Part shown: positions 1-40,200 of the stretch, one piece after another | Numbering within the stretch: position 1 is the first letter of the stretch | How the letters are laid out: each line of letters begins with the position of its first letter | Assembly: GCA_016930835.1 (NCBI GenBank) | Contig: JAFGGA010000137.1 | Coordinates: 1-40,200, forward strand | Source of the DNA: Deltaproteobacteria bacterium | GTDB lineage: Bacteria > Desulfobacterota > DSM-4660 > Desulfatiglandales > HGW-15 | Reading direction: 5' to 3' | DNA length: 40,200 nucleotides | Position numbers and translations under genes: made by a program | The notes under the pieces: model-generated | Seen by the model: the letters and a program-made list of their open reading frames with translations, nothing else | Told to the model about the DNA's origin: nothing | The model's database searches: none

Positions 1-2
1 CT

Positions 3-188
3 AGATCCGCCTCCATCATTTCAAAGGGAAGGTGCGTGGTCAAACGATTCCCGGGAGACAAGCTCCCCGAGGTCATCCAGAAATATCCGGATGTGGCCAA
101 GCACCTTTTCGAGGTCTCCGCCAAACGGCTCACACAGGCCAATAATGTCATCCTTAAGTTGGCTCGAAATCAAATGCAGAAGAAATAA
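3..188 (+). CDS. C-terminal end of a protein cut by the window edge, possibly cyclic-nucleotide-binding
   Basis: An open frame runs from the left edge to a TAA at 186-188 and gives 61 residues rich in Lys, Val and Leu. The segment reads as a basic strand followed by a loop with PGDKLPEVIQKYPDVAKHL and then an amphipathic helix with a Lys-Arg-Leu step. This is how the end of a CRP/cNMP-binding domain often looks, where a 'loop, leucine-rich helix, RL' tail follows the beta-barrel. Too little is visible for a firm family call. It ends 5 bp before the convergent CarS-like gene, with no terminator seen between them. Confidence 0.4.
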   Translation, partial: RSASIISKGRCVVKRFPGDKLPEVIQKYPDVAKHLFEVSAKRLTQANNVILKLARNQMQKK

Positions 189-192
189 GTGC

Positions 193-768
193 TTATACAA
201 TGGTCTTGCGCATCCCCAACAGATAACCTACTGAAGAGACCGAAACATGCAATACAATAGTCAGCAATAGGGAATACGCAATCAAACAGAATGAAGGTTT
301 GATCAAAAAAAACAGGAATATCCAGATCCCCAAGGCCAGATCTACTTGATCAAAAAGGAAAAAGATAAATTTTAAGGCATTTCGGCCCTTCATGCCGGGT
401 GCAATGCCGATCTGGCGTTTTAAAAAGCTGTTGGGGAGTTCTCCGAGTGTCGATCCTATGCCTAGAAGTAAACCGTTAACGAGAGCATGTTTGTGGTAAT
501 CCAATAATGGGACCCAAGAAGGGATAAACCCGGCATTTTGTAGATCCATTTGGAGAAGGGCGCCCACGAGACAAAAGATGATTTGGATGGTCGCGCCCCG
601 CCAGGTCTTATGATCCCCAAAGACTCTTTTTCCTCTGATGGAAAAACCCATATCCATGGGCTTCTTGAGAAAGGTCAACCAGTCGTATTTCATGGTTAGA
701 CCCTGAACCGGGGCCGCCAAAAACAAGGGCGAACCCAGATAGAGGAGTTGACAGGTCGCCTCCAGCAA
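193..768 (-). CDS. CarS-like (CDP-archaeol synthase / DUF46 family) membrane protein
   Basis: The 191-residue protein has four or five hydrophobic segments. It carries the motifs I recognise from the CarS/DUF46 family: GDHKTWRG near residue 51, a GSTLGELPNSFLKR stretch near 105, then a Pro-Gly step and FDQVD near 140. In archaea CarS transfers CTP onto unsaturated archaeal ether lipid. Bacterial members are structurally akin to CdsA, and their substrate is unknown to me. The proposed start is a TTG at 768 with AGAGG six bases upstream. It is transcribed right after the radical SAM gene (gap 8 bp), so the two probably share a message. The fold and family are well supported; the lipid substrate is inference. 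Confidence 0.78.
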   Translation of the reverse strand: MLEATCQLLYLGSPLFLAAPVQGLTMKYDWLTFLKKPMDMGFSIRGKRVFGDHKTWRGATIQIIFCLVGALLQMDLQNAGFIPSWVPLLDYHKHALVNGLLLGIGSTLGELPNSFLKRQIGIAPGMKGRNALKFIFFLFDQVDLALGIWIFLFFLIKPSFCLIAYSLLLTIVLHVSVSSVGYLLGMRKTIV

Positions 769-776
769 TTGAACCT

Positions 777-1943
777 CTATGACACGCCGAACATATTGGC
801 GTATGCATGTTTAGCAATCCACTGTAGCCAATGAAGACCCGAGGATGTATAATGCGTCACCTGAAAGTTGCAGGTGGACAGGCAATGGGGTGAACATATT
901 CGTTTGCGGGCGGCCAGTTTGATTCGATCGAATTTGGGGCCATCATAGATGTTTCCCCAGTCTTCATTTTCGTTGTAAAGTTCGAAGCAAGGCGCAAAAC
1001 TTCCATCCAAACGGATGATCATGGAGAGTTCCCCGGCTCGACATGGCCATGGGTGTTGTTCATGACGTATAAAAGATTTCATGGCCCTTAAGTGTTCAAG
1101 GGAGTTTACCATGGGATATCCATCTCGGTTCTTATCCATTAACCAATCGACGATTTCATCGACTTGCTGAAATCGTTTTTCGCTGATCCAACCGCCATCC
1201 TCTTCATGTTCATATGAATCATATTTTATCAAGGGTGGTTCATTGATGTGGTAATCCGTGGCGATCCCATATTCGTGGGCTATTTCCGTCAACTCCCGGA
1301 CTTCATCTATATTGTTGTCGGTGATGTTGATGTTCAAAAATGTGATATAACCATATTGATGTTCCTGTTGCACCAGATATTCAAATTGAGATTTGATACG
1401 ATTAAAATACTTGGGCAGACCTTCATGCTGTTCAACTGCGTCCACGGCAAGGTTGATGGTGGAGACGCCGGCTCGTCCGATCTCATCGATAAACTCCTTA
1501 TCCATCAAGATACCATTGGTGGGCAGATACACGAAAAATCCTTTTTCAGCGGCATATCGGGTGAGTTCAATAATGAATGATTTGCGCACGAGAGGTTCTC
1601 CGCCCATGTAGGCCAGGACCCGGCAACCGACTGAGTGAAGCCAATCCACGGCATCTTTTGCCACCTGCATGTCCATGCCCAGTATCGTTTTATCCTGGAT
1701 ATAACAATAATGACAATCCACATTGCAACGAAGGTCGGTGTAAAGGAATGAAAGGACGGGTCTGAAAGATTCGGACTGCAGGCGAGATTTGATATATGGG
1801 ACGAGCCAACTTCGATAAGCCCGGGCAAAATTATTCACATAATAACGATTCTTATGGGTTTTCTCCCTGGATCTTACCCTTTTATCGATCCTATTGAATC
1901 TTGCTCCGGGTGTTGAATGGAATGATTCCGGATGAGTAGCCAT
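777..1943 (-). CDS. Radical SAM protein with SPASM-like C-terminus
   Basis: The protein has 388 residues. Cys73, Cys77 and Cys80 form the CX3CX2C motif that binds the 4Fe-4S cluster for S-adenosylmethionine cleavage, in the context LRCNVDCHYCY. A GGEPL motif follows near residue 100. The C-terminal part has a further cysteine set (CRAG, PCFELYN and CSPHCLSTC), as in SPASM or twitch auxiliary-cluster domains used for peptide, protein or sugar modification. The ATG at 1943 is preferred over the upstream TTG at 1964 because AAGGAGG lies six to seven bases before it. It is followed by the CarS-like gene, which suggests a lipid-related or membrane-anchored product, but the substrate cannot be read from sequence. 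Confidence 0.85.
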   Translation of the reverse strand: MATHPESFHSTPGARFNRIDKRVRSREKTHKNRYYVNNFARAYRSWLVPYIKSRLQSESFRPVLSFLYTDLRCNVDCHYCYIQDKTILGMDMQVAKDAVDWLHSVGCRVLAYMGGEPLVRKSFIIELTRYAAEKGFFVYLPTNGILMDKEFIDEIGRAGVSTINLAVDAVEQHEGLPKYFNRIKSQFEYLVQQEHQYGYITFLNINITDNNIDEVRELTEIAHEYGIATDYHINEPPLIKYDSYEHEEDGGWISEKRFQQVDEIVDWLMDKNRDGYPMVNSLEHLRAMKSFIRHEQHPWPCRAGELSMIIRLDGSFAPCFELYNENEDWGNIYDGPKFDRIKLAARKRICSPHCLSTCNFQVTHYTSSGLHWLQWIAKHAYANMFGVS

Positions 1944-2423
1944 ATCAGACACCTCCTTTGTCAATAAATGTTTATTTTTTAGGTATCAAAAATAATGTGC
2001 CTCTCCTCCATTGTGATACGTATTTTTAGTGAAATGATATGTATTTTATTGTATTTGTCAAGTCGCAGCACGAGGAATATATATTTACAAAAAAGTGATT
2101 CGATATCACCTCTATATGGTCATTTGCAAATCGATGTTGATTGTTATCCCAAGTTATCCATTTTGTTGTAACACTTTGGCTATTTTCAAAAAATCCAAAC
2201 GATGGGATTCCGCGATCAAGTCGCGGAATGACCTGTCTGCCGCGTCAAGCGCGGCGCAGGCAGGCAGAAAAGGGGAAATCATAAGAGAGGATAAAATGCG
2301 ATCTTCATAAAGGTACAGTGATCGTAAGATCAAACATCATTGCGCGACCCCTCATCGAGTGCGGGGCAGGTTTGACCGCGGAATCCAGGCCTCGTATTTC
2401 GTGATTTCCAAAAGGCTAAACAG
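1944..2423. other. Intergenic stretch without a convincing gene
   Basis: The part next to the radical SAM start (about 1960-2100) is very AT-rich and probably holds its promoter. No clear -35/-10 pair could be chosen. The right part carries the small inverted repeats listed separately and then the first copy of the dispersed element. Short open frames here are composed of repeat sequence and have no ribosome binding site. Confidence 0.5.
2207..2266. repeat. Two adjacent REP-like inverted repeats
   Basis: ATTCCGCGA at 2207-2215 and TCGCGGAAT at 2221-2229 form a perfect 9-bp hairpin around a TCAAG loop. A second, imperfect hairpin follows at about 2232-2266, again around TCAAG (GCCGCG/CGCGGC core with CTGTCTG/CAGGCAG outer arms). 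The shared loop and GC-rich arms are typical of extragenic palindromes. Confidence 0.6.
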
Positions 2424-2611
2424 TGATGATCTCGTAAAAAGTCGAAAAATAGCTATTTTTGTCATTCCGGCCTGCCTGTGCGTTTCCCCACGCAGATAGG
2501 TGAAGACCGGAATCCAGTCTTTTCAAGTAGTTACATAGACTCTGGACCCCGGCCGCGGTCTATCCCGTACTGGATAAGGGACCAGGGTGACGACTTTTTA
2601 CGAGACCTCAA
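2424..2611. repeat. Dispersed palindromic element, copy 1 of 6
   Basis: The element is bounded by CTCGTAAAAAGTCG at 2431-2444 and its exact inverse CGACTTTTTACGAG at 2591-2604, with weaker outer arms. The interior carries the family's marks: TTTTTGTCATTCCGGCC, a CCGGAATCCAGTCTTTTCA block, GTAGTTACAT and a CTGGACCCCGGCC block, plus inner hairpins. It has no coding capacity. Confidence 0.85.
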
Positions 2612-2699
2612 CCGTTACATTTTGTTTATCTTAAGGGCTTTTTGTTTTTTGATGAGGATGATCATCGCGATCGATTTGTAATATGGAGAAGATACGGTG

Positions 2700-3137
2700 A
2701 TGGACGATATCATGATCGATAGACGACTCAGCCCCTCAGAAAATTTATGGTGGGTCCTGGACCAGGAATGCCGGTGTAATTTTGTCATACGCTCCGGAAT
2801 CACCGGCCCTACCCGTGAAGAAGTCCTGCGTCAAGGCCTGAAAGCGGTTCAAGTCCGCCATCCCATGCTGCGGGTGCGCGTTGAAAGGGATGGTTGGAAT
2901 AGCCTCTCCTTTCAAACACATGGTGCACAAGGCATTCCGCTTCGTATTGAGGAGGCACCACCGAATGCCTGGATCAAACAAGCCGAAAAAGAGTTGCATG
3001 AAGAATTGCCAGTTAAAGACGGACCTTTGGTGAGGTGCACCCTGGTTCGTCATACCGACGAAGATCATACCGTCCTGATCGCCTTTCATCATGCCATTTT
3101 GGACGCTATCAGCGGATCATTCCCTATGGCGCCGTGA
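2700..3137 (+). pseudogene. Truncated condensation-type acyltransferase (N-terminal fragment)
   Basis: The frame encodes 145 residues. It matches the start of a condensation/alcohol-acetyltransferase-like domain: LSPSENLWWVLDQ near the N-terminus, an RHPMLRVRVE strand, and the catalytic HHAILDA (HHxxxD) near residue 131. Complete members have about 450 residues, so two thirds are missing. Removing one T near 3120 would extend the frame through SLWRREFFLDA to a stop near 3177, which suggests a frameshift plus loss of the 3' part. GGAG at 2685-2688 precedes the ATG at 2700; a GTG at 2697 is the alternative. It may once have acylated a product of the neighbouring cluster. Presumed non-functional. 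Confidence 0.7.
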
Positions 3138-3272
3138 ATTTTTTCTTGACGCGGTTTCAAGGATTGAGATTGTCTGAAGGAAAATGGAAAGTTCTTGAAA
3201 GTTTTCGAATAAGGTCGGAAAAAATTGAAAAGGCTTGGCCAAAAGGGAAATCATAATCATATTCATCGCAGC

Positions 3273-4064
3273 ATGATGAAATATGCCTACGAAGAACCGA
3301 AGCAGGCTTTGAGTGCTCGAATTCAAGCTCATCAGCAGTATAGTAATTTTAGCCTCCATGATTGGCTTAAAGGCTCTTTTGAACTCATGCCGGGTCATAG
3401 GGTTTTTGATCTGGGATGCGGGGATGGAAATTATACACGGCTTTTTTGGGATCAGATTCAGCCGAGTGGTTTTTATTTGGGATTGGATAAAAATATTGAT
3501 CTGATAAATGAGGCCAAAAATCGTTTCTCGGATCTTCCAAAAGATCAGGTTCAATTTGTCGTCCACGACTTTGACACCCCTCTACCTTATGGGTATGATT
3601 CTTTTGACTGGGTTTTTGCCATCTATTCGTTGTATTATGCTAAAGATAGTCTGAGGCTTATTTATGACATTAGAGAAAAAATGACCGCCAAGGGGTGCTT
3701 CGTGGTGATCGGGCCCGGTCCTGACAATATCAAAGATTTATGGGCCTTTAATTACCGGCTCATAGGTGAAAAGGGGGAACGGGAAAGGGTTCAGAGAATA
3801 GCGGGTGAATTTATTATCTCGTTTGAGCAATTTTTCCCTAAAAAAAATATACATTATGAAGAAATCAACAGTGAAATGCGATTTCCCACAGCCGAGGCGT
3901 TTGCTGAGTATTACTGGTCAACATTATTATGGCGTGAAAGCGTTCGAGATAAATCCTCTCAAGAAATTGATCAATATAAACTTGAAACCCTAAAACGAGC
4001 GGAATATATAATGGGTTTGCGAATCAAAAAACAGATCTCCGTCCTCATCGGTAAAAAAGGGTAA
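3273..4064 (+). CDS. Class I SAM-dependent methyltransferase
   Basis: The protein has 263 residues. Motif I VFDLGCGDG lies at residues 44-52, an acidic post-I segment YLGLDKN follows at about 68, and a DWVFAIYSLYY motif IV/V lies near 110. This is the usual Rossmann-fold layout for transfer of a methyl group from S-adenosylmethionine to a small molecule or peptide. The ATG at 3273 (or the adjacent one at 3276) is preferred over a TTG at 3225, since homologous-looking sequence starts there, although no strong ribosome binding site is visible. It is followed after 6 bp by the PIG-L gene and then by a small gene, so the three form an operon next to the peptide locus. The substrate is unknown. 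Confidence 0.85.
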   Translation: MMKYAYEEPKQALSARIQAHQQYSNFSLHDWLKGSFELMPGHRVFDLGCGDGNYTRLFWDQIQPSGFYLGLDKNIDLINEAKNRFSDLPKDQVQFVVHDFDTPLPYGYDSFDWVFAIYSLYYAKDSLRLIYDIREKMTAKGCFVVIGPGPDNIKDLWAFNYRLIGEKGERERVQRIAGEFIISFEQFFPKKNIHYEEINSEMRFPTAEAFAEYYWSTLLWRESVRDKSSQEIDQYKLETLKRAEYIMGLRIKKQISVLIGKKG

Positions 4065-4070
4065 TCAAAA

Positions 4071-4769
4071 ATGCACTTTGATCCGAAGACGCGTATATTG
4101 GTCGTTGCCGCACACCCGGATGACGAAATACTTGGATGTGGTGGAACCCTAGCGCGTGCAATAAGGAACGGTGCCTGCGTGGAGGTCATGTTTCTGAGTG
4201 AAGGGACTTCAGCGCGCTTTCCCCTCGGTGAATATGATTCTCAAGAATATCGTACGCAAGCGGCGACAAGGAGAAAGGAGGCGGAAGAGGCCCTTAAGGC
4301 TTTGGGCATCAATGAGATGTCATTCTGCGAAAGGCTGGGGTGTCAATTTGATACCTACCCAATCCTTTCGATCGTAAAGGATATCGAAAACAAGATGGAA
4401 TCCTATTCCCCCACCATGCTTTTTACTCACAATCCATTAGAAGTGAATATCGATCATCGCATTACTTATGAAGCGGTGGAAGCGGCTTGCCGTCCTGTTC
4501 ATGATTGGGTGCCCAAAGAAATATACCTCTTTGAGGTGGTGTGCAGCGGCAGTTGGACATTTCAATCGCGTTTTAGACCCAATGTTTTTGTTGACATTAG
4601 TGATGTCTGGGAAATAAAGATGAAGGCCTGGCAGTGTTATAAAGGAGAGCAAAAGCCCTATCCATTTCCGCGCTCCCAAATGGGGCAAGAGACCCTGGCC
4701 CGATACAGGGGTATTTCAGCAGGATTAGAGAAGGCCGAGGCCTTTTGTTTGGTGAGAAAAATCATATGA
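4071..4769 (+). CDS. PIG-L (LmbE) family zinc deacetylase
   Basis: The 232-residue protein starts with the zinc-binding AHPDDE motif at residues 14-19, followed by GCGGTLAR. The third metal ligand is in the NIDHRITYEAV segment near residue 125. PIG-L enzymes remove the N-acetyl group of GlcNAc-type sugars, for example in GPI, mycothiol, bacillithiol or glycosylated natural products. Its length is normal for the family. It sits six bases after the methyltransferase stop, and its own stop overlaps the next start (ATGA), indicating translational coupling. Combined with the glycosyltransferase-like domain of the convergent large protein, this hints at an amino-sugar on the final product. That is inference. 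Confidence 0.92.
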   Translation: MHFDPKTRILVVAAHPDDEILGCGGTLARAIRNGACVEVMFLSEGTSARFPLGEYDSQEYRTQAATRRKEAEEALKALGINEMSFCERLGCQFDTYPILSIVKDIENKMESYSPTMLFTHNPLEVNIDHRITYEAVEAACRPVHDWVPKEIYLFEVVCSGSWTFQSRFRPNVFVDISDVWEIKMKAWQCYKGEQKPYPFPRSQMGQETLARYRGISAGLEKAEAFCLVRKII

Positions 4770-4969
4770 ACACCCCAATAAAGATTCAATACAGAAATTT
4801 GCAGAAAGCGAATGTGGATGAAGTTGAGAAAAGTCTTGAAAGACTCGATGAAAAAGAGATGGTGTTTTTCAAAAAGCGCTGGGAAATGGCCCAGAGACTC
4901 AGAGAAGAGGAATTCGTGCATTTTGTTGAGCTTCAGGAGGAGTTTGATGATGGATTGTTATTTGAATGA
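4766..4969 (+). CDS. Small hypothetical protein, 67 residues, helical
   Basis: The start ATG at 4766 overlaps the PIG-L stop in an ATGA arrangement. The product is strongly charged, with a heptad-like pattern (VDEVEKSLERLDEKEM, then FFKKRWEMAQRLREEEF) that predicts a helical hairpin or coiled coil. It has no signal peptide or membrane segment. I do not recognise the family. Its coupling to the PIG-L gene suggests a small partner or regulatory subunit for that operon. It ends 19 bp before the convergent stop of the large gene. Confidence 0.65.
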   Translation: MNTPIKIQYRNLQKANVDEVEKSLERLDEKEMVFFKKRWEMAQRLREEEFVHFVELQEEFDDGLLFE

Positions 4970-4988
4970 TTAATATTTTTCAACCATT

Positions 4989-7900
4989 TCAGATTACTGA
5001 ACGAATCTCTTCAGCGCTTATTTGGATGCCATCATCCAAAGGTAAGATCTTTACTTTTCCTCCATCGCCCTTCCGAACAAGATTTTCGATTCTTTCTTTG
5101 TAGACCGTAGCGAGGACATCAGGCATATCTCCGAAATTAGGAGACGTCTCTTCCTTTGAAAAAGATTTGCCTTTTTTGGGTAATTGTTTTTTTCCAAGAT
5201 CTGATTTGGATAAGTGTGAAGGTCTGCATAATGAAAGGTTGATTTTATGGGGTCTTATCCTTTTCAGCAGATTCATTAAGGTTTTGTAATCCTCTTCGGT
5301 TTGTGTGGGCAGCCCAAGGATCAGGTGCATGCAAAAAGATATACCGTATTCATGACATAACTGGCTCGATTTGAACAGGCTGTCAAATCTTTTTAAGAAG
5401 TCCTTTCTCCGGTAAAACAAACGATCCGTGTTAAACCAAATCTCCTGGGCTCCTATCTTTCCCAATTCTTCAGCCTTTCCGGATGAGAAAGAATCAGCTT
5501 GAGCATGAACAATAAAGCTTAGATTCAACGGCCTCTCCATTAGATTTTTTCTGAATTCAACAAGTCGGGGAACATAAGATGTAAAATAGTCATCCCATAT
5601 GATGACCTTATTTATTTCATATTTTACAATGGCCTTTTCAAGGGAATCTATCAGAATATTCAATGGAAATACCCTTAACTCAAGATGGTTTGTGGAGCAG
5701 GCCTTGAAATTATTTGAACAACCGATACTGGATAGGATCTCGTATATCCCCTTTTCTTTGATTATGGCCTTCTGCGTGTCGGAAAAATATCTTTGAAAAT
5801 AGACTGCGTCATGGGGATGTCTTTTCCCCTGGAGCACTTGGCCATTGAATCCTTTAATGTATTCCAGGATTTCATGGAAAATTCCGGTCCCATCTCCTTT
5901 TACAACGGCGTCAAAATAACCGCTTTCCTTTAGATCATCGGGCTGCAAGGTGGGATACCAGCCTCCAGCTACCACGTGGATCCCCAGTCTTTTCGCAACG
6001 CGTGCAACCAAAAAGGCTGGGTCGCGATGTGGAGCGAAAAAACTAATGGCCACGAGGTCGGGGCTGGACTCAACCAGCCGTTTCTCTATTGTATCTTCGT
6101 CATCCTTATCGGTATGATATCCGAAATCCACTTGAAAGCCTTTGGCTATGGCCATGGAGGCAAAGATAGATGCAGGATAGGAAAGAGAATCAAGGAAATA
6201 TGCAAAATATATTTTTTTTGTCTTGAATGCTTGGATAAACGGGCCTTTTTGAGATTGAGACTGCTCCAGAAAAAGCGTATTCAAACCGGGGATGGATGGT
6301 GGATTTCTAATGTCCTTATATCCGTATTCTTTTTGAAGGATTTTTTTTAGGCTCAATAAAAAGGTATGATTATTCTTTTTGCGAGGTTCGATTTTGTGGA
6401 AGATATGATATTCTTTTTGGAAAAAGATCTTGAAAAAAATAACCTGATCTCTCCATTTGACGTGGTGGTTGTCCATCAATGCCTTGATCTCGGGTATAAG
6501 TCCTTGTGGGATTATCGTATTCTGGGATTCAATTTTTTCAAATAAGAGATCCAAGGCCGTTTGCCTGATCTTTTTCCCCTTCATATCCAGGTTAACGATC
6601 GCTTCAACCAGAAACCGTTTCATCCGGGCACTTGGCGGTTTTTTATACTGGGCATTAATGGTTTTTCGCAGCATTTTCTTCAGGTAACCTCTCAATAGCC
6701 CTGATTGGGGTTGTTTTTTGCTAGCAGAGATTTGAATGAGCTCTTTCAAACGGTCGATTTCATTTTCTTGAAATGGATGGTTGCATTCCTTTTTGTAATG
6801 ATCGAGAATCGATGAAAAGGCCTGCTGATCGCCCATCCGGCTCATCTTTATCAAGATATCCCATTTGAATATGGGATCTTTTATGCTGGACACGACATGA
6901 ACTCCATCTCCAGAAAGTTCCATCGCTTTGACGGCGGAGGCGCTTTCCATGAGGTGGTCCGTAAGGTTGGGGATCCCGTTTTTTAATTCCTTGAATATTC
7001 GTTTGTATTGACCATTCAACAGAGAAAAGGATTTGCTCAAGTTAGGTTTTTCTTCCCTAAAAGAGGCGGCGTATAATTCATTAATGAGGTTTCTTTCCTT
7101 GGGATATTGGCAAAGATCCAGGAGCCGGTTTTTTAGGGCCCTGATATTTCGGTGGTTCCAAGAGAGTAATGCCATCACGAAAGGCTTTCCGATTAAGATG
7201 GCAGAGCTTAAGGCCATGCTTCCCGTAATAATGGGGGGAAGCCCGGAATAGGCTAAGAATCCGTTAAATAAAGGTGGCGGAAGAATAGGGCATTTGACGA
7301 TATAGATTTGTCGACTTTTTGCTGTTTCGGGAAGTGATTTATCCTCTTCTATAACGGTTATGAAATCCGGAAGATTTCGGCTGTTTAGGAAATAACATCC
7401 GAATAGGGCCGGTATGATTATCGCTGCACTTCGGTTTTGTTGAACAATATACTCCTTTAACCCATTGAGATACTGGCGTAACCCTTCATGGGCCTGGTAT
7501 TCATGCAAACCATAGGCAAACCCTATGAGTGCATGGTTCAAGTATTTTCCTTCCAGCAGACCTTTAAGTTTTTTCGTCCATCTTTGATTCTTGAATTCGG
7601 ATATCTTATCCAGTAAATGGTTCCGGATTTCCTCCTGGCTTTTATTTCGAAACAAGAGGGCGTCATAATCACTGTAAATCCCCGCATTATCTTTATCCAA
7701 GCCGGCAGAGGCTATTTGAAAGCCCTTGTGTTTGTATTCGATTTTCCCGGGCCCTTTAAACAGGCTCTCCAGATTCCCAAGGCCGGTCTGGATATAAATA
7801 ACGGTCTCACCGCTTGGTAGTATCGGTATCCTTTGATCTTTTAGATCGTTTCTGTGATAACCTTCGCGATGTTTGGAGGTGAGATGGATATAAAGGTCTA

Positions 7901-8210
7901 TCTTTGATGATGATGAATCGAATGAGTCAAGCGTGTGAATATGGATGGTTCCCTTGTTCAATCCTATTTTTTGGGGGAATCGATTTTGAATACCTAAAAT
8001 GGTCCGCAGGATATATAAGGACTTTTCGTTGACTAGGAAGGAGATCTTCCCATTATAGTCCAGCCTTTCAAAGAGATCTACGGCTGTGTTTAGGCATGGG
8101 GCAACGTCTCCTAAGCCGCCTCTTGTGTCTCTTGTCTCAAATAAAATGTGGCGGAATGGTGCTACTTTTTTCGTTAGGCTATGAGAAGGATGAATGATTG
8201 TTGATGACAT
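4989..8210 (-). CDS. Multidomain protein: glycosyltransferase-like N-terminus, helical middle, B12-binding-like and degenerate radical SAM domains
   Basis: The product has 1073 residues. Residues 1-370 resemble a GT-B glycosyltransferase: TRGGLGDVAPCL near 30 recalls the GGLGDV loop, and ITGSMALSSAILIGKPF near 330 recalls a nucleotide-sugar site. Residues 430-660 look all-helical. Residues 665-800 have a cobalamin-binding-type Rossmann pattern (SPDLVAISFFAP, HVVAGGWYPTL). A radical SAM-like barrel follows. Its cluster motif reads Cys831-SNN-Phe835-KA-Cys838, so the second of three cluster cysteines is replaced. The usual ESG segment is also altered (IWFNTDRLF), while FCMHLILGLPTQTEED is kept. 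It lies downstream of the leader-peptide gene, on the same strand. No ribosome binding site is obvious before the ATG at 8210. Likely a substrate-binding or glycosylating partner rather than an active radical enzyme. Confidence 0.75.
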   Translation of the reverse strand: MSSTIIHPSHSLTKKVAPFRHILFETRDTRGGLGDVAPCLNTAVDLFERLDYNGKISFLVNEKSLYILRTILGIQNRFPQKIGLNKGTIHIHTLDSFDSSSSKIDLYIHLTSKHREGYHRNDLKDQRIPILPSGETVIYIQTGLGNLESLFKGPGKIEYKHKGFQIASAGLDKDNAGIYSDYDALLFRNKSQEEIRNHLLDKISEFKNQRWTKKLKGLLEGKYLNHALIGFAYGLHEYQAHEGLRQYLNGLKEYIVQQNRSAAIIIPALFGCYFLNSRNLPDFITVIEEDKSLPETAKSRQIYIVKCPILPPPLFNGFLAYSGLPPIITGSMALSSAILIGKPFVMALLSWNHRNIRALKNRLLDLCQYPKERNLINELYAASFREEKPNLSKSFSLLNGQYKRIFKELKNGIPNLTDHLMESASAVKAMELSGDGVHVVSSIKDPIFKWDILIKMSRMGDQQAFSSILDHYKKECNHPFQENEIDRLKELIQISASKKQPQSGLLRGYLKKMLRKTINAQYKKPPSARMKRFLVEAIVNLDMKGKKIRQTALDLLFEKIESQNTIIPQGLIPEIKALMDNHHVKWRDQVIFFKIFFQKEYHIFHKIEPRKKNNHTFLLSLKKILQKEYGYKDIRNPPSIPGLNTLFLEQSQSQKGPFIQAFKTKKIYFAYFLDSLSYPASIFASMAIAKGFQVDFGYHTDKDDEDTIEKRLVESSPDLVAISFFAPHRDPAFLVARVAKRLGIHVVAGGWYPTLQPDDLKESGYFDAVVKGDGTGIFHEILEYIKGFNGQVLQGKRHPHDAVYFQRYFSDTQKAIIKEKGIYEILSSIGCSNNFKACSTNHLELRVFPLNILIDSLEKAIVKYEINKVIIWDDYFTSYVPRLVEFRKNLMERPLNLSFIVHAQADSFSSGKAEELGKIGAQEIWFNTDRLFYRRKDFLKRFDSLFKSSQLCHEYGISFCMHLILGLPTQTEEDYKTLMNLLKRIRPHKINLSLCRPSHLSKSDLGKKQLPKKGKSFSKEETSPNFGDMPDVLATVYKERIENLVRKGDGGKVKILPLDDGIQISAEEIRSVI

Positions 8211-8412
8211 GGGGACTGTCAGGTACGGCCGAATTTGTAGACTATGGCCTTTACATATTAACAGGTTTTTAAATAAAACATTGGCATTCGATTCATAGAG
8301 ACCCCTTCGATCACTTGGAAATCATTGGTTTTATTCTCCATAACTTTATTATTTTAAGTGATCATTCAGCTCAGCGAACAGACTGTGTTTTAATCTATAT
8401 GCCGTCGGGTGA

Positions 8413-8604
8413 TTACTTTTTAAAATAGTCTAGATTTGGATTGATAGGATCTACGAGTAAATCTGTTGTTTCAATCCCAGATGTCGTTGAAAACGGCCCT
8501 TCAAAAATCGCTGGCATTCTGGAAGCCCCTCCAAAAATTCTTTTCATGGTCTCATTGCTTATTTTTTCTCCCTTTGGCAAATCTTTAATTTTGATGCGTG
8601 CCAT
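8413..8604 (-). CDS. Putative RiPP precursor peptide with Gly-Gly leader
   Basis: The 63-residue peptide starts MARIKIKDLPKGEKISNETM and reaches FGG at residues 24-26. This basic/acidic amphipathic leader with KDLP..ISNETMKRI..GG is characteristic of ribosomally made, modified peptide precursors (Nif11/GG-leader type and the 'KIKDLP' precursors). Cleavage after Gly26 would leave a 37-residue core rich in Thr, Ser, Pro and Asp that contains no Cys, ends in YFKK and has two Phe-containing turns near PAIF and GPFS. A strong GGGAGG lies eight bases before the ATG at 8604, which excludes the longer frame to 8697. The gene is upstream of the 1073-residue protein (gap 202 bp) and divergent from an intact B12-binding radical SAM gene. 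No C39 peptidase transporter is in the window. Confidence 0.75.
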   Translation of the reverse strand: MARIKIKDLPKGEKISNETMKRIFGGASRMPAIFEGPFSTTSGIETTDLLVDPINPNLDYFKK

Positions 8605-8830
8605 GTTCAATTCCTCCCTTTTCCGTGATTTTTCTGTTGTTTTTGAAAAGCATCTCTTTTTTCTTATACTCGATGAAGAATTAATCAATTTAGTCATAGT
8701 GTATCAAATCCATCCTATTTGTCAATATTTCCTCTGGCATTATTTTTGAATTTCCATTATATCTTGAAATGGCTCTTATTACGTACCACACTGGATTTAA
8801 ATATTTTATTTTATAAAAATATTTTCAATC

Positions 8831-10198
8831 ATGCTTGTGCAAAACAGCAAGAAACGAAAAGCAAACTGTAAAGTGATGTTGATCCATCCTTCTAATTCCG
8901 CTTTTGTAGAACAGGAAGGTGATCGACCGCCTCTTGGGATCTTATATCTGGCATCCGTAATAGAAAAAATACCGGGAATAGAGATTCAGTTACTGGATCT
9001 GACCATAGAAGCCAAGGTTGATATTCGATATTTTTTGAGCACCTTTAAGCCCCAAATTGTAGGAATAACCATCACCACACCCCTTTTCCCCGAGGCCTCA
9101 AGGCTCGCTTCATTCATCAAGGAACTCCTTCCAAAGACCTTTGTCGTAGCCGGAGGCCCGCACCCCAGTTCTTTGCCTGAGGAAACCCTTCTTTCCAAGG
9201 GTTTCGATATTGTGGTCAGAGGAGAGGGCGAGGGAACCTTTAAAGAACTCGTTGAATGCCTTAAAGAAGGGGAGGATTTCAGATCGATCCCGGGAATTGC
9301 TTATATTGATAAAAATGAATTCATTCAGACCGCTGATCGGCCTCTCATTGAAGATCTGGATACGATACCATTTCCCGCCAGACACTTGCTCCCGATTCAT
9401 TCGTATCACATGACCATACTAGGTATTCCGGCAACACCGATCATTACATCCAGAGGATGCCCTTATCATTGTATTTTTTGTACAAAGGCCGTCTTCGGTC
9501 ATCAATACCGGACCCGAAGGCCTGAAAAAATCGTCGAAGAGATTGAGATGATTTTAGACGCTTATGGTATTCGTGGTTTCCTGTTCGTTGATGATACCTT
9601 TACGCTGGACTCTCATCGCACGCATCGTTTTTGCGACTCGATCATCGAAAAGAAAATGGACATTATCTGGCGTTGCTGGACCCGCTCCGATTGTGTTGAT
9701 CTCTATATGTTGGAAAAAATGTATCAAGCTGGTTGCAGAATCATCTGTTTTGGTGTTGAAAGCGGTGATCAGGATGTGCTCGATACGGCCCGAAAGGGTA
9801 CGACGGTTAAACGTAATCTAGAGGCCATACAAATGGCTCAATCAGTGGGCTTAACCGTAAAGGCCTTTTTTATGGTTGGGCTCCCGGGAGAAAATGAAAC
9901 AAGCATTGAAAAAACACTTAACTTTGTTGATAGGGCGCAACCGGATATGGCTGATTTTTATGTGGCCATTCCTTTTCCGAAAACTTTTCTTTCTGATCAC
10001 GTAGAGGAATTTGGAATTCGTGTTCTCACGCAAGATTGGTCAAAGTATTATCAAATAGGCCTTGAGGGTAAAGCACCTGAAATTGTACAAACTTCGGCCC
10101 TCAATCATCAAGAGGTGATCCAGGCCCAACAAAAACTTCAGTCTTGTTTTCAGCAGTTAAAAAAAAAGAAATTTACAGCCAAGGCAGCCATTTTTTAG
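8831..10198 (+). CDS. B12-binding radical SAM enzyme
   Basis: The 455-residue protein has an N-terminal cobalamin-binding domain (residues 13-150, with PPLGILYLASV, GITITTPLFPEA and VVAGGPHPSSLPEE). A complete radical SAM motif follows, Cys210-PYH-Cys214-IF-Cys217, with FVDDTFTLD, GVESGDQ and AFFMVGLPGE as later barrel motifs. Enzymes of this layout (BchE/P-methylase type) carry out C-methylation, ring formation or other radical chemistry on natural products. Its start region diverges from the leader-peptide gene across a 226-bp AT-rich spacer that should hold both promoters. The ATG at 8831 lacks a clear ribosome binding site; the ATG at 8876 is an alternative. The peptide is the natural candidate substrate by position. 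Confidence 0.9.
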   Translation: MLVQNSKKRKANCKVMLIHPSNSAFVEQEGDRPPLGILYLASVIEKIPGIEIQLLDLTIEAKVDIRYFLSTFKPQIVGITITTPLFPEASRLASFIKELLPKTFVVAGGPHPSSLPEETLLSKGFDIVVRGEGEGTFKELVECLKEGEDFRSIPGIAYIDKNEFIQTADRPLIEDLDTIPFPARHLLPIHSYHMTILGIPATPIITSRGCPYHCIFCTKAVFGHQYRTRRPEKIVEEIEMILDAYGIRGFLFVDDTFTLDSHRTHRFCDSIIEKKMDIIWRCWTRSDCVDLYMLEKMYQAGCRIICFGVESGDQDVLDTARKGTTVKRNLEAIQMAQSVGLTVKAFFMVGLPGENETSIEKTLNFVDRAQPDMADFYVAIPFPKTFLSDHVEEFGIRVLTQDWSKYYQIGLEGKAPEIVQTSALNHQEVIQAQQKLQSCFQQLKKKKFTAKAAIF

Positions 10199-10268
10199 AT
10201 TTTTGAGTTATGATTTTTGAACATTGGTGTCCAAAATAGATTTCACTCGATCTTTTTCATTATTAAAG

Positions 10269-10404
10269 TTGATGGCCTGGTAAAAAGTCGGAAAACACGC
10301 GTTTTTGTCATTCCGGCGAAGGCCGGAATCCAGTCTTTTCAGGTAGTTACATGGGGTCTGGACCCCGGCCTTCGCCGGGGTGACGACTTTTTACGAAATA
10401 TTCA
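10269..10404. repeat. Dispersed palindromic element, copy 2 of 6
   Basis: The left arm GGTAAAAAGTCG and right arm CGACTTTTTACGA bound a short version of the element. It keeps TTTTTGTCATTCCGGCGAAG, the CCGGAATCCAGTCTTTTCA block, GTAGTTACAT and the CCCCGGCCTTCGCCGGGG hairpin. A 99-residue open frame across it is a by-product of the repeat. Confidence 0.85.
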
Positions 10405-10621
10405 AAGCTGCTGTTTTATAATAACGTCCATAATGGGTTTCATTACGGGTTTCTTTTTTCATCTATTTAGAAAAGAGATCCCCGTATCCCCGAAAACCGT
10501 TTTTGGACAAGCATGATTTTTGAACGTGCTTCAAAAATTAACTGTTTAAAACCATTTCATATTGCTTTTGACTCATGCCGATTTTCATGCTGTGAAAAGG
10601 CCCTAGTAATGGGCTAATAAC

Positions 10622-10650
10622 TTGACATTCGAGATCAGGTGTTTAATTTA
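10622..10650 (+). promoter_or_regulatory. Candidate sigma-70 promoter for the zinc-finger methyltransferase gene
   Basis: A perfect TTGACA at 10622-10627 is followed after 17 bp by AATTTA, a weak -10. Transcription from here would give a leader of about 95 bases ending in the terminator-like hairpin directly before the gene. Confidence 0.4.
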
Positions 10651-10705
10651 GTCATCAAGAATCAATAAAACTATCGTATTAACCTGCCCAGTAAATGGGG
10701 CCACG

Positions 10706-10739
10706 AGCCGGGTTATGAAATCTTGACCCGGCTTTTTTT
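10706..10739 (+). terminator. Intrinsic terminator placed immediately before a ribosome binding site (attenuator-like)
   Basis: AGCCGGGT (10706-10713) and ACCCGGCT (10726-10733) form a perfect 8-bp stem with a 12-base loop followed by seven T. The next gene's GGAGG starts three bases later (10742) and its ATG is at 10754. A terminator this close to a start is either the end of an upstream small RNA or part of an attenuation switch. Confidence 0.75.
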
Positions 10740-10753
10740 ATGGAGGTATTGCC

Positions 10754-11830
10754 ATGTCAACCAACGAAAAAAGAGATTATTCATGTATAAGCCTAGATAG
10801 TCCCATATATCGTCCCGATGCCTTCTCCAGATTGGATGAAAGCGATGATGCGGTTTTTTACCAAAAGGACCGGTTCGTCAGCCATCTGGATGAGACCGCC
10901 CTTCAAACGGTCAAGCACGTCATTGGATCGCTGGTGATTGAGTCTGAACCGGTCATCCTGGATCTCATGGCGGGGTGGGACTCCCATATACCGGATTCCA
11001 TCAACCTGAAGCGCTTGGTTGCGCTCGGTTTGAATCAAAAGGAACTGGAGGCCAACGCCGATGCGACGGAGACCGTCATTTATGATCTGAACAAAGTACC
11101 GGCCCTTCCATTTCCGGATGATATTTTTGATGCGGTTGTCTGTACGGTATCGGTGGATTATATGACTCAACCTCTTGATGTCTTTAAAGAGGTTCAACGA
11201 ATCCTCAAGCCGGGCGGTGTGTTTATCGTTATATTTTCCAACCGCATTTTTCCCGAGAAGGCCGTCAAGATATGGAAGGAATCGGATGAAAATGAACGGT
11301 CCATTTTGGTTCAAGAGTTCTTTGATGTCGCCGGAGGCTTTGAGAGGCCCCGTGAATTCGTCTCCATGGGACGCCCCAGGCCCAAGGATGATAAGTATGT
11401 GATGACAGGCATAGCCAGTGATCCAGTATACGCGGTGTTTGCCGAAAAACAGGGGGGAGATCCATGCAGACCGCGGAGAAAGGTCTTGCCTTTGGGGTAT
11501 GGAGAAAAAATCAGTAAAGAAGAAATGGAGATTCGGAAAAAGCGCATCAAGGATACCCTGCAATGCCCGCATTGCGGGGAGTCTATGAAAAAATGGAAGG
11601 TCCCTGAAAATCCTTTTTGTTATACGTGGGATAATGAGTTTATGTACATATGTTTTAACGATGAATGCCCCTATTATGTCAAGGGCTGGGAACATATGTA
11701 TTCACAAGGCAACAGGGGTGTGTCTTACCGGTTGATGTATAACCCTGAAAAGGACCTGTGCTCGCCGATCCCGGTTCCATCGCCCAGGGCCTTGCGAGAT
11801 GGTATTATCGTCGACAATGTTGCTTTGTGA
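10754..11830 (+). CDS. SAM-dependent methyltransferase with C-terminal zinc-finger-like domain
   Basis: The 358-residue protein has a methyltransferase-11-type core. VILDLMAGWDSHIP near residue 70 stands where motif I is expected, FPDDIFDAVVCTVSVDYM lies near 120 and ILKPGGVFIVIFSNR near 150. A second domain follows at residues 270-320 with CPHCGESM, then a Cys and a CFNDECPYY segment, a likely zinc-binding set of Cys residues. The motif I Gly pattern is relaxed (MAGWDSH instead of GxGxG), a variant I associate with this methyltransferase-zinc-finger pairing. GGAGG at 10742 precedes the ATG. It stands alone, flanked by a terminator-like leader and a palindromic element. The substrate is unknown. 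Confidence 0.8.
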   Translation: MSTNEKRDYSCISLDSPIYRPDAFSRLDESDDAVFYQKDRFVSHLDETALQTVKHVIGSLVIESEPVILDLMAGWDSHIPDSINLKRLVALGLNQKELEANADATETVIYDLNKVPALPFPDDIFDAVVCTVSVDYMTQPLDVFKEVQRILKPGGVFIVIFSNRIFPEKAVKIWKESDENERSILVQEFFDVAGGFERPREFVSMGRPRPKDDKYVMTGIASDPVYAVFAEKQGGDPCRPRRKVLPLGYGEKISKEEMEIRKKRIKDTLQCPHCGESMKKWKVPENPFCYTWDNEFMYICFNDECPYYVKGWEHMYSQGNRGVSYRLMYNPEKDLCSPIPVPSPRALRDGIIVDNVAL

Positions 11831-12014
11831 TAATACCTGAATCTTGCACCCATCATCTACTGCGGCTTGAAGCGCCTTGACGATAAAGCTTATTTCGTGA
11901 CTTTGATCCTCACCATATCGGTAATATGCCTGCGGGTCAAAATTCTTCCAACTTCGCTTTATAGTCAGGCTTTCGGATCCTCGCTACGATAATTGGTGCA
12001 TGATTCAGGTAATA
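11831..12014. repeat. MITE-like element with 20-bp terminal inverted repeats
   Basis: The left arm TAATACCTGAATCTTGCACC (11831-11850) pairs with the right arm GGTGCATGATTCAGGTAATA (11995-12014), 18 of 20 positions matching. Inside, GCCTTGACGATAAAGC and GCTTTATAGTCAGGC form a further imperfect pair, so the whole 184 bp can fold as one long hairpin. It starts one base after the methyltransferase stop codon. No coding capacity. Confidence 0.65.
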
Positions 12015-12112
12015 ATATGGTGTCTATGGTGAGTGATCATGACATCATGGAGGTAAAAATGATCTGAACGCGGATTCAACTGGGAGAAGATCAAATATGG
12101 TATCAAGATATT

Positions 12113-12319
12113 TTGGCCGTTATCGACATGATATGGGTTGGGGAATCTCTACATGATACGGTATTCGAATTTTGGCTTAGCCTTGGCAGGCGAAAGTTGA
12201 GCCTGATAGATCGTTTCAGTTTTATGGCCATGCGTAAAAAGAATATGAAAAGGATTTTCGGATTCGATAAGTATTTCACTGAGCATGGATTTGAAATGAT
12301 TAAAGAAAATCCTGTCTGA
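12113..12319 (+). pseudogene. Remnant of a PIN-domain (VapC-like) toxin gene
   Basis: The last 68 codons of the frame resemble the C-terminal half of a PIN-domain ribonuclease. SLIDRFSFMAMRKK contains the conserved acidic residue after a Ser-Leu pair, and FGFDKYFTEHGFEMI is the usual 'FDKHF...GF' end. The N-terminal half with the first catalytic Asp is absent and upstream bases have stops in this frame, so the gene is truncated. No antitoxin gene is present beside it. It lies between the inverted-repeat element and the oxidoreductase promoter region. Confidence 0.6.
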
Positions 12320-12437
12320 TCATACCCATCCATCACCTGAATTATTTCACCCCCTGTGATATCTTTGTTTTTTCTCATCGCCACCATTTATTATTATGCC
12401 AGAAATGACATAACTATTTAATTTTATTGTGTTTTTA

Positions 12438-12466
12438 TTGACAACGCCCTTATGATGGCGTTATCA
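12438..12466 (+). promoter_or_regulatory. Candidate promoter/operator of the aldehyde oxidoreductase gene
   Basis: TTGACA at 12438-12443 is followed after 17 bp by TTATCA at 12461-12466. The spacer contains an inverted pair, AACGCC (12443-12448) and GGCGTT (12457-12462), which could be an operator. The -10 is poor, so this is tentative. Confidence 0.35.
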
Positions 12467-12535
12467 TGTTATTGATCATTTTGTCGGCGTAAAACATGGC
12501 TATCACCTGAATGTAAATCAGAAAGGAGGGTGCAT

Positions 12536-14272
12536 ATGGATAAGATCTTGAGGATAGACGTTGGGGCCGAAGGTGGTCCCAAGGCAAGGGTAACTCCCGT
12601 GGGTGAGTATGCGGGTCTTGGCGGAAGGGCCATGACATCAGGCATGGTCTATAACGAGGTTCCCCCATCATGCCATCCCCTGGGAGAAGACAACAAACTC
12701 GTCATCGCCCCCGGACTTCTGAGCGGAAGCGCGGCCGCCATGTCCGGCCGAATATCGGTCGGGTGTAAAAGTCCGCTCACCGGAGGTATCAAAGAGGCAA
12801 ATGCCGGCGGACAGCCGGCACAGGTGCTGGCCCGATTGGGTTATGCAGCTATCGTCATGGAAGGCAAACCAAAAGATGACACCCTTTATAAGGTCTTTAT
12901 CAATAAAGACGGAGTCAAGATAACAAAGGCCAATGAATACAAGATGCTCGGCAATTACGACCTCATAGATAAAATAAAAGAGGAATATGGGGACAAGGTT
13001 GCCTGTATCTCCATAGGCCAGGCGGGCGAGATGAAGATGCTTGCCTCATCGATCGCATGCACCGATATGGAGATGCGGCCTACGAGACATGCAGGAAGGG
13101 GTGGTGTCGGTGCGGTTATGGGAAGCAAACACATTAAGGTCATCGTGTTGGATGACACAGGAACGAAGATGAGACAGCCCAAAGACCCAGGGAAATTCAA
13201 GGCCGCTAATAAGGAATGGGTGGATGGGTTAAAAAAGAACCCCACGACCGGGCAGGGCCTTCCGGCGTTCGGAACCAATGTGTTGACAAACATCATCAAT
13301 GAGGCGGGAGGCTATCCAGCCTACAATTTTACCACAGGCCGCTTTAAAGGGTGTGAGGCAATAAGCGGTGAAACAGAGGTGGAAATCGAAAAGGCCAGGG
13401 GGGGCTTGGCCACTCATGGATGTCACAGGGGATGCGTCATCCAGTGTTCCGGTATCTATAATGATAAGGATGGGAATTATCTGACCAAACAGCCCGAATA
13501 TGAAACGGTCTGGGCTCATGGCGGGAATTGCGGCATCAATGACCTGGATGCCATTGCCATGCTGGACAGGCTGGACGATGATTACGGCCTGGACACCATA
13601 GAGATGGGCGCCACGATAGGGGTTGTCATGGAGGCGGGCCTTGCCGAATTCGGGGATGCTAAGGCTGCCGTGGAATTGGTTCACGAGGTCGGCAAAGGAT
13701 CACCGCTCGGAAGGATACTTGGTAGTGGTGCGGCTGTTGCGGGCAAGGCCTTTGGTGTGGAAAGGGTTCCCGTGGTGAAGGGACAGGCCATGCCGGCATA
13801 TGATCCGAGGGCCGTACAGGGAATCGGGGTAACCTATGCCACCAGCACCATGGGTGCCGACCATACAGCAGGCTATGCTGTTGCTACGAATATCATGAAA
13901 GTGGGTGGTAATGTGGATCCCTTGTCGCCGGAAGGGCAGATTGTGCTTTCAAGAAATCTTCAGATCACAACAGCTGCCATCGACTCACTTGGAACATGCC
14001 TCTTTGTCGCCTTTGCGATCATGGATCAACCCGAGACTTTTCAGGCCCTCTTGGATATGTGCAATGCCTTTCTAGGCACCAACTTGACGGCGGATGACGT
14101 GACTGAGTTAGGAAAATCCATTCTCAAAAAGGAAAGAGAGTTCAATATGAAAGCGGGTTTGACATCTAAGCAAGACAGACTGCCTGACTATTTCAAGAAA
14201 GAGAGCCTGGAGCCCCATAACATAACCTTCCAGGTGAAGGATGAGGATCTTGATCAGGTCTTTAATTGGTAG
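12536..14272 (+). CDS. aor: Tungsten/molybdenum aldehyde:ferredoxin oxidoreductase family protein
   Basis: The 578-residue protein matches the AOR family in length and order. An N-terminal AOR domain (LRIDVG, then LGGRAMTSGMVYNEVPP) binds the bis-pterin cofactor. GHAGRGG-type sequence (RHAGRGGVGAVMGSK) lies near residue 185. A CX3CX3C group with Cys296, Cys300 and Cys304 and a DSLGTC with Cys488 supply the 4Fe-4S ligands. The reaction is oxidation of an aldehyde to the acid with reduction of ferredoxin, in the cytoplasm. AAGGAGG at 12523-12529 picks the ATG at 12536 rather than the in-frame GTG at 12530. A terminator follows, then a companion gene. The exact aldehyde cannot be told from sequence. 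Confidence 0.93.
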   Translation: MDKILRIDVGAEGGPKARVTPVGEYAGLGGRAMTSGMVYNEVPPSCHPLGEDNKLVIAPGLLSGSAAAMSGRISVGCKSPLTGGIKEANAGGQPAQVLARLGYAAIVMEGKPKDDTLYKVFINKDGVKITKANEYKMLGNYDLIDKIKEEYGDKVACISIGQAGEMKMLASSIACTDMEMRPTRHAGRGGVGAVMGSKHIKVIVLDDTGTKMRQPKDPGKFKAANKEWVDGLKKNPTTGQGLPAFGTNVLTNIINEAGGYPAYNFTTGRFKGCEAISGETEVEIEKARGGLATHGCHRGCVIQCSGIYNDKDGNYLTKQPEYETVWAHGGNCGINDLDAIAMLDRLDDDYGLDTIEMGATIGVVMEAGLAEFGDAKAAVELVHEVGKGSPLGRILGSGAAVAGKAFGVERVPVVKGQAMPAYDPRAVQGIGVTYATSTMGADHTAGYAVATNIMKVGGNVDPLSPEGQIVLSRNLQITTAAIDSLGTCLFVAFAIMDQPETFQALLDMCNAFLGTNLTADDVTELGKSILKKEREFNMKAGLTSKQDRLPDYFKKESLEPHNITFQVKDEDLDQVFNW

Positions 14273-14337
14273 GCAAGGTCTTTGAACCTGACAATAAGAA
14301 AATTTGGAAAAAATGAATGTGGTCTGATTCTTTAGGG

Positions 14338-14365
14338 AGGTCCTCTTATCGAGGACCTTCTTTTT
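14338..14365 (+). terminator. Intrinsic terminator after the aldehyde oxidoreductase gene
   Basis: AGGTCCTC (14338-14345) and GAGGACCT (14351-14358) form a perfect 8-bp stem with a five-base loop, followed by TCTTTTT. The next gene starts 15 bp later, so read-through may set the ratio of the two products. Confidence 0.85.
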
Positions 14366-14380
14366 GGGGAATGACACGCA

Positions 14381-15010
14381 ATGGCATCGATTACGAATGT
14401 TGTATTGTCTATGGATGAGGATGGTCTTTCAATGTTTATGGGGGTCTTAAGAAAGGGAGTGAGGGTTGAAGGTCATGTGGGATTGAGTATCGGGGGTTTT
14501 CTTAGAGAAGAAATCGGAATGGATGCCGAATACATTGAAAGCAGGATCCAGACCATTTTCCTCAATGGCAGGCCTGTGGACGATGTGGAGGCCGCGGTGA
14601 TTGGTGATGGCGACGCACTGGCATTATCCGCCTCCATGCCGGGTCTGGCGGGCGCAACTTTGAGAAAGGGTGGACATTTTGCTGGGTTGCGAAGCACCAT
14701 CTCCTATCGTGAAGAAGGATCTGCGAAAAGATCGGGAAAAGGGGTTGTTACCATAAAACTCTTCAATCTTATCGCAAAGGAATTGGCGCCGTTATTTTTT
14801 GAGCGTGGTTTTATCATGGACGGGGAAGATTTTTCCGGTGTTCTCCATTCTCATCATGAAACGCTAAGTGCCGGTTTGAGATCAGTCGAGATAGATGGTC
14901 AGGCCGAGGATATGGAGAAGCTTGAGATAACGGATTGGGACCCAAAAGAAGTCTTTTTACGGGTCCGGATGAACGAATCATCCGTCGGCCATAGGAGGGG
15001 AAACGTCTAG
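14381..15010 (+). CDS. AOR-associated protein with a possible beta-grasp (MoaD/ThiS-like) segment
   Basis: The 209-residue protein follows the oxidoreductase on the same strand. Residues 35-100 show a pattern like a ubiquitin-like fold: a GGFLREEIGM helix, IQTIFLNGRPVDDVEAAVI, then DGDALALSASMPGLAGATLRKGG. The segment 'FLNGxPVDD...I.DGD.LALS' recalls MoaD/ThiS sulfur carriers, which act in molybdopterin synthesis. It does not end at a Gly-Gly terminus and runs on for another 100 residues. The C-terminal part is unrecognised. By position it may help cofactor or enzyme assembly for the oxidoreductase. Function is inference. Confidence 0.6.
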   Translation: MASITNVVLSMDEDGLSMFMGVLRKGVRVEGHVGLSIGGFLREEIGMDAEYIESRIQTIFLNGRPVDDVEAAVIGDGDALALSASMPGLAGATLRKGGHFAGLRSTISYREEGSAKRSGKGVVTIKLFNLIAKELAPLFFERGFIMDGEDFSGVLHSHHETLSAGLRSVEIDGQAEDMEKLEITDWDPKEVFLRVRMNESSVGHRRGNV

Positions 15011-15181
15011 TTTGTCTCCATCCTCGCTTGACAGTAGCGTCCATATCTGATCGAACACCATCCAGGGATATGAGCTTTACCGCTTTGAAGGGGGCTTTCA
15101 TCTCTTCAAGAATCTCCTTTACCAGGGATGATACCGATCCCTTAAAGGATTAGGCATGCGGCAGCAAACAATCAATACTTT

Positions 15182-15958
15182 TTATGATTCACGCGCATTG
15201 GCCGTTTCAATCTCCTTTGCCAGTTTCGCCCCGATCTCCTTCATATGCTTTTCATGCGCTTCAGCGCCCCAGTGGTATTGAGGTAGATCAATCTTATTTT
15301 CTCTTTCCATGGTTTCGAGATTATCCAGAATGACAGGAATCAACTCATAAGGTATCGTAATAAACAGCAAGCCCTCTTCAAATGTTTTTCTCGCTTTCAT
15401 CCCATGGTGCAACCCTGATATGAGAATATTCATCTTATTGGTAAAAAAGGGATAAATATATAGGTATTCACATCCCACAACGGTTGTTCCTTTTGCTTCC
15501 CAAGGTGCCCCGCTTCGGTACCCATGCGCGCGCATGATGATCTCCGCTTGAGTGGGCCTTGCCGTAATAATCATCAAATCGGGATTGAAGGTTATTTCGT
15601 TGATACGTGCAAACCAAGTATAAGGTGCGCTTCCTGCAGCAAATTTATACATATTGGTGTAGATCTTCCTATTCGCTCGCGCATCTTCATATACCCCGAG
15701 TTTCGGTCCGATCATTCCCCCTTCATAGACAGGGTCCTCTTTCATCTGTCCCAATAGATAAGGACCCACTTTGCATCCATGTTCTTCGACGGTTGCATAA
15801 AATCCATCGTTTTCCTGTGCTTCTTTCAGCATGGTGCAAAAAGCCAGTTTTTTTTGAAGCCGGGGAAGATCCGAAGGTTTCATGAGGGAAAATTTTACTC
15901 CCACGGCAGCGTGCGTCAACCCGATCCTATTCAGTATGGAAAAGTCATAATTAATCAT
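15182..15958 (-). CDS. DUF169 family protein
   Basis: The 258-residue protein begins MINYDFSILNRIGLTHAAVG and has the features of DUF169: VKFSLMKPSDLPRL, a KLAFCTMLKEAQ segment with a conserved Cys, EEHGCKVGPYLLG with a second Cys, and a VVGCEYLYIYPF segment late. Members are common in anaerobes and often stand near metal- or redox-enzyme genes; their activity is not established to my knowledge. AAAGGAG lies six bases before the ATG at 15958, which excludes the longer frame to 16006. It converges on the AOR companion gene. The two conserved cysteines suggest a metal or cluster site, which is inference. Confidence 0.85.
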   Translation of the reverse strand: MINYDFSILNRIGLTHAAVGVKFSLMKPSDLPRLQKKLAFCTMLKEAQENDGFYATVEEHGCKVGPYLLGQMKEDPVYEGGMIGPKLGVYEDARANRKIYTNMYKFAAGSAPYTWFARINEITFNPDLMIITARPTQAEIIMRAHGYRSGAPWEAKGTTVVGCEYLYIYPFFTNKMNILISGLHHGMKARKTFEEGLLFITIPYELIPVILDNLETMERENKIDLPQYHWGAEAHEKHMKEIGAKLAKEIETANARES

Positions 15959-16006
15959 GGGTGCTCCTTTCATGTTTAGGGATATCGATGGATACGTCGA
16001 TATCAA

Positions 16007-16452
16007 GGTTTACGGCCTTTTTGAAATTGAAATAACATTTATCCTCTTTTTTGAATAGTTACATCTGATTTTTTATTGTTCCTGCTTTTTTAACCTGAAA
16101 ATCGTCGCTATTTTGCTTTATCAAGTCCCCAAGTTTTTTTAAACAATCTCTATTTGTAGGATATTCACATCAAGTTGAGTCAATAATCCTGTCCTAAAAA
16201 AGGAAATCTGGTCAAAATCAAAAAATTAAAAAAAAATTGACAGTGAAAAAGGAATTATTGTATCTGTCAATTCAGATATAATAAAATCCATCAAGAATAA
16301 CAAAGCCCACCATAAAATATTTCCATCGTGAATAACGCGGGTGGATTTTGGGGTCATACGGATTAAGCAACTATCGGTTACATCATAACCCGAATTCCTG
16401 CTTTCTGCCCACCTTTGAATACTATTGATGCGGCTATTTAAGGTTTTTATAG
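16007..16452. other. AT-rich intergenic control region of the ABC transporter operon
   Basis: No gene is seen. The stretch is strongly AT-rich with long A and T runs at 16200-16240. It contains the inverted repeat listed at 16235-16272 and a TATAAT at 16277-16282. I looked for a cobalamin riboswitch core before the transporter and did not find one. Confidence 0.5.
16235..16272. promoter_or_regulatory. Perfect 9-bp inverted repeat upstream of the ABC transporter (candidate operator)
   Basis: AATTGACAG (16235-16243) and CTGTCAATT (16264-16272) are exact inverses separated by 20 bases. The left arm contains a TTGACA hexamer and a TATAAT follows at 16277, so a regulator bound here could cover the promoter about 170 bp before the permease start. 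Confidence 0.45.
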
Positions 16453-17505
16453 ATGAAAAGAAGACTGATTTTATCAAAAAGAACGGAACATTCCAAAGAA
16501 AATTCTCAAAAGAACCTCTGGATCACTTTGGTTGTCCTTGTTGTGTTAGGGTTTCTCATTTCTTTATCATTAGGACGTTATGATATCTCTCTAAGGCAAT
16601 TATGGGTTTTCATTCTCGCAAAGATTTTCCCTCTGGAGCATAACTCGCCTCCAATCCTAGATATTGTCGTCTTTCATGTACGCTTTCCTCGTATTCTTGC
16701 CGCAATGCTTGTAGGCACCGCTCTGGCAGCTTCCGGTGCCGCCTATCAAGGGATGTTTCAAAATCCCCTGGTTTCCCCTAATATCCTGGGCGCTTCAGCA
16801 GGTGCGGGGTTCGGAGCCGCTTTGGGCATCTATTTCTCAATGGATTATCTACTCATCCAAATCTATTCCTTTGTTTTTGGACTTATCGCTGTATTGATAT
16901 CATGGGGGGTAAGTACCAAAATTCGCCGTGATCCCAAACTTGTTTTGGTTTTGTCAGGAATTTTAGTTGGAACCCTTTTCACCTCCGGAATCGCATTTAT
17001 CAAATATGTGGCCGACCCAACTGATAAGCTGCCGGCGATTACCTATTGGCTGATGGGAAGTCTCGCATCGGTTGATATGGCTGATGTGAGGTCAGTCTTG
17101 ATCCCGATTTTAGCTGGGACGATTTTCCTTTACTTGGTGCGTTGGCGCTTGAATGTCCTTTCCCTTGGTGAGGACGAAGCCAAATCACTAGGGGTGGATA
17201 CAAAGAAGATCCGATTTATGGTGATTATTTGCGCTACGCTCATGACATCCGCTGCTGTTTCCATCAGTGGTGTAGTAAGCTGGGTGGGGCTGGTCGTTCC
17301 CCATCTGGCAAGGATGGCTTTGGGTCCGAATTTTTGTGCTTTGCTACCAGCCTCAATATTAATCGGGAGCACTTACCTGCTTCTGGTAGATGATCTGGCC
17401 CGCATGTTGGCCCCGGTGGAGACCCCCCTGGGGATTTTGACTTCATTAATAGGGGCACCGTTCTTTATCTTTTTATTGACCCGCAGTAGGAGAGGATTTC
17501 ATTGA
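16453..17505 (+). CDS. FecCD/BtuC-type ABC importer permease
   Basis: The 350-residue protein has about ten predicted membrane helices after a charged 20-residue N-terminus. Family marks are VFHVRFPRILAAMLVGTALAAS, GAAYQGMFQNPLVSPNILG, GASAGAGFG, a GEDEAKSLGVD coupling loop near residue 240, and VSWVGLVVPHLARM near 275. Such permeases form homodimers that import ferric siderophores, cobalamin, haem or, in the MolBCA subtype, molybdate and tungstate. The stop overlaps the start of the ATPase gene (TTGA), so the two are translationally coupled. The cargo is not decided by this protein. Confidence 0.93.
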   Translation: MKRRLILSKRTEHSKENSQKNLWITLVVLVVLGFLISLSLGRYDISLRQLWVFILAKIFPLEHNSPPILDIVVFHVRFPRILAAMLVGTALAASGAAYQGMFQNPLVSPNILGASAGAGFGAALGIYFSMDYLLIQIYSFVFGLIAVLISWGVSTKIRRDPKLVLVLSGILVGTLFTSGIAFIKYVADPTDKLPAITYWLMGSLASVDMADVRSVLIPILAGTIFLYLVRWRLNVLSLGEDEAKSLGVDTKKIRFMVIICATLMTSAAVSISGVVSWVGLVVPHLARMALGPNFCALLPASILIGSTYLLLVDDLARMLAPVETPLGILTSLIGAPFFIFLLTRSRRGFH

Positions 17506-18335
17506 AGGTTGAAATACGTGATGCAATATGCGGTTATGATGGTAAGCCGGTTGTTACCGGTGCCTCATTATCCATACGAGAGGGGGAAGTGTTGTGTTTA
17601 TTGGGCCCCAATGGATCAGGCAAGACAACTCTTTTTAAATCCATCCTGGGACTTTTAAGGTTACAAGGTGGAACGATTGTTCTGGATGGAGACAGTATAG
17701 AAGACTGGCCCAGGCGTAAGATTGCTCATTATTTTGCTTATGTTCCTCAGATCCATAGCCCTTCATTTCCTTTCAATGTGATGGATATGGTACTGTTAGG
17801 CAGGACCGCTCACTTGGGGAACTTCTCTACCCCGACCGCCAAGGATAAAGAAATTGCCTCTGATGCGCTTGATATGCTGGGAATTCACCATCTCAAAGAA
17901 AAGATTTATACGGAAATAAGCGGGGGAGAGAGACAGTTGGTACTGATTGCCAGGGCATTGGCTCAACAGCCACATTTTTTGGTAATGGATGAGCCCACCG
18001 CCAACTTGGATTTTGGCAATCAGATGTTGGTTCTCAGCCATGTTCAATATCTCGCCGGTCTGGATATAGGTGTTGTGATGTCTTCTCATTTCCCTGATCA
18101 TGCCTTCAGCTATGCTTCTACAGTGTTGCTGATAAAAGACGGAGTCATTTTCGGTTTTGGTAGCCCGAAGGAAATCATTACTGAAAAAAATCTAAAAAGC
18201 CTTTATGGAGTTGACGTTAAAATTGTTGAGGTGGATGTCGGCGATAAAGAGCAAGTGCTGTTATGTGTCCCTGTATCATCAAACACTTCCGGGCGGGGGG
18301 AAATCAATCGGCGCGCAAACCTTGCGCAAAATTGA
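17502..18335 (+). CDS. FecE/BtuD-type ABC importer ATPase
   Basis: The 277-residue ATPase has Walker A GPNGSGKTT near residue 35, Q-loop YVPQ near 84, signature ISGGERQL near 138, Walker B FLVMDEPT near 158 and the switch His in SSHFPDH near 190. It begins with TTG at 17502, inside the permease stop, with AGGAGAGG 7-14 bases before. It energises import through the preceding permease. The C-terminal 25 residues past the usual domain are unconserved-looking. A binding-protein gene follows after 114 bp. Confidence 0.93.
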   Translation: MKVEIRDAICGYDGKPVVTGASLSIREGEVLCLLGPNGSGKTTLFKSILGLLRLQGGTIVLDGDSIEDWPRRKIAHYFAYVPQIHSPSFPFNVMDMVLLGRTAHLGNFSTPTAKDKEIASDALDMLGIHHLKEKIYTEISGGERQLVLIARALAQQPHFLVMDEPTANLDFGNQMLVLSHVQYLAGLDIGVVMSSHFPDHAFSYASTVLLIKDGVIFGFGSPKEIITEKNLKSLYGVDVKIVEVDVGDKEQVLLCVPVSSNTSGRGEINRRANLAQN

Positions 18336-18449
18336 TAATATTTTTGACTCTGTTTCTCCTTCAACGATAAGGGTATTTGGAGTAACCCAATGAAATTTTC
18401 TAAATCTTATCACTCTCGTTATATATGTAAGAAATAGGAGGATTAAAAT

Positions 18450-19514
18450 ATGAAAAAGAAGTTAATTATCACATTATTATTTTTAGTTGCGCTCATGATG
18501 AATTGTTCCACGGCTGTTAGCACGGAAAAAGCGACCCGCGTTATTATGGATATGGCCGGCAGAGAAGTTACTGTGCCAGCAAAGATAGATAGGGTATTTT
18601 TTACAAACCTTATGGCCGGTGTTCTGACATATACCATAGATCCCGATCTGATAATCGCCTGGAATGGTCGCATGTCATTGGTAAAGTATGAATATCTTCT
18701 CCCTGAAATTTGTAATCTACCCGTACTTGGATCCATGTATCCGGAATATAGTTGTAATACTGAAGAATTATTGCAACTTCGGCCAGATGTTATTCTTTGT
18801 ATGGAGTATATTAACACAACTCTCAGTTCCAAGGCCGATGAAATACAAAAGAGGACAGGTATTCCGGTTATTGTCCTGAGTGGTAAGCTGGAAGATTCAA
18901 GTGATGTCTATGACTTTGTTGGAAAGCTTCTAAACAGAGAAAACCAGACTTCAAAATTGAGCGCTTATTGCCGGGAAACCTTGATGGATATTCAGACCAA
19001 GTCCAAAATCATCCCCGAAGATCAGAGATTCCGGGTCTATTACGCCGAAGGCGCAAAAGGCCTACAGACTGATCCTTCAGGATCAAGCCATTCCCAGTTT
19101 ATTGATTTCATTGGGGCAATAAATGTTGCCAAAGTTCCAGTGCAAAGCGGAATGGGCATGACCTCCGTTTCCATGGAACATCTGCTTTCCTGGGATCCTG
19201 ATGTGATCATAGCCTGGGGAAAGACCCAGGGTGGCTATTTTGATACAATTATGACTGATCCCAAATGGGCAAAGCTTTCGGCTGTTAAAAACAAGAAGGT
19301 CTACGCCCTTCCTACGGGTCCTTTTAACTGGGCTGATCGTCCTCATGGAGTAAATCGTATGATAGGCCTCAGATGGATGGGTAATTTAATATACCCCGAG
19401 GTGTATAAGTACGACATCGAGAAGGAGGCAAGAGAGTTTTACAAGCTGTTTTACCATTATGATATATCTAAGGAGGAACTGGCTGGCCTGTTAAAGAATT
19501 CCGGTGGTATTTAG
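18450..19514 (+). CDS. Periplasmic substrate-binding protein of the FecB/BtuF/MolA type
   Basis: The 354-residue protein begins with a signal peptide (MKKKLIITLLFLVALMMNC, then a polar stretch). The Cys is not in a standard lipobox, so processing by signal peptidase I or II is open. TRVIMDMAGREVTVPAKIDRVF opens the mature cluster-B/class III fold; VILCMEYI and DPDVIIAWG mark its two lobes, and KNKKVYALPTGPFNW its end. AGGAGG precedes the ATG. It delivers ligand to the permease encoded upstream. A ferric chelate, a corrinoid or an oxyanion such as tungstate are all possible. No TonB-dependent receptor gene is nearby. Confidence 0.9.
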   Translation: MKKKLIITLLFLVALMMNCSTAVSTEKATRVIMDMAGREVTVPAKIDRVFFTNLMAGVLTYTIDPDLIIAWNGRMSLVKYEYLLPEICNLPVLGSMYPEYSCNTEELLQLRPDVILCMEYINTTLSSKADEIQKRTGIPVIVLSGKLEDSSDVYDFVGKLLNRENQTSKLSAYCRETLMDIQTKSKIIPEDQRFRVYYAEGAKGLQTDPSGSSHSQFIDFIGAINVAKVPVQSGMGMTSVSMEHLLSWDPDVIIAWGKTQGGYFDTIMTDPKWAKLSAVKNKKVYALPTGPFNWADRPHGVNRMIGLRWMGNLIYPEVYKYDIEKEAREFYKLFYHYDISKEELAGLLKNSGGI

Positions 19515-19552
19515 GCATTAACTGCTTGAGAAAAAATTTTCTAAATAAGTTT

Positions 19553-19739
19553 TTGACGGTCTCGTAAAAGGTCGTAAACCACCTGTTTTTGTCATTTCGG
19601 TCTGCCTGTGCGTGTCCGCACGCAGACAGGCAAAAACCTGAATCCGGTCTTTTTGTATAATTATATGAGTTCTGGACCCCGAGCAGTCTATCCCGTACTT
19701 GATACGGGATCGGGGTGACGACTTTTACGAGATTGTCAA
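19553..19739. repeat. Dispersed palindromic element, copy 3 of 6
   Basis: TTGAC plus CTCGTAAAAGGTCG at the left and CGACTTTTACGAG plus GTCAA at the right bound the 187-bp copy. It is the long form, with an extra inner hairpin (GCCTGTGCGTGTCCGCACGC region) and a TATCCCGTACTTGATACGGG hairpin also found in copies 1, 4 and 6. It fills most of the gap between the binding-protein gene and the methyltransferase. Confidence 0.85.
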
Positions 19740-19859
19740 GTTTAGCCAATCATAGAGCGAAGATTATGTGATTTTTATGAAAGGCCTTTTCACATCTTTG
19801 TTATTCAAAATAGAGTATTAATGTAAATATTTGAGAATATCCTGAGGAGAAAAAGTTAC

Positions 19860-20480
19860 ATGCAGAGGAGTCCTGCTGAATTCAATCAGCTTGCTATGGA
19901 AGTTCTATCCCCTCTTTATCCTGAAGTAGCAGAACAGATTGTTTACCATATTGGAATAACCACCGGCTCCTGCCTGGATTTGGGATGTGGTGTAGGCTCT
20001 CTGGGATTGGCCCTGGCGCGGATTACCCAGTTGGAAGTGATTTTATATGATAAGTCTGCACGAATGTTGGAGTTTGCGCAGCAATACATTCGCGACAATT
20101 CTTTAGAGTTCAGGGTAAAAACCCTTGAGGGCGATGTGCATTCCATACCCTTGCCTGACGGCACTATGGATCTGGCTATTAGCAGGAGTTCCCTTTTTTT
20201 TTGGAAAGATCCTGTCCAAGCCTTCAGAGAAATTTACAGAGTTCTAGCACCTGGAGGGATGAGTTTTATAGGTGGTGGCTTTGGTAATAGAGAAATATTT
20301 AGGGAAATCGATAAAAAAATGGTTTTAAAAGAGCCAGAATGGGAAAAAGAATATCGAAAGATGGTGACAAAAGAAAAAGTATCTGAGTACGAGGACAATC
20401 TGGAGCAGGCGGGCATCAGTGATTATGAGGTAATACATGATGCGGTCAATTTTTGGATAATGATAAAAAAAGTCGACTGA
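19860..20480 (+). CDS. Class I SAM-dependent methyltransferase
   Basis: The 206-residue protein has motif I LDLGCGVGSLGLA near residue 39, an acidic post-I strand VILYDKSARMLEFA near 60, EGDVHSIPLPDGTMDLAISR near 95 and a VLAPGGMSFIGGG strand near 135. This is the methyltransferase-11/25 type acting on small molecules. GAGGAGAAAAAG precedes the ATG at 19860. Genes of this kind sometimes follow ABC importers of the preceding class, but here a repeat element lies between. The substrate is unknown. Confidence 0.85.
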   Translation: MQRSPAEFNQLAMEVLSPLYPEVAEQIVYHIGITTGSCLDLGCGVGSLGLALARITQLEVILYDKSARMLEFAQQYIRDNSLEFRVKTLEGDVHSIPLPDGTMDLAISRSSLFFWKDPVQAFREIYRVLAPGGMSFIGGGFGNREIFREIDKKMVLKEPEWEKEYRKMVTKEKVSEYEDNLEQAGISDYEVIHDAVNFWIMIKKVD

Positions 20481-20600
20481 TTTTACCCCTGACCCGAAGT
20501 CAGAAATCATTTATCATGCCTGAGACCATATGGCGGTGGCCTTAACAGGAGTTGGTAAAAATATCTTGGGGCCTGCAATGCACTTGTAAAGGAGTAGAAT

Positions 20601-21008
20601 ATGTCAATAGAAGGAAATAGAGATTTGCTTCGCGATTTTTTTAAGAGGATGAACCAAAATAGAAGATCGCCCGTGGAGCTTTGCGCCCCCGGTTTCAAGG
20701 CCCAGATCGGTGGAAACCCGATAATGGACCTGGATGCTTTTAGGCAGCATCAGGATAATTATTTTGCTGCTTTTTCGGACAATAGTACGACCTTTATAGA
20801 CATGATCGCAGAAGGTGATAAAGTTGCTTACCGTGCTGTGGTTGAGGGGGTTCATCAGGCGGAATATATGGGCGTTCCTGCCAGCGGTAAGAAAATTTCG
20901 GTCGCGCTTATCGGTATGATCCGGGTTGCCGATGGCAAAGTCGCCGAGTTGTGGAATTCACCTGACAGATTGAGTTGGTTACAGCAATTCGGCGCCCTGC
21001 CCGTATAA
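20601..21008 (+). CDS. SnoaL-like (NTF2-fold) polyketide-cyclase/ester-cyclase family protein
   Basis: The 135-residue protein fits the SnoaL-like ester cyclase family. A helix NRDLLRDFFKRM opens it, LDAFRQHQDNYFAAFSDN lies near residue 45, then GDKVAYRAVVEGVHQAEYMGVPASGKKIS and a C-terminal GKVAELWNSPDRLSWLQQFG. This small alpha+beta barrel binds hydrophobic ligands; many members have no known reaction. AAAGGAG precedes the ATG at 20601. No polyketide genes are nearby, so the annotation is one of fold. Confidence 0.82.
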   Translation: MSIEGNRDLLRDFFKRMNQNRRSPVELCAPGFKAQIGGNPIMDLDAFRQHQDNYFAAFSDNSTTFIDMIAEGDKVAYRAVVEGVHQAEYMGVPASGKKISVALIGMIRVADGKVAELWNSPDRLSWLQQFGALPV

Positions 21009-21015
21009 ATGCCTA

Positions 21016-21099
21016 ATCGATCTTCCGCCCATTCCAAGAAATTTGTTTGTTCCTGGAGGTCCTGTATCCGGCCAGATAAAGACGGTGAGGAACACGGCG
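21016..21099 (-). pseudogene. Duplicated 3' end of the glycosyltransferase gene (relic)
   Basis: These about 84 bases closely match 22486-22570, the last 28 codons of the glycosyltransferase gene, in the same orientation. A shared 20-mer such as ATTTGTTTGTTCCTGGAGGT can be read in both. A one-base deletion (GGCCAG versus GGCCCAGG) breaks the frame and no upstream coding part is present. The relic begins eight bases after the SnoaL-like stop codon. Confidence 0.8.
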
Positions 21100-21300
21100 A
21101 TATCGTTATGCTAACCATTCAAGGTGGTGATAAGGCAAGAGCATACACGGCAGAATTCAAAATGAAAGATTTTCGACCAATAGAAAGAATGGTTAGGGTT
21201 GGTGAATAACCCGGTGAAGTGTGGAGAAAAATAATCTTGCACAACGAACTCTGGGGCAGAAAAGATATGTAAGTTCTTAACCTTTTGCTTCACAGGATTT

Positions 21301-21322
21301 GGGCCAAAAAACGGCCCTTTCT
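21301..21322 (+). terminator. Weak hairpin with T-rich tail
   Basis: GGGCC (21301-21305) and GGCCC (21313-21317) form a short stem with a seven-base loop followed by TTTCT. It could end transcription before the next cassette. The stem is only five pairs. Confidence 0.35.
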
Positions 21323-21376
21323 GATGAACAATGGGTTATGTGAAAAAAGGTAATACAGAATGAGATCAGAAATTTT

Positions 21377-21565
21377 ATGTCTGTCATAGAAATTTCCTTT
21401 CTGTCGTTATCGCCTGTTTTAGCACTTAACCAGCATGAATTACCTTCCGGGAAAATCATTAGAATCAAAACAATTGGTAAAATGCTATTTGCTAATGGAG
21501 ATCCTGTCTTACAACTAGATTATACGTTGAAAAAACATGAGAAATTTATTAAGCTGTCAATATGA
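21377..21565 (+). CDS. Small hypothetical protein, 62 residues, first gene of the nucleotidyltransferase cassette
   Basis: The frame runs from an ATG at 21377 to a TGA that overlaps the next start (ATGA at 21562). The product has alternating strands (KIIRIKTIGKMLFANG, then DPVLQLDYTLKKHEKF) and no membrane segment. I do not recognise it. No good ribosome binding site is visible. The main support is the tight overlap with the following gene. Confidence 0.45.
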   Translation: MSVIEISFLSLSPVLALNQHELPSGKIIRIKTIGKMLFANGDPVLQLDYTLKKHEKFIKLSI

Positions 21566-21759
21566 AACAGATTTCACACAATATAGATGATGAATCAATT
21601 GAAGCAAAAGTTCTTTGGTTCCGTACCCTTCCTATTCCTGATCGAATGGAATTACTTTGTTATTTTACGGACTTGGCATTGGAATTCAACCCTGATTTAG
21701 CAGGAAAAAAAGATGCTCAATCGACTAAAGGAAGTGTTCGCATCCTTTCAAAAACATGA
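21562..21759 (+). CDS. Small protein, 65 residues, partner of a nucleotidyltransferase
   Basis: The product begins MKQISHNIDDESIEAKVLWF and continues with an RMELLCYFTDLALEFNP helix and a basic tail. Small proteins of this 'DDESIEAKxxWFxxLxxxxRMExLC.F.DLAL..NP' kind commonly precede a minimal nucleotidyltransferase gene. Its 3' end overlaps that gene by 47 bases in another frame, an arrangement typical of two-gene cassettes with coupled expression, such as toxin-antitoxin pairs. A role as antitoxin or cofactor is inference. Confidence 0.65.
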   Translation: MKQISHNIDDESIEAKVLWFRTLPIPDRMELLCYFTDLALEFNPDLAGKKDAQSTKGSVRILSKT

Positions 21760-22168
21760 AGTCAAATATATCGTAATTGGAGGCATTGCTGCTGTTCTTT
21801 ATGGGGTCCCAAGGGCCACGTTTGATTTAGATATCCCAATCGAAGCCACCCCTGAAAATGCCCAAAGCCTACTCGACGCTCTTTTAGAGGCGGGGATGGG
21901 TACCGCATCACTTATAAATGTCGAAGAAATCCTCTCTAATGAAATAACAATCTTTAAAGACCGTGTCCGGACGGATGTGCAGACATCGACACCGGGTTTG
22001 AATTTTCAAGATGCATGGTCAAATCGCAACACACTTGAATACCGAGGTCAACAATTTCATGTCGTTTCACGCGAAGATTTAATTGCCTCGAAAAAAGCGG
22101 CAGGAAGAGCGGTTGATCTTGATGATGTGCGATTGCTTGAACTTCCAAATCAAAAAGATGACGTGTAA
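21713..22168 (+). CDS. Minimal nucleotidyltransferase (AbiEii/DUF6036-like)
   Basis: The 151-residue protein has the nucleotidyltransferase signature: YIVIGGIAAVLYGVPRATFDLD near residues 19-40, where GG and the D-x-D pair (DLDIPIEATP) are the nucleotide and metal sites. A third acidic position lies in RVRTDVQTSTPG near 85, and FHVVSREDLIASKKAAGRAVDLDD is the usual helical end. Related proteins act as toxins of AbiE-type pairs that modify tRNA, or as defence and antibiotic-modifying enzymes. The length is about half that of AbiEii. The overlap with the preceding small gene suggests a paired system. Confidence 0.78.
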   Translation: MLNRLKEVFASFQKHEVKYIVIGGIAAVLYGVPRATFDLDIPIEATPENAQSLLDALLEAGMGTASLINVEEILSNEITIFKDRVRTDVQTSTPGLNFQDAWSNRNTLEYRGQQFHVVSREDLIASKKAAGRAVDLDDVRLLELPNQKDDV

Positions 22169-22289
22169 CAAATAAACTACAGCGGACTTTATATCGCGCT
22201 CGGTACATTGTACGTTTTATCATCCTGGGCAAAAACATCGTAAAGTCGCACTCAGTCACAAGTATAAGCTTTGTTTTCGATAGTTAACA

Positions 22290-22476
22290 TTGACAATCTC
22301 GTGAAAAGTCGTCACCCCGGTCCCGTATCAAGTACGGGATAAACTGCGGCCGGGGTCCAGAGCCAATGTAACTATTTGAAAAGACTGGATCCCGGTCTCC
22401 ACCTGTCTGCGTGCGGACATGCGCAGGCAGGCCGGAATGGCAAAAACAGGTGTTTTTCCACTTTTTACAGGACCAT
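22290..22476. repeat. Dispersed palindromic element, copy 4 of 6 (opposite orientation)
   Basis: TTGAC plus CTCGTGAAAAGTCG at the left and CCACTTTTTACAG at the right bound the copy. It reads in reverse relative to copies 1-3: GTCACCCCGG comes first and CCGGAATGGCAAAAAC last. It ends exactly at the stop codon of the glycosyltransferase gene and may serve as its transcription end. Confidence 0.82.
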
Positions 22477-23577
22477 TCAGTTTTGATTGATCTTCCGTCC
22501 TTTCCAAGAAATTTGTTTGTTCCTGGAGGTCCTGTATCCGGCCCAGGTAAAGACGGTGAGGAAAAAGGCGAGGTTTATGGGATAAAAAACCATGGACCAT
22601 AAAGGGAAGGTGCCGGTCCTGCGAAATTGAATATAAAGTTGAAGAACATACAAGGTATAAATAGCAGACCAGAATAAAAGCCCACTAACGGGTCCGGAGA
22701 AGATCGAAACGAGAAAAAAAACGGGTGTGATCAGTAACCCGGATATCCACATAATACTGAGACGCATTGTCAGGGGGGGTGTCTTACCTGCTCCCGCAGT
22801 GAATGATTTGGTCCAACCTTGAATGAGTGTTTTCCATCCTTCCGGATACATTCGCACATTCAGGCTTCCTTTGCCGCTGAATAGGCGTATGGCAATGCCG
22901 TGTTTTTCTAAAACGCCTGCCAAGGTATAGTGTTCCAGGACTTCTTCGCGTACGGCTTCATGCCCGCCGCTTATCACATAATCATTGCGTGAAATGATCA
23001 GGCACGGCCCGAACATGCCTGTTGGTTTTCGGCTTTTTAAAAAAGAAAAGGCATTCATGCCGATCAATTGCATGAGATTGAAAAACACTGAAAAGGCTTC
23101 GTGAAATTTTTCCACCTGATGGTAAGGAAAAACAGAGACGACCCCCGGTCCTGCAATAAAGGTTCGCATCATCCTTTCAAGACCGCTTGTTTCCAGAAAG
23201 GTGTCCGCATCTAGAAATATGAAGACGTTGCCGGTCGCTTTTTGGGCGCCTTGATGACAGCTCCAGGGTTTTCCCAGCCAACCTTCCGGCAAAGCAGAGG
23301 AGGTGATGACCCGTACCTGGTATTCTCCGGCTACACGGGCCGTGGCGTCTTCCGAGTTATCATCAACAACAATGACCTCATCAGGCAGGAGTGTCTGGTT
23401 TTTTAAAGAGCTTAGGAGCTTTGGTAAGTTGTGTTCTTCGTTTCTCGCGGGAATAATGATGCTTATCTTGAGAAGGGATCGAGGGGGTTTTTTGTTTGAA
23501 TCGCAGACCGGCACCCTGTAGAGTATAAAGAAACCGATAATGAAAAAAACAAGCGCCGTGAAACCGAACCAGATCAT
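22477..23577 (-). CDS. Family 2 glycosyltransferase, CrtQ-like, membrane-anchored
   Basis: The 366-residue protein has an N-terminal membrane helix, a GT-A catalytic domain and two or three C-terminal membrane helices. ISIIIPARNEEHNLPKLL opens the domain, DEVIVVDDNSEDAT lies near residue 70, FLDADTF (the D-x-D metal site) near 125 and an IQGWTKS segment near 250. This matches the layout of 4,4'-diaponeurosporenoate glycosyltransferase (CrtQ), which attaches a sugar to a carotenoid acid. Its ATG overlaps the stop of the desaturase gene by 4 bp, so the two are co-translated. A partial copy of its 3' end exists at 21016-21099. Confidence 0.85.
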   Translation of the reverse strand: MIWFGFTALVFFIIGFFILYRVPVCDSNKKPPRSLLKISIIIPARNEEHNLPKLLSSLKNQTLLPDEVIVVDDNSEDATARVAGEYQVRVITSSALPEGWLGKPWSCHQGAQKATGNVFIFLDADTFLETSGLERMMRTFIAGPGVVSVFPYHQVEKFHEAFSVFFNLMQLIGMNAFSFLKSRKPTGMFGPCLIISRNDYVISGGHEAVREEVLEHYTLAGVLEKHGIAIRLFSGKGSLNVRMYPEGWKTLIQGWTKSFTAGAGKTPPLTMRLSIMWISGLLITPVFFLVSIFSGPVSGLLFWSAIYTLYVLQLYIQFRRTGTFPLWSMVFYPINLAFFLTVFTWAGYRTSRNKQISWKGRKINQN

Positions 23578-25085
23578 CTTGCCGCTGCCTTGTCGGCGTA
23601 TTCTTCATGGATCGCGTCGGCGACGTTCTGCCCGCAAAGGACCACCATGGGCATGCCGCCGCCCGGGTTGACGGAACCGCCTGTGAAAAAGAGGTTGTTA
23701 TATTTGGCGCTCTTTTTCGGACATTTCAAGGCGAAATTCTTTTTTCTATCTGAAACCACACCATAGATAGATCCCCCATTGGAGTAATAACGCTTCTGAA
23801 TATCAACCGGGGTCCACATGTCTTCGATAATGATGCTGTCCTTCAGGCCTTTCAGCCCGGTTCGTTCCATTTTTTGCAGTATGCGGTCCCTCAGGGCCTG
23901 ATAGGCTTCAGGGGGTGGATTGCCCTGCTTTTTCAGATAGGGGATGTGGGGAAGGATCTTGATATTATCGCACCCTGCAGGGCAGACCGAAGGATCCGTG
24001 CGCGAGGGTGCCACCACATATAATGTGGGATCTTCGGGGATCTCGCCTTTTTCAAAGACCGTGCGGAAGTGCTTTTCCTGATCCTTGGCGTAGAAAAAAT
24101 TATGGTGGGCCAATTGTGGAAAAGGACGGTTGGTTCCGATGTGGAGCACAAGGCCTGAACAGGCGGGTTCAAAGGGATCCAGTGTATGCATAAAGGTCTC
24201 CTCTTCTTTGAGGAGCTTCTCATAGGCTGGAATGACCTCCATGTTGGAGACCAGGATATCGGTTTCGTGAAAAGAGCCGTCAACCAGCCTTATGCCCAGG
24301 ATATGGTTTTCATCCTTTTCGATCTCTATAACTTCTGCATTTAATCGAATATCAACACCTATTGACCTAGCAAGTCGTTCCATGCCCAAGGCCAGGTTGT
24401 ACATGCCTCCCTTGACATACCAGAGATCGTATCGGAATTGTATGGTCGGCATCAGGTTCATAAAACCAGGGGCCCTGAGGGCGGAGGAGCCCACGTATTT
24501 GATAAAGTAATCCATGATGTCAATGAGATAAGGATTCTTTAGTCGTTTTTTGACGCGTTTGTGCATGGTCGTCCAATAATCTATTTTTAGGATATCTTTC
24601 CAATCATAGAACGAGATAAAATCCCGTTTCGTATCCAAGCCTTTCTCAAAGTAACCCTGTTCGATAAGGTCATATTGCTTGGCTGAATATTTTAGAAATT
24701 TGTTAAAAAGCCTTTCAAGGTCCGGATCGCCCAATTTGGACAACTCCTTTTTCATCTCCGACGGATCCATGTGGAGATCCACCACGGTCCCATCTTCAAA
24801 AAAATTCCGCCAATGGGGGGTCACGGTCTCAATGGTGACGTCATCCTCCATTCGCCTGCCGGCGCGGTTCCAGAGCCTTCGAAAGTAATGGGGGAGGGTG
24901 AGTATGGACGGCCCGAGATCAAAGGAAAAGCCGTCTTTTTCAAGGACATTCAGCTTGCCCCCGACCTTGTCGTTTTTTTCAAAAACGCATACGGGATATC
25001 CTTTGACGGCAAGGGATATGGCCGCGGAAAGGCCTCCCAGTCCGGCTCCGATGATAATGATCTCCTTTTTTTTGTTTTGTGTCAT
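23574..25085 (-). CDS. Carotenoid (phytoene-type) desaturase, CrtN/CrtI family
   Basis: The 503-residue protein has the dinucleotide-binding start IIIGAGLGGLSAAISLAVKG and FEKNDKVGGKLNVL, GFSFDLGPSILTLP near 55, and the family's C-terminal FFTGGSVNPGGGMPMVVLCG. These FAD enzymes insert double bonds into C30 or C40 carotenoid precursors, or oxidise terminal methyl groups (CrtP). In the minus-strand order it follows a TPR gene by 17 bp and is coupled to the glycosyltransferase. Whether it desaturates or oxidises cannot be settled without comparison to the second paralogue at 28854-30350. Confidence 0.92.
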   Translation of the reverse strand: MTQNKKKEIIIIGAGLGGLSAAISLAVKGYPVCVFEKNDKVGGKLNVLEKDGFSFDLGPSILTLPHYFRRLWNRAGRRMEDDVTIETVTPHWRNFFEDGTVVDLHMDPSEMKKELSKLGDPDLERLFNKFLKYSAKQYDLIEQGYFEKGLDTKRDFISFYDWKDILKIDYWTTMHKRVKKRLKNPYLIDIMDYFIKYVGSSALRAPGFMNLMPTIQFRYDLWYVKGGMYNLALGMERLARSIGVDIRLNAEVIEIEKDENHILGIRLVDGSFHETDILVSNMEVIPAYEKLLKEEETFMHTLDPFEPACSGLVLHIGTNRPFPQLAHHNFFYAKDQEKHFRTVFEKGEIPEDPTLYVVAPSRTDPSVCPAGCDNIKILPHIPYLKKQGNPPPEAYQALRDRILQKMERTGLKGLKDSIIIEDMWTPVDIQKRYYSNGGSIYGVVSDRKKNFALKCPKKSAKYNNLFFTGGSVNPGGGMPMVVLCGQNVADAIHEEYADKAAAR

Positions 25086-25102
25086 TGGGATTTCTCTTTC
25101 TT

Positions 25103-25918
25103 TTATTGATTCATTCCATCCATTTTCTTCATTCCCCTTAGGGCCAGGGGATCACTTGGATTTACCTGCAGGGCCTTCTGATAATAGCCGTAAGCCTTTT
25201 CATTCTGTTTCTGAGCCAAGTAGATATCCCCCATAAAGGCCAAACAGGTACTTTGCCCCCATGAAGGGAGTAGATCGTTTTTAGGGGTTTGGACCTCTTT
25301 CTCAAATAATTGTTCAGCTTCAAAAAGATGCCCTAAGGCTTTATCGGAACCGCCCAGTATCTCCGGGGCAAACCAAAAACTGACACCGGTAAGGTAATGG
25401 ACGCGGGGATTATATGCATCAAGGGTTAGTGCTTTTTCCCGGTCTTTTCCCACCTTGGGACCTTGGGTAAATGCGGAAAAAGGTTTCATCTTGATCAGTA
25501 TCCCCCTGAGTACACCCCGTAAGGCGTAACTTTCGCTAAAACCAGGAGATAGCTCAATAGATTTTGTCAGGATCTCAATCCCCTTTTCGGCATTTTCGAT
25601 CCCGCGAACCTTGTCGGGGGCCTTTTCCAGGGAAAAGAGATTGTGAAGAGACAGAAAAAAATAAACAGTCCCTGACCAGTATTCTGCGAGACCGTCTTTG
25701 GTTCCTATTTGGGAGGCCTTTTTGAACAGTGATAGGCTTTCCTCGAAATTTTTTTCATCCCATGCATTATAGGCCTTGTGAAAAGAATCGATACCCTGGC
25801 GCAACAGGATGGATGAATCATTGCAGAAGGCCGGTTCACCCGTGCAAAAAGCAACAAGAGTGACGGATAGAAAATAAAATATGGATATTTTTTTGAGTAG
25901 GGTGGATTTTTTCATCAT
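25103..25918 (-). CDS. Exported TPR-repeat protein
   Basis: The 271-residue protein starts with a basic then hydrophobic signal segment (MMKKSTLLKKISIFYFLSV) and is likely exported to the periplasm. Helical pairs follow throughout. The clearest TPR is the last, MGDIYLAQKQNEKAYGYYQKA with NPSDPLALRGM near residues 230-262; an earlier one includes KGIEILTKSIELSPGFSESY near 115. It heads the minus-strand run with the desaturase and glycosyltransferase and lies 71 bp from the divergent aldehyde dehydrogenase gene. A scaffold role for the carotenoid enzymes is possible but unproven. Confidence 0.75.
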   Translation of the reverse strand: MMKKSTLLKKISIFYFLSVTLVAFCTGEPAFCNDSSILLRQGIDSFHKAYNAWDEKNFEESLSLFKKASQIGTKDGLAEYWSGTVYFFLSLHNLFSLEKAPDKVRGIENAEKGIEILTKSIELSPGFSESYALRGVLRGILIKMKPFSAFTQGPKVGKDREKALTLDAYNPRVHYLTGVSFWFAPEILGGSDKALGHLFEAEQLFEKEVQTPKNDLLPSWGQSTCLAFMGDIYLAQKQNEKAYGYYQKALQVNPSDPLALRGMKKMDGMNQ

Positions 25919-25989
25919 TTATTGTGTATTATGGCATAACGACAAGAACATGGATAGTATTTTTTTATGCACTTTAGAGGGACAGCGTC

Positions 25990-27351
25990 ATGTTTGAATC
26001 ATTAAGGGTATTCTATTATTCCGGACAAACACGGTCTGAATCTTTCCGCAGGAACGGCCTCCGAGGATTGAGGCGGGAAATCTTTCACAGGGAAGACGAG
26101 ATCCTTCACGCCCTTTACCAGGACCTTGGGAAACCCGGTGCGGAGGCCTACGTCTCAGAGCTGGGTTTTGTTTTGAGTGAGATCAAATATGCCTTACGAA
26201 ACCTTCGTGGCTGGATGAAAAACCGCCGCGTGGGAACGCCTTTGATGTTTTGGCCGGCCCGAAGTTTTGTGATGCCTGTCCCAAAGGGTGTGGTGCTCAT
26301 CCTGGGTCCATGGAACTACCCGTTTCAGCTGATCATGGCGCCATTAATCGGGGGCTTGTCTGCCGGTAATTGCATCGTGCTCAAGCCTTCAAGATTTGCG
26401 CCTGAGACGGCAAAGATAATTGAAATCATTATTAAAAATGTTTTTCACCCTGATCATTGCCGTGTGGTTCCGGGGCATGAAGAAACAGCGCGAGAATTGA
26501 TTAACATGAAATGGGATCACATATTTTTCACCGGAAGCACCGTTGTGGGACGGCAAGTCATGGCCAAGGCAGCCGAGAATCTGACACCCGTCACCCTGGA
26601 GTTGGGCGGTAAAAATCCCTGTATTGTTTTTCGCGACGCGGACATCGGTGTCTCCGCTGAACGCATTGCCTGGGGAAAGTTCCTGAACGCAGGCCAAACC
26701 TGTATCGCCCCGGATACGGTATATTGCCATGAAGATATTCAGGAGGATTTTTTTTTCGCACTCCAAAGAGCCATTCATCGCTTTTTTGGTAAGGAGCCTG
26801 AAAAGAGCCCGGACTATGGGAGGATCGTCAATGCCCATCATCTCAAAAGACTGGCCGCATATCTGGATGATGGCGGACTGGTCGAAATGGGTGGTCGGTT
26901 TGATGAGAAAAATTTGTATTTTGCGCCCACCATCATCAAAGATGTCCCCCAGGGTGCAGCGGTCCTGAATGAGGAAATTTTCGGTCCGATCTTGCCTGTC
27001 TTGAGCTTTAAAGATACCGACGATCTTATAACCGAATTTCAAAAGCGGCCCCATCCCCTGGCCCTTTATCTTTTTACAAAAAACAGGGTGCTTCAAGAGA
27101 AAATGATGTCGGCACTGCCGTCCGGTACCGTCGGTATTAATGAGACCATCAAGCAGGCGGCTACAAGTTATCTCCCCTTCGGTGGCATTGGAGAGAGTGG
27201 CATGGGGGTTTATCATGGCAAGGCATCCTTTGATTGTTTTACGCAGTTTCGGAGTGTTATGAGCGCGGGATATAGGGGAGCACGTTTTCATTTTCCACCA
27301 TATGGAAAAGGCCTTCAAGCCCTGAAAAGGATCTATCGTTTTCTCTATTAA
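25990..27351 (+). CDS. Class 3-type aldehyde dehydrogenase, candidate carotenoid aldehyde oxidase
   Basis: The 453-residue enzyme has all ALDH marks: LGPWNYPFQLIMAPLIGGLSAGN near 105, the cofactor-binding FFTGSTVVGRQVMAKAA, general base Glu in LELGGKNPCIV near 210, catalytic Cys in NAGQTCIAPDT near 243, and FNEEIFGPILPV-type sequence near 330. It has a hydrophobic-basic C-terminus as in membrane-associated class 3 enzymes. In 4,4'-diapocarotenoid pathways such an AldH oxidises the terminal aldehyde to the acid used by CrtQ. Its place between desaturase and glycosyltransferase genes supports that. GAGGGA precedes the ATG. The substrate remains inference. Confidence 0.9.
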   Translation: MFESLRVFYYSGQTRSESFRRNGLRGLRREIFHREDEILHALYQDLGKPGAEAYVSELGFVLSEIKYALRNLRGWMKNRRVGTPLMFWPARSFVMPVPKGVVLILGPWNYPFQLIMAPLIGGLSAGNCIVLKPSRFAPETAKIIEIIIKNVFHPDHCRVVPGHEETARELINMKWDHIFFTGSTVVGRQVMAKAAENLTPVTLELGGKNPCIVFRDADIGVSAERIAWGKFLNAGQTCIAPDTVYCHEDIQEDFFFALQRAIHRFFGKEPEKSPDYGRIVNAHHLKRLAAYLDDGGLVEMGGRFDEKNLYFAPTIIKDVPQGAAVLNEEIFGPILPVLSFKDTDDLITEFQKRPHPLALYLFTKNRVLQEKMMSALPSGTVGINETIKQAATSYLPFGGIGESGMGVYHGKASFDCFTQFRSVMSAGYRGARFHFPPYGKGLQALKRIYRFLY

Positions 27352-27357
27352 GCAAGG

Positions 27358-28203
27358 ATGTACAACTCCATGGCATGGCCATCAATGGTTTTATTTCTTA
27401 TTGTTTTCATAGGCATTGTTTACCTCATGATATGCGTGGGATACTTTGTTTTCCATCGATTCTTTATCCTCTTTCCCTCTCGCAAACTCGCTGAAACACC
27501 ATCGGATTTTCATCTTCAATATGAGGAGGTCTTTTTCAAGACATCCGATAATGTACGTCTTCAGGGATGGTTTATCCACGGGAAACCGTCTGAAGAATGC
27601 GAAGGTATGACCTTTATCCTTTTCCCTGGCAACAAAGGGACTATGGCTGATTTTTTGATGCAGATAAGCCATTTGGTCAAGGCGGGTTTTCATGTGTTTT
27701 TATTCGGTTACAGGGGTTTTGGAAAGAGCGATAGAAAACGACCCACGGAGAGGGGAGTCTTTCATGACAGTGAAGCGGCATGTGAATATCTCTTAAGAGA
27801 AAGAAATATTGCTTTGAAAAGTATTGTTTTTTTCGGCCAATCCCTGGGTTGCGCCATGGCCTCTTTCACGGCCTCCCGTTTTGATCCCCGGGGTCTTATC
27901 CTGGAAGGGGGCTTTCCTTCCCTGGTGGAGGTTGCGGCCCGGGCCGTTAAATGGCTTCCCTTACGGTTACTTACGACGTCTCGTTTTGAGACGCAAAAAT
28001 ATTTGGCCGACGTCCGGTGTCCGGTCCTGATCGTCCATAGCCGTGATGATAAAGCCATACCTTTTTCCGATGCGGAAAATTTGTTCCGTGCCGTGTCCGG
28101 GCTAAAGAAAAAGATTGTGATTTCCGGTCCCCATGCAAAAGGGTTGGAAAACGATAAGGACCGTTATCTTAATGAGGTCAGACAATTTTTGTGCAGTGTT
28201 TAA
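27358..28203 (+). CDS. Membrane-anchored alpha/beta hydrolase
   Basis: The 281-residue protein has one N-terminal membrane helix (residues 8-32) and an alpha/beta-hydrolase domain of the ABHD13/BEM46 type. The nucleophile Ser is in FFGQSLGCAMA near 162, the acid in VHSRDDKAIPF near 230 and the His in SGPHAKGL near 262. The start lies 6 bp after the dehydrogenase stop, so the genes are co-transcribed. An in-frame ATG at 27370 is a possible start. It may act as an esterase or acyltransferase on carotenoid or membrane lipids, judged only from position. A bidirectional terminator follows. Confidence 0.85.
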   Translation: MYNSMAWPSMVLFLIVFIGIVYLMICVGYFVFHRFFILFPSRKLAETPSDFHLQYEEVFFKTSDNVRLQGWFIHGKPSEECEGMTFILFPGNKGTMADFLMQISHLVKAGFHVFLFGYRGFGKSDRKRPTERGVFHDSEAACEYLLRERNIALKSIVFFGQSLGCAMASFTASRFDPRGLILEGGFPSLVEVAARAVKWLPLRLLTTSRFETQKYLADVRCPVLIVHSRDDKAIPFSDAENLFRAVSGLKKKIVISGPHAKGLENDKDRYLNEVRQFLCSV

Positions 28204-28252
28204 AAGGGGCTTTTGACGGGCCATGTTTCTGAAGGATAAGTTAATGTTGACA

Positions 28253-28284
28253 TAAAAAAGCAGGGCAAAAACTCCCTGCTTTTA
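28253..28284. terminator. Bidirectional intrinsic terminator
   Basis: AAAAAGCAGGG (28255-28265) and CCCTGCTTT (28274-28283) form a stem with an eight-base loop, flanked by A-runs on the left and T-runs on the right. It ends the hydrolase transcript on the plus strand and the 55-residue gene on the minus strand. Confidence 0.85.
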
Positions 28285-28308
28285 CAAACCGCTTTGTTTT
28301 ACTTCTTT

Positions 28309-28476
28309 TCAATCTCCGATGGGTACACCCATGGATGCATCATCCACACAATTCTTCAAATCTTCTTCAGATACATTTTTTGGATTTTTTAGATCCATAA
28401 CCCTACAGACATATTCGTTTCCTGCTTTGTCCTTTACCCAAACAAACCTTTTCTCGTGTACCTGTTCATTCGCCAT
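28309..28476 (-). CDS. Conserved-looking small protein, 55 residues
   Basis: A short frame starts with ATG at 28476, with AAAGGAG eight bases upstream, and ends with TGA at 28309, followed by a strong terminator. The product begins MANEQVHEKRFVWVKDKAGN, goes on with EYVCRVMDLKNPKNVSEEDL and ends in an acidic CVDD and GVPIGD. This small acidic protein with two Cys recalls short orphan proteins found in sulfate reducers. The combination of ribosome binding site, codon-like pattern and terminator argues that it is real. Function unknown. Confidence 0.8.
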   Translation of the reverse strand: MANEQVHEKRFVWVKDKAGNEYVCRVMDLKNPKNVSEEDLKNCVDDASMGVPIGD

Positions 28477-28595
28477 TTCATGAACTCCTTTTAAAGATTA
28501 ACAGTTAAAAAGTCATTGCTCCAATTTCCTTTTAAAATAATTACATTTCTGAAGGATGCAAGGCGATAGATGTTTTTTTGTATATTCAAACAAGA

Positions 28596-28732
28596 TTGAC
28601 GATCTCGTGAAAGGTCGGAAAATACGCATTTTTGTCATTCCGGCAAAGGCCGGAATCCAGTCTTTCCAGATAGTTACATGGATTCTGGATCCCGGCCTTT
28701 GCCTGGGTGACGGCTTTTTACGAGTATGTCAA
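28596..28732. repeat. Dispersed palindromic element, copy 5 of 6
   Basis: The short form, bounded by TTGAC plus CTCGTGAAAGGTCG at the left and CGGCTTTTTACGAG plus GTCAA at the right. The interior has TTTTTGTCATTCCGGC, the CCGGAATCCAGTCTTTCCA block and GGATCCCGGCC. It is in the same orientation as copies 1-3. A 65-residue open frame across it is a by-product. Confidence 0.85.
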
Positions 28733-28853
28733 GATTACGTCTTTGCTGGATGAAGGGATAGAAGAACCTCACCGATGCCCGTGAGGGCGGGAGCGGGGAT
28801 GATGCAACCCTGGCTGGTAACCCACGTATTGGAGAGGGGAGCGTCATTATATA

Positions 28854-30350
28854 TCAGTTTTGAAGGCCGTCTTTCTTAAAAATGAGATCCGCCGTGATTC
28901 TGCCGGATTCGTATATGGTCGGTAGACCGCTGCCCGGATGGGTTCCTCCGCCCACAAGGTAACAATTCTTAAATTCTTCAAACTGGTTGTGAGGTCGGAA
29001 ATAGAGCATCTGGGCTACGTTATGGGCAAGATTAAATGTGGCGCCGTTATAGACATCGATCTCATTCTCCCATTCCAGAGGGGTGATGACCTTTTCCCGT
29101 TCAATGTGTTTACGGATGTTCTGAAATCCGGCCTTGTTTTCCAGGAGATCCAGAAGCCTGTTTCGAAAATCCGCTTTTTTACCCTCCCAATCAATGCGAC
29201 TCTTGTTATTGGGGACGGGCACAAGGACATAGATGGTTGATTTTCCCTCCGGGGCCAGTGATGGATCCGTGACGCTCGCGTTTTGGACGTAAAAAGATAG
29301 GTCTTCGGAGACGGTCGTTTGGTCTGTCATATCCTCCACATACTTTCTGTAATCATCCGAAAATATGATATTATGGTGAGGAATCCGGTCGTAGATCTTA
29401 TTGACCCCCAGGTACAGCATGAATGTGGAGCAGGAATATCTGCTATTCTCAAGCTTACTCGCGGTCCACTTTCGGATATTCCGGGGATCCACAATATGCG
29501 TCATGGCATGGGCGAAATCCGCGTTAATGATCACATAATCGGCCTTTTCAATAGTTCCGTCTTCCAGTTCAACACCCACGGCCGTCCGGTTTTCGATAAT
29601 GATTTTTTTAACGGGAGAGCCGGTGTGTATCACCGCATCTTCTTCCTGTGCCGCTTTTGCCATGGCTTGGCTGAGGTTGTTCAAGCCGCCCATCACATGA
29701 AAGATGCCGCCCCCATGTTCGATATAGGAGATAATACTGAAGGTGCCAGGCGCCTCCCAGGGTGACATGCCGATATATTTGGCCTGGAATGTAAAGGCGA
29801 TGCGCGTATCATTGTTGTCAAAATAGCGGCTCAGCACGTTGTAGATGCTGGTATGAGCGTCCAGATAAGGGATGGAGGTAATGAGCTGTTTTTTAAAGAA
29901 ATCAGTCACTTTCCCATACGGCATTTGAAGGCATGGAATGAGTTTATCGTATTTTTTCTTTTCTTTTGCAAGATACTTTAGATATCCCTCATAGCTGCCG
30001 GGATAAAAGGACTCCAACGTTTGTTTCATCTTACCCTTGTCACGCGAGAGGAGCAATGTACGGTTTCCGCTGAACAAGAGGCGGTACATGGGATCGAGTT
30101 CTTTGATCTCTACATAGTCATATAAGGAACGGCCCGCAAAATGGAATATATCCTCCAGGACATCTTTCATGAGAAAAAAAGTAGGCCCCATGTCAAAGGT
30201 ATAATCTCCCAGTTTGATGGGGGAATTGCGACCGCCGATATAGTCTTTTTTTTCAAAAACAGTGACCCGATAACCCTTGCTTGCCAGCAGCAAGGTCGCC
30301 GCCAACCCGCCCGGCCCGGCCCCGATGACAATAACCTGTTTTTTATCCAA
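28854..30350 (-). CDS. Second carotenoid desaturase, CrtN/CrtI family
   Basis: The 498-residue protein starts with VIVIGAGPGGLAATLLLASKG and FEKKDYIGGRNSPI, has a YTFDMGPTFFLM segment near 52, a long substrate-binding region with HGGGIFHVMGGLNNLSQAMA near 220, and ends with VGGGTHPGSGLPTIYESGR. It is a paralogue of the product of 23574-25085, from the same family but clearly diverged. The pair fits the split into a dehydrosqualene desaturase (CrtN) and a terminal-methyl oxidase (CrtP/CrtNb) in C30 pathways. GAGGAGG lies nine bases before the ATG at 30350. It is a single-gene unit; copy 5 of the repeat follows it. Confidence 0.92.
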   Translation of the reverse strand: MDKKQVIVIGAGPGGLAATLLLASKGYRVTVFEKKDYIGGRNSPIKLGDYTFDMGPTFFLMKDVLEDIFHFAGRSLYDYVEIKELDPMYRLLFSGNRTLLLSRDKGKMKQTLESFYPGSYEGYLKYLAKEKKKYDKLIPCLQMPYGKVTDFFKKQLITSIPYLDAHTSIYNVLSRYFDNNDTRIAFTFQAKYIGMSPWEAPGTFSIISYIEHGGGIFHVMGGLNNLSQAMAKAAQEEDAVIHTGSPVKKIIIENRTAVGVELEDGTIEKADYVIINADFAHAMTHIVDPRNIRKWTASKLENSRYSCSTFMLYLGVNKIYDRIPHHNIIFSDDYRKYVEDMTDQTTVSEDLSFYVQNASVTDPSLAPEGKSTIYVLVPVPNNKSRIDWEGKKADFRNRLLDLLENKAGFQNIRKHIEREKVITPLEWENEIDVYNGATFNLAHNVAQMLYFRPHNQFEEFKNCYLVGGGTHPGSGLPTIYESGRITADLIFKKDGLQN

Positions 30351-30540
30351 AGTGTCCTCCTCTCATAAAGATGCTGTTATAATAATCCTTGGCCACACAT
30401 TGAAAATAGTGTCCTGAAACAAGCATTGAAAACTTTTATCCGATGGGATGCAATTCATGCATCATACAAAAAAAGAATCGTTTTATCAAATCCTGATTTT
30501 TTAGAGGGTCCATTTTTTCGTTCAACTCAGCAATGTGATT

Positions 30541-31488
30541 TTATGCCTGATTACGGAGCTTAAGTTCCAGAGGGTGAGGTGAGAGATAGATCTGATCTCT
30601 TAAGTAAGGTTGTTCATATTTCCTGACATAGTGCTTGAAGAGGGTGATGGGGACGATGAGTGGTATGAGTCCATCATGATAATCCTTGATCAATCCCAGG
30701 AGTTCTTGCTTTTCATCCGCGGTGAGCTGTTTTTTAAAGTATCCCATCATGTGTTGAAGGACATCGGTATGTTTTTTGACGGTTGCTTTTAATCGAAGCG
30801 CCTCCATGAGCAGGGATTCATATTTCGTATAGAGTTCGGTGGTATTTTGGCCCTTGATTTGGGCCACCAATTTTCCCATTTGACGATAATGTTGCGTGCT
30901 GTGGGAAAGGATCAGTAATTTATGCCTGGTGTGAAAGGCCACAAGTCCGCCTGGACTCTTTCTATCCTTTAAGTTTTTTCGCCACCGGTCCAGGGTAAAG
31001 ACGCGTTCAATAAAATTTACGCGTAGGTCGGGATCATGAAGCCTTCCCTCGTCTTCGGCCGGGATGAGGGGAAAGTGATCCATAAAGGCCCTGGCAAAGA
31101 GTCCCACGCCTTTTTTGACGGGCATTCCTTTTCCGGTATAGACTTTGACGCGCTCCATCCCGCTGCTGGGCGACCTGCTTTTAAAGATAAAACCTCGCAG
31201 ATCTTCTTCCTCAAGCTCCCGCACCCTGCGTTTGGCCCAGGTCAACATGACTTCCGTGAGGTCTTTTCGGGTATTCCTGGTCATAAGGTGGGGTGAAGCC
31301 GGATCTCCCTCCAGGCGAATAGGCTCCCTGGGAACACCGAATCCGGCCTCCACTTCAGGACAGACGGGAACGAATTCCATATATCGGCCAAGGGTTCGGG
31401 TAATGTACGGGTCAAGGGCATGCCCGCCGTCATACCTTACGGCCTCCCCAAGGAGGCAGGTGCTGATTCCAATGCGAATTTTTTCCAT
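30541..31488 (-). CDS. DUF523 and DUF1722 (YbgA-like) fusion protein
   Basis: The 315-residue protein has two domains. Residues 1-150 are DUF523, with IGISTCLLGEAVRYDGGHA at the start, FVPVCPEVEAGFGVPREPIRL near 40 and FKSRSPSSGMERVKVY near 105; its conserved Cys residues include those of STCLLG and PVCPE. Residues 190-305 are DUF1722/YbgA, with FHTRHKLLILSHS near 185. Such fusions are widespread and often accompany photolyase or light-response genes. Their activity is not established. Here the neighbours are carotenoid genes, in line with a light or oxidative-stress setting. Confidence 0.88.
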   Translation of the reverse strand: MEKIRIGISTCLLGEAVRYDGGHALDPYITRTLGRYMEFVPVCPEVEAGFGVPREPIRLEGDPASPHLMTRNTRKDLTEVMLTWAKRRVRELEEEDLRGFIFKSRSPSSGMERVKVYTGKGMPVKKGVGLFARAFMDHFPLIPAEDEGRLHDPDLRVNFIERVFTLDRWRKNLKDRKSPGGLVAFHTRHKLLILSHSTQHYRQMGKLVAQIKGQNTTELYTKYESLLMEALRLKATVKKHTDVLQHMMGYFKKQLTADEKQELLGLIKDYHDGLIPLIVPITLFKHYVRKYEQPYLRDQIYLSPHPLELKLRNQA

Positions 31489-31557
31489 TATGCGGCTCCG
31501 GCTTATTATTGTGATACAAAAAAATAATTGAATCCATCGAAAATGACAAATGAAAAA

Positions 31558-31573
31558 GTGACCAAACGGTCAC
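31558..31573. promoter_or_regulatory. Palindromic candidate operator between two divergent genes
   Basis: GTGACC (31558-31563) and GGTCAC (31568-31573) are exact inverses around AAAC. The site is 70 bp from the start of the DUF523-DUF1722 gene and 74 bp from the PPOX-fold gene, a place suited to control both. Confidence 0.4.
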
Positions 31574-31646
31574 ACAAAAACGTTCATTGATGTTCCATTG
31601 ATCTTATGATAAAAGTATCAGTGAATGCAATGCCAAGGAGGGAGCC

Positions 31647-32030
31647 ATGGAAGATCTAAAAGCTTATTTTGAAAATACCAAGGGGATAGGGGTCATGTCT
31701 ACGGCGGACAAGGAAGGAAAGGTCAATGCGGCCGTATATTCCAGGCCCCATTTCTTGGATGATGGTTCTATCGCTTTTATTATGCGTGATCGCCTGACCC
31801 ACCATAATCTCCAATCCAACCCTTATGCCGTTTTTTTGTTTGTGGAAGAAGGTCCCGGATATAAGGGAAGACGGCTTTATCTGAAGAAGATCCGCGAAGA
31901 AGAGAACAGCGAGCTGATTCAATATCTCAGCCGCAGGGAATACAAAAATGATTCCTTGGAGGAGAGATACCTGGTGATGTTTCAGTTGGAAAAGGTCTTG
32001 CCGCTCATCGGTGCAGGGGAATCGTCATAG
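31647..32030 (+). CDS. Pyridoxamine 5'-phosphate oxidase-fold (flavin-type) protein
   Basis: The 127-residue protein has the split-barrel pattern: a short helix EDLKAYFENTKGIGVMSTAD, GKVNAAVYSRPHFLDDGSIAF near residue 25, an MRDRLTHHNLQSNPYAVFLF stretch near 50 that would bind FMN phosphate, and KGRRLYLKKIREEEN near 75. These small proteins bind FMN, F420 or haem and often serve redox or ligand-binding roles. AAGGAGGGAG precedes the ATG at 31647. It may share control with the divergent DUF523 gene through the palindrome at 31558. Confidence 0.85.
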   Translation: MEDLKAYFENTKGIGVMSTADKEGKVNAAVYSRPHFLDDGSIAFIMRDRLTHHNLQSNPYAVFLFVEEGPGYKGRRLYLKKIREEENSELIQYLSRREYKNDSLEERYLVMFQLEKVLPLIGAGESS

Positions 32031-32118
32031 GCATTGTTTCTTTATTTCCTTGTTGCGATACGCGAGCGTTTGCGAGGCAGGGATTTAGGTCCTTATAAAA
32101 AAATTTTGGGTTTCACCA

Positions 32119-33669
32119 ATGAATAATAAGCAGCCTGATAAGGAATTTGAACAAATCATAAAGGCCTTGTCATACGATAAACAGAAAGTACAAGTCTTTA
32201 TGGATATTTTCAATAATATCTTGGGTTCGATTCGTGAACCCTTGGTCGTGCTTGCTTCCGATTTAAAGGTTGTAAGGGCCAATCGTTCTTTTTATCAGAC
32301 CTTTAAGGTTAAACAGGAGGAAACCGAGGGGATATTGATCTATGATCTCGGCAACCGACAATGGGACATCCCAAGACTTAGGGAATTGCTTGAAGATATC
32401 CTTCCTCAGAATTCCACATTTAACGACTTTGAGGTGGAACATGAATTTGAGACCATAGGCCGGAAGATCATGCATTTGAATGCCAGACGGTTTTACAGGG
32501 AGTCGAAGCAAACCCAGATGGTCCTTTTGGCCATCGAAGATGTGACCGAACGGGAATATTATAAAAGACATTTAGAGGAACTTGTTGAAAAACGAACGGC
32601 CGAGATCAGTATGGCAAGGGAAGAAGCGGAAAAGGGCAAACAAACCGCTGAAGCCGCACTTTTTGAGATAAAAAAGTTAAAAGATCAACTTGAAGTGGAG
32701 AGGGCGTATCTACAAGAAGAAATCAAACTGGAATACGACCATGAGAACATTATTGGTCAGAGTGATGGGATCAATTATGTGCTTTATAAGGTTGAGCAGA
32801 TCGCGCCGACTGATACCATTGTCCTTGTTCTCGGTGAAACCGGAACCGGCAAAGAGCTGGTCGCACGGGCTGTTCACGGCCTGAGCCTGCGGAAAGATCG
32901 GCCGTTTGTGAAGATAAATTGCGCCACTCTGCCTTCAAACCTTATCGAAAGCGAGCTATTTGGTCATGAGAAAGGCGCCTTCACCGGTGCCCACACCAGA
33001 CAGTTGGGGCGATTTGAGATTGCCGATGGGGCAACCCTTTTTCTGGATGAGATCGGAGAGTTGCCTCCGGAATTGCAGGCCAAACTGCTCAGGGTGGTTC
33101 AGGATGGTGAATTTGAAAGGTTGGGCAGCTCCCAAGCCATCAAGGTCGATGTGCGAATTGTTGCGGCCACCAATCGCAATCTGGAAGAGGAGGTCAGTAG
33201 GGGCAGGTTCCGTGATGATCTCTGGTACCGGTTAAATATTTTCCCGATTACCGTTCCGCCGCTCCGGGATCGGTTGAAGGACATCCCGCTTCTGGTTGAA
33301 TATTATGTCAAAAAGATCTCCAAACGAATGGGTAAATCCATTGAGATCATCCCGACAAGCGTCATGAATGCCTTGCAGAATTATCACTGGCCCGGCAATG
33401 TCCGGGAACTGGAAAACGTCCTCGAGCGGGCAATGATTAACTCTTCAGGACCCAAACTGCGGTTGGTGGATGAATTGAAGAAGACTCAGAAGATGGATCT
33501 ATCGACGACGCTGGAAACTCTGGAAGCGGTTGAGCGTGAACATATTATGCGAATCCTCGATCAGACCCAATGGAAAGTCAGCGGGAAAAACGGGGCGGCC
33601 GAGATCCTTGGGCTCAACCGCAGCACGTTGCGTGCTCGTATGCGAAAACTTGACATCCGAAAACCATAA
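32119..33669 (+). CDS. Sigma-54-dependent transcriptional activator with PAS sensor
   Basis: The 516-residue protein has a PAS domain at residues 25-150 ([20 protein letters not shown]), a coiled coil at 150-210 and a sigma-54 AAA+ domain at 210-445. Walker A GETGTGKE, the sigma-54-contacting GAFTGA, Walker [10 protein letters not shown] and [14 protein letters not shown] are all present. A Fis-type helix-turn-helix ends the protein ([16 protein letters not shown]). It should activate promoters of RNA polymerase with sigma-54 after a signal sensed by PAS. The ATG at 32119 lacks a clear ribosome binding site. Two sigma-54-like promoter sequences lie at 33908 and 38728. Confidence 0.95.
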
Positions 33670-33773
33670 GATCTTATCCCAATGAAGCGATGTGGACATC
33701 AAGAAAAAGTCTATTATCATTTCCAACCTACCCTTAACATATGCTAATCACATTACAAAAGAGATCTAAATGA

Positions 33774-33812
33774 GGGTCATATATGACCACTTGGGTAAAT
33801 ATGACCCTTTTT
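33774..33812. terminator. Hairpin with T-tract after the sigma-54 activator gene
   Basis: GGGTCATAT (33774-33782) pairs with ATATGACCC (33799-33807), followed by five T. The duplicated copy at 38595-38633 keeps the pairing with compensating changes. Acts as a terminator or as a structured leader. Confidence 0.7.
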
Positions 33813-33907
33813 GGATGGTAGTTAGCGACTACACTGAATGGATTTTTTAAACTAATTCTTCTTATAAATCAAAATGATGGGCGACACGACCCTTAGTGTT
33901 AGAAACC

Positions 33908-33923
33908 TGGCATAAATATTGAG
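33908..33923 (+). promoter_or_regulatory. Sigma-54-like promoter sequence, copy A
   Basis: TGGCAT-N5-TTGAG resembles the -24/-12 consensus TGGCAC-N5-TTGCA with correct spacing. The -12 GC is GA. It is the diverged copy of the better match at 38728. Repeat copy 6 is inserted between it and the response-regulator gene. Confidence 0.4.
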
Positions 33924-33931
33924 TACTAATA

Positions 33932-34091
33932 ATGACGAACTCGTAAAAAGTCGTCACCCCGGTCCCGTATTAAGTACGGGAGAGACTGAGGCCGGGGTCC
34001 AGAGTCCATGTAACTATCTGAAAAGACTGGATTCCGGCCTTCGCCGGAATGACAAAAATGCGTGATTTCCGACTTTTTACGAGATCGTCAA
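33932..34091. repeat. Dispersed palindromic element, copy 6 of 6 (opposite orientation)
   Basis: TGAC plus CTCGTAAAAAGTCG (33940-33953) and its exact inverse CGACTTTTTACGAG (34070-34083) plus GTCAA bound the copy. It reads as copy 4 does. It sits inside duplicated segment copy A and is missing from copy B. Confidence 0.88.
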
Positions 34092-34209
34092 TTTTGAAGC
34101 TGAAAGAAAAAAATAATACCGCATTGAATATTCAATAAGGTTTCCAAGTAAAATTACTGATGGTTTCGACAACCCTTAAGGTCGGATATTGACAATAGGT
34201 CCTATCGTA

Positions 34210-34245
34210 ATGATCATTTTTAGAATAATCATGAGTTCGGGATAA
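34210..34245 (+). pseudogene. First 11 codons of a monooxygenase gene, truncated
   Basis: ATG at 34210 encodes MIIFRIIMS, identical to the start of the ABM-fold protein at 39229, then Ser-Gly and TAA at 34243-34245. It lies within duplicated segment copy A. The response-regulator ribosome binding site (AAGGAGG, 34244-34250) overlaps the stop, so the mini-frame could act as a leader peptide. Confidence 0.6.
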
Positions 34246-34254
34246 GGAGGCAAA

Positions 34255-34737
34255 ATGGACGTAAATCGAGACAATTTCACTATTCTCATGGCCGACGATG
34301 ATGACGAAGAAGCCTTCTTGTTTAAGGAAGGATTGGAAGAATGTAATTTTAATTGTGATCTGCGTCGAGTGCCGGATGGCAAGGAACTGATGGACTACCT
34401 TCTTGGACGGGATAAATACGCTGATCCCAAAAAAGATCATCGGCTTTTATTTATTCTCTTGGATCTCAACATGCCCGGGATACATGGAATTAATGTTCTT
34501 ATCGAGATAAAGTCTATGCCGGAGCTTATGCATATTCCCGTGATCGTATATACCTCGTCACGGGACGAGGAAGATGTCAGACAGTGTTATGCTTCAGGAG
34601 CGGCCGGTTATATCATCAAGCCGGAGGGATGGGAGCAACTCATCAATATGATTAAAATTCTATTTTCCTATTGGGCTCGAATCGTTCGATTGCCGGAGGG
34701 CGAATTGATACCCCTCCCCATCACCAGTGAGGCTTGA
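34255..34737 (+). CDS. Single-domain response regulator (Rcp1-like)
   Basis: The 160-residue protein is one receiver domain. The acidic pocket is in ILMADDDDEEAFLFKEGLE near 12, the phosphorylated Asp in FILLDLNMPGIHG near 68, Thr/Ser in VIVYTSSRDE near 100 and Lys in AGYIIKPEGWEQL near 122. The spacing, with DVRQCYASGAAGY, fits the Rcp1/CheY-like group that takes phosphate from hybrid or phytochrome-type kinases. There is no output domain. AAGGAGG lies four to ten bases before the ATG. It follows the truncated copy of a monooxygenase start and a sigma-54-like promoter. The cognate kinase is not in the window. Confidence 0.93.
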   Translation: MDVNRDNFTILMADDDDEEAFLFKEGLEECNFNCDLRRVPDGKELMDYLLGRDKYADPKKDHRLLFILLDLNMPGIHGINVLIEIKSMPELMHIPVIVYTSSRDEEDVRQCYASGAAGYIIKPEGWEQLINMIKILFSYWARIVRLPEGELIPLPITSEA

Positions 34738-35031
34738 TTGAGCAATTTGATGGGAAACAAGAGTAATGCACAATGCACAAGAATTTAAGAGTCACCAACA
34801 TCAAGAGCCGCAGGAGCGACGGCATCACCTTAGTGCTGCAAGTCAAAGATATTTGATAGGGCCGCCTTGACCCGGTTCGGCAGCGGCCGGGTCTGGCTGG
34901 TGTTGAAAAATGGAAAGTTGGCGTTTACGAAGACATCCTACACGGATACACACCCCCCTCGCCCATGGCCTAAAGCCTTTGTTGACGGTGGATGTTTGGG
35001 GGTTTGCGTATTAGCTCAACTACCGGAACCG
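34738..35031. other. Intergenic region without a supported gene
   Basis: Nearly 300 bp lie between the response regulator and the convergent hydrolase stop. The one longer frame through it overlaps the hydrolase gene on the opposite strand and lacks a ribosome binding site. No clear terminator was found. Confidence 0.5.
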
Positions 35032-36048
35032 TCATTCCAAAAAATCATCCAGAGGATCTTCTATCATTTCCCTCATGATGAGTCTTTTGGCGACATTTCT
35101 GTCATATATATGCACTTTATAGGTTATGTATCTGGCCAGCAGATATTCAAACGGGAGCCAGGATACATGACCGATAGGGATGATATATCTTTCCGTTCCC
35201 GCCATCTCTTTATATAGCAGCCTTCGGCTCTGAAAGGGTAATGAACGATCAAATAGAGCATCTATAAAGGCAATTTTTGATTTATCCAATAGATGGGTAT
35301 AGGAGAGAGGATCTATTCGGAATAGCGGATGGATTTCTTCATTGTTTAATATCTCATGAAGAGACATTTTTTTTACAGAGGGAAGTTGTTCCTTATAGAT
35401 CGTATACAGCCTTTTTTTATCATGGAGATAGTATTCGTTTTTAAACCCGGCCTGAATAATCTTCCTGACAAAAAGGGTAGTCCTGGATTCAAATAGTATC
35501 CTGGGAAGATGACCTCCGATTGTCATGAAAATGGTCTGTTGGACCCTCGTGTCCAGCACCGAAACTATTGACGCAAGCATTCCGCCAAGACAATACCCTA
35601 AGAGACAGTTATTTTTTTTCCAAAGTTTTTTCTGTTCAAGAAAGTCTATTATTGAAAGTGTATCAACGACTGCATGTTCCCATATATTGTACATGCGAGG
35701 TATATGAGGATGCAAATAACTCACACCGCTGGCAGAGCCATTTTCCACTCGGGTATAAATTCCCGGAAGGATTAGAACAGAAGTATTTATCCCCGCTGAC
35801 GCGAGCTGTTTACCCATCCAAAGTAAAAATTTAATATTTGAACTGCCTAACCCATGTAATATCATTAACGAAGCCCGTATCTTTGACTTCGGTTGAAAAT
35901 TGTACAGTTCAACGGTTTCGGTACCCGCTTCAGGTTTCTCATACAATGTTGGAAAACGTATATAACTGCACCGGTAATGTTTACCCTTGAAGATGTATCC
36001 TGAATTGGAAATAATATTTCTTTTTTTATATGAAAAGTCGATTTTCAT
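35032..36048 (-). CDS. Alpha/beta hydrolase with a cysteine nucleophile motif
   Basis: The 338-residue protein has the hydrolase fold: LMILHGLGSSNIKFLLWMG near residue 62 (oxyanion strand), the nucleophile elbow LLGYCLGGMLAS with Cys153, an acid in FIDALFDRSLPF and the His in PIGHVSWLP near 310. Cys in the G-x-C-x-G-G elbow is seen in dienelactone hydrolases and in PHA synthases, not in ordinary Ser esterases. Its length suits neither exactly. It could be an acyltransferase or a lactone hydrolase. It lies 94 bp downstream of another hydrolase gene on the same strand, perhaps as one operon. Confidence 0.78.
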   Translation of the reverse strand: MKIDFSYKKRNIISNSGYIFKGKHYRCSYIRFPTLYEKPEAGTETVELYNFQPKSKIRASLMILHGLGSSNIKFLLWMGKQLASAGINTSVLILPGIYTRVENGSASGVSYLHPHIPRMYNIWEHAVVDTLSIIDFLEQKKLWKKNNCLLGYCLGGMLASIVSVLDTRVQQTIFMTIGGHLPRILFESRTTLFVRKIIQAGFKNEYYLHDKKRLYTIYKEQLPSVKKMSLHEILNNEEIHPLFRIDPLSYTHLLDKSKIAFIDALFDRSLPFQSRRLLYKEMAGTERYIIPIGHVSWLPFEYLLARYITYKVHIYDRNVAKRLIMREMIEDPLDDFLE

Positions 36049-36141
36049 TTTTGATGTCTATCCTCATCTCACTCATTAGCCTTTATTAAGACTGACATCC
36101 CCCAATCAGCAGGAAGAAAATATGCCATCTCCTGATCGAAG

Positions 36142-37170
36142 TTAGCTGACAAATTTTTTCATAAACCTGACCGTGTCTTCAAGTATTTTTATTGTTCGGA
36201 AATCTTTCAAATTAGTCTCAAAACCGTGTCCTCCATCTTTATGGAGAAGAAACCGGCATGGTATGTTTTTCGACTTAAGTTTGCTGACAAGTTTAATTGA
36301 AGATGTATAGGGTACAACCACATCCTTTCTGCCATGTACCACGAGCGTGGGAACCATCCTTTCAGATATCCATTCTATCGGAGAATAGTAGTAATAGAGC
36401 CCAGGCTTTTGACCGGGCATTCCTTTGAAGGTCGCCATGGTGGCAAAACGGGCTGATAAGGATTTTTGTTCTTTTCCAAATATATCCCTCAGATTTGATG
36501 GTGAATAATAAACGATAACACCTTTGATTCCTTTCATTCGCGTTTCATCATTAATAAAAGTGTGGTATGAAGCATAGAGAAGTGCAAGATGACCTCCGGC
36601 GGATAAACCCATAAGCACAATATCGTCCTTTTTGATTCTTAATTTTTCAGCGTTGTTCTTAACAAATTCAAGGGCGTCTGTATAATCAGTCAATATGTTC
36701 TCCATGCTATTTCGCATAGCCAGACGATAATCAATTGAGGCTACTGCAAAACCCTTTGAGGCAAGAAACTTACACCATGAAACATTGTTTGGTTGGTTTC
36801 GAAAACCGGAAATCCATCCACCCCCATGGGCGAAGAATATAAGAGGATAAGACCTTTTTATCTGGTTTGGATACCAAACATCCAATTTCAGAACCGTATT
36901 CCCAACCTCTTTATATTTAAAGGTTTGGCAATGAAAATTTCCATTAGGCTCTAGAGGAACCTTTGCCTTTATAATACCGCGAATATAAAATGATAGAGGA
37001 ATGATAAAACCGCTTAAGAATAGGCCTGATTTTATTGCGGAAAGAAGAAGGATAACAATGAGAAAATATATTTTATTAACCCCAAACCATGATTCCTTAT
37101 ATTTTTTTGCTATTCTCTCCAATGATTTCCTCACCGGCTTTCTATTTGATAACCTAAAAAACTTTTTCAT
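36142..37170 (-). CDS. Esterase/lipase-like alpha/beta hydrolase with an N-terminal membrane region
   Basis: The 342-residue protein has a basic N-terminus and one or two membrane helices (residues 30-65). The hydrolase domain carries LIFFAHGGGWISGF (HGGGW oxyanion loop) near 115, the nucleophile elbow VLMGLSAGGHLALL near 190, VVHGRKDVVVPY with the acid near 290 and KDGGHGFE with the His near 320. This is the BD-FAE/carboxylesterase type. The ATG at 37170 is chosen over a TTG at 37188; neither has a ribosome binding site. It probably leads a two-gene unit with the Cys-type hydrolase. Confidence 0.85.
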   Translation of the reverse strand: MKKFFRLSNRKPVRKSLERIAKKYKESWFGVNKIYFLIVILLLSAIKSGLFLSGFIIPLSFYIRGIIKAKVPLEPNGNFHCQTFKYKEVGNTVLKLDVWYPNQIKRSYPLIFFAHGGGWISGFRNQPNNVSWCKFLASKGFAVASIDYRLAMRNSMENILTDYTDALEFVKNNAEKLRIKKDDIVLMGLSAGGHLALLYASYHTFINDETRMKGIKGVIVYYSPSNLRDIFGKEQKSLSARFATMATFKGMPGQKPGLYYYYSPIEWISERMVPTLVVHGRKDVVVPYTSSIKLVSKLKSKNIPCRFLLHKDGGHGFETNLKDFRTIKILEDTVRFMKKFVS

Positions 37171-37188
37171 AATTATATTATAAGGCAA

Positions 37189-37791
37189 AACAAGCTTAGG
37201 ATCAACCTAGCGGCTCAGATGTGGTTCACCACGTTAGGGAAGGTAAAGGGTATTTTGGGTTCAAAGCCGAAACAGGGATTGATGAAGATCTTATGAAAAC
37301 CGGTATTGTATATCCGACCTTGGTCACGTGATTTGCGCTTCAAAATGCCGCATCCTCGGCAGGCCTTCTCATGACCACGGAAACAATGGTTGCTAAAAAG
37401 CCTAAAAAAAGTAGATCCTCATTGGGTAAATGCCTTAGAGCCTCCATTCGCTTTGAAACCTTTTCTGGTCCTCAAGGGAGGAGTTCTCCGTACCTTGCCC
37501 ATATCGTGTTGGTAAACAGCCTGTTGAGTGATGTTGAGCATCTGCTTGCAGTGGAGCGGAGATTCGATCCCTTCCATGTCGATCATAGGCAGGGTTCATG
37601 GTTGTATTTGACCTTTTGCCATATATGACCACTGTTTAGAGTCGGCGTGGCCATCCAACACCCCTTTCGAATTTGATTATTCAATGTCAATTCAATATGT
37701 TGAATTAAATAAATCAGCGTTCAACCGATCCGGCACGAACCTTGGATACAATAACAAGAGATCAGCAAAAAAATGTGGAATGGGAGAAAAT
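37189..37791. other. Gene-poor stretch before the second response regulator
   Basis: About 600 bp without a convincing gene. Overlapping short frames on both strands around 37370-37630 have no ribosome binding site and no family resemblance that I recognise. The region may hold decayed sequence. Confidence 0.45.
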
Positions 37792-38202
37792 ATGAAAGAG
37801 ATGGGAAAATCAATATCTTCAAAGGCAGAGAAAGCAATGTCCGGACGTATACTGGTGGTTGATGATGACGAATCCATTCAGGACGTGGTTGCCGGGTTCC
37901 TCGAGGTTATGGGATTTGATGTGGTGCTTGCCGGTAACGGCATTGAAGCCCTGGCCGTCTTTATCGGGAACTCTTTTGATATGGTTTTAACCGATCTCCG
38001 GATGCCCGCAATGGACGGTTTGAGTTTGGCCGGCCATATTAAAAAAAGATCCCCAAGCACGCCAGTTATTCTGCTAACGGGCTCTGACAGGGAAGACGTT
38101 CTCAAGAAGGTGGAAGGAGGGCCTTTTTGCTCGGTCATATTTAAACCCTTTAAAATGTTAGAATTTCAAAAGATGGTCCGAGGAGCTCTGGTGTCCGGAT
38201 AA
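37792..38202 (+). CDS. Single-domain response regulator
   Basis: The 136-residue protein has a 20-residue basic lead and then one receiver domain: ILVVDDDESIQDVVAGFL, the phospho-acceptor Asp in MVLTDLRMPAMDGLSL, Thr in VILLTGSDRED and Lys in VIFKPFKMLEF. GGGAG lies five bases before the ATG at 37792, so the longer in-frame start at 37684 is not needed. It has no output domain. It is 3.05 kb from the other receiver gene but differs in type: this one is NtrC/CheY-like, the other Rcp1-like. A large palindrome follows it. Confidence 0.92.
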   Translation: MKEMGKSISSKAEKAMSGRILVVDDDESIQDVVAGFLEVMGFDVVLAGNGIEALAVFIGNSFDMVLTDLRMPAMDGLSLAGHIKKRSPSTPVILLTGSDREDVLKKVEGGPFCSVIFKPFKMLEFQKMVRGALVSG

Positions 38203-38350
38203 TGAGAATATACTGGTTTAAACGGCTTTCTTTAAAGAAGATAGTTTCTCGAATGCATGTGTATCTTTTAACGGCCATCTCACGATGCTGTGATGCGGAG
38301 ATTGGTGCCCGATAAAACAACGGCATCTTGGGATTCTATTTTTTTCTATG

Positions 38351-38546
38351 TTAACCCTAACGCTTCATAAAACTTTGGTCCAAAAGCGCTACGCTCGCTT
38401 TATATCAGGCCATCAAGGAACGATTGGACGTTTTCAAGACCTCACTGTATGTTCAATACACTTTCGTCCTTGAAAACGTCCAATCGTTCTTTGATGGCCT
38501 GATCTCCAGTGTTTTAAAATCAAATTTTATACAACCTTAGGGTTAA
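38351..38546. repeat. Large imperfect palindrome with TTAACCCTAA ends
   Basis: TTAACCCTAA (38351-38360) and TTAGGGTTAA (38537-38546) are perfect inverses at the ends. An inner pair of 35-bp arms (38404-38438 and 38469-38503) matches at 34 positions and the last is a G-U pair in RNA; the loop is 30 bases. The spacing sequences between outer and inner arms pair weakly. Looks like a non-coding hairpin element. Confidence 0.8.
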
Positions 38547-38594
38547 GTCTCTCCTTATTATTTTTCACCCGTAAAACCGGCCAGACCCAAAAAA

Positions 38595-38633
38595 GGATCA
38601 TATATGACCATATGGGCAAATATGATCCTTTTT
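38595..38633. terminator. Hairpin with T-tract, partner of the one at 33774
   Basis: GGATCATAT (38595-38603) pairs with ATATGATCC (38620-38628), followed by five T and preceded by an A-run, so the stem can extend to 14 pairs and can work in both directions. Confidence 0.7.
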
Positions 38634-38727
38634 AACCGGCAATTAATAACGACCCTGGAATATGCTTTGAAACTGATTATTCTTAAAAATCAAGGTGATG
38701 ACGACACAATCCCTAGTGTTGGATCTT

Positions 38728-38743
38728 TGGCACAAATATTGAT
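38728..38743 (+). promoter_or_regulatory. Sigma-54-like promoter sequence, copy B
   Basis: TGGCAC-N5-TTGAT matches the -24 element exactly and the -12 element except for the final C. It points toward the small frame and the monooxygenase-fold gene. A sigma-54 activator gene lies 5 kb upstream. Confidence 0.5.
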
Positions 38744-38904
38744 TATTTATAACAGTAAATAACAGCACTATTGTTTTTACCGGCCGTTTTACCAGCGCTA
38801 TCCTTACCGGATTTTTACGAAAGAGGTATGAAGATTTTAAAGATTGAATGCCGCCGTTGTTTATTAAGGAGAGTATGCAAAGGCAAATAAAATATTAAGA
38901 GAAT

Positions 38905-39057
38905 ATGGAGAATAATGCTGAACAAGAAGATTTTATCAAGGTGACCGAAGACCTCAGACGGATGATATATGAGAAAGAATTTTACTTGAAAGTTGAGCTT
39001 GCCAAAAAAGAGCCGGATACCGCTATAGCCTTAAGTTTTCAAAAGAACATCAACTGA
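38905..39057 (+). CDS. Possible small coiled-coil protein, 50 residues, perhaps frameshifted
   Basis: The frame starts with MENNAEQEDFIKVTEDLRRM and has a charged heptad-like pattern up to a TGA at 39055. In another frame the pattern carries on as KEHQLKLEENTIKKRLNI to a stop near 39098, which suggests a frameshift in a slightly longer helical protein. The ribosome binding site is weak. The frame lies in the part of duplicated segment B that copy A lacks. Unrecognised. Confidence 0.35.
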   Translation: MENNAEQEDFIKVTEDLRRMIYEKEFYLKVELAKKEPDTAIALSFQKNIN

Positions 39058-39228
39058 AGCTAGAGGAGAATACGATCAAAAAACGGTTGAACATTTAATC
39101 CGGCTGAAAAAAAATTTTTGAAGTTGAAAGAAAAAAATAAGTGCCGTATTGGATTAAGGTTTCCAAGCAAAATGACTGATGGTTCCGATAACCTTTAAAG
39201 ACGGATATTGAGGGTAGGTTATACCTTA

Positions 39229-39567
39229 ATGATCATTTTCAGAATAATCATGAGTGTGATTCCGCAAAAACAGAAAGAGGTTATGCAGACACTCCTCTCG
39301 ATGATTGAGACGGCGGGAAAGGAGAAGGGTTGTCTGAGTTTTGAAGTTTTTTGCGATATCGACGGCAAAACCGTTTTCAACCTGATCGAGGAGTGGGAAA
39401 CCCGTGAAGACCTGGACCATCATATAAGATCTGAAAGATTCAGCGTTTTGCTCGGGACAAGAAGTCTCTTGGTCAAACCCTTGGAAATGAAAATCTATAC
39501 AGTCTTTTATTCGGAAGGGATTGAGGTCATCGACGCTTTAAGAAGTAAAAGTAACTCTAAAGGATAA
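39229..39567 (+). CDS. Antibiotic-biosynthesis-monooxygenase (ABM) fold protein
   Basis: The 112-residue protein has the dimeric ferredoxin-like ABM pattern. IIFRIIMSVIPQKQKEVMQTLLSMI opens it in place of the usual first strand and helix, KGCLSFEVFCDIDGKTVFNLIEEWETREDLDHHI forms the core near residue 30, and SERFSVLLG with MKIYTVFY ends it. Such proteins act as quinol monooxygenases, as haem-degrading enzymes or with no known reaction. The ATG at 39229 is used since the first nine residues recur at 34210. The 21-codon longer TTG start at 39208 is less likely. Confidence 0.82.
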   Translation: MIIFRIIMSVIPQKQKEVMQTLLSMIETAGKEKGCLSFEVFCDIDGKTVFNLIEEWETREDLDHHIRSERFSVLLGTRSLLVKPLEMKIYTVFYSEGIEVIDALRSKSNSKG

Positions 39568-39739
39568 CTTCTTAAAAAGAAAGGAAAGTAATTATGCCTT
39601 TTTAAGACGCTTGAGACCTACAAAGGAGTTGAGTGACAGAATGACTTTATTATTCTCGGAGTCGACCCCGACTGCTATTATTTCCTGAAGACAGCCCCTA
39701 AATGAGAAAAGATTGTTTTGACGTAAAAAAGGAGAGACC

Positions 39740-40200
39740 ATGAGAGCATTGTTGGTTTACCCGGAATTTCCGGCTACATTTTGGAGTTTTAAATATGCCC
39801 TTAAATTTATTCATAAAAGGGCGGCCTTACCTCCCCTGGGTCTTCTGACCATAGGCGCCATGCTGCCCAAAGAATGGCCCAAGAAGCTGGTTGATATGAA
39901 TGTGATGAAGCTTACTGAAAAAGACCTGGCATGGGCTGATTGTGTTTTTATCAGCGGTATGGCTTTACAAAGAGAGGCTGCTTGTGAAATCATTGCCCGG
40001 TGTAAGGAGGCGAATCTCAAGGTCATAGCCGGCGGGCCCCTGTTCACCAGCGAATACGATCAATTTGAGGGGGTGGACCATTTTATACTGAATGAGGCTG
40101 AATTGACCCTACCTCCTTTTCTGGCGGATCTGGAGAAGGGGTGTGCTCAGAACATCTATGAGACATCTGAATTTTGTGACATTCGCAGAACACCTGCCCC
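39740..40200 (+). CDS. B12-binding radical SAM protein (DUF4070-like), cut by the window edge
   Basis: The first 153 residues are visible. The frame starts with an ATG at 39740 preceded by GGAGAG. MRALLVYPEFPATFWSFKY, then KRAALPPLGLLTIGAMLPKEW near residue 30 and LKVIAGGPLFTSEYD near 95 are the marks of the cobalamin-binding-like N-terminus found in the DUF4070 radical SAM group. The radical SAM motif would lie beyond the edge. Members include hopanoid and other lipid-modifying methylases, but this cannot be refined here. No hairpin lies between it and the ABM-fold gene. Confidence 0.85.
   Translation, partial: MRALLVYPEFPATFWSFKYALKFIHKRAALPPLGLLTIGAMLPKEWPKKLVDMNVMKLTEKDLAWADCVFISGMALQREAACEIIARCKEANLKVIAGGPLFTSEYDQFEGVDHFILNEAELTLPPFLADLEKGCAQNIYETSEFCDIRRTPA

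Follow-up and report, generated by a model that had tools for sequence, protein, structure and literature searches.

A shared-leader RiPP precursor candidate between an intact and a cysteine-deficient B12-binding radical SAM-type protein in a deltaproteobacterial genome

Introduction

Rosaritide-type RiPPs (graspetide group 21; MirA/MirB/MirC/PCAT, TIGR04500; PMC13097080) and the prochlorosins and Nif11-leader peptides (PMC10783134) are the described systems most similar to the locus reported here. Nothing closer than graspetides and prochlorosins was found in the papers searched, nor did any of them join the KIKDLP motif with a leader peptide. For rosaritide formation, the TIGR04500 protein MirC is required together with the synthetase, with which it copurifies (PMC13097080). 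The rosaritide type and the system described here each combine a PpiC/SurA-like partner encoded with a C39 peptidase exporter and a precursor in which a cut site for that exporter is predicted. In contrast to the rosaritide type, however, many precursors occur here with many maturase types, the exporter carries cNMP-binding domains, and the PpiC-like proteins score below the TIGR04500 cut-off. An ATP-grasp synthetase, as expected for a graspetide, was absent among the neighbours in the window and at contig C176 that were scanned against Pfam. With the prochlorosins and Nif11-leader peptides, the system has in common a conserved leader, a variable core, and precursors scattered over the genome; whereas the prochlorosins are served by one promiscuous LanM (PMC10783134), one leader is found here with many neighbouring enzymes. 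The Nif11 and NHLP leader models did not match the window peptide.

Two further families resemble single components. The radical-SAM-modified Gly-Gly peptides of TIGR04149 (GG_sam_targ_CFB) also possess a short leader ending in I-x-G-G, but its sequence is a different one, and the window peptide remained below the membership threshold (12.1 vs 25 bits, E 0.14). ApyD and the TIGR03975 enzymes have the same order of B12-binding and radical SAM domains and the same CX3CX2C motif as the 455-residue enzyme of this locus, W455, which with 188 of 750 bits is nevertheless not a member of the ApyD family.

The window, i.e., the whole stretch of 40,200 nucleotides that was analyzed, belongs to a genome of 4.7 Mb on 224 contigs (G000). 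We propose, with a probability of roughly 0.7, that it harbors one spoke of a RiPP system organized as hub and spokes, in which W455 and a neighbouring 1073-residue protein (W1073) would modify the core of a small precursor that is exported by a C39 transporter.

Results

The precursor gene and its surroundings

The following features were assigned in the window:

4989 to 8210, minus strand: gene of W1073 (1073 amino acids), with a B12-binding region at about residues 681–781 and a radical-SAM-like region at about residues 820–1000
8413 to 8604, minus strand: putative RiPP precursor gene (63 amino acids), with a leader that 17 further precursors from four genomes also carry and a core unrelated to theirs
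8604 to 8527, minus strand: leader, 26 residues, ending in Gly-Gly
8526 to 8416, minus strand: core without Cys
8613 to 8619, minus strand: Shine–Dalgarno sequence AGGGAGG, 8 nt before the ATG, read directly from the sequence
8678 to 8725, minus strand: promoter TTGACA-16-TACACT (8725–8698), then the palindrome-like AAATTGATTAATT; together a weaker version of the common promoter element
8831 to 10198, plus strand: gene of W455, a B12-binding radical SAM enzyme with an intact GCPYHCIFC motif, relatives BchE, HpnJ, ApyD, and PhpK

The small open reading frame (8604–8416 on the minus strand, stop codon 8415–8413) encodes the leader MARIKIKDLPKGEKISNETMKRIFGG followed by the core ASRMPAIFEGPFSTTSGIETTDLLVDPINPNLDYFKK. 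The leader conforms to the pattern MARIKIKDLP..IS..xMKxIxGG over its 26 residues. The gene is orientated divergently from that of W455 and lies 205 nt upstream of the co-oriented W1073 gene (8210–4989); no terminator-like site was found between the two. W455 and W1073 are thus encoded on either side of the precursor, each within 230 nt. A preliminary description of the locus had proposed a 63-residue peptide with a strong ribosome binding site and a Cys-free core, divergent from an intact B12-binding radical SAM enzyme and upstream of a large B12/radical SAM-like protein. The reading frame and its leader, which is found again at five further G000 loci, bear out the peptide. The ribosome binding site and the composition of the core stand as described, and W455 has both Pfam domains together with the CX3CX2C motif. 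The position of the large protein was likewise correct, but its radical SAM motif is not intact (Phe835, see below).

Two further regions of the window were annotated. An NRPS-type condensation domain fragment of 146 amino acids (2697–3137, plus strand; Pfam 1e-13) is probably a remnant. Genes for a methyltransferase and a PIG-L deacetylase (3225–4769, plus strand) are convergent with the W1073 gene.

A conserved leader with unrelated cores

A single-sequence search detected the leader at the five other loci in G000 with E-values from 3e-7 to 0.15. These unlinked paralogues are located on contigs C176 (three), C186, and C3. A profile built from the six G000 leaders recovered those six at 3.7e-17 to 8.8e-15, scores that are partly circular because the same leaders built the profile; no further sequence scored better than an E-value of 1. 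When 395 genomes of the phylum were searched, G037 of the same order was the sole additional genome with a clear leader match, and within the order the family was present in 2 of 85 genomes; its distribution is therefore sporadic. Using one leader pattern on 84,980 named genomes, five loci were found in G463 (MAG Deltaproteobacteria Meg22_810_Bin_229) and one in the Elusimicrobia MAG G464, a count that is a lower bound because of the single peptide pattern. Whole-genome profile searches yielded eight full precursors, one partial precursor, and decayed copies in G463, and three precursors in G464. The leader was not found in plasmids.

Over 18 precursors, the leaders were on average 62% identical in pairwise comparison and the cores 13%, the latter equal to the value for shuffled cores (13%), and the leader ended in GG in all 18. 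Compared with the paralogue C176a, the leader codons of the window peptide displayed 16 synonymous and seven non-synonymous differences. Leader/core contrast and synonymous excess together show, at the level of residues and codons, that selection acts on the leader as a protein. The conserved leader and variable core are those of RiPP precursors in general, and the RiPP reading of the preliminary description is strongly supported by the existence of homologues with such an extreme contrast. Judging from these comparisons and from the single peptide-cutting exporter of the genomes (see below), the small open reading frame very probably encodes a genuine precursor whose product is modified and exported.

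A common promoter element and decayed precursors

Upstream of many leader-family genes, TTGACA is followed after about 20 bases by (A)TTGATCAAT(A/T)T or ATTAATCAATAT. This pattern was found nine times in three genomes (12.5 Mb) and not at all in the reversed control. In seven cases a leader-family gene follows closely downstream, and in two of these cases that gene is a decayed copy. As the pattern was drawn from the same upstream regions, its rarity elsewhere is the informative point. The strict pattern missed the promoter in the window, in which one box base differs and the spacing is longer. A near-match to the operator palindrome within the methyltransferase gene of the window (3964–3977) was no more than chance expects and was discarded. 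Decayed precursors, disrupted by a stop codon or a lost start, were observed at L101 (4673–4512, minus strand) and L099 (635–815, minus strand), still behind the common promoter element. Such decayed copies suggest precursor turnover.

One exporter and SurA/PpiC-like proteins

Exactly one Peptidase_C39 protein is encoded in each of G000, G037, and G463. This exporter comprises approximately 1035 amino acids, and in G000 Pfam identified cNMP-binding, C39, ABC membrane, and ATPase domains, the same set as in the exporter of the Elusimicrobia locus. The G000 protein shares 75% identity with that of G463, and identity to G037 is 60%. Where contigs allow, it is encoded together with HlyD, PpiC-like, and SurA-like proteins: the gene order in G463 is exporter (ABC), HlyD, PpiC-like, SurA-like, and in G037 the exporter gene lies next to those of PpiC, SurA, and the precursor. 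In G000, the genes of exporter and HlyD are located near the end of contig C218 and PpiC and SurA begin contig C176, so these two contigs may be neighbours; the exporter and the window precursor are on different contigs. With a leader ending in Gly-Gly and a C39-ABC exporter in the genome, cleavage after the double glycine is predicted.

SurA/PpiC-like proteins are also encoded beside precursors. On the TIGR04500 model the PpiC-like proteins scored 83.9 and 101.8 bits, a clear similarity that stays below the membership cut-off of 180. Because of this resemblance to MirC, it is plausible, by analogy, that they present the leader.

Enzymes beside the other precursors

The enzymes encoded next to the leader-family precursors differ from locus to locus. 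The C176 locus encodes one YcaO and one Methyltransf_28 protein, and L038 a SPASM radical SAM protein with a related YcaO. Each of the two precursors of L041 is followed by a SPASM-type radical SAM gene. Three B12-radical SAM proteins with intact motifs and a YcaO make L039 the second B12-radical SAM locus of the leader family. At C3 and C341, a methyltransferase adjoins the precursor. The YgiQ-type radical SAM gene at C186 is convergent with the precursor and probably unrelated to it. Among the neighbours of the G463 precursors C104, C301a, and C301b, read by eye, no maturase was recognised. The leader is therefore common, and the predicted chemistry differs by locus. Since the relatives adjoin other maturase types or none that is recognised, B12-radical SAM proteins are not a defining feature of the peptide family. 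The preliminary description, which saw a locus built on such proteins and looked for conserved leaders and variable cores beside the same two enzymes, thus applies to this locus by position, and its leader/core contrast recurs throughout; as a characterization of the family it fails, YcaO, SPASM, and methyltransferase proteins being encoded elsewhere.

The precursors that stand alone, with no maturase recognised beside them (L037/L102, L040, L092), would also fit an unmodified double-glycine peptide, either bacteriocin or signal, whose B12/radical SAM neighbours act elsewhere, and leader plus exporter would suffice for a class-II bacteriocin-like pathway. We consider this explanation unlikely: radical SAM genes are next to the precursor at four of the approximately 11 loci in G000 and G463, with YcaO or methyltransferases at three more, and the window precursor is directly upstream of W1073 in the same orientation. 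A modified peptide remains the preferred reading.

W455 and W1073

W455 showed significant similarity to the Pfam families B12-binding (1.5e-21) and Radical_SAM (4.8e-24). Its start codon is uncertain, as there is no clear ribosome binding site and Met16 is possible. The highest NCBIfam scores were obtained for BchE, HpnJ, and, third, ApyD, all below the respective cut-offs. On TIGR03975 (RiPP radical SAM C-methyltransferase) the score was 122.7 vs 281.85 bits, below membership. Among the leader-bearing genomes, the best relative (G037 C1, 35%) is encoded outside a RiPP context, and the RiPP-linked relative is only 33% identical. From its position, W455 is the probable locus-specific maturase of the window precursor.

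W1073 matched the B12-binding family of Pfam (1.7e-9), whereas Radical_SAM reached only 0.003. Its motif reads C831-SNN-F835-KA-C838, with Phe835 (TTC) at the position of the central CX3CX2C cysteine. All three cysteines are conserved in homologues aligned in register, so W1073 is, judging from this alignment, probably not a radical enzyme. In this draft genome Phe835 may be a sequencing error, for which one base (TTC for TGC) suffices. We regard W1073 as a probable partner protein, assigned to the window peptide by its position.

The C-terminal half of W1073 aligns with B12-radical SAM proteins. Neither the 395 phylum genomes nor plasmids contained a homologue of residues 1 to about 650. For residues 1–420 no Pfam family was found even at E 10, a comparison of the N-terminal part with PDB sequences gave no informative match (best E 0.07), and its single-sequence AlphaFold2 model was unusable (mean pLDDT 36). 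A glycosyltransferase reading of this part, considered because of a resemblance to EarP-like GT-B proteins, found no support from Pfam, PDB, or homologues and was not used, and glycosylation of the core, which the preliminary description had left open, is unsupported, given the lack of a Pfam family in residues 1–420. The core may undergo C-methylation or carbon–carbon crosslinking, both considered in the same description.

The closest relative of the C-terminal half is G252_536 (29%), which adjoins the W455-like G252_540 (26%); at this locus (L105, contig C7 of G252, 5532–8761, minus strand) the two adjacent B12-radical SAM genes lie in a sugar/polysaccharide-type cluster. That W455 and W1073 act as a pair on a lipid or glycan, with the precursor present by chance or using enzymes in trans, would agree with this arrangement and with BchE and HpnJ, both non-peptide enzymes, as top matches of W455, but is an unlikely reading, since both genes flank the precursor so closely, intact B12-radical SAM genes recur at the leader-family locus L039, and the third-best match, ApyD, is a RiPP enzyme.

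Leader-like tags on other proteins

In G463, a DNA search with the pattern M-[AP]-x-[ILV]-x-[ILV]-x-[DN]-[LIV] for protein starts gave six matches in the whole genome, none of them outside the leader-family loci. Three belong to precursors and one to a Phd/YefM-like protein, while the remaining two are the N termini of a YcaO and a B12-radical SAM protein. A stretch of 5 kb holds three of these matches, and the reversed control gave zero. Other genomes yielded one or two matches each, mostly unrelated, so the evidence for the tag comes from G463. The Pfam domain of two Phd/YefM-like proteins begins at residue 11, after the tag; the similarity of the tagged B12-radical SAM protein to W455 begins at residue 38. 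W455 and W1073 themselves are without a leader-like tag. Leader-like starts were noted at L099 (G463 C2; 12652, 15153, 10339), L014 (1381 and 5047), and L106. The tagged proteins are B12-radical SAM, YcaO, and Methyltransf_28 maturases and a Phd/YefM-like protein of 64 amino acids, with the tag sequences MARIVIKDI, MARLQIKDLP, MPRIQIVDL, and MAKIKIADLE. The Phd-like protein is present in three leader-bearing genomes. The tags on maturases are a lead and not a result.

Discussion

The window is best described as one spoke of a RiPP system with shared leader and exporter, because both are common to the loci, whereas the enzymes differ by locus. In the proposed sequence of events, SurA/PpiC-like proteins would play a part comparable to that of MirC in rosaritide formation, either binding the common leader or presenting it. 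W455 would then modify the window core together with W1073, a B12/radical-SAM-like partner presumed to be catalytically dead, and the C39 exporter would cut after the Gly-Gly and secrete the core. Radical C-methylation or another carbon-centred change would be the likeliest chemistry on the Cys-free core. More tentatively, as a possibility that we would not favor at present, the leader might serve as a single address that unites the promoter, a SurA/PpiC hub, unrelated maturases, docking of some tagged maturases and of a Phd/YefM-like protein to that hub, one C39 exporter, and a cysteine-deficient W1073 partnering W455.

If this reading of the locus is right, an active B12/radical-SAM enzyme with a cysteine-deficient neighbour of the same type would constitute an unusual enzyme pair, and a role of PpiC/SurA-like partners in RiPP maturation would become directly testable. 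The family would represent a natural plug-and-play leader, in which one address and one export route serve at least four unrelated modification chemistries, and a search for the leader alone would help to find new peptide chemistry.
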